Source of the DNA: Pacificispira spongiicola
Lineage (GTDB): Bacteria > Pseudomonadota > Alphaproteobacteria > UBA8366 > Aestuariispiraceae
Direction: 5' to 3'
NCBI RefSeq assembly: GCF_012926505.1
Contig: NZ_JABBNT010000002.1
Span: 434,001-498,000, forward strand
DNA length: 64,000 nucleotides
The position numbers and the translations under genes were made by a program. Positions 1-64,000 of this stretch are shown here, piece by piece (within the stretch, counting starts at the first letter, position 1; each line of letters begins with the position of its first letter). The notes below the pieces were generated by a model that saw only the letters and a list, made by a program, of their open reading frames with translations, did no database searches and was not told the DNA's origin.

Positions 1-738
1 CGCGACGAGGCCAATCGTGCGAACCGTGCGAAATCCGACTTCCTGGCGTCCATGAGCCATGAATTGCGCACGCCGCTGAACGCGATTCAAGGGATGAGCG
101 AAGCCCTGATGTATATCGAGGCGTTTCGAAACGATCCGAACCGGCTGACCGATTATCTGAAAAGCATTCACGAAAGCTGCACGCATCTGGTGTCGCTGAT
201 CGACGAAATTCTGGACATCGCGAAGATCGAGCAAGGCGCCTACGGCATGCATGCGGAGTATCTTGAGCCGAAAGAGCTGATCGAAGCGGTCCGGCGCCTG
301 ATGAAGGACAGCGCCGCGAAGAACGAATCCAAAATAGAAATCGACGCGCCGTCGGACCTTCCGCGTATTTTTGCGGACCGCCGCGCCTTTCATCAGGTCC
401 TGCTGAACCTCATCGCCAATTCGGTGAAACATAGCGGCAAGGGAACGACGGTTTGGATCAAGGCACGGGCCGAAGGGTCCAATACCGACCTGATCGTCGA
501 GGTGTCCGACAATGGGTGCGGCTTCGACCCGGAAACCCTGGATATGGTCGGCCAACCCTTCATCCATGCGCATACCCCGCATGTACGGCGGGAAGCGGCG
601 GGTACCGGCCTGGGCCTGTCCATCGTCGTGCGCCTTGTCCAGGCATGCGGCGGTCGGGTCGAATTCGAGAGTGAACCGGGGCGCGGCGCGGTCATCAAAA
701 CCTATTGGCCGACGGCCCCGGCCAGCCGCCCCGCGTAA
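1..738 (+). CDS. Sensor histidine kinase, C-terminal part (5' end outside window)
   Basis: The reading frame is open from base 1, so the gene begins before the window; 245 codons are visible. It holds the dimerisation/phosphoacceptor segment with the H-box SHELRTPLNA near the start, then a HATPase_c domain with an N-box (LLNLIANSVKHS), the G1 box DNGCGFD and the G2 box GTGLGLSIV. It should autophosphorylate on the H-box histidine and pass phosphate to a receiver that cannot be named from here. Any sensor or membrane region lies upstream and is not visible. The HPt-containing proteins at 2563 and 13082 are possible but unproven partners. No terminator is seen before the ribosomal operon promoter. 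Confidence 0.93.
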   Translation, partial: RDEANRANRAKSDFLASMSHELRTPLNAIQGMSEALMYIEAFRNDPNRLTDYLKSIHESCTHLVSLIDEILDIAKIEQGAYGMHAEYLEPKELIEAVRRLMKDSAAKNESKIEIDAPSDLPRIFADRRAFHQVLLNLIANSVKHSGKGTTVWIKARAEGSNTDLIVEVSDNGCGFDPETLDMVGQPFIHAHTPHVRREAAGTGLGLSIVVRLVQACGGRVEFESEPGRGAVIKTYWPTAPASRPA

Positions 739-798
739 CATCGGCTCCCGCGCGGATCGCCCGATCTGTGGAAATTCCGGTCTTTCGCAGGGAAACAC

Positions 799-827
799 TT
801 GCATTTCGAATACCCCTCCCCTATAAG
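799..827 (+). promoter_or_regulatory. Candidate sigma-70 promoter of rpsF-rpsR-rplI
   Basis: A TTGCAT hexamer at 799-804 is followed after 17 bases by TATAAG at 822-827. Transcription would start near 834, leaving a leader of about 170 bases before rpsF. The -35 match is partial, so this is a prediction from spacing and -10 quality. Confidence 0.5.
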
Positions 828-1006
828 CCGCCGGTCCTGGATCGGCTGTGCCGGTTCGGGCGTTAACTCCTTGCCGGTTTCTACGCGGGTTTTGACCCGA
901 TGAGAAAGCGGCTAGGGCCGGGCGGCAGAGTCGGCGGCGGGGCGTGAATGCCCTGTCCGATCGACCACTGCGCCGGACCGTGAAACAGCCAGAGGGAGTG
1001 ACATCT

Positions 1007-1474
1007 ATGGCTTTCTATGAAACCGTGCTCATCGCACGGCAAGACGTTTCGTCCGCCCAGGTGGATGGCATCGTCGACATGGCCCAGGAAATCCTGGCCG
1101 AAGACGGCGGCAAGATCTCGCGCCGCGAATATTGGGGCCTGCGCAGCCTCGCCTTCCGGATCAAAAAGAACCGCAAGGGCCACTACGTCCTGTTGAACTT
1201 CGACGCGAAGGCCGAGGCCGTTGCCGAAATGGAACGCCGTTTCCGCCTGCACGACGACGTCCTGCGTTACATGACCGTCCGCACCGAAACCCTGCCGGAA
1301 GAACCGTCCGTGGTTCTGGCCCGTCGCGACGAACGCGATCGGGGAGACCGTGGCGACCGGGGTGGCCGTGGCGAACGCGGTGATCGTGGTGACCGCGGTG
1401 ACCGGGGCGGCGATCGCGGTCCGCGTCGTGACCGTGGCGACCGCCGCGACCATAACGAAGAATCGGAGGACTAA
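1007..1474 (+). CDS. rpsF: 30S ribosomal protein S6
   Basis: S6 binds the central domain of 16S rRNA as a heterodimer with S18, whose gene follows two bases later. The first 100 or so residues are the canonical S6 fold ([13 protein letters not shown] at the start, [19 protein letters not shown] in the middle). The last 45 or so residues are a low-complexity tail of repeated Arg-Gly-Asp/Asp-Arg-Gly units, making the protein 155 residues, longer than the roughly 130 of E. coli. The ATG at 1007 is chosen because an AGAGGGAG ribosome-binding site lies just upstream and the family N-terminus starts there; a start at 944 would add an unrelated stretch. First gene of the rpsF-rpsR-rplI operon. Confidence 0.97.
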
Positions 1475-1476
1475 TC

Positions 1477-1716
1477 ATGGCTATGCGTCCTGCTCGTCGG
1501 CCCTTTTTCCGCCGCAAGAAAACCTGCCCGTTCTCTGGCCCGAATGCGCCTGAGATCGACTACAAGGACATCAAGACCCTGCAGCGCTTCATTTCCGAGC
1601 GCGGCAAGATCGTGCCGTCCCGCATCACCGCGGTGAGCGCGAAGAAACAGCGTGCCCTGGCCCAGGCCATCAAACGCGCCCGTTTCCTCGGCCTCATCCC
1701 CTACGTCATTCGCTAA
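1477..1716 (+). CDS. rpsR: 30S ribosomal protein S18
   Basis: A 79-residue S18, the partner of S6 on the small-subunit platform. The family signature is visible: basic N-terminus [15 protein letters not shown], the [12 protein letters not shown] segment, and the C-terminal [19 protein letters not shown]. It starts two bases after the rpsF stop, with the GGAGGA ribosome-binding site inside the rpsF end, so the two are translationally linked. Length is normal for the family. Confidence 0.98.
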
Positions 1717-1728
1717 GGGGGAAACGTC

Positions 1729-2346
1729 ATGCAGATCATTCTTCTCGAACGCGTCGAAAAGCTCGGCCAGATGGGCGACGAAGTCGTCGTGAAGCCGGGT
1801 TTCGCGCGTAATTTCCTGCTGCCGAAAGGCAAGGCCGTCCGTGCGACCGACGCGAACCGCAAACGCTTCGAAGCACAACGCGCCGAACTGGAAGCCCGTA
1901 ACCTCGAGCGCAAATCAGAAGCCGAACGCGTCGCCCAGGATCTGGAAGGCCTTCAGGTCGCCCTGATCCGTGCCGCGTCCGACACCGGACAGCTCTACGG
2001 GTCGGTCAATGCCCGCGACATCGCCGACGCGATCGCCGAAAAAGGCATCACGATCGGCCGCAACCAGGTGGTCATGGACCGCCCGGTGAAGACCGTCGGC
2101 ATTTCCACCTTCCGCGTTCAGCTTCACCCGGAAGTTTTCGTGGCGGTGGAAATCAACGTCGCGCAGTCCCTGGAAGAAGCGGAGGCACAGGCCGAACGTC
2201 ACGCCCGCGGCGAAGATGCCGTTGTGACCGAAGCCGAACGCGCCGCCCGCGACATGGCCGAAGAAGCCGAACGTCAGGCCGCCGAAGTGGCTGCCGCGGC
2301 GGCTGAACTGGCCGAGGAATCGGAAGGTTCGGACGACGACGCGTAA
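1729..2346 (+). CDS. rplI: 50S ribosomal protein L9 with acidic C-terminal extension
   Basis: L9 binds 23S rRNA near the L1 stalk. The N-terminal domain is clear ([19 protein letters not shown], then the [17 protein letters not shown] motif), as is the central helix and the C-terminal domain ([14 protein letters not shown]). At 205 residues it exceeds the usual 150 or so; from about residue 150 it carries an alanine- and glutamate-rich tail ([15 protein letters not shown] onward), a feature common in alphaproteobacterial L9. It has a GGGGGAAA ribosome-binding site and is followed by a strong terminator at 2374. Confidence 0.97.
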
Positions 2347-2373
2347 GACGCTTCGCCAACCGGAACGGTTTGG

Positions 2374-2408
2374 AAGGGCGCGGAACCGCACGGTTCCGCG
2401 CCCTTTTC
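2374..2408 (+). terminator. Rho-independent terminator after rplI
   Basis: Two perfectly complementary 14-base arms (2374-2387 and 2392-2405) enclose a GCAC loop and run into TTTTC. It closes the ribosomal protein operon. Confidence 0.93.
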
Positions 2409-2562
2409 TCATGTGAATTCGCGTGGGACGAACACCACAAGGATTGCATCGCGCCGCAACCACTGATCTAGTAGCTGAATCCGCCGTCAACCGAAGCGCC
2501 GCGGCAAGCCATCGTAACGCTTCAGTCCTCCATCTTTCGGGGCGGCGGGTCAGGAAGCGACA

Positions 2563-3330
2563 ATGAATGATCCACCCCCCCCCTCTGTTCCGTCCAAGCT
2601 TCATGTCCTTATCGTGGACGATGTCGGCATCAACCGACTTGTCTCCAAGGAACTGCTGGTCGGCTTCGGCTGCCGCGTTTCCGAAGCCGCCGATGGGAAG
2701 GATGCGGTCGATGCCGTGGTCCGAGAGGGCTTCGACGTGATCCTGATGGATGTGCAAATGCCGCGCATGGACGGCGCGGAAGCCACGCGTATCATCCGCA
2801 GCAAGGGCGTCGAAATCCCAATCATCGGGATCACCGCTTATGTTTCCCCCGAACAGCGCGAAGTTTATCTCGCCAGCGGGATGAACGCCGTCGTCACAAA
2901 GCCGGTGAATTGGAATAAGCTGGAAACGCTTCTTAAGGACATTGCCGGGAAAAAGGTGGATGGGCTGTCCGACCCCGAGGAACCGCCCCCCGATGTTTTA
3001 CAGCGTCTCGACATCGGCATGCTGGATGGGCTTTCGCAGGCAATGCCGGCGGATCGGCTTCAAGCCCTCGTAAAGCGTGCCCTGGACGAGGTCCGTGACG
3101 CGCTGCCGAAGTTGAAGAATGCGGAAACCGACGCCGCACGCGCCAAAGAGGCCCACTATCTGGTCGGCATGTGCGCCAATGTCGGACTAATCGCCCTGCG
3201 CCAATTCACCAAGGAGGCGGAACTGGCGAAATCCGATGCGGATTTCGCCGAAGCCGTAGACCACATCACGCGCGAACTGCCCGCCAGTTACGACGCGTTA
3301 TCGCTTTATCTGAAGAGCAAGGCACAATAG
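2563..3330 (+). CDS. Response regulator: receiver domain fused to HPt domain
   Basis: A 255-residue cytoplasmic phosphorelay protein. Residues 12-125 form a receiver domain with the acidic pair D19-D20, phosphoacceptor D63 (VILMDVQMPRMDG), T91 and K113. Residues 145-255 form a histidine-phosphotransfer domain; H198 lies in AHYLVGMCANVG, the HPt equivalent of AHSLKG. There is no DNA-binding or kinase domain, so it probably shuttles phosphate within a relay. The upstream kinase at 1-738 is a possible partner but is separated by the ribosomal operon. Codons 4-7 are four prolines encoded by a run of nine C residues (2575-2583). It stands alone, convergent with pspF. Confidence 0.88.
   Translation: MNDPPPPSVPSKLHVLIVDDVGINRLVSKELLVGFGCRVSEAADGKDAVDAVVREGFDVILMDVQMPRMDGAEATRIIRSKGVEIPIIGITAYVSPEQREVYLASGMNAVVTKPVNWNKLETLLKDIAGKKVDGLSDPEEPPPDVLQRLDIGMLDGLSQAMPADRLQALVKRALDEVRDALPKLKNAETDAARAKEAHYLVGMCANVGLIALRQFTKEAELAKSDADFAEAVDHITRELPASYDALSLYLKSKAQ
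2575..2583 (+). repeat. Nine-C homopolymer just inside the receiver-HPt gene
   Basis: Nine consecutive C residues begin 12 bases after the start codon at 2563. A one-base slip would shift the reading frame of nearly the whole protein. Confidence 0.9.
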
Positions 3331-3336
3331 CCGCTG

Positions 3337-4302
3337 TTACAGCAGACCGCGTTTCTTTGCCACGCGCCGAAAGCGCAGATAGTCGAGGTCAAGCGCCCGG
3401 GCTGCCTGGGCTTGGTTTCCGTCCGCCGCCGCCAGCGCATCCCGGATCAGGCTTTCCTCCAGTGCCGCGACACGGTCGTCGAAACCGCCCGATGCGTCAT
3501 CCCCGTCCGCTTCCACCGGCGGAACAACCGTCTGGCCGGGAAAGACATCGAAAACAATCCTGTCGACCGCGGTTTCCGCATCGGCGTGCCGAAACACCGA
3601 CCGTTCGACGACGTTGCGTAATTCCCGAACATTGCCCGGCCATCGATATTCCTCCAATTCCCGTTCGGCCGACCGGCTGAACCCCGGAAAATGCGGCCAG
3701 CCGAGTTCCCGCACCATGCCTCGCGCGAAATATTCCGCCAGCACCGGAATATCCAGCGGCCGATCCCGCAATGGCGGCACGGCGACGACGTCGAACGTCA
3801 ATCGGTCGAGCAAATCCGCGCGAAACCGTCCTTCGTCCACGGCCTTGCGCAGGTCCTCATTCGTTGCCGCGATCAGCCGGACATCCGCCGACAGGGACTG
3901 ATTGCCGCCAAGCCGGGAAAACTCACCGTATTCCACGGCACGCAGCAGCTTTTCCTGCACCGTGGCTCCGGCGAGGCCAACCTCGTCGAGCATCAGACTG
4001 CCGCCGTCGGCGCGTTCGAACAGCCCCTTGCGCAGGCGCTGCGCCCCGGTGAAGGCCCCGGCCTCGTGCCCGAACAATTCACTGTCCAACAGGCTCTCGG
4101 AAAAGGCGGCGCAGTTCACCGGGACATAGGGGCGGTCCCAGCGCGCCGACAGATAATGCAGTCGGGCCGATACCATTTCCTTGCCCGACCCACGCTCCCC
4201 CAATACCAGGACGGGACGGTTCAACTTCGCCAGTTCCGATACGTGATCAAGAATGGCGACGAAGGCCGGATCGGATCCGATAATGCTGTCTTTTCTATCC
4301 AT
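3337..4302 (-). CDS. pspF: Phage shock operon transcriptional activator PspF
   Basis: A sigma-54 enhancer-binding protein that lacks an N-terminal sensory domain, as PspF does; it is normally held inactive by PspA and released under membrane stress. The AAA+ domain starts almost at residue 1: Walker A GERGSGKE at about 35-42, the sigma-54 contact loop GAFTGA at 82-87, Walker B LMLDE at 103-107, and arginine-finger region RFRADLLDRL. A Fis-type helix-turn-helix lies at the C-terminus (QAQAARALDLDYLRFRRVAKK). 321 residues is normal. It is divergent from pspA, with the shared control region 4303-4481. Confidence 0.95.
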   Translation of the reverse strand: MDRKDSIIGSDPAFVAILDHVSELAKLNRPVLVLGERGSGKEMVSARLHYLSARWDRPYVPVNCAAFSESLLDSELFGHEAGAFTGAQRLRKGLFERADGGSLMLDEVGLAGATVQEKLLRAVEYGEFSRLGGNQSLSADVRLIAATNEDLRKAVDEGRFRADLLDRLTFDVVAVPPLRDRPLDIPVLAEYFARGMVRELGWPHFPGFSRSAERELEEYRWPGNVRELRNVVERSVFRHADAETAVDRIVFDVFPGQTVVPPVEADGDDASGGFDDRVAALEESLIRDALAAADGNQAQAARALDLDYLRFRRVAKKRGLL

Positions 4303-4303
4303 A

Positions 4304-4348
4304 ATCGATATATATCATATCGTTTTCAATATATCACTATCGATATAT
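4304..4348 (+). promoter_or_regulatory. Candidate PspF upstream activating sequences
   Basis: The 10-base sequence ATCGATATAT occurs at 4304-4313 and again at 4339-4348, 35 bases apart, inside an AT-rich stretch of alternating TATA/ATCG that is rich in dyads. Position (upstream of an IHF site and a sigma-54 promoter, beside pspF) matches the enhancer sites bound by PspF in E. coli. It also overlaps the pspF start region, which would allow autoregulation. Confidence 0.65.
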
Positions 4349-4366
4349 CTGAATACCAGAAACTTC

Positions 4367-4379
4367 TAAGTTATTGATT
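4367..4379 (+). promoter_or_regulatory. IHF binding site in pspF-pspA region
   Basis: TAAGTTATTGATT fits the reverse complement of the IHF consensus (YAANNNNTTGATW) at every defined position. It sits between the upstream repeats and the sigma-54 promoter, where a DNA bend would bring PspF to the polymerase. Confidence 0.7.
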
Positions 4380-4396
4380 TTAAACAAAACATAAAT

Positions 4397-4413
4397 TGGC
4401 ACGCCCCTTGCCA
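4397..4413 (+). promoter_or_regulatory. Sigma-54 promoter of pspA
   Basis: TGGCACG at 4397-4403, four bases, then TTGCCA: a match to the -24/-12 consensus TGGCACG-N4-TTGC, with the GG and GC dinucleotides exactly ten bases apart. Predicted start is near 4423, about 59 bases before pspA. Confidence 0.93.
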
Positions 4414-4481
4414 ATATGGGATCGGAACGGGGCCATGGCGGTCTCTGTCATTGACGACATAACAGGTAGGAGTGGTCTCTT

Positions 4482-5141
4482 ATGGGTATCTTTTCCCGCA
4501 TGACCGATATTTTGAATGCCAATGTCAACGCACTGCTGGACCGTGCGGAAGACCCTGAAAAGATGGCGCGTTTGATGATCCAGGAAATGGAAGACACCCT
4601 GGTGGAAGTCCGGTCCGCCGCGGTGCGGTTGATCGCCGACAAGAAGACGATTTCCCGCCGTCTGGACGAGGCCGAGGCCGACCGCAAGGAATGGGGCAAG
4701 AAGGCCGAATTCGCGCTCAGCCGTGAACGGGAAGACTTGGCAAAAGCCGCCCTGCTGGCGAAGAAGCGGTTGGGGGAGCATATCGACACGCTGACCCGCG
4801 AAATGGCGGCGATCGAAGAAAGCCTGGCGAAATACGACGACGATCTCGCCCGCCTGCAAAGCAAGCTGGACGAAGCAAAGGCCCGTCGCAAAGCCATCGA
4901 AATCCGCACCACCTCCGCCCAAAATCGGGTTCAGATGCGGCGCACGCTCTATGACGGGCGGGTCGATGACGCGCTTTCCCGCTACGAAAGTTTGGAACGT
5001 CGCATCGATGACCTGGAATCAGAGGCCGAGGGTTACGATCTAGGGAAGAAGGAAGACCTCGCCACGGCCTTCGCCGATCTGGAAGCCGAAGAGGAAATCG
5101 CCGACGAACTGGCCTCCCTGAAGGCCAAAATGAAAAAGTAA
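4482..5141 (+). CDS. pspA: Phage shock protein A
   Basis: PspA is a peripheral inner-membrane protein of the ESCRT-III/Vipp1 superfamily; it oligomerises on damaged membrane and, when stress is absent, inhibits PspF. The start MGIFSRMTDILNANVNALLD is the typical amphipathic membrane-binding helix, followed by DPEKMARLMIQEMEDTL and long charged coiled-coil helices to the end. 219 residues compares with 222 in E. coli. It is first in pspABC behind the sigma-54 promoter at 4397. A strong stem-loop at 5187-5211 separates it from pspB and may allow a higher pspA message level. Confidence 0.96.
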   Translation: MGIFSRMTDILNANVNALLDRAEDPEKMARLMIQEMEDTLVEVRSAAVRLIADKKTISRRLDEAEADRKEWGKKAEFALSREREDLAKAALLAKKRLGEHIDTLTREMAAIEESLAKYDDDLARLQSKLDEAKARRKAIEIRTTSAQNRVQMRRTLYDGRVDDALSRYESLERRIDDLESEAEGYDLGKKEDLATAFADLEAEEEIADELASLKAKMKK

Positions 5142-5186
5142 CCTTGCCCTGACACCCTAAGGATCGGGCATAGTATTCAACGAACG

Positions 5187-5211
5187 GGGCCGCCTTCCCA
5201 AAAGGCGGCCC
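5187..5211 (+). promoter_or_regulatory. Stem-loop between pspA and pspB
   Basis: Perfect 10-base arms 5187-5196 and 5202-5211 with a five-base loop, and no T-run after it. Better read as an mRNA-stabilising or attenuating hairpin than as a terminator, since pspB and pspC follow on the same strand. Confidence 0.7.
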
Positions 5212-5247
5212 GAACGGAAACGACATTAGAGAGCGGTGGCAGGCAGC

Positions 5248-5481
5248 ATGGACCTCTGGATCGTCTTCTTCGTACCCACGGTCATTTTGGTGGGTCTCGT
5301 GCTGCCGCTATGGCTGCTCTTCCACTACGTCACAAAATGGCGTGAACAAAAACGACAGGCCCAGGCGTCCCGCGAGGACATGGAAGCGCTGTGGCGCATC
5401 GCGGACAAATTGGAACGCCGCCTGAATTCGCTGGAAGCGGTCATCGACGACACGCCGTCCCAGCGCTCGCAACGGCTCTAA
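5248..5481 (+). CDS. pspB: Phage shock protein B
   Basis: A 77-residue membrane protein: one N-terminal transmembrane helix (about residues 3-24, ending LPLWLLFHY, a well conserved PspB feature), then a charged helical tail with an EALWRIADKLERRL segment. PspB works with PspC to sense membrane damage and bind PspA. The ATG at 5248 is chosen over a GTG at 5236 because the family begins right at the membrane helix. It lies between pspA and pspC, 13 bases before the latter. Confidence 0.9.
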   Translation: MDLWIVFFVPTVILVGLVLPLWLLFHYVTKWREQKRQAQASREDMEALWRIADKLERRLNSLEAVIDDTPSQRSQRL

Positions 5482-5494
5482 AAGGACTGCCCCC

Positions 5495-6016
5495 ATGACG
5501 TGCAAGTATCGAAAGTCCCATGGCTCCCACCCCTTTAACACCGGCGACGGCAAGCCGCATGCCTTTGGCGAAAAGCTGCATCGCTTCTTCAAACGCCTGC
5601 ACCGCAATCCGGATCGTGGAAAGATCGCCGGTGTTTGCGCCGGGATCGCGGAAACGGCGGGGATGCGGCCCTGGGCCGTGCGCGCCGCGCTGATCATCCT
5701 TCTGATCATGAACGCGCCGGTTGCCATCCTCCTCTATATTCTGGGCATCGTCCTGCTGGAACGCCGCACGGATTTCATGGCTGAAGGACCTGCGGCCGCC
5801 GGCCCGACCGAGACCGCCACGGCGCAAGCCCCCACCCCCGACGGTCCGCCGTCGCCGGGCGGCCCCGACGGTGCGGTGGATGCCGGTTTGCCGCAGAACC
5901 TGCGCTTCGAATCCCTGCGCCGGAAGTTCAAGGATCTGGAAGAACGCGCCGCCGATATGGAAGCGCATGTGACCTCCGGCGATTACACGTTGAACAAACG
6001 GCTCAAGGAAATCTGA
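5495..6016 (+). CDS. pspC: Phage shock protein C (PspC domain)
   Basis: 173 residues. The PspC domain spans about residues 38-90: basic segment LHRNPDRGKIAGVCAGIAE, then a hydrophobic helix (IILLIMNAPVAILLYILGIVLL). A proline/alanine-rich linker (about 100-130) leads to a C-terminal helical segment resembling a leucine zipper (LRRKFKDLEERAADMEAHV), which could interact with PspA or PspB. The unusual N-terminal 35 residues are rich in His, Lys and Gly and lack a clear family match. Last gene of the psp operon, followed by a terminator. Confidence 0.9.
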   Translation: MTCKYRKSHGSHPFNTGDGKPHAFGEKLHRFFKRLHRNPDRGKIAGVCAGIAETAGMRPWAVRAALIILLIMNAPVAILLYILGIVLLERRTDFMAEGPAAAGPTETATAQAPTPDGPPSPGGPDGAVDAGLPQNLRFESLRRKFKDLEERAADMEAHVTSGDYTLNKRLKEI

Positions 6017-6049
6017 TCGCCCGTCTCCCATACCTCCCTGATCCGCCTC

Positions 6050-6078
6050 GCCCTCTCCCGAATGGGAGAGGGCTTTTT
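6050..6078 (+). terminator. Rho-independent terminator after pspABC
   Basis: Ten-base perfect stem (6050-6059 with 6064-6073), GAAT loop, then five T residues. Confidence 0.95.
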
Positions 6079-6167
6079 GTTTTCACCCCCGATATCCCCA
6101 TGACTCACAGCCCGCGTTCACAACTGATCTACATGCTTTCCAATTCGACTCGGTCTATGCTCCGACG

Positions 6168-7727
6168 ATGATGAACGATACAGCCGACGGTGCCGGCGCG
6201 AGCAATATTCGCCCCCTGCACACAGACAAGCAAAACGGTCAGGACGGAACGGCGAAACCCTTTCGCCAGCCACCGCATAACGCCGAAGTGGAACAGGCGC
6301 TGATCGGCGCCATTCTGCGCAACAACCGCGCGATCGAGGCGGCGGCGGACCTGTTGGCCCCGTCGCATTTCTATGTGCCGGAACACCAGCGGCTCTACGG
6401 CCATATCAAGACGCTGATCGACAAGGGGCAAGTCGCCAGCCCGGCGACGCTGAGCCATATCGCGGAAAGCGATGAGTTGCTGCGCGAAGCGGGCGGCACG
6501 GCCTATCTGTACGAACTCGCGACCAACGTCGTCACCGTTCTGAACAGCGGCGAATATGCCAAGACCATCCACGACCTGTATCTGAAGCGGGAACTGATCG
6601 GCCTGGGCGAGGAAGTCGTCACGGACGCCTATGACAGCCACGACCTGGACTTCACCGCCGACAAGCAGATCGAAAAGGCCGAACAGCGGCTCTACAATCT
6701 GGCCTCGACCGGCAATCTGGACCAGATGGTCAAAAGCATCGACACGGCGGCCAAGCAGGCGCTGTTGATGGCGGAACAGGCGTTCAAGCGCGATAGCCAT
6801 GTCGTCGGGATCACCACCGGGTTCCGGGATGTCGACGAGCGTTTGGGCGGTTTGCACGGGTCGGATTTGCTGATCCTCGCCGGACGCCCGGCGATGGGGA
6901 AGACGGCACTGGCAACCAACATCGCCTACAACGCCGCCTCCGCCTACAAGAAGATCGTCACCGAAGACGGCAAGGAAATTGAAGAAGGCGGCGTCGTCCT
7001 GTTCTTCAGCCTGGAAATGAGCGCGGAACAGTTGGCGGGCCGTTTGATCTCCACCTGCTCCGGCGTCGCTTCCGACCGCATCCGGCGCGGCGATATCCAG
7101 ACGGAAGAATTCGAACGCATCGTCGTCGCCAGCCAGGAATTGAGCCGCATCCCGCTTTATATCGACGACACCCCGGCCCTGACGATCACCGGCCTGCGTC
7201 AGCGGGCGCGCCGGGTGCAGCGTCAGCACGGCCTGCATCTGATCATTGTCGATTACCTGCAGCTCCTCCAGGGACCGCCGGATAAGCGCATCGACAACCG
7301 CGTGCAGGAAGTGTCCGAAATCACCCGAGGCCTCAAGACATTGGCCAAGGAATTGAACGTCCCGGTGCTGGCCCTGTCGCAGTTGTCGCGACAGGTCGAA
7401 AACCGCGAAGACAAGCGCCCGCAGCTTTCCGACTTGCGTGAATCCGGCTCCATCGAACAGGACGCGGACGTCGTGTCCTTCGTCTATCGTCCCGAATACT
7501 ATCTGGAAAAGGAATTCCCGGAACAGCGCCCCAATGAATCCCCGGAGAAATTCGAGGAGCGCCGCCTGCGCCACGAACAGGCGCTTGTCGAAAAGCGCAA
7601 CGTCGCGGAATTGGTCATCGCCAAACAGCGACACGGGCCGGTCGGCATCGTGGAACTATTCTTCAACGGTGAACTAACCCTGTTTGACGACTTGGACCGC
7701 CAACACGGTGGGGAAGGATTCCAATAA
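6168..7727 (+). CDS. dnaB: Replicative DNA helicase DnaB
   Basis: The hexameric helicase that unwinds DNA ahead of the replication fork. The N-terminal domain starts near residue 38 (HNAEVEQALIGAIL), followed by a linker helix and a RecA-like ATPase with Walker A AGRPAMGKTA, FFSLEMSAEQLAGRL, Walker B IIVDYLQLL and the C-terminal LSQLSRQVENREDKRP and DLRESGSIEQDAD motifs. 519 residues; the family is usually 450-500, the excess being a non-conserved N-terminal 35 residues and an acidic insertion (VTEDGKEIEEGG) in the ATPase domain. The start could be either of two adjacent ATGs (6168 or 6171). No intein is visible. Confidence 0.97.
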   Translation: MMNDTADGAGASNIRPLHTDKQNGQDGTAKPFRQPPHNAEVEQALIGAILRNNRAIEAAADLLAPSHFYVPEHQRLYGHIKTLIDKGQVASPATLSHIAESDELLREAGGTAYLYELATNVVTVLNSGEYAKTIHDLYLKRELIGLGEEVVTDAYDSHDLDFTADKQIEKAEQRLYNLASTGNLDQMVKSIDTAAKQALLMAEQAFKRDSHVVGITTGFRDVDERLGGLHGSDLLILAGRPAMGKTALATNIAYNAASAYKKIVTEDGKEIEEGGVVLFFSLEMSAEQLAGRLISTCSGVASDRIRRGDIQTEEFERIVVASQELSRIPLYIDDTPALTITGLRQRARRVQRQHGLHLIIVDYLQLLQGPPDKRIDNRVQEVSEITRGLKTLAKELNVPVLALSQLSRQVENREDKRPQLSDLRESGSIEQDADVVSFVYRPEYYLEKEFPEQRPNESPEKFEERRLRHEQALVEKRNVAELVIAKQRHGPVGIVELFFNGELTLFDDLDRQHGGEGFQ

Positions 7728-7746
7728 CGTCTCGCCTAACGGGGCG

Positions 7747-8457
7747 TCAGCGCATCACCACCGCGCCGCCGCGGATTTCGCGCAGCAGCTTGCGCTTCAT
7801 CGCGCGCTGGAAATCGTCGTAATCGTCCGCCACCTCGACGAAGGCGCCGGGGCCGTTGACCAGCTTTTCGCGGTAATAGGGTTCCGGGTCCGGTTCCGAT
7901 CCCTTGATGACCAGCCCGTTCACCGTGATGTCCGAATAGTCGAAGGCTCGGTAGGCGATGACGGGCGAAAAGCCTTCATTGTTAACGCCGTCGCCGGAAA
8001 TATCGACGACACGCCGCAGGCAGGTTTGCGGCAATTGCTGGAAATGAATGGCCGCGAAGCCCAGCGCATAGCCGATAGCGGTCGGGAATTCGATATATTG
8101 CCGGACGGAATTGCGCAGCCGGGTCGCGGCGGTGCGGATCGCTTCCTCGCTGTTGAGCCATGTCCAATCCAATTGCAGCACATGCTGCGTTCGGCCGCTC
8201 CATTCGAACGCGGTCAGGTAGATCCCGCCACTCCCCAGGATCGTCGCAATCACGTCCGGATCGACCAATGCCGCCGCCAACCCGTCCGTCTGTTTCCGAT
8301 ATTCCTTCGAATCGACGCTGGACGACGTATCGAGTCCAAGAGACAGCGCCAAAGAGCAGGCCCGTGCCTTCATCGGCATCGCAAGACCACCGAACAAGCC
8401 GGTCAACAGGCAAGCCAGAACGGGCAGGATCGCGCGGGTCGTCTTTCGGTCGCTCAT
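7747..8457 (-). CDS. DUF1194 family secreted protein (von Willebrand A-like)
   Basis: A 236-residue exported protein. An N-terminal signal peptide ends near MKARA-C; the mature part opens with SLGLDTSSSVDSKEY, a metal-ion-dependent adhesion site (DxSxS) typical of von Willebrand factor A domains, and continues with VVDISGDGVNNEG. These match the DUF1194 family, whose molecular role is not established; binding of a protein ligand through a bound divalent metal is an inference. The ATG at 8457 is preferred over 8490 because AAGGGGA lies directly upstream. It is convergent with dnaB and divergent from alr. Confidence 0.85.
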   Translation of the reverse strand: MSDRKTTRAILPVLACLLTGLFGGLAMPMKARACSLALSLGLDTSSSVDSKEYRKQTDGLAAALVDPDVIATILGSGGIYLTAFEWSGRTQHVLQLDWTWLNSEEAIRTAATRLRNSVRQYIEFPTAIGYALGFAAIHFQQLPQTCLRRVVDISGDGVNNEGFSPVIAYRAFDYSDITVNGLVIKGSEPDPEPYYREKLVNGPGAFVEVADDYDDFQRAMKRKLLREIRGGAVVMR

Positions 8458-8510
8458 TACTTTTCCCCTTGGACGTCTTCGCCGTTGCAATGCAGCATGC
8501 GCCGCGAAAC

Positions 8511-8527
8511 TATAGGCGAGTATAGGC
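8511..8527 (+). repeat. Direct repeat TATAGGC with 10-base period
   Basis: TATAGGC at 8511-8517 and 8521-8527, in the divergent region between the DUF1194 gene and alr. One helical turn apart, so a protein binding site is possible; no regulator can be assigned. Confidence 0.5.
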
Positions 8528-8632
8528 CGTCACCGCGCTCGCGGGTACCCTATCCCTTTCGGGACACTTGCTCTTTCGGGAACGCGTGGCCAGAAAGGTT
8601 TCCGTTCAGTCCCGTTGCAGAAGAGTGTTTTC

Positions 8633-9751
8633 ATGTCCCAAGCCGGTTTTCCGCACAGTCCGACAACGCTGACCATCGATCTGGACGCGATCGTACAAAA
8701 CTGGCAATTCCTGTGTAGCCGCACCGGCCATGGACGGTCCGCCGCCGTGGTGAAGGCGAACGGATACGGTCTTGGTCTCTCCCCCGTGGCGCGCAGTTTG
8801 GCGGCGGGGGGCTGCAAGACCTTCTATGTCGCGCATCTGGATGAAGGGATCGCCCTGCGGCAGGTCCTGGACAAATCCGATATTCGCATCGGTGTGTTGA
8901 ACGGGCTGCTGCCGGGTCAGGAAGAAGTATTCCTGGAGCACCGCCTGTGGCCATCCCTCTGCGATCCGGGGCAGATCGACCGCTGGGCCGCCTTCTGTCG
9001 CGCCAACAGCATCCCCCTGCCCGCCTTGCTGCATATCGACACGGGCATGAGCCGTACCGGATTGGACCGGACCGAAACCGCCGATCTGATCGACAATCCG
9101 GATCGGTTGCAGGGAATCGATTTGCGTTTCGTGATGTCGCATATGGCCTGCGCCGACGATCCGGCCCATCCGATGAACCGCGAACAGCAACAACGCTTCG
9201 CCGATGCCGTCAACCGCCTGCCCAAGGCGACGGAAGGCGCGATGCTGGCGGCATCCAGCGCGATATTCCTGGGGTCCGACTGGCATTTCGACTGGGTCCG
9301 GCCCGGGGTCTGTCTTTACGGCGTTCGCCCGAACACGACCGCCCCGAACCCGATGAAACCGGTCGTCACCTTACAGTCTCGCATCCTGCAGGTTCGTCAG
9401 ATTGACGCCCCAGAGAGCGTCGGATACGGTGCCAGCCATCGGGCCGAGGGGCCGACGCGGATTGCAACGATCGCGGTTGGATACGCGGATGGATTCCTCC
9501 GGTCTCTCAGCAATTCTGCAAGTGCCTGGTTGGGGGATATCGAAGTGCCGTTGGTCGGTCGCGTCTCCATGGATCTCGTGACGCTGGACGTCACCGCCGT
9601 CCCGACGGCGCAGGCTGGCGATACCGTCACGCTGATCGGTCCGAACCAGGATGTCGATGCCGTCGCCGACAAGGCGGGCACCATCGGGTACGAAATTCTC
9701 ACCTCCTTGGGCGCACGCTATGCCCGCAGCTATGTCGGGGGCGTCGCGTGA
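8633..9751 (+). CDS. alr: Alanine racemase
   Basis: A PLP enzyme that interconverts L- and D-alanine for peptidoglycan. The PLP lysine is in VVKANGYGLG (about K41 from this start); the barrel contains HIDTGMSRTGL and the PLP-phosphate region (RPGVCLYG). The C-terminal domain supplies the catalytic tyrosine in VGYGASHRA, and GRVSMDLVTLDVT is another family signature. 372 residues is normal. The ATG at 8633 is preferred to the TTG at 8615. Its TGA overlaps the GTG start of mlaE (GTGA), linking cell-wall precursor and lipid-transport genes in one operon. Confidence 0.96.
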   Translation: MSQAGFPHSPTTLTIDLDAIVQNWQFLCSRTGHGRSAAVVKANGYGLGLSPVARSLAAGGCKTFYVAHLDEGIALRQVLDKSDIRIGVLNGLLPGQEEVFLEHRLWPSLCDPGQIDRWAAFCRANSIPLPALLHIDTGMSRTGLDRTETADLIDNPDRLQGIDLRFVMSHMACADDPAHPMNREQQQRFADAVNRLPKATEGAMLAASSAIFLGSDWHFDWVRPGVCLYGVRPNTTAPNPMKPVVTLQSRILQVRQIDAPESVGYGASHRAEGPTRIATIAVGYADGFLRSLSNSASAWLGDIEVPLVGRVSMDLVTLDVTAVPTAQAGDTVTLIGPNQDVDAVADKAGTIGYEILTSLGARYARSYVGGVA

Positions 9752-10521
9752 ACCCGCTACGCGCACTCGGCGCGGCCAGCCTCGGTTTTCTGGCGGCAAC
9801 CGGGCGTCTGACGACCTTCGCACTCGTCGGGATACAGCACTGTGTGCGGCCGCCGATCTATCCCCGTCTGATCGGACGGCAGATGATCGATATCGGCTAT
9901 TACTCGCTGCCCGTGGTCGCGATGACGACGCTGTTCGCGGGTATGGTTCTGGCCTTGCAGTCCTATACCGGCTTTTCCCGGTTCGCCGCCGAAGGCGCGA
10001 TCCCGTCCGTCGTCGTCCTATCGATCACGCGGGAATTGTCGCCGGTTCTGGCCGGTCTCATGATCGCGGGCCGCATCGGCGCGGCCATGGCGGCGGAATT
10101 GGGCACAATGCGGGTGACGGAACAGATCGACGCGTTGGAAACCCTGTCCACCAATCCGATGAAATACCTGATCGCCCCGCGCCTGATCGCCGGGGTGACG
10201 ATGCTGCCGCTGCTGGTCCTGATCGGCGACATCCTGGGGGTATTCGGTGGCTATCTGGTCAGTGTCTACAAGCTGGGCTTCAACGAGCAGGTCTATCTGA
10301 TCAATTCCTGGAATTTCGTTGAGGCACAGGACATCGTATCCGGCCTCGTCAAGGCGGCGGTCTTCGGGTTCCTGGTTGCGCTGATGGGCTGCTATCATGG
10401 TTTCCACAGCCGGGGCGGCGCGCAGGGTGTCGGCGCGGCGACAACCAATGCCGTGGTCAGCGCCTCCATCCTGATCCTGATCGCCAACTATCTGATCACC
10501 GAACTGTTCTTCGCCACATGA
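9748..10521 (+). CDS. mlaE: MlaE-type ABC lipid transport permease
   Basis: An inner-membrane permease of the MlaE/YrbE family, which moves phospholipids to or from the outer membrane together with an MlaF ATPase. 257 residues with five or six hydrophobic helices; family motifs include GMVLALQSYTGFSRFA, ITRELSPVLAGLMIAGRIGAAMAAELGTMRVTEQIDAL and the FHSRGGAQGVGAATT segment near the end. The GTG start overlaps the alr stop and its own stop overlaps the ATG of mlaF (ATGA). No mlaD or mlaC follows, so the substrate-binding parts must be encoded elsewhere. Confidence 0.93.
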   Translation: MNPLRALGAASLGFLAATGRLTTFALVGIQHCVRPPIYPRLIGRQMIDIGYYSLPVVAMTTLFAGMVLALQSYTGFSRFAAEGAIPSVVVLSITRELSPVLAGLMIAGRIGAAMAAELGTMRVTEQIDALETLSTNPMKYLIAPRLIAGVTMLPLLVLIGDILGVFGGYLVSVYKLGFNEQVYLINSWNFVEAQDIVSGLVKAAVFGFLVALMGCYHGFHSRGGAQGVGAATTNAVVSASILILIANYLITELFFAT

Positions 10522-11300
10522 CCGACAGCAAGACCCCGAAAATCCGTCTGAAAGACGTTCACAAAAGTTTCGGGCCGAAGCAGATTTTGCGCGGCTTCTC
10601 CCTCGACGTCATGCCGCAAGAATCGGTCGTCATCATCGGCGGATCCGGGACCGGCAAATCGGTGATGCTGAAATGCATTCTGGGGCTGCTGTCCCCGGAA
10701 CAAGGTGAAATCGAAATCGACGGGCAGCCGACGGTCCATCTGTCCAACGCGGACCGGGAAGAGGTGAATGCCAAGATCGGCATGCTGTTCCAGAACGCGG
10801 CCCTGTTCGACAGCCTGCCGGTTTGGGAAAACGTCGCCTTCGGTCTGATCCAGGGCAAACGCATGAAGCGCAAACTGGCCCACGACATCGCGATCGAAAA
10901 ACTGGCACAGGTCGGGCTGGGCGCGGATGTCGGCAAGATGTCACCGGCGGATCTGTCAGGCGGCATGCGCAAACGCGTCGGACTGGCCCGTGCCATTGCG
11001 GGTGACCCGGATATCATCTTCTTTGACGAACCGACGACGGGCTTGGATCCGATCATGGGCCATGTCATCGACAATCTGATCGTCAAATGCGTGAAGGAAG
11101 TCGGCGCGACCGCGATTTCCATCACCCATGACATGCCCAGCGCCCGGCGCATCGCCGACCGCATGGCCATGCTGTATCAAGGCAAGGTCATCTGGCACGG
11201 CCCGGTCGGCCAGATAGACAATTCCGGCAACGACTATGTCGATCAATTCATCCATGGATCCGCCGACGGCCCGATCCAGATGGAACTGCTGAAGCTCTAG
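10518..11300 (+). CDS. mlaF: MlaF-type ABC transporter ATPase
   Basis: The ATPase partner of MlaE: 260 residues with Walker A GGSGTGKS, Q-loop LFQNAALFDSLPVWENV (the FDSLPVWENV form is characteristic of MlaF), signature LSGGMRKRVGLARAI, Walker B IIFFDEPTTGLDP and H-loop ITHDM. It overlaps mlaE by four bases. It likely powers phospholipid transport for outer-membrane asymmetry. Last gene of the alr-mlaE-mlaF operon; only a weak hairpin without a T-run follows. Confidence 0.94.
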   Translation: MTDSKTPKIRLKDVHKSFGPKQILRGFSLDVMPQESVVIIGGSGTGKSVMLKCILGLLSPEQGEIEIDGQPTVHLSNADREEVNAKIGMLFQNAALFDSLPVWENVAFGLIQGKRMKRKLAHDIAIEKLAQVGLGADVGKMSPADLSGGMRKRVGLARAIAGDPDIIFFDEPTTGLDPIMGHVIDNLIVKCVKEVGATAISITHDMPSARRIADRMAMLYQGKVIWHGPVGQIDNSGNDYVDQFIHGSADGPIQMELLKL

Positions 11301-11363
11301 TCCGCGCCGGTTGGACCGCCGCCCTTATTCCCGTAAGGGGCAGGCGCAGAGGCCATTGCCGTA

Positions 11364-11693
11364 TCAGGTCACGAACGGCACGAAGGGCACGCGCTCGCGC
11401 GCGGCCACTCTGGGAAGCAGCTCTTCAATGGCGCTCTTGAAATGAGACGAATTGTTATGGGCGTCCCAACCGGCCTCATCGATATAGAGTTCGTAGATGA
11501 AAAATGCGTTCGGATCGGACGGCGAGCGGTAGGGCATAAAGAACTTCACGCCCTCCTCCGCCATTGTCGGCTCGATCAAGTTTTCCAGTATTTCCGCAAC
11601 CGCCTCCGCCTCGCCGTCTTTCGCGACGATATTGATCGCGACCACGAATCCGTTGTTGAGATTTGCCGCTGTTGGATCTGCATATGCTGGCAT
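11364..11693 (-). CDS. Small antibiotic-biosynthesis-monooxygenase (ABM) domain protein
   Basis: 109 residues forming a single ferredoxin-like ABM domain (INIVAKDGEAEAVAEILENLI, then FFIYELYIDEAGWDAHNNSSHF with the conserved His). Members are often annotated as putative quinol monooxygenases that act without cofactor as dimers; the substrate here is unknown. It lies three bases after the LysE-type exporter gene, so the two are co-transcribed, which hints at metabolism plus export of one small molecule (inference). Confidence 0.8.
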   Translation of the reverse strand: MPAYADPTAANLNNGFVVAINIVAKDGEAEAVAEILENLIEPTMAEEGVKFFMPYRSPSDPNAFFIYELYIDEAGWDAHNNSSHFKSAIEELLPRVAARERVPFVPFVT

Positions 11694-11696
11694 GGG

Positions 11697-12338
11697 TCAG
11701 TTCCTGCTCAACAGCAGACGTAAGCCGGCAAACGCAAAGAATGTCCCCAGGACTCCTTGGATCAGCCGTCGTGCGTTACTGTAATGGCGCATCATGAACG
11801 GGGTCGAGAAGGCAACCGCGTAGATCAGATGGATACTTATCGATAGCGCAAACGTTCCCAGAACGATGCTTGCCGCGACCCAGTATGGCGCCCCCGCTTT
11901 CAAACCAAGCGAGATGATCGCGATCCATGCCAACGCGGCCTTTGGATTGGTCATCTGAATCAAGTAGCCTCGTTTAAAATAGCCTAACGCTGTCCGGCGA
12001 CCGCCCGCGAGTTCCTTGGCCTCGATATCGTGCCTGGATGAGGCGGATTTAAACGCTTTATAGGCCAGCCAAAGAAGGTAGAGGCCGCCGAATATCTTGA
12101 TCGCAAACAGTGCCGAGGCATAGGCGGCCAAGATGGCGGACAGTCCGAAGACCGTGAGCAACGCCCAGGTAAACGAACCGGTGGCGACGCCTGCCGCCAG
12201 AGCCATGCCGGACTCGCGGCTGACGCCCATGGAAGTCCCGATAACGGCAAGAATGTTCGGACCCGGGCTCGCGACCGCTACAAGGAATGCCGAATAAGCC
12301 AGCAGAATTCCGGGAAGGTGGGTTGAGATTTCCTGCAC
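11697..12338 (-). CDS. LysE/RhtB family amino-acid exporter
   Basis: A 213-residue inner-membrane protein with about six hydrophobic helices. The family motif ASPGPNILAVIGTSMGVSRESGMALAAG is plain near residue 24, along with YLLWLAYKAFKS and QMTNPKAALAWIA. RhtB-type proteins export amino acids such as threonine, homoserine or leucine; the substrate here cannot be told. A GAGGAGG ribosome-binding site precedes the ATG. First gene of a two-gene operon with the ABM protein; the region upstream (12360-12420) is AT-rich and probably holds the promoter. Confidence 0.9.
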   Translation of the reverse strand: MQEISTHLPGILLAYSAFLVAVASPGPNILAVIGTSMGVSRESGMALAAGVATGSFTWALLTVFGLSAILAAYASALFAIKIFGGLYLLWLAYKAFKSASSRHDIEAKELAGGRRTALGYFKRGYLIQMTNPKAALAWIAIISLGLKAGAPYWVAASIVLGTFALSISIHLIYAVAFSTPFMMRHYSNARRLIQGVLGTFFAFAGLRLLLSRN

Positions 12339-12644
12339 CGCACTCGCCTCCTCTTCTATTCATGTTCACTTTATAATCTGAAATTGTTTTTAATATGTTC
12401 CAATATTCTTAGTCATGCAAGCAGGATTGTCATGCCGAAGCGGCCGTCACCGCGATTGACAGTCGCCCCACCCGCGCGCTATCAGCGCCGTCGGGTGAAG
12501 GTCCCTGCCGTCCGCGGGCGTGAATGCCTTTGGTGAATCCTTCCTGAGAAATATCGACATCCTCCCCCTGCTATCAGGCATGCGGAGAATGGCAATGCGG
12601 GCCCCATTCGAAAGACGCATGACGACATGCAAGGAGGACGAGGC
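12339..12644. other. 306-base intergenic region
   Basis: Divergent region between the LysE-type exporter and the 146-residue protein at 12645. It contains an AT-rich block (about 12360-12420), likely the exporter promoter, and a strong AAGGAGG ribosome-binding site at its right end. I see no RNA gene, repeat or convincing reading frame. Confidence 0.5.
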
Positions 12645-13085
12645 ATGACCTCACCATCCCCATTACCGTCGCTTGATGCCTTGAAGGCGCAGGCGAAACG
12701 CCTCCGCACCGAATTGGAGGCATCCGGCAATCCCGTGTCGCACGGGCAAGCCCTGGAATTGATCGCCCGCCAATACGGCTTTCGCGATTGGAATACCCTG
12801 CACGCACGGACCGGCAACGCCCCGCCACCGCCGCCCTTCACCGTCGGGCAGATCGTGGAAGGCACCTATCTGGGCCAGCCGTTTATCGGGGAAGTCATCG
12901 GCCTGCAAAGTCAGGCCGGCGGGAGCCTCTACCGGCTTACCCTCGATTTCGAGGAACCGATCGACGTGGTCACCTTCGACAGTTTCTCAAATTTCCGCAA
13001 ACGGGTCAGCTGCACCGTGGACCGAAACGGCAGAAGCCCGGAAAAGACGTCGAACGGTCGGCCGCAGGTCGCCTTGTCGCTTTAG
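12645..13085 (+). CDS. Small conserved protein with a 'glyoxalase superfamily'-type N-terminal helix domain
   Basis: 146 residues. The N-terminal half (LDALKAQAKRLRTEL, then SHGQALELIARQYGFRDWNTLHA) resembles a conserved segment that databases attach to some glyoxalase-superfamily proteins; no metal-binding glyoxalase fold is visible, so enzymatic activity should not be assumed. After a proline run (PPPPP) comes a second small domain (VGQIVEGTYLGQPFIGEVIGLQ) that looks like a beta-rich module. The ATG at 12645 is chosen because AAGGAGG lies eight bases upstream. Its last four bases overlap the end of the convergent HPt gene. Confidence 0.65.
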   Translation: MTSPSPLPSLDALKAQAKRLRTELEASGNPVSHGQALELIARQYGFRDWNTLHARTGNAPPPPPFTVGQIVEGTYLGQPFIGEVIGLQSQAGGSLYRLTLDFEEPIDVVTFDSFSNFRKRVSCTVDRNGRSPEKTSNGRPQVALSL

Positions 13086-13855
13086 GATGTCTTGATGTCG
13101 ATCCGGGACAGGAAATTGCCCATGTCGGCGTCGAAATGCTCTTTGCCCAACCGGATGATCGAAACACTGTCCGGCAGCGACTTCAGCGCTGTGTGATCGA
13201 GTTTGAAGCTGGTCAGGACCGCCGCCGGAATGCTTTCGGTGGCGGTCATGGCGCCCAGCGCACGGGCCAGATCCGCACCGCTGAGTTCATCCAGTGTTTG
13301 GGAAAAGATCACGGCGTTCGGCTTCGAGCGGTACGTTACCGTAAAGCAATCCAGCAGCCGCGTGGCTTGCACAACGCGAAATCCGCAGTTCTGCAGAATG
13401 TCACGGACAATCTTGGCCGTCACGGTCGATGGCACGCCCAACAAAACCTCGACATCGACGACATTCACGCTGATATCGGGTGGCGGGCGGCGCGACGGAA
13501 GGGCCCGCAGCAGCTTGGTCGCCTCTTCACCGCTCGGCTCTTTGCCATGGCGGGCGATTTCGCGAATTCTGTCCAGAAACACGCCGATTTCGTGCGAGAC
13601 TTCGGCGGACAGTTCTTTTTCATCCGCGAGGAAGTCTTCCAGGCGATGAGAGATCGAGCTGATCATCGGGTAACCATACGACCCGCCCGTGCCTTTAAGG
13701 GAGTGCGCTTCGCGTCGAATGGCTTTTAAAGCGCTCTTTTTGTCTTCTAGGCCGCGCAGTGCCTTGTCGATAACATCTTCAATTTGGCTCGAACTGTCTT
13801 CGATGGAATCCAAGAACTCCGTCTGGAGCTGTTGATAGAAGGAGTCTTCTGACAT
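13082..13855 (-). CDS. HPt protein with degenerate receiver-like C-terminus
   Basis: 257 residues. Residues 1-110 are a histidine-phosphotransfer domain with the phosphoacceptor in REAHSLKGTGGSYGYP. Residues 128-250 have the outline of a receiver domain (alternating hydrophobic strands, LTS where the conserved Thr/Ser is found) but the phosphoacceptor Asp position is replaced (AVIFSQTLDEL) and the N-terminal acidic pair is missing. It would accept phosphate on the HPt histidine while the pseudo-receiver serves binding only (inference). It is the mirror of the receiver-HPt protein at 2563. It stands alone, divergent from radA. Confidence 0.8.
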   Translation of the reverse strand: MSEDSFYQQLQTEFLDSIEDSSSQIEDVIDKALRGLEDKKSALKAIRREAHSLKGTGGSYGYPMISSISHRLEDFLADEKELSAEVSHEIGVFLDRIREIARHGKEPSGEEATKLLRALPSRRPPPDISVNVVDVEVLLGVPSTVTAKIVRDILQNCGFRVVQATRLLDCFTVTYRSKPNAVIFSQTLDELSGADLARALGAMTATESIPAAVLTSFKLDHTALKSLPDSVSIIRLGKEHFDADMGNFLSRIDIKTS

Positions 13856-14022
13856 GATTGGTTCCTAGAAGGTTCGAAAATAACCGCAATCACGTGCACA
13901 GAGAAAAGTTAACAAATAGATAAATAACCACCATTTCAGTGATTTCGGTTCCGTCACCGGACGAATCGCGGTTGGTGTGTGGTACGCTCGGATTCCGCGC
14001 GGCACCACAGTATGGAAGTGTT

Positions 14023-15444
14023 ATGGCCAAGTCCTCCAAACGCTATGTCTGCCAATCCTGCGGCGCTGTATTTCCGCGCTGGGCGGGGAAGTGCGAGGCC
14101 TGCGAGGAATGGAATTCGATCACCGAGGAAGTCGTGGAATCGACCCCGATCGGCGGCGGCAAGCGATCCGGCGGCGGGGCGTCCGGTAAGGCGTTGGACT
14201 TCGTTTCCCTTAAAGGCGAAAGCGAGGCCCGGCCGCGTCTGACATCCGGGATCGGCGAGTTGGACCGGGTGCTCGGCGGCGGTTTGGTTGACGGCTCCGC
14301 GACGCTGATCGGCGGCGATCCCGGCATCGGGAAATCCACCCTCCTCCTCCAGGCCGCCGCGGCGTTGAGCCGTCAGGCACCGGTCGCCTATATCTCCGGC
14401 GAGGAAGCAATCGACCAGATCCGCATGCGCGCCACCCGTCTGGGCGTGACGGAAGCGCAGGTCGCCCTCGCCTCCGCCACCTCGGTACGTGATATTCTCG
14501 CCTCCCTGGACAGGCCGGACGGACCGAAAGTCGCGGTGATCGACTCCATCCAGACCATGTATGTCGACCTGCTGGATTCCGCACCGGGCACGGTGGGACA
14601 AGTTCGGGCATCCGCTCAGGAACTGATCCGTGTCGCCAAGCGCCGGGGCATCGCCGTCCTGTTGGTCGGTCATGTCACGAAAGAAGGCGCGATCGCCGGA
14701 CCGCGCGTCCTGGAACACATGGTCGATACGGTCCTGTATTTCGAAGGGGAACGCGGTCATCCCTTCCGCATCCTGCGCGGGGTGAAGAACCGATTCGGCC
14801 CGACCGACGAAATCGGCGTTTTCGATATGACAGAACGCGGGTTGGAACAGGTTTTGAACCCGTCCGCCCTGTTCCTGGCCGATCGTCAGGACGGCGTCGC
14901 GGGGGCCGCCGTCTTCGCGGGCATCGAAGGATCCCGCCCGATGCTGGTCGAAATCCAGGCCTTGGTCGCGCCGTCCGCCTACGGGACGCCGCGCAGAGCG
15001 GTCGTGGGCTGGGACGGAAACCGCCTTGCCATGTTGCTGGCGGTGCTGGAGGCGCGCGGTGGGCTGGATTTATCCGGCCGGGACGTATATCTCAACGTCG
15101 CAGGCGGTCTTCGCATTGCGGAACCCGCTGCGGATCTTGCCGTGGCGGCGGCCATCGTGTCGTCGCTGACCGGCGTGCCGGTCCCGCGCGGAACCGTCGT
15201 CTTCGGCGAGGTCGGCCTGTCCGGCGAAATCCGCGCCGTCGGACGGCCGGACGCCCGATTGAAGGAAGCCGGGAAACTGGGCTTCGACCGCGCGCTGGCG
15301 CCGAAACCGCGCAGCGCCAAGGAAGGCAAGGCCCAGGGCGACGTCACGGTCACTGCCGTGGGCGATGTAGGTGCCCTGATCCGGCACCTAGAAGCAGAGG
15401 CCGAAGGGCCGATCCGAATACTCGACGCAGATGCGCGCCGTTAA
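14023..15444 (+). CDS. radA: DNA repair protein RadA
   Basis: A RecA-related ATPase that promotes branch migration in recombinational repair. In order: a four-cysteine zinc finger (YVCQSCGAVFPRWAGKCEAC), a RecA-like core with Walker A GGDPGIGKST and the RadA-specific KNRFG motif, and a C-terminal Lon-protease-like domain (DVYLNVAGGLRIAEPAADLA). 473 residues is typical. ATG at 14023 is the start because the zinc finger begins a few residues later; an upstream start at 13939 would add non-conserved sequence. First in radA-cvpA-purF. Confidence 0.96.
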   Translation: MAKSSKRYVCQSCGAVFPRWAGKCEACEEWNSITEEVVESTPIGGGKRSGGGASGKALDFVSLKGESEARPRLTSGIGELDRVLGGGLVDGSATLIGGDPGIGKSTLLLQAAAALSRQAPVAYISGEEAIDQIRMRATRLGVTEAQVALASATSVRDILASLDRPDGPKVAVIDSIQTMYVDLLDSAPGTVGQVRASAQELIRVAKRRGIAVLLVGHVTKEGAIAGPRVLEHMVDTVLYFEGERGHPFRILRGVKNRFGPTDEIGVFDMTERGLEQVLNPSALFLADRQDGVAGAAVFAGIEGSRPMLVEIQALVAPSAYGTPRRAVVGWDGNRLAMLLAVLEARGGLDLSGRDVYLNVAGGLRIAEPAADLAVAAAIVSSLTGVPVPRGTVVFGEVGLSGEIRAVGRPDARLKEAGKLGFDRALAPKPRSAKEGKAQGDVTVTAVGDVGALIRHLEAEAEGPIRILDADARR

Positions 15445-15477
15445 CCCGATAGCCGCAGACAGGCGATAGAGGGACTG

Positions 15478-16173
15478 ATGGAGAATTTGCCTTTCACAAC
15501 CACCGACATCGTGGTTCTGGCCGGTATCGGCCTGTTCGGAATTTTAGGGGCCTTCTGGGGTTTCGTCGGCCTTGTGACCGGCATCGGCGCCTGGATCGGG
15601 GCCATGGTCGTCACTGTCCTGGGCTATCCCCATGCGCAGGCCTTTGCCCGCCAACATATCCAGCAGGAACTCTTCGCCGATATCGCGGCGGGGGCCGGGG
15701 TTTTTGCCGGAACCCTGGTGCTTCTGATGATCCTCAGTTCCGTTCTGTCGCACGTTACAAAAGAAAGTCCGCTGGGATCGATCAACCGGGCGTTGGGCTT
15801 TGTCGCCGGCGTCGGAACGGGCTATTTGCTGTGCTGCGGCATTCTGCTTGCCTCCGTCCTGATTTTCGAGGAAAAGGCATTGCCGGACACCGTCCGGACG
15901 AGTCGCTCTTACGAGTTGGTTCGCGTCGGCGGCGTCACGATCCTGGAAACGCTGCCGCCGGATATCGGCGGCTACGTCCTGGATAAGCTCGAAAGGGGCC
16001 GGCAGACCGTCAACACGGTGGAAGAGGTCCAAAAACTGATGCAACCGCCCGTCACGCCGTCCGGCAATTCCGGTGCCGAAAACGGCAATAGCGACGGATC
16101 GAGCGGAACAGGCTACAGTCCATCGGCCAATGACAGTCTGCAGCACGTAATCGACAGTTCGAACAATCAGTAG
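15478..16173 (+). CDS. cvpA: CvpA family membrane protein
   Basis: 231 residues with four hydrophobic helices in the first 160 or so residues (VVLAGIGLFGILGAFWGFVG at the start), followed by a Ser/Asn/Gly-rich tail. CvpA homologues lie next to purF in many bacteria and are linked to colicin V production and envelope stress tolerance; the molecular role is unclear. It follows radA by 33 bases and precedes purF by 8, consistent with one operon. Confidence 0.88.
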   Translation: MENLPFTTTDIVVLAGIGLFGILGAFWGFVGLVTGIGAWIGAMVVTVLGYPHAQAFARQHIQQELFADIAAGAGVFAGTLVLLMILSSVLSHVTKESPLGSINRALGFVAGVGTGYLLCCGILLASVLIFEEKALPDTVRTSRSYELVRVGGVTILETLPPDIGGYVLDKLERGRQTVNTVEEVQKLMQPPVTPSGNSGAENGNSDGSSGTGYSPSANDSLQHVIDSSNNQ

Positions 16174-16181
16174 GATTCCGA

Positions 16182-17708
16182 ATGATGACTGTATCCAGCG
16201 GCGACACTCCGGTCAGCGATATCGATTTCGGAACGGATCCGTTCGACGATGACAAGCTGCACGAGGAATGCGCCGTCTTCGGTATTCTGGGTACCGATGA
16301 CGCGGCGAAACACACCGCGCTGGGCCTTCACGCGCTACAGCATCGCGGTCAGGAAGCAACTGGGATCGTCTGTTACGACGGCACGGATTTCCACGCCCAT
16401 CGCGAACTTGGCCATGTCGGCGACGTCTTCGACAAGGATCGCGGCATTGTCGAGAAACTGGTCGGTCACGCCGCCATCGGCCACAACCGCTATTCCACGA
16501 CCGGCGCGCCGATGGTGCGTAATATCCAGCCGCTGTTCGCCGATTTCGAATTCGGCGGTCTGGCCGTCGCCCATAACGGCAACCTGACCAATGCGCTCCA
16601 TCTGCGCAAGGAACTGGTCAAACACGGGTCGATCTTCCAATCGACGACGGATACGGAAACCCTGATCCATTTGATGGCGCATGCGAAAGGCAGTCTGACC
16701 GATCGTCTGATCGCCGCCCTACGCCGTGTCGAAGGCGCGTATTCCCTGGTCTGTTTGAGCCGTAAGAAGCTGATCGGCGTGCGCGATCCGCGCGGCGTCC
16801 GGCCGCTGGTCCTGGGGAAACTGGCAGACCCGGCCAAAGGAACCTCCGCCTATATCCTGTCGTCGGAAACCTGCGGTCTGGACATTATCGGCGCGGAGAA
16901 AATCCGCGACGTGAAGCCGGGCGAAATGATCGTCATCGACGATACCGGTCTGCACAGCGAATTTCCCTTCGAAAAGCAGGAAGAACGTTTCTGCATCTTC
17001 GAATATATCTACTTCTCCCGCCCGGACAGCATCGTCGAGGGCCATTCCGTCTATGACGCACGCAAGGCGATCGGGCGCGAATTGGCGCGGGAAAATCCCG
17101 TCCCCGCCGACGTCGTCGTGCCGATCCCGGATTCCGGCGTCCCCAGCGCCATCGGCTATGCCGAGGAAAGCGGTATCCCCTTCCAATACGGCATCATCCG
17201 CAACCACTATGTCGGGCGGACCTTCATCGAACCGACGGACGAAATCCGTCACCTGGGCGTGAAGCTGAAGCACAACGCCAATCGCGCGGTGATCGAGGGC
17301 AAACGGGTCGTCCTGGTGGACGATTCCATCGTGCGCGGCACCACGTCCCGCAAGATCGTGGAAATGATCCGCGCCGCCGGTGCGACGGAGGTGCATATGT
17401 GCATTTCCAGCCCGCCGACGACGCATAGCTGTTTCTACGGGGTCGATACGCCGGAACGCAGCCAGTTGATGGCGGCCCGCATGAGCCTGGAGGAGATGCG
17501 CGCGGCGATCGGCTGCGACACGCTGACCTTCATTTCCATGGACGGCCTGTACCGGGCCATGGGGCTACCGGGCCGCGACTCCGCGAAGCCTGCTTATTGC
17601 GATGCCTGTTTCTCCGGCGATTACCCGATCACACTCACCGATGTGGCGGAAAGCGACGGCAATGGCGCCGCCAAGCTGTCGCTGCTGCGCGAACAAAAGG
17701 TCGGGTGA
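16182..17708 (+). CDS. purF: Amidophosphoribosyltransferase
   Basis: Catalyses the first committed step of purine synthesis, PRPP plus glutamine to phosphoribosylamine. A short propeptide precedes the nucleophile Cys (about C30 in HEECAVFGI), exposed on processing. The N-terminal glutaminase domain shows LQHRGQEATGI and GHNRYSTTG; the phosphoribosyltransferase domain has the PRPP-binding motif VVLVDDSIVRGTTS. Near the C-terminus cysteines (CDACFSGDYP) suggest the iron-sulfur-containing class. 508 residues. Start may be either of two adjacent ATGs. Confidence 0.97.
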   Translation: MMTVSSGDTPVSDIDFGTDPFDDDKLHEECAVFGILGTDDAAKHTALGLHALQHRGQEATGIVCYDGTDFHAHRELGHVGDVFDKDRGIVEKLVGHAAIGHNRYSTTGAPMVRNIQPLFADFEFGGLAVAHNGNLTNALHLRKELVKHGSIFQSTTDTETLIHLMAHAKGSLTDRLIAALRRVEGAYSLVCLSRKKLIGVRDPRGVRPLVLGKLADPAKGTSAYILSSETCGLDIIGAEKIRDVKPGEMIVIDDTGLHSEFPFEKQEERFCIFEYIYFSRPDSIVEGHSVYDARKAIGRELARENPVPADVVVPIPDSGVPSAIGYAEESGIPFQYGIIRNHYVGRTFIEPTDEIRHLGVKLKHNANRAVIEGKRVVLVDDSIVRGTTSRKIVEMIRAAGATEVHMCISSPPTTHSCFYGVDTPERSQLMAARMSLEEMRAAIGCDTLTFISMDGLYRAMGLPGRDSAKPAYCDACFSGDYPITLTDVAESDGNGAAKLSLLREQKVG

Positions 17709-17719
17709 GGACTTATCCC

Positions 17720-18406
17720 ATGAGCAAACGATTGGAAGGCCGTCTGGCCCTGGTGACCGGGGCTAGCCGCGGTTTGGGCGCGGCGGTGGCGAAACGGTTC
17801 GCCGCGGAAGGCGCGCATGTGATCCTGACCGCGCGCACCGTCGGCGGGTTGGAAGAAGTCGACGACGCCATCAAATCGGCGGGCGGCACGGCGACCCTCG
17901 CCCCCCTCGACCTGTTCGAGGCGGAAAAGATCGACATGATGGCGGCATCCATCCATCAACGTTTCGGCAGGCTGGACGTTCTGGTATCGGCTGCCGCGCA
18001 GTTGGGCGTTTTGTCCCCGGTTCATCACCTGGATCAGAAGACCTGGGACCGGACGATGTTCCTGAACCTGACCGCCAACCAGCGCCTCATCCGGGCCTAT
18101 GACCCGCTGCTGCGCCTGTCCCCGGCGGGTCGGGCGATTTTCACGACCTGCGCGGCGGGATCGATGCCGAAGGCTTTCTGGGGCGTCTATGCCGCCAGCA
18201 AGGCGGGGCTGGAAAGCCTCGTGCGGTGCTATGCCCTGGAACTGCAGAAATCGACGGTCGACGTACATCTGATCGATCCGGGCCCCATGGCGACCAAACT
18301 GCGGGAAGCGGCCTATCCGGGCGAGGAAGCCACCACCAACCCCGACCCGGAAGATCCGTCCATCACCGATCGCTTCGTGGATGCCGCCGCAGTCGCGCTG
18401 CACTGA
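17720..18406 (+). CDS. Short-chain dehydrogenase/reductase
   Basis: A 228-residue NAD(P)-dependent oxidoreductase of the SDR family. The nucleotide-binding motif TGASRGLG is at residues 13-20 and the catalytic YxxxK is YAASK, preceded by a conserved serine-bearing strand region (CAAGS). The substrate cannot be told. An SDR at this place after purF is common in alphaproteobacteria. The ATG at 17720 follows a GTGAGG site and fits the family N-terminus. Confidence 0.88.
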   Translation: MSKRLEGRLALVTGASRGLGAAVAKRFAAEGAHVILTARTVGGLEEVDDAIKSAGGTATLAPLDLFEAEKIDMMAASIHQRFGRLDVLVSAAAQLGVLSPVHHLDQKTWDRTMFLNLTANQRLIRAYDPLLRLSPAGRAIFTTCAAGSMPKAFWGVYAASKAGLESLVRCYALELQKSTVDVHLIDPGPMATKLREAAYPGEEATTNPDPEDPSITDRFVDAAAVALH

Positions 18407-18412
18407 CGCGGT

Positions 18413-18946
18413 TTAGGCGTTCAAACGGCGCTCATAGTCGGATTTCAGGGACAACCAGCGATCCCAGAAAGATTCCGGTTTACGGCCGTTCGCCCGCGCG
18501 ACCAACACATCCAAATGGGCATGCCATCCGGCACTGACATTCAGCAGAATGGCGCGGTCCGTGACGCGGCTGTGAATGACCGTGAACAAGACATCATCGC
18601 CTCGCTCTTCCAACTGGAACATCACTTCCGCCTTTTCACCCCACGTAAAGACGAGCTTCCGGGGTGCATCGACCTCGACAATCCGGCAAGTCATCCGGTG
18701 TTCTTCCGGAAACCCTTCCGGGCGTGTCCCGGGCGGATCGGACAATTCTTCATTCCGCCAGACCAGTTCGAACGAGGCCCCTTCCTCCAGCGTCATCTCG
18801 CCCGACGCCAGCCACTGCCGACGCAGATCGCTGACCGTAAGGTAGCGCCAGGCCCGATCTAACGGACCCGGCAAAAGACGTTCGATTCTCAACGTCGTCG
18901 GATCGTCCATTACGCAAGGGGAACCGGCTTCTGTAACATCCGTCAT
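18413..18946 (-). CDS. AHSA1/SRPBCC domain protein
   Basis: 177 residues with an Aha1-C-type START-like fold (RIERLLPGPLDRAWRYLTVSDLRRQWL, LEEGASFELVWRNEE, then GWHAHLDVL near the end). Such proteins bind hydrophobic ligands and are often encoded with an ArsR-type regulator; function beyond that is not known. Its start overlaps the stop of the upstream arsR-type gene by four bases, so the pair is translated together and controlled by that repressor. Confidence 0.85.
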   Translation of the reverse strand: MTDVTEAGSPCVMDDPTTLRIERLLPGPLDRAWRYLTVSDLRRQWLASGEMTLEEGASFELVWRNEELSDPPGTRPEGFPEEHRMTCRIVEVDAPRKLVFTWGEKAEVMFQLEERGDDVLFTVIHSRVTDRAILLNVSAGWHAHLDVLVARANGRKPESFWDRWLSLKSDYERRLNA

Positions 18947-19311
18947 CGATCATCTCCTTTGTCGGTTTTTTTCGCTTCTTCGCCATCTTCGGCCCGCAAC
19001 AAGGCCTCCAGACCATCAAGACGCTCCGTCCAGTATTTCCGGTAGAACGCCAGCCACTCATGCGCCGAGGCGAGCGGCGACGCGGCAAGACGGCACATAT
19101 GGGTGCGCCCCCTCACCTCGCGACGGATCAGTCCCGCGTTCTCCAAGGTCTTGATATGCTTGGACGCCGCGGCAAGAGACATTGCGAACGGTTCGGCGAG
19201 TTGACTGACGGTTCTTTCTCCGGCGGAGAGGTCACGAAGCATCCTGCGCCGTGTCGCATCCCCTAGGGCGTGGAAGACCGTATCCAATTGATGAGCGTTA
19301 TATTCAACCAT
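18943..19311 (-). CDS. ArsR-family transcriptional repressor
   Basis: 122 residues with one winged helix-turn-helix: HALGDATRRRMLRDLSAGERTVSQLAEPFAMSLAAASKHIKTLENAGLI. It lacks the metal-binding ELCVC motif of arsenic/cadmium sensors, so it belongs to the metal-independent type that usually pairs with an AHSA1 gene, as here. Two palindromes with the shared core TTCAAC-N6-GTTGAA lie on and just upstream of the start codon, strongly suggesting autorepression. There is no ribosome-binding site, and the transcript may be leaderless. Confidence 0.92.
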   Translation of the reverse strand: MVEYNAHQLDTVFHALGDATRRRMLRDLSAGERTVSQLAEPFAMSLAAASKHIKTLENAGLIRREVRGRTHMCRLAASPLASAHEWLAFYRKYWTERLDGLEALLRAEDGEEAKKTDKGDDR

Positions 19312-19326
19312 GTTGTTGAATATAAC
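19297..19326. promoter_or_regulatory. ArsR operator 1, perfect palindrome over the start codon
   Basis: Twelve-base arms GTTATATTCAAC and GTTGAATATAAC separated by six bases. The ATG of the regulator gene (minus strand, 19309-19311) lies in the spacer. A TATATT on the minus strand at 19319-19324 could be the -10 box. Confidence 0.85.
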
Positions 19327-19338
19327 AGCATCAAAATT

Positions 19339-19362
19339 TTATTCAACCAATTTGTTGAATAA
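19339..19362. promoter_or_regulatory. ArsR operator 2
   Basis: Nine-base arms TTATTCAAC and GTTGAATAA separated by six bases, the same design as operator 1; centres are 39 bases apart. Confidence 0.82.
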
Positions 19363-19407
19363 CATCTAAAAACACATAGGCAATTGAATGTAAATGGAAA
19401 CCGGGCG

Positions 19408-19815
19408 TCAGCGCGCTTTCTTAAGTTCCCAATCCCCTGTGCAGAAACCATTGTTCCACGTACCGGAGGCCGTGGATTCACCGAATTGGCCTTCCAGTGC
19501 GACATCCGTGCCGTCGTAGGAATTGTTCACCTTCACCAGTTGGACGACTCCCTTGTCATCCAACACGCCGGAAATATCGCCCTCGCCCTCCTGAAAGCGC
19601 ACGACGCCGTTCAAACGCCCGCCAACAATACGAAGGCGCACGCCGCCTCGAGAAACATAACATTTGTCCGTCTTCAATCCGACGGTCAGCTGACCGACCC
19701 ATACACCGTCATAGGCCGTCGATTTCGGGGTGAACATGCTGACCCCGGCCACGGAATCACACGCGGCAAGGCCTAAGGCCAATAACAGGATGGAAACGGC
19801 AGTGCGGAACGACAT
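19408..19815 (-). CDS. Putative lipoprotein of unknown function
   Basis: 135 residues. The N-terminus is a lipoprotein signal (hydrophobic SILLLALGL then the lipobox LAAC, Cys at about 19). The remainder is beta-rich with two cysteines (near KCYV and FCTG) that could form a disulfide, and a G-x-W segment SGTWNNGFCTGDW resembling small beta-barrel lipoproteins. No family is recognised. It follows der by 26 bases on the same strand. Confidence 0.65.
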   Translation of the reverse strand: MSFRTAVSILLLALGLAACDSVAGVSMFTPKSTAYDGVWVGQLTVGLKTDKCYVSRGGVRLRIVGGRLNGVVRFQEGEGDISGVLDDKGVVQLVKVNNSYDGTDVALEGQFGESTASGTWNNGFCTGDWELKKAR

Positions 19816-19841
19816 CGGGCTTTCCTGACCTTGCGGCTGGA

Positions 19842-21251
19842 TTAACGCTTCGGCTGGTACGGATTTTTACCTTGGCGAACATGCAGGCGCAACGGCACGC
19901 CTTCCAGTCCGAAATCTTCCCGCAGGCCATTGACCAGATATCGGATATAGGATTCCGGTAGGCTTTCCGCCTGAGACGCGAACAACGCAAAAGTCGGCGG
20001 GCGCGTCTTCGCCTGGGTCACGTAGCGCAGTTTGATCCGGCGTCCCTTGGACAGCGGCGGGGCATGCGCGGCGACCATGCCCTGAAGCCAGCCGTTCAGC
20101 TTCGCCGTCGAAATGCGCTTGTTCCAAAGTTTGTGGATGCGGAAAGCCTCCGACAGCAACTTGTCCAGGTTTCTCCCTTCCTTCGCCGACAGGGTCACGA
20201 CCGGGACACCTTTCAGCTGGGTCAGCGAAATCTGCAACCGTTCACGCAGTTTCGTCAGGGTTTCCTGTTTGTCTTCGACCGCATCCCATTTGTTGGCGGC
20301 GATGATCAGCGCGCGGCCTTCATCGATCACCTGGCGCGCAATGGTCAGGTCCTGCTTTTCCAGCAATTCCTGCGCGTCGAGCAACAGCACGACCACTTCC
20401 GCGAAATCCACGGCGCGGCGTGTATCGGCGGCAGACAGTTTCTCCACCTTTTCCGACACGCGGGCACGTTTGCGCAGACCCGCCGTATCGATCAGCCGAA
20501 CCCTCTTGCCTTTCCATTCCCAATCGACGGCGATGGAATCGCGCGTGATGCCTGCCTCCGGCCCGGTCAACAACCGGTCTTCGCCCAGATAGCGGTTGAT
20601 CAGCGTGGACTTGCCGACATTCGGACGACCGACGATGGCAAGCTGCAACGGGCGCTCCGGGGTCCCGGCCTCCGGCGCCTCGACTTCCGCATCTTCGTCG
20701 GTCAGGTCGATATCGATTTCCGGCAGGATCGCTTCCGCCGAGCCGATCTCTTTCGGATCGTCGGGAATAAACGGCTCCAGCGCGTCGTAAAGCTCCGACA
20801 GGCCTTCCCCGTGCTCCGCGGAAAACGGAATGGGATCGCCGTAGCCGAGGGAATAGGCTTCCAACAGGCCGGGCTGGCCCGCCTTGCCTTCGCATTTATT
20901 CGCCAGCAGCAGGACCGGCGTATTGCCCTTACGCAGCAAGGCCGCGAATTTCTCGTCCAGCGGCGTTACCCCGGCACGCGCGTCGATCAGCAGCAGCGCG
21001 ACATCCGCTTCCTGAATGGCACGTTCGGTCTGACGGCGCATGCGGGCTTCAAGACTGTCGTCATAGGCGTCTTCGAACCCCGCCGTATCCAGGACGCGGA
21101 ACTTCATATCCGCAATCCGCCCTTCGCCCTCGCGCCGGTCACGGGTGACGCCCGGCGTGTCGTCGACGATTGCCAGGCGTTTCCCAACCAAACGATTGAA
21201 AAGGGTGGACTTGCCGACATTCGGACGTCCGACGATGGCAACGATGGCCAT
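19842..21251 (-). CDS. der: GTPase Der, ribosome assembly
   Basis: A double-GTPase needed for 50S subunit maturation. 469 residues. The first G domain opens at residue 4 ([18 protein letters not shown]) and the second near residue 205 ([18 protein letters not shown]), separated by an acidic linker; a KH-like domain follows and ends with the basic YQPKR-type tail. The ATG at 21251 is chosen because the G1 motif starts there; an in-frame upstream extension is not conserved. Order yfgM-bamB-der is the same as in enterobacteria. Confidence 0.97.
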
Positions 21252-21327
21252 TTGGCGTGAACCTTTCAAATTCCGTCCCGGCGCAATCGCCGGAAAGCGC
21301 GGCGTGTAGCACGCGGGGCACGGAACC

Positions 21328-22659
21328 TCAATGCAGGGCGAACAGCGTCCCGGCCTCGGTCTGGACGTAAACATAGCCGTCAGCGACGATCGGCGGGATA
21401 CGAATGGGGTCGCCCAGATCGATCCGCCCGATGGGTTTCCCGTCATAAGGCGACACGGACCACAGTTCCCCAAGCGTATTACCGATCAAAAGCCGATCCG
21501 AAACCAGGATCGGCCCAGCCCAGCTGATCGGATCTTCCAGATCTTCGACATCTTCGAAATTCGGCAACGGCGTTGCCCAGCGCACACGACCGCCGCGACG
21601 GGTCAGGCACAGGATCGTCTGATCCAAGGTGACGACATAGATGAAGTCGCCCGCGACCCAGGGCGTCTGAATGCCGCCGATGCGACGGTCCCAAACACGC
21701 GCGCCGGAGGCTTCGTCAAAGGCGACCATCCGGCCCCCGTGGCTGAGCGCGTAAACGACGCCGCGATCGATCACCGGACGCGCCCGGATATCGGCCAAGG
21801 ATGCCAAAGCATCGACCCGTCGCACGGATACCAGGCTATCGGACCAGTTCACGCGACCCGTCGACAGACGCAGTGAAAACAGTTCCCCCGACGAATAAGG
21901 AACAACGGCAGTGCGGTCCGTGATCGCCGCGCTCGCGCCGCCAAGGAGCCCTGCCGTCTCCGCGAATCCGGCGTGGAACCACAGCAGTTCCCCCGTCACT
22001 TCGTCATAGGCGGAGACCCGGTTGTCGATGGAAATCGCCAGAACCTTGCCCTCGCCGATAGCCGGTGCCGCGCGGATCGGACCCGCCGCCGGCTTTTCCC
22101 AAAGCAACTTGCCGTTTTCCGCGCTGATCGCCAGAACGCGGGCATAGCCGGTCGTCATGAAGATCATCCGGTCGGCATAGGCGATCCCGCCGCCAAAGGC
22201 TTCATCGTCCTCGTCCGGCACCTCCGCTTCGAAGGTCCAAATCAGCTTTCCCGTCTTCTCATCGAAGGCGCGAACCTCGAAATCGGTATCCATGGTGAAG
22301 ACCTTGCCTTCCGCCACGACCGGGCCGGATAGGAGACGTCGATCTTCCCCTCCGCCACTGCCGATATTCGCGCGCCACGCAACCTTCAACACATCGCCGT
22401 TCCCAGCGGAAAGGTGATGCATCGCGTGGTCTGGGTATCCACCGGCCTGCGGCCAGGACTCGTTCACATAGGGCGCGGGCAATTTCACGCGCAGGTCGGA
22501 CAGGCGCGGATCAGGGGTCGCATCGGTTTCCGTGACCATGACGGCGACGCGCGTTCCCGGCAGCGGCTTCTTCTCCTCTTTGAAGAGGTCGCATCCGACG
22601 ACCAAGATCGCCGCCACGGCCAACAGCCCGATCTGTCCGACCCGATTGCGTATCGTCAT
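21328..22659 (-). CDS. bamB: Outer membrane assembly lipoprotein BamB
   Basis: A PQQ-like beta-propeller lipoprotein that assists BamA in inserting outer-membrane proteins. The signal ends in the lipobox VVGC (Cys at about 23). The mature protein has repeated propeller blades with G-x-W-x motifs ([55 protein letters not shown]). 443 residues, slightly longer than E. coli BamB. ATG at 22659 follows GGAGGGTGG. It lies between yfgM and der. Confidence 0.93.
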
Positions 22660-22736
22660 TACCACCCTCCGGCCGCCCGTTGACGGGCGTGCGCGTGTTC
22701 CGTTAACCGCCAAACCGTTCCGGCTGCCTCACCGGG

Positions 22737-23387
22737 TTATTCGCCCAGGGCCTGAAGCATTTCCGCAGCCTGCCCACGGGCGCTGGTCGGCGCGTCGGCA
22801 TCGTCGGCAACGGCCTTCAGGTAATCCGCCGCAGCGTCCATATCCCCGGCCCCAACAGCAAGCGAGGCCGCGATCATACGCGCAGTGAAGCGCCAGGCCG
22901 CCTCTTCTTCCGTTTGCGGGGCCAGCCGGTCGAGCAGCACCTTCGGATCCTCCCCGGCCAGGGATGCCTGCAGCACCGCCATGACGGATGCGAGATTGCG
23001 ATAGATGTTTTCCAGGTCGCTATCGGCCGCCAGTGCCTCATAGGCTGCAGCGGCGCCAGCGTGATCCCCCTGTTCGCCCAACAGACCCGCTGCCCGGAAC
23101 GCGGCGACCATGGCAATCCCGTTGCCATGCGCATCCTCGGCCAGCGAATTGAGGGCGGCGATCGCCTGCGCGTCGTTGCCGGCGGCGATCTCCGTCTGGG
23201 CCTGACCGTAGCGGTCCGCCAGATCGCGCAATTCCGCCGTGCGGCTTTCCTGATACCAAGTGTACCCGGCCGTCCCGGCGATCACGATCGCGCAGGCCGC
23301 AATGACGAACTTACCGTACTGCTTCCACCAGGCCTGGGCTTTGTCCCGGCGCAGTTCTTCATCGATTTCGTTGAAAATATCGGCCAC
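22737..23387 (-). CDS. YfgM-like tetratricopeptide membrane protein
   Basis: About 216 residues: a cytoplasmic N-terminus of the family form ADIFNEIDEELRRDK, one transmembrane helix (FVIAACAIVIAGTAGYTWY), then helical repeats in the periplasm. YfgM is an ancillary SecYEG component that works with PpiD on proteins emerging from the translocon. I chose the GTG at 23387 because the family begins with that motif; a GTG at 23426 in the same frame would add 13 residues and cannot be excluded. It heads the yfgM-bamB-der block. Confidence 0.82.
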   Translation of the reverse strand: MADIFNEIDEELRRDKAQAWWKQYGKFVIAACAIVIAGTAGYTWYQESRTAELRDLADRYGQAQTEIAAGNDAQAIAALNSLAEDAHGNGIAMVAAFRAAGLLGEQGDHAGAAAAYEALAADSDLENIYRNLASVMAVLQASLAGEDPKVLLDRLAPQTEEEAAWRFTARMIAASLAVGAGDMDAAADYLKAVADDADAPTSARGQAAEMLQALGE

Positions 23388-23451
23388 GGCTTCCCACTCT
23401 GATTTTTTGACCCGAACGCTTGTCACCGGTTCGTAACGATCCAGCCAACCG

Positions 23452-23465
23452 CCCCTATTTAGGGG
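23452..23465. promoter_or_regulatory. Palindrome in the yfgM-lipoprotein divergent region
   Basis: CCCCTATTTAGGGG, perfect six-base arms around TT. Possible operator; no regulator assigned. Confidence 0.35.
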
Positions 23466-23657
23466 AGACGACCGGCGAAATCCATGTCATTCGCACAATC
23501 CACCCCATGGATAGAGATAGAATCGGCAAATTCACGGCACCGGACCGACTTTCTAGGCCAGTGCCGCCGCCCCTGCAATGCCGTCATCGGCGGCTTCCAT
23601 TTGGCCCGGTAATTGCTTGTCGCTCAAAGCAGACTTCGCGGTTGTTTAGGAGGAACC

Positions 23658-24020
23658 ATGCGTCGCCCCATGGAAAGATACAGGAACGTCGTTCTGACGA
23701 AGGCACGCCTTGTGTCGATCGTCGCTGGAATCGCGCTTCTGACCGGGTGTTCCAGCGACCTTGTGACCCCGGCGACCGTTCTGATGGCGAGCGCCGCCGT
23801 CGTGATCAACGAAGACAAAACCCCCGGCGATATCCTGGCCAGCGCCGTAACGGGACAGGATTGCGACACAATCCGCAAAAGCCGTGACAAGGGCCCGCTG
23901 TGCCGTCCGCCGCAGGAAGAAGTTATCGAGGCCCCGGTCTATTGTTACCGGACCCTCGGCAAAATCGACTGTTTCCGGTCCCCCGATCCCTATGGTTACG
24001 ACCAGCCTGAAGTAAACTGA
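23658..24020 (+). CDS. Small putative lipoprotein
   Basis: 120 residues. The signal has a basic N-terminus, hydrophobic stretch VSIVAGIALL and lipobox LTGC. The mature part contains VINEDKTPGDILASAVTGQDC and four further cysteines, some in CYRTLGKIDCF, which could pair as disulfides. No family recognised. ATG at 23658 has a strong AGGAGG site eight bases upstream. It stands alone between yfgM and the DUF2794 gene. Confidence 0.72.
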   Translation: MRRPMERYRNVVLTKARLVSIVAGIALLTGCSSDLVTPATVLMASAAVVINEDKTPGDILASAVTGQDCDTIRKSRDKGPLCRPPQEEVIEAPVYCYRTLGKIDCFRSPDPYGYDQPEVN

Positions 24021-24178
24021 GCGCTGAGCCGGAACTTCTCGTTCGGTATAGGGCAATTTGACACTTCCGTGGCGCAGCGCATCGGGGTAGGCTTCAAACA
24101 ACGAAACCTGCTCAGACGCGCTTGCCATTGCTTATGCAGGCGCGCCCAAGCCGGACATACTGGATCGGAAAGGGGCCA

Positions 24179-24520
24179 ATGACGCAACTGATCGATTTGT
24201 CGGAATACCGCCGCAAAGGCGCCGGCAAAAAGCGGACCTATTTCGATCAGGCGGAGTTGCGCCGACTTCTAGACATCTATTCGCGACACGTCGCTACCGG
24301 GGAATGGCGGGATTACGCCATCGACTTCAACGGTCCCGTCGCGATCTTCTCAATTTTCCGACACACGCATGAATCGCCTGTCTTCGCGGTCATGAAGCGA
24401 CGCAACGGCAAGCACAACGAATTCATCGTACGGTCGCGCGGTCAGGAACTGAAACGCTGCCGCGACCTCGGCGACGCGCTCAAGGTCTTCGAAAAGAAGT
24501 TGAGCTTGATCGATTCCTGA
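24179..24520 (+). CDS. DUF2794 domain protein
   Basis: 113 residues matching the DUF2794 family of alphaproteobacteria: FDQAELRRLLDIYSRHVATGEWRDYAIDF, then AIFSIFRHTHESPVFAV and the C-terminal DALKVFEKKL. No function is known. ATG at 24179 is preceded by AAAGGGG; the conserved region begins about 20 residues in. The last codons contain one GANTC site and lie just before the gcrA upstream region. Confidence 0.85.
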   Translation: MTQLIDLSEYRRKGAGKKRTYFDQAELRRLLDIYSRHVATGEWRDYAIDFNGPVAIFSIFRHTHESPVFAVMKRRNGKHNEFIVRSRGQELKRCRDLGDALKVFEKKLSLIDS

Positions 24521-24945
24521 TTTCACCGCCCTCATTCTCCCGTCTGGGCGGTCAAAATCCAAAAAATTTAGATAAACTGCGCACACAAGATGTTGTGGGC
24601 CGCTGCCTTGCCGATTCGCCCGGATTCACGGCGGATTCCTCTGCCTGATACCGCCCCCGCGATTCCCGGACGGCGACTCGGAATGAGAATCGGCGCTTGA
24701 CCGCCCCCCGGAATCGCAGATTTTCACAGCCAATTCGCGGCGAATCGAGATTTGGGCTTGAGACTCGATTTTACCGCGTATATTGTGCCTTCGAGAGCTT
24801 CGGCCACAAGATGTATTGATTTTCAGCTGGGGGTCCCTCTTCCGGCAACAGGGGAACTGCATCCAAACCGAAGTGCGGGACGAGACCAACCCCCGACTCT
24901 GCCGGACCGAACCGGCTGCGGGGAAAGAGCAGGAAGAGGTCGGCA
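24521..24945. other. 425-base region upstream of gcrA
   Basis: No gene is evident. It contains nine GANTC sites within 24613-24766 plus one at 24895, nested inverted repeats and a possible -10 TATATT at 24779-24784 preceded by TTGAGA at 24758-24763 (spacing of 15, short). It probably holds the gcrA promoter. Confidence 0.7.
24613..24766. promoter_or_regulatory. Dense array of nine GANTC (CcrM-type) methylation sites
   Basis: GATTC at 24613, 24623, 24634 and 24661; GACTC at 24675 and 24762; GAATC at 24687, 24711 and 24742. Chance expectation for 154 bases is below one. Sites sit in inverted repeats: CGATTCGCC (24612-24620) with GGCGAATCG (24739-24747), and GCGATTCC (24659-24666) with GGAATCGC (24710-24717). 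Confidence 0.9.
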
Positions 24946-25278
24946 ATGGACTGGACGGATGAGCGGGTCGCCCTACTCAAGGGAATGTGGACCAACGGAT
25001 ACACGGCTCGGCAGATTGCCGAGAAACTCGGCGGGGTCACCCGCAACGCCGTCATCGGCAAGGCCCATCGTCTCGGCCTGTCGTCCCGGCCGACGCAGGT
25101 GAAGCGCCACACGCCGCTGCCGATCCCCCATGTGGTCGAACGGCATTGCCAATGGCCGATCGGTCATCCCGGCACGGACGAGTTCCACTTCTGCGGCAAG
25201 AATGCGGTGCCGGGTAAGCCCTACTGCGAATCCCACTGCAACGTCGCCTATCGTCGGAAAGACGATAACGCCGCCTAA
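24946..25278 (+). CDS. gcrA: Cell-cycle regulator GcrA, short form
   Basis: GcrA is an alphaproteobacterial sigma-70 cofactor that binds promoters carrying methylated GANTC sites. The N-terminal DNA-binding domain is diagnostic: MDWTDERVALLKGMWTNGYT, ARQIAEKLGGVTRNAVIGKAHRLGL. The C-terminal domain (sigma-binding in Caulobacter) is a compact Cys/His segment CQWPIGHPG ... YCESHC. At 110 residues it is shorter than Caulobacter GcrA (about 170), the linker being almost absent. A GGAAGAGG ribosome-binding site precedes it. The GANTC array upstream suggests autoregulation. Confidence 0.95.
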   Translation: MDWTDERVALLKGMWTNGYTARQIAEKLGGVTRNAVIGKAHRLGLSSRPTQVKRHTPLPIPHVVERHCQWPIGHPGTDEFHFCGKNAVPGKPYCESHCNVAYRRKDDNAA

Positions 25279-25338
25279 GCCGAACCATTCGGTTCGACAC
25301 CGACGGCGCGCCGACGCGGTTGATGGAGGAAACGCCCC

Positions 25339-26463
25339 ATGTCCGATACGAATGGTGCAGGGTCTTCCGACACGCGCGGCGCCGCCGCCCGGCGGAGTGG
25401 CAACCTTAGGGTCGTCACCGTCTTCGCCGGTTTCGCGCTGACCGCTCTATTCATCTATCTGATGGTAATCGCGGAAGCGATCCTTCTGCCCTTCGCCATC
25501 GCTGTCTTCTTCGTCATCCTGCTGGATTCGTTGAGCGAGAGAATCTGCCGCATCAAGATCGGCGGACATTCGCTTCCCGGATGGGTCGGCATGACGATCG
25601 CGGTTCTTATCCTGATCCTAGCCTTTGTCGCGCTTGCCAACCTGATCCGCAGCAATATCGCCGCGGTCAGCGCCGCTCTGCCCGGCTATGAAGAAAATTT
25701 CAAAGGCTATCTGGACCGCATCCTGGCCCTGGTCGGCGCGCAGGAATTGCCCAGCATTCGCGACCTCGCCAACCAGATCGACATGCGCAACACGCTGGGC
25801 AGCATGGTATCCGCCTTGGCGTCGGTAACCGGCAATACGATGACGGTGATCTTCTATATCGTCTTCATCCTGCTGGAACAGGTGACCTTCGGCCGCAAGG
25901 TCGATGCCTTGTTCAAAAACTCGGAAGACAGCCGCCGCGCAAAGGAGATGATCGCGCGGATTTCGAACGACATTCAGAAATATATCGGCCTGAAGACCTT
26001 CGTCAGCGCGATCACCGGGACCCTGTCCTATATCGTCATGTCGCTGGTCGGTGTCGACTTCGCCGCGTTCTGGGCTGTGCTGATTTTCATACTGAATTTC
26101 ATTCCCTATATCGGCTCCCTCGTCGGGGTCGCCTTTCCGGCCGTTCTGACCCTGGTTCAGTTCGGTACGCCGATTCCCTTCATCATCACGACGGTCGTTC
26201 TGGCCAGCGTCCAACTGGCCGTCGGCAATGTGATCGAACCGCGCCTGATGGGCCGGTCCTTGAACCTCAGCCCCCTGGTTATCCTACTGTCTCTGGCTGT
26301 TTTCGGACAGATATGGGGCGTGGCCGGCATGGTCCTGTCCATGCCCTTCATGGTGATCGCGATGATCGTCTGTGCCGGGTTCGAGGCAACCCGTCCGATT
26401 GCCGTACTGCTGTCCGCGACAGGCAATATCGACGGATCGGAAGAGACATCGGACAAGCAATAG
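25339..26463 (+). CDS. AI-2E family transporter (PerM-like)
   Basis: A 374-residue inner-membrane protein with six to eight hydrophobic helices. The family pattern shows in the N-terminal helix pair, the long soluble segment (about 100-190), and the C-terminal IPYIGSLVGVAFPAVLTLVQFG and VIEPRLMGRSLNLSPLVILLSL motifs. Members have been linked to export of autoinducer-2 or to sodium/proton exchange; the substrate here is unknown. It starts 60 bases after gcrA and may share its transcript. Confidence 0.9.
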   Translation: MSDTNGAGSSDTRGAAARRSGNLRVVTVFAGFALTALFIYLMVIAEAILLPFAIAVFFVILLDSLSERICRIKIGGHSLPGWVGMTIAVLILILAFVALANLIRSNIAAVSAALPGYEENFKGYLDRILALVGAQELPSIRDLANQIDMRNTLGSMVSALASVTGNTMTVIFYIVFILLEQVTFGRKVDALFKNSEDSRRAKEMIARISNDIQKYIGLKTFVSAITGTLSYIVMSLVGVDFAAFWAVLIFILNFIPYIGSLVGVAFPAVLTLVQFGTPIPFIITTVVLASVQLAVGNVIEPRLMGRSLNLSPLVILLSLAVFGQIWGVAGMVLSMPFMVIAMIVCAGFEATRPIAVLLSATGNIDGSEETSDKQ

Positions 26464-26548
26464 GCCGTGACGCCGAGGCCCCCTGCGGCCCCTAGCGAAG
26501 TCAAGTAAAAACAGGCCGATTCGTCTTCCCCAAAGCCATTTTTTACTT

Positions 26549-26576
26549 TTGACAGCGACTCCAGCTTCGCTATATC
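26549..26576 (+). promoter_or_regulatory. Candidate nrdA promoter with GANTC in the spacer
   Basis: TTGACA at 26549-26554, 16 bases, then TATATC at 26571-26576. GACTC at 26557-26561 lies inside the spacer and GATTC at 26518-26522 upstream, so methylation by CcrM and GcrA action are plausible. Confidence 0.7.
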
Positions 26577-26582
26577 TTGTGC
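26567..26582 (+). promoter_or_regulatory. NrdR-like box 1
   Basis: Core CTATATCTTG matches nine of ten positions of the NrdR box core CwAtATaTwG and is followed by TG. It overlaps the -10 element. Confidence 0.65.
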
Positions 26583-26596
26583 TTCGCAGCGATGGT

Positions 26597-26612
26597 GATC
26601 GATATCTAGTGG
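26597..26612 (+). promoter_or_regulatory. NrdR-like box 2
   Basis: Core CGATATCTAG (eight of ten consensus positions), followed by TG, 30 bases (three turns) after box 1. The two share C-ATATCT-GTG. Confidence 0.6.
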
Positions 26613-26618
26613 GTGTAC

Positions 26619-26693
26619 ATGAAAATGTACCGTGAACATTCGATCCCCAGCCTGTGGATAACGGGGATACAGACATTCGCATGCGGATGCTGA
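26619..26693 (+). other. Possible leader ORF 1 upstream of nrdA
   Basis: ATG at 26619, 24 codons to TGA at 26691, with AGTGGG upstream. Its start lies in the GAAA hairpin. No homology can be judged; may be chance. Confidence 0.2.
26653..26661 (-). promoter_or_regulatory. DnaA box 1 in nrdA leader
   Basis: TGTGGATAA on the plus strand, i.e. the perfect DnaA box TTATCCACA on the minus strand. Confidence 0.75.
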
Positions 26694-26812
26694 CAGCGGG
26701 ACACGGGACTTCCCCCGGCATGGCGCCAAACGGGCGCCGGGCGGTTTGGAAATCCCAGATGTGGATAACCCCGGGACAACCCCGAAACTGGGGCGAAATT
26801 CGAGGGGCGTGA
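26681..26812 (+). other. Possible leader ORF 2 upstream of nrdA
   Basis: ATG at 26681 starts before the leader ORF 1 stop; 43 codons to TGA at 26810. It includes the second DnaA box. Weak evidence; may be chance. Confidence 0.2.
26760..26768 (-). promoter_or_regulatory. DnaA box 2 in nrdA leader
   Basis: A second perfect TTATCCACA in the same orientation, 107 bases downstream. Both copies are preceded by CCCAG one or two bases away. Confidence 0.75.
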
Positions 26813-26920
26813 CGAAGAGACGATCGCCGGGTCGATATGCCATGACGAGATCGCGAACGATCCGAAGGCATACAGGCGACGCTGAGACATGGGGGTAAGT
26901 AGACAGTGCCGGACGGAACC

Positions 26921-28912
26921 ATGAACACAGCGCAAGAAGACAATCTGCGCCAAAAGGAAATTGCCCGCGAAGCCGCCGCCAAATGGCTGGACGACGCCAA
27001 GGTCAATCGCGCCGCGACGGCTGAGGACGCCGTTGCCGAAGAGGCGGAGATGGACGCGGAGCTACGCGACCTCAAACAGAACGACCATGGCATCCGCGTC
27101 CATGTCGACCGAAGCCGCGACGCGCTGTTGACGGAATTCGGCAAGGCGACGCTGACCGACCGTTATCTGATGCCGGGCGAAAGCTACCAGGACATGTTTG
27201 CGCGCGTGGCAATGCATTACGCCGACGACTCCGCCCATGCCCAGCGCCTCTATGACTATATCTCCAAGCTTTGGTTCATGCCCGCGACGCCGGTTCTGTC
27301 CAATGGCGGGACGAAGCGCGGTCTGCCGATCAGCTGCTTCCTGAACGAAAGCAACGACAGCCTGGAAGGCATTGTCGGTCTGTGGAACGAGAATGTCTGG
27401 CTGGCGGCGCGTGGCGGCGGGATCGGCAGCTATTGGGGCAACCTGCGTTCCATCGGCGAAACGGTCGGCGGGAACGGCAAGACATCCGGCGTCGTGCCCT
27501 TCATTCGCGTCATGGATTCGCTCACCCTGGCGATCAGCCAGGGGTCCCTGCGGCGTGGCTCGGCGGCGGTCTATCTGCCGATCTGGCACCCGGAAGTCGA
27601 GGAGTTCATCGAAATCCGCCGACCGACCGGCGGTGATCCGAACCGCAAGGCGTTGAACCTGCACCACGGGATCGTCATCACCGACGATTTCATGCGCGCG
27701 GTGGAAAACGACGAAGAATGGAAACTGGTTTCGCCGAAAGACCGGGCGACGATCCGCAAGGTCCGCGCCCGCGACCTGTGGATCCGCATCCTGACGGCGC
27801 GTATCGAAACCGGCGAACCCTACATCCTCTACGGCGATCATGTGAACCGGAACCTCCCGGAACATCAGAAGCTCGCCGGTCTGACGGTAAAGACGTCCAA
27901 CCTGTGCTCCGAAATCACGCTGCCGACCGGCATCGACCATCACGGAGAGCAGCGTACGGCGGTCTGCTGCCTGTCCTCCCTCAATCTGGAAAAATATCTG
28001 GAATGGGAAAAGAACGAAGGCTTCGTGCCCGACGTCATGCGTTTCCTGGACAATGTACTGCAGGACTTCATCGACAACGCGCCGGACGATTTCGCCCGCG
28101 CGCGATATTCGGCCATGCGCGAACGCTCCGTCGGCCTCGGTACGATGGGTTTCCATTCCTTCCTGCAAGCCATGATGATTCCGATGGAAGGGGTCATGGC
28201 GAAGGTATGGAACACGCGCATGTTCAAGCACATCCGTGCCCAGGCCGATAAGGCCTCCCGCGATTTGGCGGAAGAGCGCGGCGCCTGCCCGGACGCCGCC
28301 GAATTCGGCATCATGGAACGCTTTTCCAACAAGATGGCGATTGCGCCGACGGCATCCATTTCCATCATCTGCGGCGGTACGTCGCCCGGAATCGAACCGA
28401 TCGCGGCCAACAGCTTCACCCATAAGACGTTGAGCGGTTCGTTCACCGTCCGGAACCGGCACCTGAAGGCGTTGCTGGCGGAAAAAGGCCAGGATAACGA
28501 CGACACGTGGTCCTCGATCTCCGTCAACGAGGGATCGGTTCAACATCTAGACTTCCTCTCCCAGGAAGAAAAAGATGTCTTCAAGACGGCGTTCGAAATC
28601 GACCAGCGCTGGCTGATCGACCATGCCGGCGACCGCACCCCCTTCATCTGCCAGGCGCAGTCGCTGAACGTCTTCCTGCCGGCCGATATCCACAAGCGTG
28701 ACCTGCACCAGTTGCACTTCCGCGCCTGGAAACAGGGCGTGAAGAGCCTGTATTACTGCAGGTCCAAGTCGATCCAACGCGCGGAAGCGGACAGCACCGT
28801 TCGGATTTCCGCCTCCGGTTCCGTCACGGTCCCCTTTGCCGGGCGCGTCAATTCCGGCGACCTGCCGAAGGCGGTTCAGCCTGACTATGAGGAATGCCTG
28901 AGCTGCCAGTAA
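26921..28912 (+). CDS. nrdA: Class I ribonucleotide reductase alpha subunit
   Basis: Reduces ribonucleotides to deoxyribonucleotides for DNA synthesis. 663 residues. Seen in order: GLPISCFLNES (first redox Cys), TSNLCSEITLP (radical Cys and the catalytic Asn/Glu), AVCCLSSLN (second redox Cys), SLYYCRS (radical-relay Tyr pair) and the C-terminal CLSC that exchanges with thioredoxin. No ATP-cone is recognisable in the first 90 residues. These features place it in class I, which needs an NrdB subunit, yet no nrdB is adjacent. The start is uncertain: ATG 26921 is given, but a GTG at 26906 has a better-spaced GGGGGTAAG site. It is a single-gene unit ended by a terminator. Confidence 0.92.
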   Translation: MNTAQEDNLRQKEIAREAAAKWLDDAKVNRAATAEDAVAEEAEMDAELRDLKQNDHGIRVHVDRSRDALLTEFGKATLTDRYLMPGESYQDMFARVAMHYADDSAHAQRLYDYISKLWFMPATPVLSNGGTKRGLPISCFLNESNDSLEGIVGLWNENVWLAARGGGIGSYWGNLRSIGETVGGNGKTSGVVPFIRVMDSLTLAISQGSLRRGSAAVYLPIWHPEVEEFIEIRRPTGGDPNRKALNLHHGIVITDDFMRAVENDEEWKLVSPKDRATIRKVRARDLWIRILTARIETGEPYILYGDHVNRNLPEHQKLAGLTVKTSNLCSEITLPTGIDHHGEQRTAVCCLSSLNLEKYLEWEKNEGFVPDVMRFLDNVLQDFIDNAPDDFARARYSAMRERSVGLGTMGFHSFLQAMMIPMEGVMAKVWNTRMFKHIRAQADKASRDLAEERGACPDAAEFGIMERFSNKMAIAPTASISIICGGTSPGIEPIAANSFTHKTLSGSFTVRNRHLKALLAEKGQDNDDTWSSISVNEGSVQHLDFLSQEEKDVFKTAFEIDQRWLIDHAGDRTPFICQAQSLNVFLPADIHKRDLHQLHFRAWKQGVKSLYYCRSKSIQRAEADSTVRISASGSVTVPFAGRVNSGDLPKAVQPDYEECLSCQ

Positions 28913-28939
28913 CGCTCAGGCCTACCAATCCAAACAGAA

Positions 28940-28970
28940 ACCCCGCGCCAGCCGCGGGGTTTTCTTTTTC
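28940..28970 (+). terminator. Rho-independent terminator after nrdA
   Basis: Eight-base GC-rich stem (28940-28947 with 28953-28960) followed by a T-rich stretch TTTCTTTTT. Confidence 0.93.
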
Positions 28971-29000
28971 TACTTGGCGACAGGATTCGCGGCGATACAT

Positions 29001-30386
29001 TCAGCGTTTCGGAAAGGCGGCCTTCACCGTTGTTCCCTCACCGACTTGGCTGTTGATGGAAATAGTACCGCCGTGCAACTCGATCAGGCGCTTGGAAATG
29101 CTGAGCCCCAGACCGTTGCCCCGTTCACCGCCATCCGGCACCTGCTTTCCGGATACAAAGGGATCGAACACCGTCGCCATACGGTCGCTGGAAATCCCCG
29201 CGCCGGTATCGATCACTTTGAAACCGACGGTGCCGTCACCCAATTCCCCAAGAATAACCCGGACTTTCCCGCCATTCGGTGTGAACCGCAGGGCGTTCGC
29301 GATCAAATTGATCATGATCTGTTTCAGCTTGGTCTCGTCGCCTAGAATCCAAGCGCCGGCCCCAAGCGTTTCAATGCGCAGATCGATCTCCTTCTCAACA
29401 GCCAGCCCACCAAGGATATCGATACAACTGTCGGCGACCGCGCGCAGGTCTACCCGCCGACTGTCCATCCGCTCAAATCCCGCATCGCTGCGGCTGATAT
29501 CCAGAATACTGCCGGCCAGTTCATTCAGGTACCGGGCGCTGCGCGAGATCGTCGCCGCATAGTCCTTGTAGCGCGGGTCCCCAAGCGGGCCCCAGATTTC
29601 AGCCTCGATCGACTCCGAAAAGCCGGTGATCGCATTCAGTGGAGCGCGCAGGTCGTGTCCCAGCATCGCAAAGCTGTCGGATTTCAGCTTTTCGGCCAGC
29701 AGCGCGTCATTCCTGGCCTGTTCCAGACGTTCCGCCAGGGCCTGCTTTTCATAGCCCAACCGTGTTTCCGCCAATCGGGACTTCGCCGTAACATGCCCCC
29801 ATGCCCAAACGACGATAAAATACACGCAGCCCATGCCCGCGACGGCCCAATATTCCGGCGGGTCGTAAAGAAGGAACCCCGAAATCGCGCCGATCCCGAC
29901 CGGAATCGAATAAAGCCGAAAGGCGACGATATCGCTGGTAAGCGTAAACACTGCCCCCGCGAGCATGCCGCACGTCGCGAGACCGATGACCATCAACTGA
30001 TCCTGCGGAACCAGCCCGGATACCGTCGACAACCCAAGACTGCACCACAGGATACCGCTGAACAGGACACTGCCCCGAAGCAGAATGTCACACAGCCTGT
30101 TGTCGCCAGGCTCCTCCGGGGCAATAAAATATCGGGCTGCGAGGCGCCTGACGATCGTCGCCCCCCCCATTGCCGCCAACCATGCCAGGATAACCGGCGC
30201 GGGAAAGACGCCCCAAACCGATATCGCCACGAATCCGGCCACCGCGACATTCGCCACTGCCGGAAGCGACGACCCATGCAACGATTGTCTCAGTTTGTAT
30301 TGTACCCTCACTTCAAGATTTTCCTGATCCAGGTTCCGAATGGAACCCGGTCCAAAATCTGTCGTGTCTTGGGGGTCAGTCGTCAT
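29001..30386 (-). CDS. Membrane-bound sensor histidine kinase
   Basis: 461 residues. The N-terminal 215 or so residues contain about six hydrophobic helices forming an integral-membrane sensor of no clearly named type. A short coiled coil (EKQALAERLEQARNDALLAEKL) leads to the H-box MLGHDLRAPLNAITGFSE and an HATPase domain with LMINLIANALRFTP-type N-box (IMINLIANALRFTP), DTGAGIS and GNGLGLSISKRLIE. No receiver is attached and no response-regulator gene is adjacent, so it is an orphan kinase. ATG at 30386 is chosen; an upstream TTG at 30446 is unlikely. gmhA-like gene lies 182 bases upstream on the same strand. Confidence 0.9.
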   Translation of the reverse strand: MTTDPQDTTDFGPGSIRNLDQENLEVRVQYKLRQSLHGSSLPAVANVAVAGFVAISVWGVFPAPVILAWLAAMGGATIVRRLAARYFIAPEEPGDNRLCDILLRGSVLFSGILWCSLGLSTVSGLVPQDQLMVIGLATCGMLAGAVFTLTSDIVAFRLYSIPVGIGAISGFLLYDPPEYWAVAGMGCVYFIVVWAWGHVTAKSRLAETRLGYEKQALAERLEQARNDALLAEKLKSDSFAMLGHDLRAPLNAITGFSESIEAEIWGPLGDPRYKDYAATISRSARYLNELAGSILDISRSDAGFERMDSRRVDLRAVADSCIDILGGLAVEKEIDLRIETLGAGAWILGDETKLKQIMINLIANALRFTPNGGKVRVILGELGDGTVGFKVIDTGAGISSDRMATVFDPFVSGKQVPDGGERGNGLGLSISKRLIELHGGTISINSQVGEGTTVKAAFPKR

Positions 30387-30568
30387 TAACCACGTGCTTC
30401 CGGCGGGCTGTCCCAGATAGATACGAAACCTAGCGTAGCAGTCCAATGTCCGGGAACGGAGTCTATTTTCTAAAAAACGTACATTTGAACCATCTGAAAT
30501 AATAATCGCAAAACGAGTATTTCATAGTGCAAGGACACCGCCGAGGCGATAAGCAGCAGATTGTTATG

Positions 30569-31159
30569 TTAAGGGGACGGCACCAAACCCAGATCGATTT
30601 CCAACGCCCCGCACAGCATTTGCCCGATCAGGATGTGCATCTCCTGAATTCGGGCCGTGGTTTCGGAAGGAACGACGATCATAGGATTCGCAAGCCCTTT
30701 AAGATCGCCGCCGTCCCGACCGGTCAACGCCGCCGCGACAAGGCCGTTATTCCGAGCCGTTTCAAGCGCACGGGTCACATTTGGGCTTTTCCCTGAGGTC
30801 GTAATACCGAAGGCAATATCGCCTTCCCGACCAAGCGCTTCAATCTGACGGGAAAAAAGATGTTCAAAACCGAGATCGTTGCCCGCGGCGGTCAGGGTTG
30901 ATGTATCCGTCGTCAGGGCGATCGCCGCAATGGGCTTGCGGCTGCGGCAATAGCGAACGGTCAGTTCCGTCGCCAGGTGTTGCGCGTCGCCGGCGCTGCC
31001 GCCGTTCCCAAAGAAAAGGATCTTACCACCGCGCCGAATGCAGTCGGCCCAAGCGCGGCGCATTTTTTCAATATCGTCACGACATGCGGTACGGGTCCTT
31101 TCGAGGACCGCAGCATGTTCGGAAAATTCATCGTCGAAATAAGTAACCGGAAGCGTCAT
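30569..31159 (-). CDS. SIS-domain phosphosugar isomerase, GmhA-like
   Basis: 196 residues with one sugar-isomerase (SIS) domain: GKILFFGNGGSAGDAQHLATELTVRY, ALTTDTSTLTAAGNDLGFEHLFSRQ and GITTSGKSPNVTRAL. These match GmhA, which makes D-glycero-D-manno-heptose 7-phosphate from sedoheptulose 7-phosphate for LPS core heptose; the related DiaA proteins, which bind DnaA, share the fold. No other heptose gene is nearby, so the GmhA assignment is probable but not certain. ATG at 31159 fits the family start. Confidence 0.82.
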   Translation of the reverse strand: MTLPVTYFDDEFSEHAAVLERTRTACRDDIEKMRRAWADCIRRGGKILFFGNGGSAGDAQHLATELTVRYCRSRKPIAAIALTTDTSTLTAAGNDLGFEHLFSRQIEALGREGDIAFGITTSGKSPNVTRALETARNNGLVAAALTGRDGGDLKGLANPMIVVPSETTARIQEMHILIGQMLCGALEIDLGLVPSP

Positions 31160-31291
31160 GGCGCGCAGACTACGCCGACGCCACAAGCCGTACAAGCGCC
31201 TAATGGATAGACACAATCTGGCCCATATACGGACGTGCGATCGACCGAAATCCGGTGCGTTCCGAGCAAACCATACACCCCGAAACGGCGG

Positions 31292-32497
31292 TTAGCGCAC
31301 CAGGACCTGTTCTATCCGTTCCAGCGCCCAATCGACCTGATCGCGGGTGATGATCAACGGCGGCGCGAAGCGAATCGTATGCTCATGCGTTTCCTTGGCC
31401 AGCAGGCCCTTTTCCTTCAGGCTCTGGCAATATTGGCGTGCCCCGCCCGCTTCCGGGTGGAACTCCACCGCGAGCATCAGGCCGCGCCCGCGGACCTCCT
31501 TGATCGCGTTGTTCCGGATCGATTCCAGGCCCTGCTTGAAATACGCGCCCTGGTCGGCGGAATTTTCGATCATGCCTTCCTCAACCAGAACCTTCATCGC
31601 TTCCCGCGCAATCGCGCAGGCCAGCGGGTTGCCACCGAATGTGCTGCCATGCTGCCCCGGTTGCAGAACGCCCAGAACCTCCGAATTCGAGAGCACAGCC
31701 GAAATCGGATAGAACCCGCCGGAAAGCGCCTTCCCGACCAGGGTCAAGTCGGCCTCAATGCCCTCGTGTTCTTCAGCCAAAAGTTTCCCGGTCCGCCCCA
31801 GGCCGGTTTGAATTTCATCCAGGATCAGAACGACGTTGTTGCGCGTGCAGATGTCCCGCGCGGCGCGCAGATAGCCTTCCGGCGGGATCACGACACCGGC
31901 CTCCCCCTGGATCGGTTCGACCAGGAAGCCGACCGTATTCGGGGTAATCGCGTCTTCCAGCGCTTGCGCATCGCCGAAGGGCACGACCTTGAAGCCCGGT
32001 GCGAAGGGGCCGAAATTCCGGCGTGCCTCCGGGTCCGTGGAGAAACCGACGATGGTCAGCGTGCGGCCATGGAAATTGTCGGAACAGACGATGATTTCCG
32101 CCTTGTCCGCCGGGACGCCCTTCACCTCGTAGCCCCATTTGCGCACGCATTTGATCGCGCTTTCCACGGCCTCCGCGCCGCTGTTCATCGGCAGCACCTT
32201 GTGGGAATTCGTCAGTGCGCAGATTTCTTCGTAAAACGGCGCCAGTTGATCGTTGCGGAAGGCCCGCGACGTCAGCGGCAGGCGCGACGCCTGTTCCACC
32301 ATCGCCTTCAGGATGCGCGGATGGCAATGCCCCTGATTGACGGCCGAATAGGCGGACAGGCAATCCAGATATTTGTTCCCGTCGACATCCCAGACGTGAA
32401 CGCCTTCCCCTTTCGACAGGACGACGTCCAGCGGCTTGTAGTTATGCGCGCCGAGTTCGTGTTCGACGGAGATGAAGTCGGTGGGGATCGCGTTCAT
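31292..32497 (-). CDS. rocD: Ornithine aminotransferase
   Basis: Converts ornithine and 2-oxoglutarate to glutamate semialdehyde and glutamate; a PLP-dependent class III aminotransferase. Visible: [38 protein letters not shown] and the PLP lysine in [16 protein letters not shown]. 401 residues is normal. It follows rocF by 15 bases, so arginase and ornithine aminotransferase act in sequence for arginine catabolism. An in-frame GTG at 32506 is an alternative start. Confidence 0.95.
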
Positions 32498-32512
32498 GAG
32501 GGTCACTTTCTG

Positions 32513-33472
32513 TCAAAGCGCCGCGTCGTGGCGGCTGAGAATCTGTTGGCCAAACAGGCTTTCGACCAAATCGACGGTCAGGTCGGCCGTCGCGTTGCGA
32601 ATGTCGTAGGCCGGGTTCAATTCCATCAGGTCGAGAGACCGCATCAACCCGCTGTCATGGATCATTTCCATACAGAGCTGCGCCTCCCGGTATGTCGGGC
32701 CGCCGGGAACCGTCGTCCCCACGCCGGGCGCGATGGACGGGTCCAGGAAATCCACGTCGAAGCTGACATGAACGTGCCCGCCCAGACCTTTCAGCAGATA
32801 CAGCGCCTCTTCCATCGTATGGCGCATGCCGTTTTCGTCGATGCGGCGCATGTCGTGCACTTCCATGCCGGAGGACACGACCAAGCGCTTTTCGACCGCA
32901 TCGACGGAGCGAATACCGATCTGAACCACGCGTTCCGGGTCCAAAAAGGGCGTGGCAGGCCCCAGATCGACCAGACCTTTCGGGCCGTGTCCCGTCGCGA
33001 CCGCCAACGGCATGCCGTGGATATTGCCGGACGGCGAGACCTCTGCCGTGTTGTAATCCGCATGCGCGTCCAGCCAGAGGACGGAATAGGCCTCTCCCCG
33101 CGCCGCACAATATTGCGCCAGACCGGCCAGCGATCCGATGGCGAGGCAGTGATCGCCGCCCAACAGAATCGGGAACTTGTCGTCCTCCAGGATGCCCCGC
33201 ACCCCGTCCCGGACGGAAGTACACCATTCGACGACCTCAGGCAGGTGACGGTAACCGTCGACCGGCGGCTGGTCCGGATTGACCGGTCCGTTCAGATTGC
33301 CGCGATCCTCGACCGAGTAGCCCAGGCGTTCCAACGCCTGCTTCAATCCGGCGACACGCAGCGCCTCCGGCCCCATGGACCCGCCGCGATGACCCGCCCC
33401 GATATCCGTCGGCGCCCCGATCAGCGCCAGACTGGGTTTCCTGACGACAGATTCTTTTGCCAGATTATCCAT
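32513..33472 (-). CDS. rocF: Arginase
   Basis: Hydrolyses arginine to ornithine and urea with a two-manganese centre. Metal-binding motifs are in place: GGDHCLA, WLDAHADYN and SFDVDFLDPSIAPGVGT. 319 residues, as expected. It heads the rocF-rocD operon and is divergent from an Lrp-type regulator at 33590, with a perfect palindrome between them. No urease genes are present in the window. Confidence 0.96.
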   Translation of the reverse strand: MDNLAKESVVRKPSLALIGAPTDIGAGHRGGSMGPEALRVAGLKQALERLGYSVEDRGNLNGPVNPDQPPVDGYRHLPEVVEWCTSVRDGVRGILEDDKFPILLGGDHCLAIGSLAGLAQYCAARGEAYSVLWLDAHADYNTAEVSPSGNIHGMPLAVATGHGPKGLVDLGPATPFLDPERVVQIGIRSVDAVEKRLVVSSGMEVHDMRRIDENGMRHTMEEALYLLKGLGGHVHVSFDVDFLDPSIAPGVGTTVPGGPTYREAQLCMEMIHDSGLMRSLDLMELNPAYDIRNATADLTVDLVESLFGQQILSRHDAAL

Positions 33473-33553
33473 GCTTCTTTAATCTTCCTTCCCGGATTTC
33501 CGAGAATATGCCAGAGAACGCCCGAAATTTCCCATTTTTCTAGGGGCTTTCTT

Positions 33554-33568
33554 CAGCAGATTCTGCTG
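33554..33568. promoter_or_regulatory. Palindrome in the rocF-lrp divergent region
   Basis: CAGCAG-ATT-CTGCTG, perfect six-base arms, 22 bases before the lrp-type start. Likely operator for that regulator; its centre also contains GATTC. Confidence 0.6.
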
Positions 33569-33589
33569 CACACAAAAGGTACCCAAACC

Positions 33590-34060
33590 ATGAGCCTAGA
33601 CCGGACCGATCTAAAGATCGTCACCGCCGTGCACCGTGATGGGCGGATCACCAATCAGGCCCTTTCGGATACGGTCGGGCTGTCCCCCAGCCCCTGCCTG
33701 CAACGGTTTCGTCGGCTGGAACGGGAGGGCCTAATCGGTCCGTTCCGCGCCGATGTCGATCTCGACCGCCTGTGCCCCAATGTCATGGTGCTGACGACGG
33801 TCAGCCTGGACGCGGCGGATCATGCGGACTATCGCGCCTTCGAAGCGCAAGTCGACGCGATCCCCGAAATCGTCCAATGCTTCAAGGTCAGCGGCGATTT
33901 CGACTATATGCTCTGGTTCGTCTGCCGCAGCGTCGCAGATTACCACGAAATCAGCGAAAAGCAGATCGAGGATGGGGTGGTAAAGGTCCGTATCTCCAGC
34001 CATGTCGTGCTGGACAGAACGAAAGATTTCGACGGCTTCCCGCTGGAGAAACTGCTTTAA
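33590..34060 (+). CDS. Lrp/AsnC-family regulator, probable control of arginine catabolism
   Basis: 156 residues: N-terminal helix-turn-helix (LDRTDLKIVTAVHRDGRITNQALSDTVGLSPSPCLQRFRRLEREGLI) and C-terminal RAM ligand-binding domain (IPEIVQCFKVSGDFDYMLWFVCRSVADYHEI). Divergent orientation to rocF-rocD suggests it activates them in response to arginine or ornithine (inference). Start ATG at 33590 fits the family. Four bases of its end overlap the convergent trans-sulfuration gene. Confidence 0.92.
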   Translation: MSLDRTDLKIVTAVHRDGRITNQALSDTVGLSPSPCLQRFRRLEREGLIGPFRADVDLDRLCPNVMVLTTVSLDAADHADYRAFEAQVDAIPEIVQCFKVSGDFDYMLWFVCRSVADYHEISEKQIEDGVVKVRISSHVVLDRTKDFDGFPLEKLL

Positions 34061-35226
34061 ACCGCCGCCAAAGCCCGATCCAGATCCTGGATCAGGTCGT
34101 CCACCGCCTCGATACCGACGGAAATCCGGATCAAATTGTCCGGCGTTTCCGTGACGATGTCGCCTTCCGATGTCTTGCGATGTTCGATCAGGCTTTCCAC
34201 GCCGCCCAGCGAGGTGGCGGGTTTCAGCACGCGGCAGGCCAGGACCAGACGGATCGCGCTGTCCCGGTCACCCGCCGGTTGAAAGGACAACATGCCGCCG
34301 AAGCCGCCCAGCATCTGTTTCGACGCGACCGCATGGCCCGGATCGCCCGGCAGCCCGGGATAGCGGACGCGATCGACCTTGGGGTGTCCGGCCAGGAACT
34401 CCGCGACCTTCATCGCGGATTGGCATTGCCGTTCGACGCGCACGAACAAGGTGCGCATACCGCGGGTCAGCAGGAATGCCTCCATCGCGCCCAGAACCGG
34501 CCCGGCGAAGGTCCGATGTTCCCGAATGCGCCGCCACAATGGTGTGTCTTCCCGTGCGGCGACCATACCGGCCAGAACGTCGGAATGCCCGCCCAGATAT
34601 TTGGTCGCCGCATGAACGACGAGATCGGCCCCCAGCGTCAGCGGCTTGGTCAGGACCGGCGTCGCGCAGGTCGAATCGACAGCCAGTTGCGCCCCGGCGG
34701 CATGGGCGATTTCCGCCGCCGCCGCGATATCCGTCACGGTCCATAGCGGATTCGCGGGGGTTTCAATCCAGACAAGCTTGGTCTTGCCGGGCTGCATCGC
34801 GGATTTCAGCGCCGTCAGATCGTCATTCGGCACAAAGGTAAAGGTCAAACCGCGTGCGGGACCGAAGCGTTCCAGCCAGGCCTTCACGCCATGATAAACG
34901 GTCTTGCCGCAAACGACGTGATCACCGCTTTCCAGCGCATGGAACGCCGCCGTGCAGGCCGCCATGCCGGACCCGAAGCTCATCGCGCCGACGGCGTCTT
35001 CCAGGGTGGCGAGCACGTCTTCGGCATGTTCGGCATTCGGCGAATCCGGACGGATATAAACGTGATCGCGCGGTCCGTAATCGTCGCGCCGGGTGAAGGT
35101 CGTGGAAAAGTGGATCGGCGGAACGACGGCACCTGTCGATTCGTCCTCGCGCCCCAATGCCTGGGCCGCCAGGGTCCGGGGATCCAGCTTTTCCCCTTCC
35201 GAATTCGAGCGTCGAGAGCCGGTCAT
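34057..35226 (-). CDS. PLP-dependent Cys/Met metabolism enzyme (trans-sulfuration family)
   Basis: 389 residues of the cystathionine beta-lyase/gamma-synthase family. PLP motifs: FGSGMAACTAAFHAL, DSTCATPVLTKPLTLGADLVVHAATKYLGGHSDVLAGMV (lysine in ATKYLGG) and SLGGVESLIEHR. It acts on cystathionine or a related thioether, but the sequence does not settle which member (MetB, MetC, or a sulfhydrylase) it is. ATG at 35226 is eight bases after GAAGGAGGGG. It is divergent from the DUF1330 gene. Confidence 0.87.
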   Translation of the reverse strand: MTGSRRSNSEGEKLDPRTLAAQALGREDESTGAVVPPIHFSTTFTRRDDYGPRDHVYIRPDSPNAEHAEDVLATLEDAVGAMSFGSGMAACTAAFHALESGDHVVCGKTVYHGVKAWLERFGPARGLTFTFVPNDDLTALKSAMQPGKTKLVWIETPANPLWTVTDIAAAAEIAHAAGAQLAVDSTCATPVLTKPLTLGADLVVHAATKYLGGHSDVLAGMVAAREDTPLWRRIREHRTFAGPVLGAMEAFLLTRGMRTLFVRVERQCQSAMKVAEFLAGHPKVDRVRYPGLPGDPGHAVASKQMLGGFGGMLSFQPAGDRDSAIRLVLACRVLKPATSLGGVESLIEHRKTSEGDIVTETPDNLIRISVGIEAVDDLIQDLDRALAAV

Positions 35227-35318
35227 GGGCATCCCCTCCTTCAATAACCTTGTTCTGGCAATCCTGGGAGGAGAAACTGATCCCGGCAATAAGGAATGAC
35301 AAGTGAAAGGACAGAGGA

Positions 35319-35627
35319 ATGCCCGCCTATATCGTCGGCAACATCACGGTAACCGACCCCGAAGCCTACAAGGAATACGCCGCCAAGGCGCCTGAAACCA
35401 TCTATGGCCATGGCGGCAAGTATCTGGTGCGCGGCGGGGCATTTGAGGTCCTTGAAGGCGACTGGCAGCCGGACCGTCTGGTGGTGCTGGAGTTTCCCGA
35501 CGCGGAAACCTTGAAGACATGGTATTATTCGGACGCGTATCAGGCGATTCTGCCGATCCGGCAGAAGAATTCCAAAGGGTCCATCGTCTTCGTCGACGGC
35601 TTCAACCCGCCGCAAAAACTGGAATAG
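35319..35627 (+). CDS. DUF1330 domain protein
   Basis: 102 residues of the DUF1330 family, small dimeric ferredoxin-like proteins (MPAYIVGNITVTDPEAYKEYAAKAP, then RLVVLEFPDAETLKTWYYSDAYQ). No activity is established. Start at 35319 follows AGGACAGAGGA. Followed after 36 bases by a 65-residue protein on the same strand. Confidence 0.88.
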   Translation: MPAYIVGNITVTDPEAYKEYAAKAPETIYGHGGKYLVRGGAFEVLEGDWQPDRLVVLEFPDAETLKTWYYSDAYQAILPIRQKNSKGSIVFVDGFNPPQKLE

Positions 35628-35663
35628 GCAACCGGGCCCGAATAGAAGGATCAGGAGGATTTC

Positions 35664-35861
35664 ATGGGATACTATGCTTTCGCCAACCTTCCGGACACGG
35701 ACCTGTCCGCCATCAAGGAATTGGAAACGCGGATCGGCAAGCCCTTGGTGGCCTTGAAGCCGGTCGAACTTGAAGCCGCACCGGTGGACGACGGGACCTT
35801 GAGCGCCATTCGCGACCTGGAATCGAAATTGGGGGTCGCGCTGGTCGCCGTCGCCTCCTGA
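35664..35861 (+). CDS. 65-residue protein with internal duplication
   Basis: A short acidic protein with a strong AGGAGG ribosome-binding site. Two similar units are visible: LSAIKELETRIGKPLVALKP (about 13-32) and LSAIRDLESKLGVALVAVAS (about 46-65), each a helix followed by a strand. No family recognised. It lies between the DUF1330 and TerB-like genes and probably shares their transcript. Confidence 0.7.
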   Translation: MGYYAFANLPDTDLSAIKELETRIGKPLVALKPVELEAAPVDDGTLSAIRDLESKLGVALVAVAS

Positions 35862-35944
35862 TCGGGTCCGTTTCTGGCCCCTTGCCCCGGCCTGAGTCTC
35901 CGTTATTCTGAATCCCGTTCCGTTTTTGGGGGAGGATAACCTAT

Positions 35945-36367
35945 ATGTTCCTGAACGAGCTTACCGATCCGCAGAAGAAGATGTTCATGGCGCTGGCGAA
36001 GCGCATGGTCTTGGCCGATTGGCAGTTGGAGGAACATGAGAAGACCGCCATAGCGCGGGTCGAAGCGGAACTGGGGCAGTCCCTCGACGTCGATCCCCAA
36101 GATTTGATGAGCAACGACAATCTGACCGTTCTGGATACCGACCGGGCGCGGCGGATCGTCTATTACGAATTGCTTGTCCTTGCCCATGCCGATCTGAAAA
36201 TCGACGCGTCCGAACGTCACGTCTTCGACGACCTCGCCGTCGAACTCAAGATCAGCCAGCAGATCATGAACCAGTTGGAAACACTGTCCGCCGACGGCTA
36301 TTCGCTGATGCTGGTCAACGGACGGGACGACGATCACCGCGCGGCGGTCGACGCCGTTCTGGGCTAA
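35945..36367 (+). CDS. TerB-like protein
   Basis: 140 residues, mostly helical, with the TerB/DjlA-N outline: KMFMALAKRMVLADWQLEEHEKTAIARVEAEL, then YYELLVLAHADLKIDASERHVFDDLAVELKIS. Acidic positions in the helical repeat could bind metal. TerB proteins occur in tellurite resistance and other stress systems; no ter operon is present. GGGGGAGGA precedes the start. Confidence 0.72.
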   Translation: MFLNELTDPQKKMFMALAKRMVLADWQLEEHEKTAIARVEAELGQSLDVDPQDLMSNDNLTVLDTDRARRIVYYELLVLAHADLKIDASERHVFDDLAVELKISQQIMNQLETLSADGYSLMLVNGRDDDHRAAVDAVLG

Positions 36368-36388
36368 GCGACCGACGCGTCCGCGTTA

Positions 36389-38074
36389 TTATTCCACTGG
36401 GTCCGGGTCGACATGCGTGCGGGTTTCCGCGACGCGGAAGCGACCTGCGACGAAGGCCGTGTCGACCAGGGACGCATTCGCCGCCGGGTTGGCGCCGCTG
36501 GCGTGATAGTCGCTGAACGCCGCCGTCTGGTTGACGAAGGTCCCGCCCGTCAGATTCAGGCTCATCAACACGCCCAAATTCTCGCCCATTTCAATCGCTC
36601 GGGCCTGAACGTCCGGATTGTCGGAATACAGCGCCGCGGTGATCGCACCCTTTTCCGTCACCGTTGAACGCCATGCTTCCAGCGCCCCGTCGATCCCGTC
36701 GCAGGCGACGATGAAGGTAATCGGGCCGAACAGTTCGCTTTCGTATTTCTGCCGTTCGGAAGAATCGATTTTCAGGATCAGCGGCGTATGTACACGCGCA
36801 TTCGGGAAATCGGGGTGATCCAGTTTCTGGCTGTCCAGCAGGATGTCGCCCAGCTTACGGGAATCCGCGATGCGGGCCTCCGTTACCTCCGCCTGGATCG
36901 CGCCCAGGACGTGCACGGCCTTTGCCGGATCCGAATTGAATTTCCCAACCGCGCCCGCGATCGCGGCGGCGGCGTCATCGAAGCTCATATGCGTGTCGCC
37001 GCACTTTATCCCATCGCGCGGGATGAAAATGTTCTGCGGCGTCGTGCACATCTGCCCCGAGTAGAGCGACAGCGTGAAGGCTAGGTTCCGGCACAGGCCT
37101 TTGAAATTCGCAAAGTCGTCCACAACGACCGCGTTAACCCCGGCCTTTTCCGTATAAACCACCGCCTGACGGCAATTGTTTTCCAGCCATTCGCCGAAGG
37201 CATTGCCGCCGGTGAAGTCGATGACCTTCACTTCTGGCCGTGTGCACAGGTCCATGCCGACGGCCGCCGCCCGTGTATCCGTCTGCAACAGGACGAGGTT
37301 CGGATCGAACCCGGCATCGGACAGCACGTCGCGCATGATGCGCACAGAAATGGCCAGCGGCAGCACCGCCGTTGGATGCGGCTTCACGATGACCGGGTTG
37401 CCGGTCGACAGGGACGCCATGATCCCCGGATAGCCGTTCCAGGTCGGGAAGGTCGATACGCCGATGGTGACAGCAACGCCCTTCGGCATGATCTTGAAAC
37501 TCTTATCCAGGATCAGCGGCGGGTTCTTGCCCTGCGGTTTCGTCCAGCGCACGGCGCCCGGTATGGCGGATTGCAGAGAATAGGCCTGGGCAACGGCTTC
37601 CAAGCCACGGTCCTGGGCATGCGGCCCGCCCGCCTGGAAGGCCATCATGAATGCCTGCCCGGTCGTGTGCTGAACCGCATGGGCCATTTCGAAACTGCGT
37701 TTATTGATCCGGTCCAGTATTTCCAGGCACACCCCCGCGCGGACATCCGGTCCGGCGTCGCGCCATGCCGTCATCGCCGCCGTCGCCGCCGCGATCGCAC
37801 CGTCTACCGACAGTTTCGGATAGGACAGGTTCAGGTCGATGCCATAGGGCGATACTTCGTCGGAAGACACGATGCCTTCACCCGGATGCCCCGGCAGATC
37901 GAAGGTCTTGCCCAAATAGGACTTGAACGCAGCCTCCCCATCGGCGGCGGCGGTTTCACCATAGACGGACGCACTGGCGCGTTCCGAATAGGGGGTCCAA
38001 TAATCACGGGCTTTCAGGGCGGAAAGCGCGGCGTCGAGCGTTTCCCGGTGGGTATTGATGTAGGCGGTCGCCAT
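36389..38074 (-). CDS. paaN: Phenylacetic acid degradation protein PaaN (aldehyde dehydrogenase family)
   Basis: 561 residues. The aldehyde dehydrogenase fold shows a cofactor-binding region (VAVTIGVSTFPTWNGYPGIM, TGNPVIVKPHPTAVLPL), IDFTGGNAFGEW and the catalytic Cys in SLYSGQMCTTPQNIFIP. It resembles the PaaN-type ring-opening-aldehyde dehydrogenase that lacks the fused hydratase of E. coli PaaZ; PaaG next door is a hydratase/isomerase. ATG at 38074 follows GGAGGAAC; an in-frame upstream extension overlaps the paaG promoter region. Divergent from paaG with a symmetric operator between them. Confidence 0.88.
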   Translation of the reverse strand: MATAYINTHRETLDAALSALKARDYWTPYSERASASVYGETAAADGEAAFKSYLGKTFDLPGHPGEGIVSSDEVSPYGIDLNLSYPKLSVDGAIAAATAAMTAWRDAGPDVRAGVCLEILDRINKRSFEMAHAVQHTTGQAFMMAFQAGGPHAQDRGLEAVAQAYSLQSAIPGAVRWTKPQGKNPPLILDKSFKIMPKGVAVTIGVSTFPTWNGYPGIMASLSTGNPVIVKPHPTAVLPLAISVRIMRDVLSDAGFDPNLVLLQTDTRAAAVGMDLCTRPEVKVIDFTGGNAFGEWLENNCRQAVVYTEKAGVNAVVVDDFANFKGLCRNLAFTLSLYSGQMCTTPQNIFIPRDGIKCGDTHMSFDDAAAAIAGAVGKFNSDPAKAVHVLGAIQAEVTEARIADSRKLGDILLDSQKLDHPDFPNARVHTPLILKIDSSERQKYESELFGPITFIVACDGIDGALEAWRSTVTEKGAITAALYSDNPDVQARAIEMGENLGVLMSLNLTGGTFVNQTAAFSDYHASGANPAANASLVDTAFVAGRFRVAETRTHVDPDPVE

Positions 38075-38113
38075 GGCTTGTTCCTCCCGATACACTATGC
38101 GCCGTGGCGCGAA

Positions 38114-38119
38114 GTGATA
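38114..38119 (-). promoter_or_regulatory. paaN -10 element (with -35 at 38137-38142)
   Basis: On the minus strand TAGACA (38142-38137), 17 bases, then TATCAC (38119-38114). Confidence 0.55.
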
Positions 38120-38153
38120 CCTAAATTCTTGCAGCCTGTCTAATCTTGTATCA
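38115..38153. promoter_or_regulatory. Candidate PaaX operator between paaN and paaG
   Basis: Inverted repeat TGATAC (38115-38120), 27 bases, GTATCA (38148-38153). Each arm overlaps the -10 element of one of the two divergent promoters. Confidence 0.6.
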
Positions 38154-38154
38154 T
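38126..38154 (+). promoter_or_regulatory. Candidate paaG promoter
   Basis: TTCTTG at 38126-38131, 17 bases, TATCAT at 38149-38154. The -35 is weak. Confidence 0.4.
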
Positions 38155-38221
38155 TTTCGCCGACAACAACCGTGCCGCCGGATGAAAATCGCGGCCGCAT
38201 CATCGATGGGAGGAACACATA

Positions 38222-39034
38222 ATGTCCGAAGCCGGGTCCTACGAAACCATTCTGTTCGACGTCGCGGACGGGATCGCCACGTTGACCCTGAACCGTCCGG
38301 ACAAGTTGAATTCCTTCAACACCCATATGCACAGTGAAATCGCCGACGCGCTGATCAAGGTGGAACACGACGACGATATCCGCTGCCTGATCATCACTGG
38401 TGCCGGGCGCGGTTTCTGCGCGGGACAGGACCTGTCGGACCGCCGCATGGATCCAAGCGACCCGAACGCGACCCCGCCGGATTTAGGGGAGACAATCGAA
38501 CATCTCTACAATCCGCTGGTCCGCGCGCTAACGGGTATGCCGAAACCGGTGATCTGCGCCGTGAACGGTGTCGCGGCCGGGGCCGGGGCGAATGTGGCGC
38601 TGGCCTGCGATATCGTTCTGGCCGCGAAATCGGCGAGTTTCATTCAGGCCTTCTGCCGGTTAGGCCTCGTCCCCGATGCCGGCGGCACCTGGACCCTGAC
38701 GCACCGGATCGGCGTGGCGCGGGCGAAGGGTCTGGCGCTGCTGGGCGACAAGCTACCCGCGCAAACGGCGGAAGACTGGGGCCTGATCTGGAAGGCGGTC
38801 GACGACGACAGCCTGATGGACGAGGCGAAATCCATTGCCGAAACCTTCGCCAAGGGGCCGACGCTGGGCTACGGCACGATCAAGCAGATCATTCAGTCGG
38901 CGGCGTCGAATAGCTTTTCCGCACAACTGGACCTGGAACGGGACAGCCAGCGCAAGCTGGGTCATTCCCACGACTACCGGGAAGGGGTTTTGGCCTTCCT
39001 GGAAAAGCGGCCGCCCGCTTTCAAGGGAAAGTGA
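38222..39034 (+). CDS. paaG: Enoyl-CoA hydratase/isomerase PaaG
   Basis: 270 residues of the crotonase superfamily: RPDKLNSFNTHMHSEI, oxyanion-hole motif GRGFCAGQDLSDRR and the substrate-site segment KPVICAVNGVAAGAGANVALACDIV. In phenylacetate catabolism PaaG isomerises the ring epoxide to an oxepin and acts again in the lower pathway. It heads paaG-paaI-paaJ, with a six-base gap to paaI. GGGAGGAAC precedes the start. Confidence 0.93.
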   Translation: MSEAGSYETILFDVADGIATLTLNRPDKLNSFNTHMHSEIADALIKVEHDDDIRCLIITGAGRGFCAGQDLSDRRMDPSDPNATPPDLGETIEHLYNPLVRALTGMPKPVICAVNGVAAGAGANVALACDIVLAAKSASFIQAFCRLGLVPDAGGTWTLTHRIGVARAKGLALLGDKLPAQTAEDWGLIWKAVDDDSLMDEAKSIAETFAKGPTLGYGTIKQIIQSAASNSFSAQLDLERDSQRKLGHSHDYREGVLAFLEKRPPAFKGK

Positions 39035-39040
39035 TCCACC

Positions 39041-39502
39041 GTGACCGACACCCCCTCCCCCCAGGAAATCGCGGAACGGTCGGCGTCGGCGATGTTCGAT
39101 GCCGACGGCGCGTCACAGGGCCTCGGCATGACGGTCGATGCGGTCGGGCCGGGCTATGCGAAGCTGTCTATGACGGTGCGCGAAGACATGCTGAACGGTC
39201 ACAAGACATGTCACGGCGGCTTCCTGTTCGCGCTGGGCGACAGCGCCTTCGCCTTCGCCTGCAATGCTTATAACAAGGTGACGGTGGCCCAGGGCTGCGA
39301 AATTACCTATATCAAGCCGGGTCGCCTCGGCGATACGTTGACGGCGGAATGCCGGGAGCAGGCTTTGGAAGGCCGCAGCGGCGTTTACGACGTTCGAATA
39401 ACCAATCAGGAAGGCACGACGGTCGCCCTGTTCCGCGGCAAATCCCGCCGCATCAAGGGCGACATCGTGCCGGGTCTCACGCCCCCGGATTCTATCGATT
39501 AG
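39041..39502 (+). CDS. paaI: Phenylacetic acid degradation thioesterase PaaI
   Basis: 153-residue hotdog-fold thioesterase with the motif HKTCHGGFLFALGDSAFAFACN, containing the catalytic Asp. It hydrolyses stalled CoA intermediates of the pathway. GTG start at 39041, six bases after paaG. Confidence 0.93.
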   Translation: MTDTPSPQEIAERSASAMFDADGASQGLGMTVDAVGPGYAKLSMTVREDMLNGHKTCHGGFLFALGDSAFAFACNAYNKVTVAQGCEITYIKPGRLGDTLTAECREQALEGRSGVYDVRITNQEGTTVALFRGKSRRIKGDIVPGLTPPDSID

Positions 39503-39514
39503 GAGAGTTAGTTA

Positions 39515-40720
39515 ATGACCGACGCTTTCATCTGCGACGCCGTGCGCAGTCCCATCGGCCGTTTCGGCGGTACGCTGTCGTCCATTCGCGCCGACGATCT
39601 GGCCGCCCATCCGCTGAAGGCATTGATGGCGCGCAACCCGAATGTGGACTGGTCCAAGGTTGATGACGTCATCTTCGGCTGCGCCAACCAGGCGGGGGAA
39701 GACAATCGCAACGTCGCGCGCATGGCCGCGCTGCTGTCGGGCCTGCCGGACAATGTGCCGGGGTCGACCGTCAACCGCCTGTGCGGGTCGGGCATGGACG
39801 CCCTGGGCACCGCCGCGCGCGCCATCAAGGCGGGCGAGGCCGAATTCATGATCGCCGGCGGCGTTGAAAGCATGACCCGTGCGCCCTTCGTCATGCCGAA
39901 GGCCGAAAGCGCCTTTTCCCGCAGCAATGAAGTATACGACACGACGATCGGCTGGCGCTTCGTCAACAAGCTGATGAAGGCGCAGTACGGTGTCGATTCC
40001 ATGCCGGAAACCGGCGAAAACGTCGCCGCCGACTTCAATATCAGCCGCGAAGACCAAGACGCCTTTGCCCTGCGCTCTCAGCAGAAGGCGGCAGCGGCGC
40101 AGGAAAACGGCCGTCTGGCCGCGGAAATCGCACCGATCGAAATCCCGCGCCGCAAGCAGGACCCGCTGATCTTCGACCGAGACGAACATCCGCGGCCCGA
40201 CACGACGATGGAAGCCTTGGCCAAACTGGGTACGCCGTTCCGTGACGGTGGGTCCGTCACCGCCGGTAACGCATCCGGCGTCAACGACGGTGCGGCGGCG
40301 CTGATCGTCGCGTCGGAAAAGGCCGCTCTGGCGCAAGGGCTGACCCCGCGCGCCCGCGTTCTGGGCATGGCGACGGCGGGTGTGCCGCCGCGCATTATGG
40401 GGATCGGTCCTGCCCCGGCATCGGAAAAGCTGCTGGACCGCCTGGGCTTGACCATCGGCGATATCGACGTGGTCGAGTTGAACGAGGCCTTTGCCTCCCA
40501 AGGGCTCGCCGTGATGCGCCGTCTGGGTCTGCCGGACGATGCGGACCATGTGAATCCGAACGGCGGCGCGATCGCCCTGGGCCATCCGTTGGGAATGTCC
40601 GGCGCGCGTCTTGTCCTGACGGCGGTCGAGGAATTGCATCGTCGGGGGGCGCGTTATGCGCTGTGCACCATGTGCATCGGGGTCGGCCAAGGCATCGCCA
40701 CGGTGATCGAACGGGTTTGA
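39515..40720 (+). CDS. paaJ: 3-oxoadipyl-CoA thiolase
   Basis: 401-residue thiolase: catalytic Cys in [40 protein letters not shown] (His) and [10 protein letters not shown] (second Cys). It cleaves 3-oxoadipyl-CoA to succinyl-CoA and acetyl-CoA, also called PcaF in the protocatechuate pathway. Within the paa cluster PaaJ is the natural reading. It is followed by a strong hairpin at 40730. Confidence 0.93.
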
Positions 40721-40729
40721 TTGACGTAG

Positions 40730-40755
40730 ATCGGCGGACCTTCGGGTCCGCCGAT
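40730..40755 (+). promoter_or_regulatory. UUCG-loop hairpin between paaJ and paaK
   Basis: Eleven-base perfect stem (40730-40740 with 40745-40755) and TTCG loop, followed by TTCGTT. T-run is weak: terminator or attenuator. A TATAAT at 40798-40803 could be the -10 of an internal paaK promoter, though no -35 is seen. Confidence 0.6.
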
Positions 40756-40820
40756 TTCGTTACGCGCGCTGAAAACAAAAGAAAAAGCGAAAGACAATAT
40801 AATGTTACGAGGAAACGGGG

Positions 40821-42116
40821 ATGAATACGCACCATACGGGCCTGCACCCGATCGAGACGGCAAGCATTGACGAGATTCGCGCCACGCAATTGGCGCGGAT
40901 GAAGCAGACCCTGCTTCACGCCTATACGCGCATTCCGCATTACAAGCAGCGCTTCGACGCGGCGGGCGTCCATCCGGACGATCTGAAAGACCTCGCCGAC
41001 TTGGCGAAGTTTCCCTTCCTTGTGAAGGACGACCTGCGCCAGAATTATCCGTTCGGCATGTTCGCCTATCCGACGGAACAGCTCGCACGCATCCATGCGT
41101 CTTCCGGCACGACCGGCAAACCGACCGTCGTCGGCTATACCAAGAACGATATCGAAATGTGGTCGGACGTGATGGCGCGGTCGATCTATGCCTCCGGCGC
41201 GCGGCCCGGCATGAAGGTGCATATCGCCTATGGCTACGGCCTGTTCACCGGCGGTTTGGGCGCGCATTTCGGTGTGGAGCGGCTGGGATGCATGGCGATC
41301 CCGATGTCGGGCGGCCAGACGGAAAAGCAGGTCCAACTGATCCAGGATTTCCAACCCGACGTCATCATGGTGACGCCGTCCTATATGCTGGCACTGGCCG
41401 ACGAAATGGATCGTGTCGGTCTGTCCGCCGAAGACTGTTCCATCAAATACGGCATCTTCGGCGCGGAACCCTGGACCAACGAGATGCGCACCTCCATCGA
41501 GCGGCGCACCGGTCTGTCGGCGGTCGATATCTATGGCCTATCGGAAGTTATCGGCCCCGGTGTCGCCAATGAATGCGTCGAGACCAAGGACGGGCTGCAT
41601 ATCTGGGAAGATCACTTCTATCCCGAAATTGTCGATCCTGAGACCGGCGCGGTCCTGCCGGACGGGGAGTTCGGGGAATTGGTCTTCACCAGCCTGACCA
41701 AGGAAGCCCTGCCGATCATCCGCTACCGGACGCGCGACCTGACGCGCCTGCTGCCCGGCACGGCGCGCAGTATGCGCCGCATGGAAAAGGTCACGGGCCG
41801 GTCCGACGATATGTTGATCATCCGGGGCGTGAATCTGTTCCCGACGCAGATCGAGGAACTGATCCTGAAGGATCCCCGTCTGGCACCGCATTATCAGTTG
41901 GAACTGGGTCGCAAGGGACCGCTGGATACGCTGACCGTCCGCGTGGAAGGCACACCCGGCGCGGATGCCGATACGCGGACCGCCGCCGCCGCCGACCTGA
42001 CCCATCACATCAAAAGCTTCATCGGCATCAGCGCCAAGGTGGATGTGGTGGCGGAAGGCGCGGTCGAACGGTCCGTCGGCAAGGCGAAACGGGTCGTTGA
42101 CCGGCGAAACGAATGA
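40821..42116 (+). CDS. paaK: Phenylacetate-CoA ligase
   Basis: Activates phenylacetate to phenylacetyl-CoA, the entry step. 431 residues of the adenylate-forming family: ATP motif SSGTTGKPTVVGYT, YGLSEVIGPGVANE, and C-terminal RSDDMLIIRGVNLFPTQIE. The 100-base gap and hairpin set it apart from paaJ. paaX begins 16 bases after its stop. Confidence 0.95.
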   Translation: MNTHHTGLHPIETASIDEIRATQLARMKQTLLHAYTRIPHYKQRFDAAGVHPDDLKDLADLAKFPFLVKDDLRQNYPFGMFAYPTEQLARIHASSGTTGKPTVVGYTKNDIEMWSDVMARSIYASGARPGMKVHIAYGYGLFTGGLGAHFGVERLGCMAIPMSGGQTEKQVQLIQDFQPDVIMVTPSYMLALADEMDRVGLSAEDCSIKYGIFGAEPWTNEMRTSIERRTGLSAVDIYGLSEVIGPGVANECVETKDGLHIWEDHFYPEIVDPETGAVLPDGEFGELVFTSLTKEALPIIRYRTRDLTRLLPGTARSMRRMEKVTGRSDDMLIIRGVNLFPTQIEELILKDPRLAPHYQLELGRKGPLDTLTVRVEGTPGADADTRTAAAADLTHHIKSFIGISAKVDVVAEGAVERSVGKAKRVVDRRNE

Positions 42117-42132
42117 AGGGTATGAACGCCGG

Positions 42133-43035
42133 GTGACACTTTCGGACCCTCACGATACCGCTGCGCCGGATTGCGGCAGCCGTTCCGCGGAAATCGACCG
42201 ACCCCGGGCGAAATCGCTGATCGTTACCGTCTACGGCGATGCGATCCTTCCCCATGGCGGATCGTGCTGGTTGGGGGAGTTGATTGAGCTGGTCCGCCCT
42301 CTAGGGCTGAATGAGCGGGTCACGCGCACCGCCGTTTTCCGTCTGGTGCAGGACGGTATCCTGGAAAGCGAACGACACGGTCGCCGCAGCCGCTATACCC
42401 TGACTCGTGTCGGACGGCGGCAATTCGATTCCGCCCAGGCGAAAATCTATGCCTCCGAAGCGCCCTTCCGCGACGGTCGCTGGACCTTGATCCTGCTGCC
42501 GGACGGGGTGTCGGCGTCGGAACGCGACGCCCTGGCCCGCGATCTGGGCTGGGAAGGCTATGCCCGGTTGGGGCCGAACCTTCTGGGCGCGGCGCGCGGC
42601 GACGCCATCGCCCCGGCCAAGGCGGTGTTGAGCGAACACGACCTCGCCGATGCCTGCACGATCTTTTCCGCCAGCACGGAAACGGATTCGGCCCTGGGCG
42701 GCCTTGCCGCGCTGGCCTGGCCGCTGGACGAGATCGCGGCGGACTACAACCTGTTCCTGGACCGGTTCGAAGATCGCGGCCCCCCGCCCCGAACCGACGA
42801 AGACGCCTTCGTCCGTCGGGTGCTGCTGATTCACGGATACCGCCGCGCCCTGTTGCGCGACCCGGCCCTACCGGACGCATTGCTGCCGCCGGATTGGCCC
42901 GGCTATCGCGCGCGGAACCTTGCGCGCACCCTTTATCGTGCACTTTTATCGGCCTCCGAACGGCACCTGACGCAAGTGTTGGGGGCTGAATCCAAACCAG
43001 GCGATCTTGCTGCCCGTTTTCCGGAGACGACATGA
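42133..43035 (+). CDS. paaX: Phenylacetate-responsive repressor PaaX
   Basis: 300 residues. An N-terminal winged helix (SLIVTVYGDAILPHGGSCWLGELIELVRPLGLNERVTRTAVFRLVQDGILE, GRRSRYTLTRVGRRQFD) and a PaaX-type C-terminal domain ending RRALLRDPALPDALLPPDWPGYRARNLARTLY. PaaX represses paa genes and is released by phenylacetyl-CoA. GTG at 42133 is the likely start, since upstream codons overlap paaK. Its end overlaps the methyltransferase start (ATGA). Confidence 0.92.
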   Translation: MTLSDPHDTAAPDCGSRSAEIDRPRAKSLIVTVYGDAILPHGGSCWLGELIELVRPLGLNERVTRTAVFRLVQDGILESERHGRRSRYTLTRVGRRQFDSAQAKIYASEAPFRDGRWTLILLPDGVSASERDALARDLGWEGYARLGPNLLGAARGDAIAPAKAVLSEHDLADACTIFSASTETDSALGGLAALAWPLDEIAADYNLFLDRFEDRGPPPRTDEDAFVRRVLLIHGYRRALLRDPALPDALLPPDWPGYRARNLARTLYRALLSASERHLTQVLGAESKPGDLAARFPETT

Positions 43036-43775
43036 ACGACCTCGACAAGTCCTATACCGACCGGCGTCTCGCGTCGGTGTACGATTCCTTGAACCCATGG
43101 GCTGCGGACAGCGACTTTTATTTCGACCTCGCCGGCAGTGAACCGAAACGTATCCTGGATGTCGGCTGCGGCACCGGCCTGTTGACCGTCGCGCTGGCTG
43201 AACATGGGCATACGGTAACCGGTGCAGACCCGTCGGACGGCATGCTGCGGATTGCCCGCAATCGGCCGGGCGGCGACAAGGTCACATGGGTGCAATGCCG
43301 AGCCGACGAACTCGACCTGACCGACAGGTTCGACCTTATCATTATGACGGGTCATGCATTTCAAGTTTTCCTAGACGATTCTGCGGTTCAGGCGGCCTTG
43401 GCGGCTTTCCACGAACATCTGGTGCCTGGCGGCATCGCTGCTTTCGAAACCCGCAATCCGGCACTCGAAAGCTGGCGGCATTGGAGTCCCGAGGAATCGG
43501 AGAAAACCGTCGATGTTCCGGGAATCGGTCCAGTGCGCGTATACACTTCGCTGGTCGATGGCAGCCGGAACAAGGTAACCTATCGTACCCATTTCCACTT
43601 CCCGGACGGGACCGACCATATCGGCGAAGGAACGCTGAGGCTGCTGGAAGTCGACGAACTGAAAGAACACGTTACAAAGGCCGGATTTTCGATCGCCGCC
43701 CTCTATGGGGACTGGGACAAGCGCCCCATCGGCGAAGCCGAGAAAGAGATCATTGCCCTGGTTGTTCGCGACTAA
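43032..43775 (+). CDS. Class I SAM-dependent methyltransferase
   Basis: 247 residues with the SAM-binding motif ILDVGCGTGLLTVALAEHG, the acidic GADPSDGML and FDLIIMTGHAFQVF. C-terminal half has a small beta domain seen in some ubiE-like and N-methyltransferases. Substrate unknown. It overlaps paaX by four bases but has no known paa role. Confidence 0.85.
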   Translation: MNDLDKSYTDRRLASVYDSLNPWAADSDFYFDLAGSEPKRILDVGCGTGLLTVALAEHGHTVTGADPSDGMLRIARNRPGGDKVTWVQCRADELDLTDRFDLIIMTGHAFQVFLDDSAVQAALAAFHEHLVPGGIAAFETRNPALESWRHWSPEESEKTVDVPGIGPVRVYTSLVDGSRNKVTYRTHFHFPDGTDHIGEGTLRLLEVDELKEHVTKAGFSIAALYGDWDKRPIGEAEKEIIALVVRD

Positions 43776-43828
43776 GGCATGCGGTAGTCTGAAACCTGAT
43801 TGTCATTCAGCGGGTTATAGAAAAAAGC

Positions 43829-44272
43829 ATGGCGGAAAATTCGGTTCTGGTCCTGAACGGGCCAAATCTCAATATGCTGGGAAAGCGCGAGCCGTCGATC
43901 TATGGCGCGACGACGCTGGCCGATGTGGAAGCCATGTGCCGCGATGTCGGACGCGATTTGAACCTGGATGTGGACTGCCGACAGTCGAACCATGAAGGCT
44001 ATCTGATCGACTGGTGCCATGAGGCGCGGGAGGCGTTCGACGGCATCGTCATCAATGCGGGCGGGTTCACGCATACCTCCGTCGCATTGCGCGATGCGTT
44101 GAGCGCGTCGGAAGTCCCGATTATCGAAGTGCATATCTCCAACATCCATGCGCGTGAGGCCTTCCGGCATACCAGCATGATCGCGCCCGTCGCCGTCGGC
44201 ATGATCTGCGGCCTGGGGCCCATCGGCTATCGGTTGGCGTTGGAAGCGATGGCGGAGATTTTGGAAGGCTGA
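43829..44272 (+). CDS. aroQ: 3-Dehydroquinate dehydratase, type II
   Basis: 147-residue shikimate-pathway enzyme converting 3-dehydroquinate to 3-dehydroshikimate. Signature [17 protein letters not shown] at the start includes the catalytic Tyr; [16 protein letters not shown] and [14 protein letters not shown] follow. The aroQ-accB-accC order is common in alphaproteobacteria. Confidence 0.97.
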
Positions 44273-44366
44273 CCCCAATCCGGGGGGTAGAGGCTTTCCT
44301 GACAGGGTAAACACGGTTAGAAGAGCACCAATTCCAGTCAATCCTTGCAACAAGGGCAAAGGTTCC

Positions 44367-44822
44367 ATGGCGAAAAATTCCGTCGATATCGAGCTGATCG
44401 AGAAACTGGCCGACCTCATGGAGGAAAAAGGCCTGACCGAACTGATCGTTGAAGAAGACGACAGCAAGCTGCGCCTGTCGCGCGGCGCGGTCGTTGCGGC
44501 GGCGCCTGTTGCCGCGGCACCCGCCCCGGCGGCCCCCGCTGCCGTTGGGGCCGCCCCTGCCGCTGCGCCCGCGGATGCCGCGAAGCATCCGGGTGCGGTC
44601 ACCTCCCCCATGGTCGGGACCGCCTATCTGGCCCCGCAGCCGGGTGCGGCGAACTTCATTTCCGTCGGCGCGAAGGTTGCCGCCGGAGATACGCTGCTGA
44701 TCATCGAGGCGATGAAGGTCATGAACCAGATTCCGGCGACGAAGGCCGGTACAGTGACCGAAATCCTCGTCGCCGACGGCGCGCCCGTCGAATTCGGCGA
44801 AGCCCTCGTCATTATCGAATAA
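44367..44822 (+). CDS. accB: Biotin carboxyl carrier protein of acetyl-CoA carboxylase
   Basis: 151 residues. N-terminal helix, Ala/Pro-rich linker (about 41-75) and C-terminal biotinyl domain with the biotinylated lysine in EAMKVMNQI (about K117). Carries CO2 from AccC to the carboxyltransferase for fatty acid synthesis. It precedes accC by 25 bases. Confidence 0.97.
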
Positions 44823-44847
44823 CTCTGGCCAGGCGGTATACGACGCG

Positions 44848-46188
44848 ATGTTCGAAAAAGTCCTGATCGCCAACCGTGGTGAAATCGCGCTGCGCATTCA
44901 CCGGGCCTGCAAGGAAATGGGCATTCAGACCGTGGCGGTTCATTCCACGGCCGACGCCGATGCCATGCATGTCCGCCTTGCCGACGAAGCGATCTGCATC
45001 GGCCCGCCCGCGCCGAAAGATTCCTATCTGAACATTCCGGCAATCCTGACCGCCGCGACGTTGACGCGCGCGGATGCGATCCATCCGGGTGTCGGTTTTC
45101 TGTCGGAAAACGCACGTTTCGCACAGATGGTGGAAGATCACGGCATCGCCTTCATTGGCCCGACGCCGCATCATATCCGCGTCATGGGCGACAAGGTCGC
45201 CGCGAAAGACGAGGCCAAGCGTCTGGGTATCCCCGTTGTTCCAGGGTCGGACGGCGCGGTCGAGACCGAGGAAGAAGCCCTGAAACTCGCCAAGGAAATC
45301 GGCTTCCCGCTGATCATCAAGGCGGCGGCGGGCGGCGGTGGACGCGGCATGAAGGTCGCGTCGAAAATGGAAGAAGTGGCGCAGGCTTGGGCCATCTGCC
45401 GGACGGAAGCAAAAGCTGCCTTCGGCGACGACACCGTCTATATGGAACGGTATCTGAGCCGTCCGCGTCACATCGAAGTCCAGGTCCTGGGCGACGGTAA
45501 GGGCAGTTGCATCAACCTCGGCGAACGCGACTGCTCCATTCAGCGCCGCCACCAAAAGGTAATCGAAGAAGCCCCCTCGCCCGCCCTGAATGCGACTCAA
45601 CGGGCGCAAATCGGCGAAACGGTGAACAAGGCGATCTCTGAGATGGGCTATCGCGGGGCCGGGACGATCGAATTCCTGTATGAAGACGGCGAGTTCTTCT
45701 TCATCGAAATGAACACCCGCCTGCAGGTCGAACACCCGATTTCGGAAATGGTCTGCGGCATCGATCTGGTGCGTGAACAGATCAAGGTCGCGGCGGGTAT
45801 ACCGCTCGCCTTCTCGCAGGAAGACATCACCTTCAACGGTCATTCGATCGAATGCCGCGTGACCGCCGAACACCCGGAAACCTTCATGCCGACGCCGGGA
45901 AAGATCACCGACTATCACGCGCCGGGCGGCTTGGGTGTGCGCGTCGACAGCCAGCTTTACTCCGGCTATTCGGTGCCGCCCTATTACGACAGTCTGGTGT
46001 CCAAACTGGTCGTGCACGGCGCCAATCGCAACGAATGCTTGATGCGGCTCAAACGCGCCCTGGACGAATATGTGATCGGCGGAATCCAGACGACGATCCC
46101 GCTGCATCAGAAAATCATTGCGCAGAAGCCGTTTATCGACGGAGACTACGATATCCACTGGCTCGAAAAGTGGATGGGGCTGAAATAG
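44848..46188 (+). CDS. accC: Biotin carboxylase of acetyl-CoA carboxylase
   Basis: 446-residue ATP-grasp enzyme that carboxylates biotin on AccB. Seen: MFEKVLIANRGEIALRI, GVGFLSENARFA, GGGGRGMKV, RHIEVQVLGDG, RDCSIQRRHQKVIEEAPS and FFFIEMNTRLQVEHPISEMV. Length is typical. Confidence 0.98.
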   Translation: MFEKVLIANRGEIALRIHRACKEMGIQTVAVHSTADADAMHVRLADEAICIGPPAPKDSYLNIPAILTAATLTRADAIHPGVGFLSENARFAQMVEDHGIAFIGPTPHHIRVMGDKVAAKDEAKRLGIPVVPGSDGAVETEEEALKLAKEIGFPLIIKAAAGGGGRGMKVASKMEEVAQAWAICRTEAKAAFGDDTVYMERYLSRPRHIEVQVLGDGKGSCINLGERDCSIQRRHQKVIEEAPSPALNATQRAQIGETVNKAISEMGYRGAGTIEFLYEDGEFFFIEMNTRLQVEHPISEMVCGIDLVREQIKVAAGIPLAFSQEDITFNGHSIECRVTAEHPETFMPTPGKITDYHAPGGLGVRVDSQLYSGYSVPPYYDSLVSKLVVHGANRNECLMRLKRALDEYVIGGIQTTIPLHQKIIAQKPFIDGDYDIHWLEKWMGLK

Positions 46189-46260
46189 GGCGGCGATCCG
46201 CGACGCTCACGGTCTTGTCCAGAATCGGGTCGGCGGAACGGGGACCTGTTTCGGTGCATC

Positions 46261-46908
46261 ATGGAACCGCTTGATCTAACGCCGGACATGCTGCTTCGGG
46301 CCTATGCCATCGGGGTCTTTCCGATGGCGGAGGATCGGGACGATCCCGACCTTTTCTGGATCGATCCGCGCATGCGCGGCGTGATTCCGCTGGACGGGTT
46401 TCACATCCCCAAACGCCTGCGCAAGACGCTTCGATCCAATCGCTACCGCGTCACCTTCGACCGTGATTTCGAAGGTGTCATGGACGGCTGCGCGGAAGCG
46501 ACCGATCGACGGCCGCGTACCTGGATCAACGACAAGATCCTGACCCTCTATACCGCCTTGTTCCGCATGAACCATGCCCATTCGGTGGAGGTCTGGGACA
46601 ACGGGCGCCTGATCGGCGGCCTGTACGGCGTCACCCTGGGCGGCGCGTATTTCGGGGAAAGTATGTTTTCGCGCGAACGGGATGCCAGCAAGATCGCCCT
46701 GTGCCATCTGGTCGCCCGGCTGACCTTCGCCGGGTACCGTCTGCTGGACACCCAGTTCGTAACCAAGCATTTGCAAAATTTCGGCGCGCAGGAAGTCCCG
46801 CGTAGCGACTATCGCGCCAGATTGTCGGAGGCCCTGAACCACGACGTCGATTTCTTCACGTCTTATTCGGACGGCGAGATGCTGCGTTATCTGGACAGCA
46901 TGGACTAA
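46261..46908 (+). CDS. aat: Leucyl/phenylalanyl-tRNA-protein transferase
   Basis: 215 residues. Adds Leu or Phe to proteins with N-terminal Lys or Arg, marking them for the ClpS/ClpAP N-end-rule pathway. Motifs: [60 protein letters not shown] and DTQFVTKHL. Follows accC by 72 bases, as in many relatives. Confidence 0.96.
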
Positions 46909-46929
46909 GGCGTCGCGGGCCTACCGGCG

Positions 46930-47580
46930 CTAGACCCAGCCGACCCCGATGTACCGTGCGACGGCGTCCATGCCGGTGACGACATGGGTTGCACCCGCAT
47001 CTTGTAGACCGTCCGCCCCTTCCCCATCGCGGGCATAGCCGATGACCCGCATCCCCGCTGCGCGCGCCGCCTTCACGCCGGTGGACGAGTCTTCCACCAC
47101 AATCACGGCTTCCGGCTGCCACCCCATCGTTTCCGCCGCATGCAGGAACAGGTCCGGGAAGGGTTTCGGCTTTGGCACCATATCGGCGGAAAAGATACGC
47201 CCGTCGAAACGATGCCATAGATCGGCAACGCCCAATGTCACACGCATCTTCGCAACCGACGCCTGACTGGCGACGCAGAAGCCGATACCGGCCCCCTCCA
47301 GACCGTCCAGCACCCGGTTGATATCGGGGATGGGTTGGGTTTCCCTTTCCAAGGCCGCGAATTGGCGCTCGAAAAAGCGGTCCAGCCAATCATCCGCGAG
47401 GTTCAGACCATGTTCCTCGCTCAAGGCCGGAACGATCGTCTTGAAACGACCGCCTTTGAATCGATCATGGGCCTGTTGCGGCGTGATCGGATAGCCGGAC
47501 TCGGTCAGCATTTCCGCGAAAACGCGATTCGAAATCGTTTCCGTATCGACCAGAACCCCGTCGCAATCGAAAATGATCAT
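46930..47580 (-). CDS. HAD-family phosphatase
   Basis: 216 residues: catalytic motif DCDGVLVDTE at residues 5-14, a helical cap, FCVASQASVAKM and VEDSSTGVKAARAAGM. Phosphoglycolate/beta-phosphoglucomutase-like subgroup; substrate unknown. Its ATG overlaps the nadE stop (ATGA), and an in-frame upstream extension lies within nadE. Convergent with aat. Confidence 0.9.
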   Translation of the reverse strand: MIIFDCDGVLVDTETISNRVFAEMLTESGYPITPQQAHDRFKGGRFKTIVPALSEEHGLNLADDWLDRFFERQFAALERETQPIPDINRVLDGLEGAGIGFCVASQASVAKMRVTLGVADLWHRFDGRIFSADMVPKPKPFPDLFLHAAETMGWQPEAVIVVEDSSTGVKAARAAGMRVIGYARDGEGADGLQDAGATHVVTGMDAVARYIGVGWV

Positions 47581-49259
47581 AAAATCTTCCTGAAGGAATT
47601 TGTGATCGGGTAACGCCGTTCCCGACCGAAGGCGCGGGCGGTGATCTTCACGCCCGGCGGGGCCTGTCGACGTTTGTATTCCGCCGTGTCCAGCATGCGC
47701 CAAACGCGCTGGATCAGTTCCGGCGCATGACCGTGCGCGACGATCTGATCGACCGACATTTCCTTTTCGATCAGGCAATGCAGGATATCGTCCAGAACCT
47801 CATAGGGCGGCAGCGTGTCCTGATCCTTCTGATCCGGCTTCAATTCCGCAGAGGGCGGTTTGGTGATGATCCGTTCCGGCATGACCGCGCCGACAGGCCC
47901 CTTCAACAAGGGATCGCCCGTTCCCGGCAAGCCGCCGTTCCGCCAACGGCACAGCGCGAAGACATCGAGCTTGTAGATATCCTTCAACACCGAAAAGCCG
48001 CCGCACATATCGCCGTATAGCGTGGCGTAGCCGACCGACATTTCCGATTTGTTGCCCGTCGTCAGGACCATGTAGCCCTTCTTGTTGGAAATCGCCATCA
48101 GCGTCACCCCGCGGGCGCGCGCCTGGATATTTTCCTCCGTCACGCCGGGCGGACTGTCCCCGAAGATCGGGGACAACATCTCGCCGAAGGCCGCCATCGC
48201 AGGACCGATATTCACCGCATCCAGATGCACGCCCAACAACCGGCAAGCCTCTGCCGCGTCGTCCAGGCTGTCCTGGCTGGTATAAGGCGACGGCATCATC
48301 ACACAATGCACGGCATCCGGACCCAGCGCGTCCGTCGCCACGGCGGCGGACAAGGCGCTGTCGATCCCGCCGGACATGCCGATGACCACACCGGGGAACC
48401 CGTTCTTATGCACATAGTCGCGCAGCCCCAGCACCATGGCGCGATAGATGGATTCCATCCGATCCGGCGGTTCGACCATTTCACCGGGCAAACAGACCCA
48501 GCCGTTGTCGTGACGTTCGAAGGTCACGACCTGGAAGTCGTCTTCGAAGGACCGCATCTGGACCGCCAGGCTGCGGTTCGGGTTCAAGACGAAGGAACAG
48601 CCGTCATAGACCAATTCGTCCTGACCGCCGACCTGATTGAGATAGGCCAAAGGCAAACCGCTTTCGACCACCCGGGCCAGCGCGATTTGCAAGCGTTCGT
48701 CGTCCTTGCCGTCCTCATAGGGACTGCCGTTCGGGACCAGGAACAGTTCCGCCCCTGCCTCCTGCAGACATTCCACGACATCCGGGGTCCAGATATCCTC
48801 GCAGATCGGAACGCCGACACGCACGCCGTTGATATTGATGGGACCCGGCATCGGCCCCGGCTCAAAGACACGCTTTTCGTCGAACACGCCGTAGTTGGGC
48901 AGGTCGAATTTCGCGCGCACGGTTTCGATCGCGCCGTTGCGCAGAAACAGGACACTGTTGCGCGGCCGGGCAGATCCCTCCGGCCCGCGCCAGGGCGTGG
49001 GCAGCAATATCGCCGGGCCACCGGCCTCCGTTTCCGCCGCCAGGGTCTGCGCCGCTTCCTCCAGCTTATCCAGGAAGAAGGGTTTCAGGACCAAATCTTC
49101 CGGCTGATAGCCGGACAGGAACAATTCCGGCAACAACAGGACATCCGCCCCCGCCTCCCGCGTGCGGCGCAAGGCATCGCGGGCAAGGTCGACATTTCCC
49201 CGAATATCGCCGACGGTCGGATTCAATTGGGCCAGGGCGACGGTCAGGCGATCGGTCAT
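47577..49259 (-). CDS. nadE: Glutamine-dependent NAD synthetase
   Basis: 560 residues: N-terminal nitrilase-type glutaminase (LPELFLSGYQPED, AKFDLPNYGVFDE, VPICEDIW with the catalytic Cys) and C-terminal NAD synthetase with the ATP-pyrophosphatase motif MSGGIDSALSAA and NKSEMSVGYATLYGDMCGG. It amidates deamido-NAD with glutamine nitrogen. Longer upstream frames are not conserved; ATG at 49259 fits the domain. Confidence 0.96.
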   Translation of the reverse strand: MTDRLTVALAQLNPTVGDIRGNVDLARDALRRTREAGADVLLLPELFLSGYQPEDLVLKPFFLDKLEEAAQTLAAETEAGGPAILLPTPWRGPEGSARPRNSVLFLRNGAIETVRAKFDLPNYGVFDEKRVFEPGPMPGPININGVRVGVPICEDIWTPDVVECLQEAGAELFLVPNGSPYEDGKDDERLQIALARVVESGLPLAYLNQVGGQDELVYDGCSFVLNPNRSLAVQMRSFEDDFQVVTFERHDNGWVCLPGEMVEPPDRMESIYRAMVLGLRDYVHKNGFPGVVIGMSGGIDSALSAAVATDALGPDAVHCVMMPSPYTSQDSLDDAAEACRLLGVHLDAVNIGPAMAAFGEMLSPIFGDSPPGVTEENIQARARGVTLMAISNKKGYMVLTTGNKSEMSVGYATLYGDMCGGFSVLKDIYKLDVFALCRWRNGGLPGTGDPLLKGPVGAVMPERIITKPPSAELKPDQKDQDTLPPYEVLDDILHCLIEKEMSVDQIVAHGHAPELIQRVWRMLDTAEYKRRQAPPGVKITARAFGRERRYPITNSFRKIL

Positions 49260-49422
49260 GGAAAGGGTCCTTACGCTGTCGGGGCGGCTTATTTCGCCGT
49301 TGGAAGGGACTATCTTGTCGGCGCGGCTTGAAATCAAGCCCGCACAACCGATACCTTTGAAGTCACGCGTCGAAGGCAACCGCTGGCAGGGTGCCGATAT
49401 TGCAATGGTAAAGGATACGGGG

Positions 49423-50250
49423 ATGACACAGGACAAAACGAATTCGGAGGAAGGGCCCGCGCGACTGCACGGCTTCGTCCATGATGTCCTGACCCTGTTC
49501 GTCGCGCGAATCAACGACCACGCCGCCAAGGGTGCGGGAAAGCTGGGGCCGCGCGATCTGACCGCGCTCGCACAGAGCTTCACGCCGGAAACCGACCACG
49601 ACCTGCACGACCTGTGCACATCCAGTTGGGCATCCTTCCAACATGCGTTTGAGGAAGCGTTCTACTCCCAGATGCGGAAATTTCCGCTGGAACGGCTGAT
49701 GGTCGCCAAATTCGTGCATCTGCTGCCCGAACGCGGCGAAGACCCGGTACCGAACCGGACCCTGTCCCGGCGCATCATCCCGGCCTTCATCCAGGCGCTG
49801 CAACAGATGGTCGGGCCGGAACTGTTCGAGGAATACGAAAACCGCGCCCGCAACTTCATCGACTCCGTCCGGGCGAAGCAGGGTGCGGCCATGGATTGGG
49901 AACAGCTGCCGAGTCACCCGGTCGCGGAAATCCTAGTGAACGATATTCTGATTTATATCAGCCGCTATTTCATCGACGCCCAAAAGCGCCGACACTGGAT
50001 GACCAGCTTTTTCGAACGCACCATGCCCGCCGCGAAGACGGATGCCGAACGTGCGTGGCAATTCGGCGATCTGGAATTCCACAAGCTGATGTCGTCGCTG
50101 TACAAGACCCTAGCGGAAACCCTGTTCGACGAGGACGGTCGCCGCCATCTGGAACAGCGGTATGACGCCGCCAGCCTGTCGCAGTTGGAACAGATGCTGG
50201 CGGGTCTTGCGCAGGATCAGCGGCGGGTTCTCGCGGAATTGAATTCCTGA
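49423..50250 (+). CDS. Conserved-looking protein of unknown function, 275 residues
   Basis: A soluble, mostly helical protein. Notable parts: RLHGFVHDVLTLFVARINDHA, GPRDLTALAQSFTPETDH, SSWASFQHAFEEAFYSQMRKFPLERL and RHWMTSFFERTM; the C-terminus is helical (LSQLEQMLAGLAQDQRR). No signal, membrane helix, or catalytic motif is seen, and I do not recognise a family. ATG at 49423 follows AAAGGATACGGGG; ATG at 49405 is an alternative. It is divergent from nadE and convergent with the CobW-type gene. Confidence 0.75.
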   Translation: MTQDKTNSEEGPARLHGFVHDVLTLFVARINDHAAKGAGKLGPRDLTALAQSFTPETDHDLHDLCTSSWASFQHAFEEAFYSQMRKFPLERLMVAKFVHLLPERGEDPVPNRTLSRRIIPAFIQALQQMVGPELFEEYENRARNFIDSVRAKQGAAMDWEQLPSHPVAEILVNDILIYISRYFIDAQKRRHWMTSFFERTMPAAKTDAERAWQFGDLEFHKLMSSLYKTLAETLFDEDGRRHLEQRYDAASLSQLEQMLAGLAQDQRRVLAELNS

Positions 50251-50262
50251 TCCGATTTCGCG

Positions 50263-51360
50263 CTAGTCGCCAACGAAGGCGCGGAACATCTTTTCGACCG
50301 GTTCCTTGTTCAGGTCGCGGGCGATGATGACGACGCGACTGGACGGGACTTCCCCTTCCGGCCAGCGATCGAGCGCGGCGGGCGGGTGAAAGACATGCTG
50401 CACCCCGTGGACCGCGACCGGGCCGTCCACCTGCTGCACCCACAAAATACCCTTCATGCGCAACAGGCTGGCACCGTGCGTGGCGATCAGCGCCTCTATC
50501 CAATCGACGAATTTGTCCCAATCGATCCGACATTCGGCCCGCAGGACGAAGGCGCGAATGCGGTCGTCATGCCGGTTGGCATCGTGATGGTGATGCCCGT
50601 GATCATGATGCCCTTGATCATGATGGTCGTGGTCGTGTGCCTGTTCGTAGGCTTCTTCCGCCAACCATGCGGCGACATCGGGATGTTTTGAACTCGGATC
50701 GTACAACCCGGCCCCGAACAGCGCATCCGGATCGACGGCCCCCTGCACCACCGGCAGGATTGGCGCCGCGGGATTGATCGTGCGGAGCCGGTCCGTCAGC
50801 CCCGCGACATCCGGCGCGATATCGGTCTTCGTTAGGAGAATACGGTCGGCGACCGCCGCCTGTTTGACGGATTCCGGTTGGGTATCCAGCGTCGCATCGC
50901 CGGTCGCGGCATCGACCGTCGTCACCACGCTGTCCAGGCGGTAGCGCGCGGAAATCACTGGGTCGGTCATCAATGTGTGCAGGATCGGCGCGGGATCGGC
51001 CAGCCCTGTCGTTTCGATCACCAACCGCTCAAAGGCCGGAATTTCGTCGCGCCAACGGCGGCGGATCAGATTGCGCAGGGTTTCGATCAGGTCGCCGCGA
51101 ATGGTGCAGCACAGGCAACCTGAATCCATGACGACCATGTCTTCCGTCGCCGTTTCGACCAACAGATTGTCGATCCCGACTTCTCCGAATTCATTGATGA
51201 CGACCGCCGTGTGTCCCATCGCCGGATGCTTCAGCAAGGCGTTCAGCACCGTGGTCTTGCCGGAACCGAGGAACCCCGTCAGGACAGTCACCGGGATACG
51301 GCCCCGTTCCGGGTCCAGCCCTGCCTGCGCCGCATCGCCCGCCGCCGTATCATCCGTCAT
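50263..51360 (-). CDS. CobW/COG0523-family metal-chaperone GTPase
   Basis: 365 residues. G1 motif GFLGSGKTT (29-37), metal-binding GCLCC (81-85), LTKTD (G4). Residues 242-264 form a His/Asp-rich loop (repeated HDH, HHD), typical of metal-handling members; C-terminal CobW_C domain follows. It could supply zinc, cobalt, or iron to a client enzyme. Not part of a visible cobalamin operon, and no Zur box is found. Divergent from the amidase. Confidence 0.88.
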   Translation of the reverse strand: MTDDTAAGDAAQAGLDPERGRIPVTVLTGFLGSGKTTVLNALLKHPAMGHTAVVINEFGEVGIDNLLVETATEDMVVMDSGCLCCTIRGDLIETLRNLIRRRWRDEIPAFERLVIETTGLADPAPILHTLMTDPVISARYRLDSVVTTVDAATGDATLDTQPESVKQAAVADRILLTKTDIAPDVAGLTDRLRTINPAAPILPVVQGAVDPDALFGAGLYDPSSKHPDVAAWLAEEAYEQAHDHDHHDQGHHDHGHHHHDANRHDDRIRAFVLRAECRIDWDKFVDWIEALIATHGASLLRMKGILWVQQVDGPVAVHGVQHVFHPPAALDRWPEGEVPSSRVVIIARDLNKEPVEKMFRAFVGD

Positions 51361-51450
51361 GACGTTTCCCTCTGGATTGGTGTCATGCCCACCGTGTAGG
51401 GTCTCCCGGCCACCAATTCAACACCGCTTGGAAAACAGTGAGAGACCGGC

Positions 51451-52860
51451 ATGAACGAGTTGATTCGCCTGACCGCCTGCGACGCCGTCGATCTTTTGAA
51501 AGCGGGGGACGTTACCCCGACCGAAATGATCGCTGCCGCCTTCGACCGAATCGCGGAAACGGACCCCAAGGTCAACGCCATGCCGATCCTGTGCCGGGAA
51601 CGGGCGGAATCCGCCGCCGGGTCGGTGTCGCGGACATCGATGCTGGCCGGTTTGCCCATCGGGGTGAAGGATTTGAACGAATTGGCCGGGGTCCGTTGCA
51701 CCTACGGATCGCCGATTTATGAGGATTTCGTGCCGGATTACAGCGATATATCCGTTGCCAATCTGGAAATGCAGGGCGGACTTGCGATCGGCAAGACGAA
51801 CACGCCGGAATTCGGCGCGGGCGCGAATACGTTCAACGCCGTCTTCGGCATAACGCGCAATCCCTGGGACATCTCGAAAAGCTGTGCCGGGTCGTCGGGC
51901 GGGTCCGCCGTGGCGCTGGCGACCGGTCAGTGCTGGCTGGCCACCGGCAGCGACCTGGGCGGCAGTCTGCGCACCCCCGCCAGTTTCTGCGGCGTGGTCG
52001 GTTTGCGTCCCAGCCCGGGCCGCGTACCGCGCCTTGCGGGAAATCCGTTCGAGACGATGAGCGTCGAAGGACCGATGGGCCGCTGCGTCGAGGATGTGGC
52101 CCTGATGCTGGATGCCATGGCGGGCCGCGACCCCCGCGATCCGATCAGCCAGCCGCTGGAACCGGTATCCTTCCGCCAAACCTGCCGCGACCATCGCGCG
52201 CCCCGACGTATCGCCTTTAGCCTGGACCTGGGCCGGATCATTCCCGTCGACCCGGCCGTCGCCGCCGTCTTCGAGGCCACCTTGAAGCGGCTGGAAGACA
52301 TGGGCGTGGAATTGATCGAGGCCTGCCCCGACTTCTCCCATGCGATCGAGGCCTTTAAGGTCATACGCGGTCTGGGATTCCTGACCGGGCATTGGGATCA
52401 CTACCTGAACCACAAGGACAAGCTGAAGCCGGACGTCATCTGGAATATCGAATTCGGCAAGAGCCTGACCGCCGACGATATCGCCCTTGCGACCCGTCAC
52501 CGTGGGACCATCCGGGAGAGCACCATGGCCTTGTTCCGGGATCGCGAAATCGACGCCTTCCTGTGCCCGACCGCCATCGTGCCGCCCTACCCCGCCGACC
52601 AATTGTGGGTGGAGGAAGTGAACGGCGTGCGCTTTGACAATTATATCCATTGGCTCGCCATGGTATCCGCCATCACCCTGACCGGCCTGCCGTCGGTGTC
52701 GGTGCCCGCCGGTATGACGGAAGACGCCCTGCCGGTCGGCGTTCAATTCGTCGGTCGTCCGATGGGGGAAGGCCCCCTATTGGGCATCGCCCGCCATTTT
52801 GAAGAAGCGACGGGGCTTTCGACCCGCGTTCCCCTGGACCCTATCGACAAGTCCGCCTAA
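51451..52860 (+). CDS. Amidase (amidase signature family)
   Basis: 469 residues with the Ser-cisSer-Lys triad region: GVKDLNEL (Lys), CAGSSGGSAVALATG (cis-Ser) and GSDLGGSLRTPASFCG (nucleophile Ser). Hydrolyses an unknown amide. GatA function is unlikely because gatB/gatC are absent. Start follows GTGAGAGA. Confidence 0.9.
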   Translation: MNELIRLTACDAVDLLKAGDVTPTEMIAAAFDRIAETDPKVNAMPILCRERAESAAGSVSRTSMLAGLPIGVKDLNELAGVRCTYGSPIYEDFVPDYSDISVANLEMQGGLAIGKTNTPEFGAGANTFNAVFGITRNPWDISKSCAGSSGGSAVALATGQCWLATGSDLGGSLRTPASFCGVVGLRPSPGRVPRLAGNPFETMSVEGPMGRCVEDVALMLDAMAGRDPRDPISQPLEPVSFRQTCRDHRAPRRIAFSLDLGRIIPVDPAVAAVFEATLKRLEDMGVELIEACPDFSHAIEAFKVIRGLGFLTGHWDHYLNHKDKLKPDVIWNIEFGKSLTADDIALATRHRGTIRESTMALFRDREIDAFLCPTAIVPPYPADQLWVEEVNGVRFDNYIHWLAMVSAITLTGLPSVSVPAGMTEDALPVGVQFVGRPMGEGPLLGIARHFEEATGLSTRVPLDPIDKSA

Positions 52861-52947
52861 CAACGCAGCCCCATAGCCCTTGCCGCGCTGCACTGCGGCA
52901 TATACCGTTCACCGACCTTGCGCAGGACGGATAAGGAGTACCGAGGC

Positions 52948-53415
52948 ATGGACAGTCCCCTGGTTCACACGGACCTGAATGGGTTCTTTCTGGAAGATTT
53001 GTCGGTCGGCATGTCCGGCGTCTTCGCAAAGACCATCACGGAAGCCGATATCGTGCTGTTTTCCGGCGTGACCGGCGATATGAACCCGGTTCATGTGAAC
53101 CAGGAATATGCGCAGGACACCATGTTCAAGGGCCGCATAGCCCACGGCATGCTGACCGCGAGCCTGATTTCCACCGTTCTGGGCATGAAGATGCCGGGTC
53201 CCGGCGTCATCTATTTGGGGCAGGATCTGAAGTTCCTGGCTCCCGTCCGGGCGGGAGACACGGTGACGGCACGGGCCGTCATCACCGACATCATTCCCGA
53301 AAAGAAACGCATCATCTGTAAAACCACGGCATCCGTCGGCGACAAGGTGGTCTGCGACGGAACCGCGAAAATGATGGTCCGCAGCCGCGCGGAACTGGAC
53401 GAAAAATCCTCATAG
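52948..53415 (+). CDS. MaoC-like (R)-specific enoyl-CoA hydratase
   Basis: 155-residue hotdog dehydratase: the hydratase-2 motif is in FSGVTGDMNPVHVNQEYA (Asp and His), with GRIAHGMLTASLISTVLG. PhaJ-type proteins feed beta-oxidation intermediates to polyhydroxyalkanoate synthesis; no phaC is nearby, so the pathway is open. ATG at 52948 follows AAGGAGTACC. Confidence 0.88.
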   Translation: MDSPLVHTDLNGFFLEDLSVGMSGVFAKTITEADIVLFSGVTGDMNPVHVNQEYAQDTMFKGRIAHGMLTASLISTVLGMKMPGPGVIYLGQDLKFLAPVRAGDTVTARAVITDIIPEKKRIICKTTASVGDKVVCDGTAKMMVRSRAELDEKSS

Positions 53416-53425
53416 GCGCGCGTTG

Positions 53426-54376
53426 ATGCAGATTTTCAGGGAGGTTTCAGAATTTCCGGGCCATTGCCGTGGGGCCGTGATCGCCTTGGGCAATTTCGAC
53501 GGCGTGCATCGCGGCCACCAATCGGTGATCGGTCAGGCAGGCGAAATCGCCGAAGAAAAGGGCGTGCCCCTGGGCATTCTGACCTTCGAACCGCATCCGC
53601 GCGTTTTCTTCCGCCCCGACGATCCGCCGTTCCGCCTAACGCCGATGCAGAACAAGGCGCATCACCTGCAGGCGCTGGGCGTCGATTTCATGGTCTGTCT
53701 GAACTTTGACGCACCCCTGGCCGGGTTGGACGCCCAGGCTTTCATCGACCGCATCCTCGTGGATTCCCTGGGGGTCGGCACGCTGGTCGTCGGTTACGAC
53801 TTCAAGTTCGGCAAGGGCCGCGGTGGCGACACGGAAATGCTGATCGCCGATCCACGTTTCGAAACCAAGGTGATTTCCCCGGCGACCTCCGCCAATGGAG
53901 AGGTCTATTCATCGACGAAAATCCGCGACTACCTGGCGGAAGGCGATCCGGGCCGGGCCGCCGCCCTATTGGGCCGCCCGTTCGAAATCGAAGGCGAGGT
54001 TTTGAAGGGTGCGCAATTGGGCCGAACCATCGGGTTCCCGACCGCCAATCTGGAGCTTGGCGATTATGTTCGTCCGGCCTACGGCGTCTATGCCGTGCGC
54101 GCCGGGGCGGAAACCGGTCGGGTCGGCGAAACAATTTGGTGTGACGGCGTCGCCAATCTGGGCAAGCGCCCGACCGTCGATGGGCTGGCGGAGAAGTTCG
54201 AAGTCCATATCTTCGACTTCAACCGCGATCTTTACGGCACGCATCTGCGCGTCGCCCTGATCGAGTTCATTCGGCCGGAGCGAAAGTTCGACGGATTGGA
54301 TGCGTTGAAGGCGCAGATCGCGAAGGATACACACACCGCGAAGGTTATCCTGGATACCCGTGCCGCCGGTGCGTAA
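53426..54376 (+). CDS. ribF: Bifunctional riboflavin kinase/FAD synthetase
   Basis: 316 residues. N-terminal nucleotidyltransferase domain with GNFDGVHRGHQSVI and VVGYDFKFGKGRGGD; C-terminal riboflavin kinase with GRTIGFPTANLEL and the LYGTHLRV region. Makes FMN and then FAD. ATG at 53426 is used; a TTG at 53423 is adjacent. Ten bases after the MaoC gene. Confidence 0.96.
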   Translation: MQIFREVSEFPGHCRGAVIALGNFDGVHRGHQSVIGQAGEIAEEKGVPLGILTFEPHPRVFFRPDDPPFRLTPMQNKAHHLQALGVDFMVCLNFDAPLAGLDAQAFIDRILVDSLGVGTLVVGYDFKFGKGRGGDTEMLIADPRFETKVISPATSANGEVYSSTKIRDYLAEGDPGRAAALLGRPFEIEGEVLKGAQLGRTIGFPTANLELGDYVRPAYGVYAVRAGAETGRVGETIWCDGVANLGKRPTVDGLAEKFEVHIFDFNRDLYGTHLRVALIEFIRPERKFDGLDALKAQIAKDTHTAKVILDTRAAGA

Positions 54377-54385
54377 CGAAATCCC

Positions 54386-54634
54386 TTATTCGGCGGGTTG
54401 CGCGACCATCCGGGCTTCGTTCCCCGGTTTCACGCGATGCGCGACCATCCGATCGTAAAGCCGCGTCACCATCTTGCTGCCCGTCCGTTCGAAGGCGAAA
54501 GGCAGGATCGCGTGGACCAAACAGCACAGGCCCGCCACCAGCAACGGCCCGGCAAAGCTGAGCGCCGTGCCGAAGTGTTCGCCGTAGCTTTCGCCAACGG
54601 AAGCCGGATGCCGGGTGAAGAGGTTGGAAGCCAT
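54386..54634 (-). CDS. DUF6356 family small membrane protein
   Basis: 82 residues. The start LFTRHPASVGESYGEHF and one long hydrophobic segment (LLVAGLCCLVHAILPFAFERTGSKM) match the DUF6356 family of alphaproteobacteria; a second basic helix follows. Function is unknown. Convergent with ribF. Confidence 0.8.
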   Translation of the reverse strand: MASNLFTRHPASVGESYGEHFGTALSFAGPLLVAGLCCLVHAILPFAFERTGSKMVTRLYDRMVAHRVKPGNEARMVAQPAE

Positions 54635-54785
54635 GGACCTGTCCTTCGCAATCGTGATCTGATACGCATCATAATGCCGGTATATCCGGCGAAATGGGTT
54701 TCGTTATTCCACTAAAATTGCCTCTTGAACCGCATTCTATTTTAAGAAACCATCAAAATACCAAAAATTATTCCAAAGACAGATC

Positions 54786-55244
54786 ATGGATTCGATCGAC
54801 CGAAAGATCCTCGCCGCCCTGCAAGCCGACGCGTCTCTCTCAAGTGCGGAACTGGCCGACAAGGTGGGACTGTCCCCGACGCCGTGCTGGCGGCGGGTGC
54901 AGAAGCTGGAAGCGGCCGGGCTGATCCGGAAACGGGTTGCCTTGCTGGACCGGGATAAGCTGCGTGTCGGCACTACAGTCTTCGTGTCGATCCGCACCCG
55001 CACCCATTCCGGCGATTGGCTGGGACGTTTCGCCGCGGTTGTGCAGGATATGCCGGAAGTCGTGGAGTTTTATCGGATGAGCGGTGATGTCGATTACGTC
55101 ATGAAAGTCGTCGTTCCGGACATCCCGGCCTATGATGCTTTCTATAAGCGATTGATATCAAAGATTGATCTGTCGGATGTCTCGTCCAGCTTCGCGATGG
55201 AGGAAATCAAGGCGACGACGGCGCTGCCGCTGGATTATCTGTAA
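54786..55244 (+). CDS. Lrp/AsnC-family regulator
   Basis: 152 residues with the HTH (MDSIDRKILAALQADASLS, AELADKVGLSPTPCWRRVQKLEAAGLI) and the RAM domain (MPEVVEFYRMSGDVDYVMKVVVPDIPAYD). Distinct from the Lrp at 33590. Upstream AT-rich sequence (54720-54780) and CCGGTATATCCGG near 54683 are possible binding sites. Target genes are not clear. Confidence 0.9.
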   Translation: MDSIDRKILAALQADASLSSAELADKVGLSPTPCWRRVQKLEAAGLIRKRVALLDRDKLRVGTTVFVSIRTRTHSGDWLGRFAAVVQDMPEVVEFYRMSGDVDYVMKVVVPDIPAYDAFYKRLISKIDLSDVSSSFAMEEIKATTALPLDYL

Positions 55245-55290
55245 CCGCCGCCTATGTTACTATTGTCCAAAATGGAGGGAGGATTGACCC

Positions 55291-55953
55291 ATGGGTAGCA
55301 TGATCGAATTCAAACGCCCCGACGGCCAGACGAGCCCCGGTTATCTGGCGGAAGCCGCAAACGCGAAGGGCAATATCGTCGTCCTCCAGGAATGGTGGGG
55401 GCTGAACGACCAGATCAAAAAAACCGCCGATCGTTTCGCCCAGGCTGGCTTCAACGCGCTGGTACCGGATCTGTATCGGGGGCGCCTCGCCTCCGACCAG
55501 GACGAGGCCAGCCATATGATGAACGGCCTGGACTTCATGGATGCCGCCCTTCAGGACGTGCGCGGTGCGGTTTTGTACCTGAAGCAAGGCGGCGGCAAAA
55601 CGGCGGTCGGCGGGTTTTGCATGGGCGGCGCGCTGACGATCATCGCCGGGGTGAAGGTCCCCGAATGCGATGCGGCCGTTTGCTACTATGGTATCCCGCC
55701 GAAGGAAGCCGCCGATCCGGCGCAGATGAAAGTCCCCTTTCTGGCCCATTTCGCGACCCAGGACGACTGGTGCACGCCGGAAGCAGTTGCCCAATTGCGC
55801 AAGGACATGCAGGGTCTGTCCGTCCCCGTAGATATCCACGAATACGAAGGCCACCATGCTTTCTTCAACGAAGCTCGGCCGGAGGTGTTTAACCGCAACG
55901 CGGCGGAACTGAGCTGGGATCGCACGATTTCCTTCCTGGAACGCACACTTTAG
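55291..55953 (+). CDS. Dienelactone hydrolase family protein
   Basis: 220-residue alpha/beta hydrolase: nucleophile Cys in VGGFCMGGAL (about C111), Asp in FATQDD and His in EYEGHHAFFN. It hydrolyses dienelactone-like esters in aromatic degradation, but with no chlorocatechol genes here the substrate is unknown. Follows lrp by 46 bases. Confidence 0.88.
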   Translation: MGSMIEFKRPDGQTSPGYLAEAANAKGNIVVLQEWWGLNDQIKKTADRFAQAGFNALVPDLYRGRLASDQDEASHMMNGLDFMDAALQDVRGAVLYLKQGGGKTAVGGFCMGGALTIIAGVKVPECDAAVCYYGIPPKEAADPAQMKVPFLAHFATQDDWCTPEAVAQLRKDMQGLSVPVDIHEYEGHHAFFNEARPEVFNRNAAELSWDRTISFLERTL

Positions 55954-56037
55954 CACCCAACGAATGCCATTTGCGGTCCGAGGGCGCGGCATTGACCGCG
56001 CCTCGCTGCGCCCGGTCGCATGCCGGACGACGGAATA

Positions 56038-56466
56038 TCAGTACTTTTTGGTTGTTGCCGGTGCGTCCCCAATGGGAATCAAATGCAATCGCCCATGTTT
56101 TACGCCTGTCTGGGACGTGATGTGATCGGCCATGTTTTGAACGTCCCGCACAGTACCGTTCAACACAGTGGCTTCCACGCAGTTATCGGCATCCACATGC
56201 AGGTGGAGCGTTGCCGCTGAAATATCGTGATGATGATGTTGCGTTTCGACCAGTCGCGACGACAACGCTCTTTCATTGTGATTGTACATATAGACGACGC
56301 AGCCAACGCATTTCGCATCCTCATCGGTTTCGATCGTCTGGTCGGTGAGCATCTGTCGGACCGCATCCCGAATACCTTCGGACCGGTTCGTATAGCCTTT
56401 CCGATCGATCAATTCGTCGAACTTTTTTAGCAGTTCACTATCGATAGTAACGGTGACGCGTTCCAT
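56038..56466 (-). CDS. nikR: Nickel-responsive regulator NikR
   Basis: 142 residues: N-terminal ribbon-helix-helix (MERVTVTIDSELLKKFDELIDRKGYTNRSEGIRDAVRQML) and C-terminal ACT-like nickel-binding domain. Ligands corresponding to E. coli H76, H87, H89 and C95 are present in QHHHHDIS and TLHLHVDADNCVE. With nickel it represses nickel uptake. Divergent from the HupE/UreJ permease, with an operator-like dyad between them. Confidence 0.96.
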   Translation of the reverse strand: MERVTVTIDSELLKKFDELIDRKGYTNRSEGIRDAVRQMLTDQTIETDEDAKCVGCVVYMYNHNERALSSRLVETQHHHHDISAATLHLHVDADNCVEATVLNGTVRDVQNMADHITSQTGVKHGRLHLIPIGDAPATTKKY

Positions 56467-56498
56467 GCGGGTTCATCCAATATTGCGTTGGCGGGGCA

Positions 56499-56525
56499 GT
56501 ATGATAATATTTTAATTCGTCATAC
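56499..56525. promoter_or_regulatory. NikR-type operator
   Basis: GTATGA (56499-56504), 15 bases, TCATAC (56520-56525). The E. coli NikR operator is GTATGA-N16-TCATAC, so the spacer is one base shorter. TATCATAAC continues at 56526. Confidence 0.75.
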
Positions 56526-56560
56526 TATCATAACATGCCCATCCTACAGGGGATTCAGAA

Positions 56561-57145
56561 ATGCAACGACCCTTCTTTCTCGCCAGCATTCTGGCAATGA
56601 TCGCCTCCCCCGCATTCGCACATACCGGCGTTGGAACGGTTTCCGGCTTCTCCGCGGGCTTCGGCCATCCTATCGGTGGCCTTGACCATGTCTTGGCCAT
56701 GGTTGCCGTCGGCATCTTGGCGGCACAGCAGGGCGGGAAGTCCTTGTGGACCGTTCCCGCCGCATTTGTCGGCATGATGCTGATCGGCGGGATGGTCGGT
56801 ATTGCCGGTATCTCAATGCCTTTCGTCGAAATCGGTATCGTTGGCTCGATCGTCGTGCTCGGCGGCGTCATTGCGTTCGGTCGGCAACTGCCGATGGGGG
56901 TTGCAATGGCCCTGGTGGGTGTTCTGGCGATTTTCCATGGTCACGCGCATGGCACGGAAATGCCAGCCGACACCAGTGGTGTCCAATACGCAATTGGGTT
57001 CATCCTGGCCACCGCATTGCTGCATGCGGCCGGTATCGGTCTAGGGGTCGGTGCCCAGAAGGTCGCGGAAAAAATCGCCCCGATGCTCGTTCGGGTCAGT
57101 GGCGGCGCGATCGCGGCGGGCGGTGCGCTTCTGTTCATCGCATAG
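56561..57145 (+). CDS. HupE/UreJ-type nickel permease
   Basis: 194 residues: signal-like N-terminus (ending AFAHTGVG), the HPIGGLDHVLAMVAVG motif (HPxxGxDH), about six hydrophobic helices and FHGHAHGTEMP. It transports nickel (or cobalt). Divergent NikR and the operator at 56499 indicate nickel control. No urease or hydrogenase gene is seen nearby, so the consumer enzyme is elsewhere. Confidence 0.9.
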   Translation: MQRPFFLASILAMIASPAFAHTGVGTVSGFSAGFGHPIGGLDHVLAMVAVGILAAQQGGKSLWTVPAAFVGMMLIGGMVGIAGISMPFVEIGIVGSIVVLGGVIAFGRQLPMGVAMALVGVLAIFHGHAHGTEMPADTSGVQYAIGFILATALLHAAGIGLGVGAQKVAEKIAPMLVRVSGGAIAAGGALLFIA

Positions 57146-57155
57146 CCCGAAATTT

Positions 57156-57179
57156 GGAAGGCGGCCTTTGCCGCCTTCC
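57156..57179 (+). terminator. Stem-loop after the HupE/UreJ gene
   Basis: Ten-base perfect stem (57156-57165 with 57170-57179), CTTT loop, then GATTT. T-run is short, so termination is probable but not strong. Confidence 0.7.
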
Positions 57180-57264
57180 GATTTCCCCACTGTACGTTTG
57201 AATTCGATTCCCGTTCCGCTTCTTCCGGCTTGCGCGTTGGGGGCGATCGGATAGTCTCTCGCGC

Positions 57265-58062
57265 ATGTCGGAAATCTACACGTTACATCGTGGCCACGCG
57301 CCGCTGTTGGTCAGCGTTCCCCATGCGGGAACCGCCGTCCCGGACGATATCGCTTGTCGCCTGTCGGAAGAAGCCAAACCGCTTGCCGACACCGATTGGC
57401 ACGTTCACACGCTCTACGATTTCGCAGCCTCGCTGGGCGCGTCTGTCCTCGTCGCGCATTATTCGCGCTACGTCGTCGATCTGAACCGTCCGCCCGACAA
57501 TGAAAGCCTGTATCCGGGGCAAACGACCACGGGTCTTATCCCGATCGACACATTCGACGGCAATCCCGTCTACCAAAACGACGTGGACCCGGACCTATCC
57601 GAAGTCGTGGGCCGGGTCGACGGATTCTGGCGCCCCTATCACAGCGCCCTGCAGACGGAACTGGACCGGATCAAGGCGGAACACGGCCATGCCGTCCTGT
57701 GGGACGCGCATTCCATCGCATCGAAAGTCCCGCGCCTATTCGACGGGCACCTACCGGATTTCAATCTGGGGACCAATGGCGGGAAAAGCTGCGCCGAGGA
57801 TTTGGCCGATGCGGTCTACGCCAAGGCGCAGTCGGCGGAAGGCTACACATCCGTCCTGAACGGACGTTTCAAGGGCGGATACATCACCCGCCATTACGGC
57901 AAGCCGCAAGACGGCATCCATGCGCTGCAACTGGAACTCAGTCAGGCGACCTATATGCAGGAATCAGCGCCCTGGCCCTTCCGGATCGATCTGGCGAACA
58001 AGGTCCGCCCGCATCTTCGCGAGATGCTGGAAACCTGTTTGGCTTGGAAAGCCGGCGCATAA
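57265..58062 (+). CDS. N-formylglutamate amidohydrolase
   Basis: 265 residues of the HutG/N-formylglutamate deformylase family: LLVSVPHAGTAVPDDI, YSRYVVDLNRPPDNESLYPGQ, LWDAHSIASKVP, GGYITRHYG and LQLELSQATYM. It cleaves N-formylglutamate in histidine breakdown, though some relatives act on other formyl-amino acids; no other hut gene is in view. Convergent with tssA. Confidence 0.9.
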   Translation: MSEIYTLHRGHAPLLVSVPHAGTAVPDDIACRLSEEAKPLADTDWHVHTLYDFAASLGASVLVAHYSRYVVDLNRPPDNESLYPGQTTTGLIPIDTFDGNPVYQNDVDPDLSEVVGRVDGFWRPYHSALQTELDRIKAEHGHAVLWDAHSIASKVPRLFDGHLPDFNLGTNGGKSCAEDLADAVYAKAQSAEGYTSVLNGRFKGGYITRHYGKPQDGIHALQLELSQATYMQESAPWPFRIDLANKVRPHLREMLETCLAWKAGA

Positions 58063-58068
58063 CGGGAT

Positions 58069-59244
58069 TCAGTCGTCCAGATTCTTACCGACCGAATCCA
58101 GGCCGAGAAGGCGCAGGACGCGGTGGTGGTCGCCACCGCCTTCGATCAATTCGACCAGCAATTCGCCGAAGCCCATATTCCCCCAGGCGACCGCGCGTTT
58201 GATCAGATAGGGAACCGGACTGTGCGGTTCGGTGCGGATCAGATAATCCGCGACCTCGCTCAACCGTTTATACGCTTCGGCGCGGCTGCGGATTGGCCCG
58301 GATGCGACCGCGGGCTGGTTCGGTGCCGCCGCGGCGGTATCCGCTGAAGTGTCGTCGCTGACCGTTGCCATGGTATCGGTCTCCTCTTCCCCGGAAAGGT
58401 CGGCGGCGCCGTCCTCTTCGGTTTCCTCCTCGCCCGGCAGGACCCCGCCCTTCTGTTCCAGCCAGGCGCGCAAACGTCCGTCTATATCCGTCAACGCCGC
58501 ACGGATACGGGACATGGACGGGGCTTCCTTGGGGCATTGTTCTTCCAGAAACAGGTCCAGGCGTTCCAATTCGCCCAGGCATGCCTCCGCCACGGGGATC
58601 AAATCCGCGATCCGGTCAACCGGCGTCAGGTCGACGGATGCCTCGAATGCCTGACGCGTCGGATAGCGCCGCTGCTCCCGCTCCGCTTCTTCCGCATCGC
58701 GCTGGCGCAGATTGTCGATGCGCAAGACATCCTGCCAATCCTTCAGGCGCATCGGTTCCGCATCGCCGTTCGGCGCCGTGATCGGGACGAGGCGCAGCAT
58801 GTTCGGGAATTGCTCCGCCGCCCAGCGCAACGGCCCCAGGCGATAATCCAGATCGCCGTCCTCGTCGATGCGCGGGAACATATCCCGCCAGTATTCCTCG
58901 CTGAAGGACGATATCAGGTCCAGCCCGCGCCGGAATCCGTGCAACCCTTCCAGATGCGTCCAGGCTTCCGCCAGCCAGACCGCCAGATGCAGGTCCTTGC
59001 TGCGCTTCGACAAAGCCTCCGTCGTCAGCTTCTCCACCGCCCGCCAATCGGCACGCTTTACGTCCTTTTCCCAGACGCCCTGCGGCAGGGTGGGGTCTTC
59101 CGCACGACGGGCCTCGCGAATTCGGTCGAAAGTCCCTTCATAGCGTAGCGGCTCGCCGCAACGATCCTCACCGTCCAGCGGCGCCAGCAACGCTTCCGGC
59201 ACCATATCCGTGTCCATGATTTCCGCGTCGGCGGCTTTGCTCAT
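58069..59244 (-). CDS. tssA: Type VI secretion protein TssA
   Basis: 391 residues with the ImpA N-terminal domain (LLAPLDGEDRCGEPLRYEGTFDRIREARRAEDP, HLAVWLAEAWTHLEGLHGFRRGL). TssA caps the growing sheath or binds the baseplate. The middle holds an acidic low-complexity stretch (about 280-310), and the short C-terminal helical domain ends GFGELLVELIEGGGDHHRVLRLLGL, typical of the short-type TssA. ATG at 59244, 13 bases after tssM. Confidence 0.92.
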   Translation of the reverse strand: MSKAADAEIMDTDMVPEALLAPLDGEDRCGEPLRYEGTFDRIREARRAEDPTLPQGVWEKDVKRADWRAVEKLTTEALSKRSKDLHLAVWLAEAWTHLEGLHGFRRGLDLISSFSEEYWRDMFPRIDEDGDLDYRLGPLRWAAEQFPNMLRLVPITAPNGDAEPMRLKDWQDVLRIDNLRQRDAEEAEREQRRYPTRQAFEASVDLTPVDRIADLIPVAEACLGELERLDLFLEEQCPKEAPSMSRIRAALTDIDGRLRAWLEQKGGVLPGEEETEEDGAADLSGEEETDTMATVSDDTSADTAAAAPNQPAVASGPIRSRAEAYKRLSEVADYLIRTEPHSPVPYLIKRAVAWGNMGFGELLVELIEGGGDHHRVLRLLGLDSVGKNLDD

Positions 59245-59257
59245 TCTCTGCGCTCCG

Positions 59258-62200
59258 TCACGGCGACAACCTTGGCGCCTCATAGGGGAACGGCGTCATG
59301 ATGAGCGGAACCGGCTGACCGTTCAACTGCCCCGCCAATTCGACGCGCAGGTAAAGCCTTGCCGTATCCAGCGTACCGCCGCCTTCCGGACGGGTGCTCA
59401 AGTCGATGCGCAGCGTATGCGGGCGCGGATCGACGAATTCGGCGAAATCCTCAGACCCCGACCGGTGCCGCCGGATCAAATCCATCAGCGACCAGACATT
59501 GTCATAGGCAATGGTAACCTTGCGTCCATCGACGCGGACATTCGGCCTGTCGGCATTCGCTGCCGGGACGACCGTGGAGTTTTCCGCCCAACGCAGACCG
59601 ATTTCCACCGGGTCGCCCAGCCCCCAGCGCAAATTTCGTTCCGTATCGCGCAAGGCCACCGTTTCCCCGCCAGACGAGAACTGCCAATCAATCACCTGAT
59701 CGCCGCCCAATTCGCGGTCCCGGTTCACCCGGAAACTGACGGTCAGGTCGAAGGAAGGCGCGTCTTCGCCCGAGTTCTGAAGCCAGGGATCGAAAAGCTG
59801 ACGCACCCCGTCCATCCGGGCGATAAATTCCAGCGCCCGGTCACGCTCGAAGCCCAAGTCGTCCGCTTGTTCGAGCGCCCGGCGTGCGCCTTCCGCTTCC
59901 CGGTCATACCTTCCAAAGAAGGCACGCAGGTCGCGCGGCGCGATTTCCCGCATATCGGTTTCATAGGGCGTGAGGGTGAACGGATACCGCCCGGCCAGAT
60001 TGTCGTCGAAACTGTCGGCGATGGCGTTATAGGCCGCTTGTGCCTCCACCCCGGCGAGGTTCAAGCATCGCGCCCGAATACCGCGCGACAGTCTGGAAAT
60101 CCGATCCAGGAAATAGTCGCTGCTGCGCCGTTCCAGAGCGGCCTCGTCCAGTATCTCCGCACAGGTGGCGAAGGTGACGTCCATCATCGGGCCGGTGATG
60201 AAGCGTTCCAATTCGGCGACCGTGTTGTCCGCCTGCTGCAATTCGTATTTTGTCAATTCATCGACAATCCGACGCCATTTATTCAGCAAGACCGCTTCCC
60301 CGTCGGACAGACGCATATCGGAACTGCCTAGGAAATCGACGATGGGTTTCGCATATCCCTTGGCAATGATGCTGATACGCCCGCGTTGCTGTGCCAGGAC
60401 GTCGCGTAATTCGAAAACGTCGCGTGCCCGGAATGCCTCGAGCGAGAGGCCTGAACCGCCGTCCCACCACGTGAAGTCGCCACCACGCGGGGTATAGAGA
60501 GACCCGGCGCTGAACAAATTGTCCGCTTCCTGCAACAGCGAGAAAGCGGAGGTAATGCCGATATCCGTCAGATCGAGAAAACTGTCTTCCAGCCCCAATT
60601 CGTCATAGGCATTCAGAATCTGCGACAGGATCGGCCCCGCCTCCGAAAAGGCGGCGACGGCGCGGCGCAGGCCTTCTTCCGTTTGCAGGGCATTCGACGA
60701 CCGGCTGCGGGAGGATAGCAGCGATGCCGCTACCCGGTCGTTGACCGCGCGTTCCACACGCTGCGCCGTTGCCGTCCGGATCAACGATTGAAGGCCACGC
60801 GGCACCCGTGGGATTTCGTCCTTCAGAAAGGCGTCGTGTTCTTCGATCAGGTCGAGGCCTTCCTCCAGCGTCTCGCTGTTCCATTCGGAAACCGCGCTGG
60901 GCGTCAGGGCCGGAAGGGGCAGATAGCGCGCGTCCCGCATATAGGTCTGGCCATACAGGACCTCGACGACCGATGAAAATTCCAAGACGGTCGGGGACAG
61001 CCGCAGCACGGTCCGTTCTTCGTCACGGGCCAGCATCGGCCCGACCGCTAGGGCATCGATATCCGGCAGGATTTCACGCAGCGTCGCCAGCCCTTGCAAC
61101 ATGGCATCGTCGAACTGTGCGGACAGCTCCGGTCCCAATATCCGCGACCCGCCGATCCGTTGGGACATATCGGCATAGGCCGTTGTCGGATCGAATCCGG
61201 GATCATCAATCCAAGAAAATTCCGGCTGGCCCAGCATATCGCGTACCTTCACGATACGTTTGCGAATATCGTCCAGTTCCTCGATGCCCGCCGTCCGGCG
61301 GCTGGATGCCTCATCGATCGCCGCCGCCAGGGCGCGTATTTCCTCAACCAGCGGATTCCGGCCATATAGCGAGGCGATGGCGGCCTGCGCGACCTGTTCA
61401 TACTGTCCGCGCATATCGCGGCGATAAGCTTCCAAGGGCACAACGCGGTAATTGGAATCGCTCAAGGCCTTCAAATAGAAATTCGAATTCTCGATAAAGC
61501 TTTCAGGCAGATGCACGGCGAAAAGATAGTTCACCAAGCGCCGCAGATCTTCCAGGTTCACCGAATCCCGCAACGCGTTGTAACGCTGCACCGCGGTTTC
61601 ATAATCGCGCACGGCGGCGACATACCGGCGAAGCGCTTCATATTCCGGTCCGCGTTCAATCGTCTGGGGGCGGTCCGCTTGCAGGATCGCCGTCGCGCCC
61701 GGCAACTCGTCGAACACGCTTTGATCCGGATCCCCCGCCGCCGACAGGCGCCCCGCCGCAACACTGCGTCCCCGTTCTTCCAGGGCGGTTCCCATGGTTT
61801 CCAGGATGAACAGGTTGAAGGCGTCGGTGGTCATCGCCACGACACGGCTGTTTACATCGGCGAACCAGGATGTCGGGATGAACAGGGAAAACAGCGATCC
61901 GGTTTCCAATCCCGCCATGCCTTCCAGCAGGGTCAGGGCCCGTTCGCGGTTGAAGTTACCGGCGGTGCCGTCGTCGGGATTTGCGCGACGAGACGCTTCC
62001 ACTTCCTCCATATCCGTGCGAACGGTTTCCACGAAGGGCGTTACCGTCGCCACGCGCGGTTCCAGGTTGCTGTGCAGGTACCACAGCATCAATCCGCCCA
62101 ACACAACGACGCCCGCCGCGCCCGCCTGGGCCACGGTCGCGACACGGTTGCGCGACAACAAGGCCCGGCGTACCGGACGGGCGGAATTCTTTTCCGGGAA

Positions 62201-63394
62201 AATCTTGGTTTCGAACAGATCGCGCAGAAAGACCGGATAAGCGCCCCTTGCACGCGGCCCACCATAAACGCCAGAAAGGACCGGCGTCGGCCGGTCCAGG
62301 GACCGGTCTTCCATCCCGCTGTCGCCGGAGAACCAGACGCCACGCAGCGAGAAACTGTCGTGATAGACGCTGGGCTTGAACAATTGCCGTAAATAGATGC
62401 GCAACGGCTCGCGCAGGCCTTCAAACGCTTCCGTGAAGGCGAAAATATCTTCCGCCGTCGCGGGATCGTCGCCGGTCGCGAAGATTTCCATCTGCGCTTC
62501 CTCAAGCCCCGCAGAGGTCGTCTCGATCACCTCATCGGCCCAGGGCTCGCGGAATTCGGTTTCGAAACTGTAAGGGCTGGACCAGCCCAGCATATCGGCC
62601 AGGGCATGATCCGGCAGGTTCCCGACCAACGCCTTGAAACCGGGCAGGCGGTCCAGCTTCGTCACCACGACATAAACGGGGAAGGCCAACCCCAGTCGCG
62701 CCTGCGCCTGCCACAGCCGCTTGTAGAGCGCATCCGCGCGCTGGGCGATGTCTTCCGGCGGACGGATCGCGCCCTGTTCGTCCAGAAAATCCTCAATCGG
62801 AACGGTCAGAATGATCCCATCGGCGGGACGGCGCGGACGGAACCGGTCCAGATAGCCCAGGAAATGCCGCCATCCCTTCGAATTGGCGCCGCGCGTATCG
62901 CGCTGACGGACCAGACCGCCTGCCACGTCCAAAACGACGCCCCGGTCGAAGAACCACCATTTGCAGGCCGGGCGCAGGTCTTCGAAATCTTCCGCCGGCT
63001 GACCGATCGGCAGGTCCATCCCGGCATGGGAAACCAATGTCGATTTCCCGGACTGTTCCGGCCCCAACAACAGAAACCAGGGAATGGCATAAAGCCAATC
63101 CCGGCCCGCGACGTGACTGCGCAGCAGCGACAGCGCATGCTTGAAGCTTTTGCGCATCGGCAACAGCGGGATATCGTCCGGTTCCGCGGCGAAGGGTTCG
63201 TAATCCGGGTCCGCCTCGCGGTAGCCCTCGCCGTCTTCGTCCGCGTCGTCGGCTCGGCGTTTGCGGACGCGATAGACGACGACCATCAAAACACCGAACA
63301 GGATCACCGAAAGAAAGATCAAAAACCCGACGATCCCCGGCAGATACGGGGTCAGTTGGAACAGCAGGTTGCGGATCGAATCCCAAAAACCCAT
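59258..63394 (-). CDS. tssM: Type VI secretion membrane protein TssM (IcmF)
   Basis: 1378 residues. Two N-terminal transmembrane helices (residues 14-41), a cytoplasmic GTPase-like domain with Walker A LGPEQSGKST (about 110-119), a third helix near 417-441, and a large periplasmic part ending with the FEAPRLS-type C-terminal beta domain. TssM spans the envelope with TssL and TssJ. The Walker A motif is intact, though in some TssM proteins it is absent. Four bases after tssL. Confidence 0.95.
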   Translation of the reverse strand: MGFWDSIRNLLFQLTPYLPGIVGFLIFLSVILFGVLMVVVYRVRKRRADDADEDGEGYREADPDYEPFAAEPDDIPLLPMRKSFKHALSLLRSHVAGRDWLYAIPWFLLLGPEQSGKSTLVSHAGMDLPIGQPAEDFEDLRPACKWWFFDRGVVLDVAGGLVRQRDTRGANSKGWRHFLGYLDRFRPRRPADGIILTVPIEDFLDEQGAIRPPEDIAQRADALYKRLWQAQARLGLAFPVYVVVTKLDRLPGFKALVGNLPDHALADMLGWSSPYSFETEFREPWADEVIETTSAGLEEAQMEIFATGDDPATAEDIFAFTEAFEGLREPLRIYLRQLFKPSVYHDSFSLRGVWFSGDSGMEDRSLDRPTPVLSGVYGGPRARGAYPVFLRDLFETKIFPEKNSARPVRRALLSRNRVATVAQAGAAGVVVLGGLMLWYLHSNLEPRVATVTPFVETVRTDMEEVEASRRANPDDGTAGNFNRERALTLLEGMAGLETGSLFSLFIPTSWFADVNSRVVAMTTDAFNLFILETMGTALEERGRSVAAGRLSAAGDPDQSVFDELPGATAILQADRPQTIERGPEYEALRRYVAAVRDYETAVQRYNALRDSVNLEDLRRLVNYLFAVHLPESFIENSNFYLKALSDSNYRVVPLEAYRRDMRGQYEQVAQAAIASLYGRNPLVEEIRALAAAIDEASSRRTAGIEELDDIRKRIVKVRDMLGQPEFSWIDDPGFDPTTAYADMSQRIGGSRILGPELSAQFDDAMLQGLATLREILPDIDALAVGPMLARDEERTVLRLSPTVLEFSSVVEVLYGQTYMRDARYLPLPALTPSAVSEWNSETLEEGLDLIEEHDAFLKDEIPRVPRGLQSLIRTATAQRVERAVNDRVAASLLSSRSRSSNALQTEEGLRRAVAAFSEAGPILSQILNAYDELGLEDSFLDLTDIGITSAFSLLQEADNLFSAGSLYTPRGGDFTWWDGGSGLSLEAFRARDVFELRDVLAQQRGRISIIAKGYAKPIVDFLGSSDMRLSDGEAVLLNKWRRIVDELTKYELQQADNTVAELERFITGPMMDVTFATCAEILDEAALERRSSDYFLDRISRLSRGIRARCLNLAGVEAQAAYNAIADSFDDNLAGRYPFTLTPYETDMREIAPRDLRAFFGRYDREAEGARRALEQADDLGFERDRALEFIARMDGVRQLFDPWLQNSGEDAPSFDLTVSFRVNRDRELGGDQVIDWQFSSGGETVALRDTERNLRWGLGDPVEIGLRWAENSTVVPAANADRPNVRVDGRKVTIAYDNVWSLMDLIRRHRSGSEDFAEFVDPRPHTLRIDLSTRPEGGGTLDTARLYLRVELAGQLNGQPVPLIMTPFPYEAPRLSP

Positions 63395-63397
63395 CGC

Positions 63398-64000
63398 TTA
63401 ATGCCCGCCCCGTTCGAGGACAGCCAACAGCGGCGCCAACACGTCCATATAGACGAAATGCGCGACCACGATATAGGCAACGACCGCCGCCGCGAACAAC
63501 CAGATCCAGCGCGTCGGCGACGGTAGCAACCGGGCCGAGGACATGGATTCCGTATGCTGGTAGGCTTCCGGCACCATGCGATGGCTGACTTCCGCCAGAT
63601 CCGGCCGCTTCTGATAGATGTAATAGTACAATTGGCGCTTATAGTCCGCGATACGGCCCGTATCCCGGTTTCCGGCATAACGCCCCCGGAAGCCCAGCGT
63701 CAGCGCCAATAGATAGACGACGGCGACTTCCGCCTGTACCCGATCGCCGGAATGCAGCAAGACGTCCAGGCGCTTATAGAACGCCTCCCCCGCATTGTAC
63801 GATCCGAAAAGCCGGGTTTCCAAAAGGTCGTTGCGCCAGGCGGTGCGTCCCGGCCAGTCCAGGGACAGGAAGATTTCGTCGGCCAGGGCGGCCATGACGT
63901 ATTGGGCTTCCTTGTAGTAGAGGACGCCGTAGTCGCCGCCGCGGCGACCGGCCTCCAACGCCTGCATCTCCAATAGGGTTTGCAGCTTCCGAAGCGCCTC
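63398..64000 (-). CDS. tssL: Type VI secretion protein TssL (DotU), N-terminus cut off
   Basis: Open to the window edge, so the N-terminus is missing; about 200 residues are visible. DotU-type cytoplasmic helical domain (YVMAALADEIFLSLDW, LLETRLFGSYNAGEAFYKRLD, VYLLALTLGFRGRY) and a C-terminal transmembrane helix (WLFAAAVVAYIVVAHFVY). No OmpA-like peptidoglycan domain follows. First visible gene of the minus-strand T6SS run. Confidence 0.93.
   Translation of the reverse strand, partial: EALRKLQTLLEMQALEAGRRGGDYGVLYYKEAQYVMAALADEIFLSLDWPGRTAWRNDLLETRLFGSYNAGEAFYKRLDVLLHSGDRVQAEVAVVYLLALTLGFRGRYAGNRDTGRIADYKRQLYYYIYQKRPDLAEVSHRMVPEAYQHTESMSSARLLPSPTRWIWLFAAAVVAYIVVAHFVYMDVLAPLLAVLERGGH

Follow-up and report, generated by a model that had tools for sequence, protein, structure and literature searches.

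A dense array of nine GANTC sites lies upstream of gcrA in the 64,000-nt stretch of Pacificispira spongiicola DNA that we analyzed (the window), and its retention across the genus indicates that it is maintained by selection. We lean, by a small degree, toward the view that this array serves as an upstream control region of a predicted sigma70 gcrA promoter, one that senses CcrM methylation and is activated by hemimethylation. The gcrA promoter would then probably read the methylation state of its own DNA and, hence, the time since that DNA was last copied.

The gene downstream of the array, taken to be gcrA in the original prediction, matches PF07750 (E=2.7e-38) and encodes a GcrA cell cycle regulator of 110 aa on the forward strand (24946..25278). 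It is separated from the stop codon of the DUF2794 gene (24520) by an intergenic gap of 425 bp, within which the array occupies 24613..24766. All nine predicted sites were reproduced at exactly the same positions: GATTC at 24613, 24623, 24634, and 24661; GACTC at 24675 (the fifth site) and 24762 (the ninth and last); and GAATC at 24687, 24711, and 24742. The ninth site overlaps the −35 hexamer TTGAGA (24758-24763) within TTGAGACTC (24758..24766, forward strand), such that the hexamer ends with the A of this GACTC (24763). A candidate −10 element, TATTGT (24781..24786, forward strand), follows after a 17-bp spacer and falls within the family-conserved CGTATATTGTG; both elements were assigned from the sequence together with a family alignment. 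Transcription is predicted to start near 24793, relative to which the center of the ninth GANTC would lie at approximately −29. Judged by the placement of a GANTC in or next to the −35/−10 elements, TTGAGACTC and TATTGT together have the form of a GcrA/CcrM-regulated sigma70 promoter. Among ten family members, the TTGAGA[C/G]TC (TTGAGASTC) at the −35 position was invariant, and conservation within the intergenic region was highest over the promoter as a whole, TTGAGASTC...CGTATATTGTG. An Rfam scan of 24000-25400 returned no RNA family at E<=1.

Over the entire window GANTC is depleted (147 occurrences versus 350 expected from dinucleotide shuffles), and the local expectation is 0.31-0.34 sites per 150 bp, versus the nine observed in the array; the original estimate of fewer than one expected site is thus in line with the computed value of ~0.3. 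The Poisson probability of at least nine sites was ~5e-11 to 1e-10 per counting window and ~2e-4 after multiplying by the genome length, while 5000 dinucleotide shuffles of 24601-24780 yielded a maximum of seven GANTC and a mean of 1.6. GANTC was enriched 26-fold in the array region, with the next best pentamer of the form NN-N-NN enriched at most fivefold. A sliding-window count, which had been proposed as a check, was run on a 400-kb sample of the host genome outside the window, where GANTC occurs at 2.0 per kb; no 154-bp stretch of this sample contained five or more sites, the maximum being four.

Alignment of the gcrA upstream regions of relatives, likewise proposed at the outset, revealed the array in every congener examined, and under strong constraint. 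Five congeners have seven to eight GANTC per 154 bp at the same place upstream of gcrA, and five to seven of the sites align exactly, while the DNA outside the sites is only 51-57% identical to the window; from the fourth power of the flank identity, less than one aligned site would be expected, versus the five to seven observed. It is because sites have been kept while their flanks diverged that we consider the array to be under selection.

The dense form of the array has a narrow distribution. Other family members have four to six GANTC sites per 154 bp, or fewer. Among 80 named gcrA loci the densest upstream 154-bp count was 0-2 in most and 7-8 in three, namely two congeners and a Micavibrio MAG (L139), the latter having eight GANTC per 154 bp and a perfect DnaA box inside the array. 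In a class survey of 60 genomes of different families, GANTC was enriched approximately twofold upstream of gcrA, and a single genome (L318) reached six sites. Further, GANTC was absent from the 450 bp preceding gcrA in 22 of the 60 alphaproteobacterial families, and hence such an array is no general requirement for the control of gcrA. Since dense arrays were few in both surveys, they indicate that the dense gcrA array is a lineage-specific elaboration that appears more than once. It may recur across lineages, because the Micavibrio MAG and L318 are dense too and the A. tumefaciens array has been published. This last case had been overlooked in the claim that no array so dense was described at gcrA: the A. 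tumefaciens gcrA promoter has 6 GANTC in 250 bp, and methylation lowers its activity (PMC11514494).

The sites were originally described as nested dyads, and both outer pairs exist: the inverted repeat 24612-24620/24739-24747 is exact over 9 nt, and 24659-24669/24707-24717 is 91% identical over 11 nt. When all bases except the GANTC sites were shuffled, inverted repeats at least as good arose in 28% (by arm length) and 11% (by count) of trials, and the array strand folded no better than shuffled sequences (z = −0.88). As similar repeats arise with the sites fixed and the fold is not unusual, the dyads are a by-product of GATTC/GAATC polarity and carry no extra signal, and we rejected nested dyads or a cruciform as a structural element. 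The proposal of a methylation-state sensor or multi-GcrA platform survives as a fair hypothesis, given the presence of ccrM, the conservation of the array, and its enrichment for the YGAKTCK motif; its nested-dyad element does not. The original prediction did not include the overlap with the −35 element, the sister arrays at ccrM and smc, or the NrdR-like boxes on either side of the array, all taken up here.

The polarity itself was as described, with mostly GATTC on the left and mostly GAATC on the right (center bases in order, TTTTCA/AAC), and it is conserved in congeners. These have mostly GATTC or GAGTC 5' of CTTGACC and, 3' of it, GAATC and then a final GACTC or GAGTC. The CTTGACC itself (24696..24702, forward strand), which congener alignment showed to be conserved in the genus between the GATTC-type left and GAATC-type right sites, resembles a −35 element without a −10. 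For Caulobacter GcrA the extended motif is YGAKTCK (quoted in PMC7987155); for B. subvibrioides GcrA there is no extended motif (PMC7987155). Given the polarity of the sites, YGAKTCK is oriented forward in the left half and backward in the right half. Matches in either orientation were found at 28 of the 50 array sites in six genomes, versus 25/138 in the background; 26 of the 50 were convergent and two the opposite, with forward and backward counts of 13 versus 2 in the left half and 0 versus 13 in the right. The −35 site, AGACTCG, does not match the motif, though the array overall is enriched for it. Spacings near 11 and 20 bp recur in the array, and phasing at 10.5 bp was detected in five congeners (p 0.002-0.03, the orthologs not being independent tests) but was not significant in the window (p=0.16). 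Phasing of the ccrM and smc arrays described next was not significant, and a general helical phasing rule for GANTC arrays was therefore rejected.

Clusters of at least six GANTC per 154 bp were found, among the loci inspected, only at gcrA (nine), smc (eight), and ccrM (seven), with the proviso that the search proceeded via tight GANTC triples and could have missed clusters of six or more that have none. Genome-wide, tight triples numbered 34, versus three in a reversed control, and wider-gap triples 76 versus seven. The trio of arrays at gcrA, smc, and ccrM recurs in two complete congener genomes. At smc, eight GANTC are packed into the 88 bp directly upstream (G000:C1:400271-400358); five to six of them are kept in congeners, and fewer beyond the genus and its nearest genus. 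The ccrM promoter has seven GANTC upstream, of which the positions −126, −106, −79, −57, −46, and −39 are fixed in most of the genus and largely common to the family, and the site pair −46/−37 persists in most of the order. The host genome encodes both GcrA and CcrM: ccrM, whose absence had been named as grounds for abandoning the original prediction, was found, and its product has N6_N4_Mtase and RAMA domains, with CcrM as the best NCBIfam model (632 bits, short of the 830 that this model sets as its strict Caulobacter cut-off). The same genome has a second N6_N4-type DNA methylase gene (G000:C12:3432-4415), a GGDEF (diguanylate cyclase) gene with five GANTC upstream (G000:C12:422725-422796), and a dnaA-dnaN intergenic region (G000:C13, about 197500-197760) with four GANTC per 154 bp and an NrdR-like palindrome.

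The gcrA array is flanked by palindromes at 24584-24597 and 24805-24818 that fit the NrdR box, scanned for with what we take to be its consensus letters. The distal one, CACAAGATGTTGTG (24584..24597), is a perfect match, and the genome has just one more, a CACWANATNTWGTG match (G000:C14:457354-457367) upstream of a small HNH-endonuclease-like gene. The downstream one, CACAAGATGTATTG (24805..24818, at about +13 to +26), is 221 bp, or 21.05 helical turns, from the distal box, and a degenerate NrdR-box-like element, CGCGTATATTGTG (24775..24787), lies over the −10 region, where relatives keep CCGTATATTG. NrdR operators are 16-bp palindromes paired 15-16 bp apart (PMC12051234), and we accordingly looked for pairs with a spacer of 15-16 bp, tolerating 14-17. 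As a positive control, the window has such a pair, CTATATCTTG and CGATATCTAG, 30 bp apart (26570..26609), upstream of the ribonucleotide reductase gene nrdA (26906-28912); a box pair is also present at nrdJ, and nrdR scored over the cut-off in all five genomes. In 164 kb of the host genome only two pairs scored at least 15/16, at nrdA (15) and at ccrM (16). The ccrM pair (33 bp apart, 16/16 matches) is near perfect and kept through most of the family. At gcrA, pairs in relatives (one box at −10, the other at about +20; 31 bp start-to-start) score 13-15; that of the window, with its degenerate −10 box, scores below threshold. Across the class, an NrdR-type pair was found upstream of gcrA in 19 of 60 families, versus 3 of 60 in 3.4-fold longer neighboring DNA, and the pair spacing peaks at 31 (15 genomes) and 32 (five genomes), with none in equal-length background.

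We give even chances to the broader proposal that, in Alphaproteobacteria, the gcrA promoter integrates two replication signals, (i) CcrM methylation via the GANTC array, which is dense, oriented, and helically phased in the host genus, and (ii) dATP via the NrdR box pair. The NrdR link is a more surprising reading than the array itself. Our literature search found ribonucleotide reductase operons as the known NrdR targets, and no control of gcrA or ccrM; neither did it find a publication linking NrdR to GcrA, the texts that name both concerning, going by their titles and abstracts, an Acinetobacter methylase and E. coli dnaC. If the boxes are functional, the cell-cycle module would also be tied to the dNTP pool, and NrdR would repress an epigenetic cell-cycle module, not only ribonucleotide reductases.

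How the array might work is suggested by studies of GcrA elsewhere. GcrA binds GANTC when methylated and, at ctrA P1, protects the −35 region (PMC3667746), and it works with sigma70 (PMC7987155); in Caulobacter, ctrA P1 has a GANTC at about −29 (PMC4287350) and is activated when hemimethylated (PMC8116508). By analogy, passage of the replication fork would render all nine sites hemimethylated at once, and the gcrA promoter would then be most active, probably with GcrA-RNA polymerase binding its −35 site, as happens at ctrA P1, and with additional GcrA along the array. Promoter activity would fall as rising CcrM methylates the sites again; thus, fork passage probably activates the promoter and full methylation probably damps it. 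With many sites, the response could depend on the re-methylated fraction, in a graded or cooperative manner. GcrA is expected to act on ccrM as well as on gcrA itself, and the arrays would therefore join activator and methylase in a single feedback loop that has smc as one output. The promoter likely has a second input: with dATP plentiful, it would be repressed through NrdR-type boxes, located at the start site and, in one case, upstream of the array; the pair in the window is partly eroded. The sign of the methylation effect at gcrA is uncertain, because GcrA mostly activates at methylated sites in B. subvibrioides and Caulobacter (PMC7987155), and because in Agrobacterium CcrM methylation lowers PgcrA activity in E. 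coli too, which lacks GcrA (PMC11514494).

That uncertainty bears on the opposite scheme, positive autoregulation, in which GcrA activates gcrA from a fully methylated multi-site platform and fork passage switches the promoter off. We consider this possible but doubtful. GcrA is mainly an activator at methylated GANTC and binds fully methylated better than hemimethylated, and hemimethylated better than unmethylated, sites (PMC3667746, PMC7987155), and the enrichment for YGAKTCK and the helical phasing in five congeners would suit such a platform; however, the sole measured gcrA promoter with a GANTC cluster, that of A. tumefaciens, is repressed by methylation (PMC11514494), and ctrA P1, which shares the −35/GANTC geometry, is activated when hemimethylated (PMC4287350, PMC8116508). 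Methylation might instead act directly on RNA polymerase at the −35 element, with the upstream sites forming no activator platform but a passive sink, which would buffer or titrate CcrM or GcrA. The location of A 24763 at the end of the hexamer and the GcrA-independent effect on Agrobacterium PgcrA in E. coli (PMC11514494) are consistent with this scheme, but a passive sink would need neither conserved promoter-relative positions, GATTC/GAATC polarity, nor phasing, and would not be expected again, with its spacings conserved, at ccrM and smc; we regard it as unlikely.

It is very unlikely that the array is incidental and that another factor organizes the region, for example NrdR looping between the distal and promoter boxes. 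The distal-to-downstream box distances in six congeners (209, 210, 221, 231, 232, and 232 bp, or 19.9-22.1 helical turns) are all close to integer turns, which speaks for a loop, yet the GANTC sites are conserved far above their flanks and the smc array exists without NrdR-like box pairs. Still less credible is an origin of the array in chance, composition, or a repeat artefact, or its action as a cruciform formed by the nested dyads: the exact 9-nt dyad is all that speaks for these, while the shuffles, Poisson tests, and 400-kb sample rule out chance clustering, the dyads are expected once the sites are given and the single-stranded fold is ordinary, and conservation in congeners already refutes such accounts. 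Control of gcrA by DnaA in the host genus was rejected, as no TTATCCACA within one mismatch was found upstream of gcrA in six congeners. Perfect DnaA boxes (TTATCCACA) do occur upstream of gcrA in other members of the family and order, those having at most five GANTC per 154 bp; that the array has taken the place of DnaA control is no more than suggestive (Fisher p=0.07). No CtrA sites of the form TTAA-N7-TTAA were found at gcrA in the genus. With parB as the anchor, three complete genomes place gcrA at ~78-83% of the distance to the antipode; because parAB is reported nearer ter in Rhodospirillales (PMC8116508), we dropped the argument from chromosome position to gcrA timing.

Among the features described here, GcrA promoters under methylation control were already known, as was a gcrA promoter rich in GANTC; the density of the array, the array trio, the conserved polarity, and the NrdR boxes are new. 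Single GANTC sites are the textbook case of methylation-timed promoters. The present data point to selected multi-site arrays at the genes for the methylation reader, the methylase, and the condensin Smc, and with such arrays the relation between site number and the sharpness of a replication timer becomes directly testable. In E. coli, clusters of GATC at oriC and the dnaA promoter are read by SeqA and Dam, and the gcrA array resembles these in principle, in that methylation sites clustered at a replication-control gene would register fork passage; it differs in its methylase and motif, and in that GcrA activates with sigma70 and does not sequester DNA.

Close parallels exist with GcrA- and CcrM-dependent sigma70 promoters such as Caulobacter ctrA P1, where a GANTC likewise lies on or adjoining the −35 element at ~ −29 (PMC3667746, PMC4287350, PMC8116508). 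Unlike the array of nine in 154 bp described here, however, most such promoters have one or two GANTC near the start, and only 11 of 96 cell-cycle transcription start sites in Caulobacter have more than one within 50 bp (PMC4287350). Another parallel is A. tumefaciens PgcrA, in which GANTC is also over-represented upstream of gcrA in a CcrM-bearing alphaproteobacterium and for which dependence on methylation has been shown (PMC11514494). It belongs to a different lineage and is sparser (6 sites in 250 bp versus 9 in 154 bp), and the array described here is set apart from it by the sister arrays at ccrM and smc, by conserved polarity and positions, and by the NrdR-like boxes. The latter resemble the NrdR operators of ribonucleotide reductase genes in being paired palindromes with a 15-16 bp spacer (PMC12051234), found here at nrdA and, in relatives, at gcrA and ccrM; in the literature searched, the known NrdR targets are ribonucleotide reductase operons.
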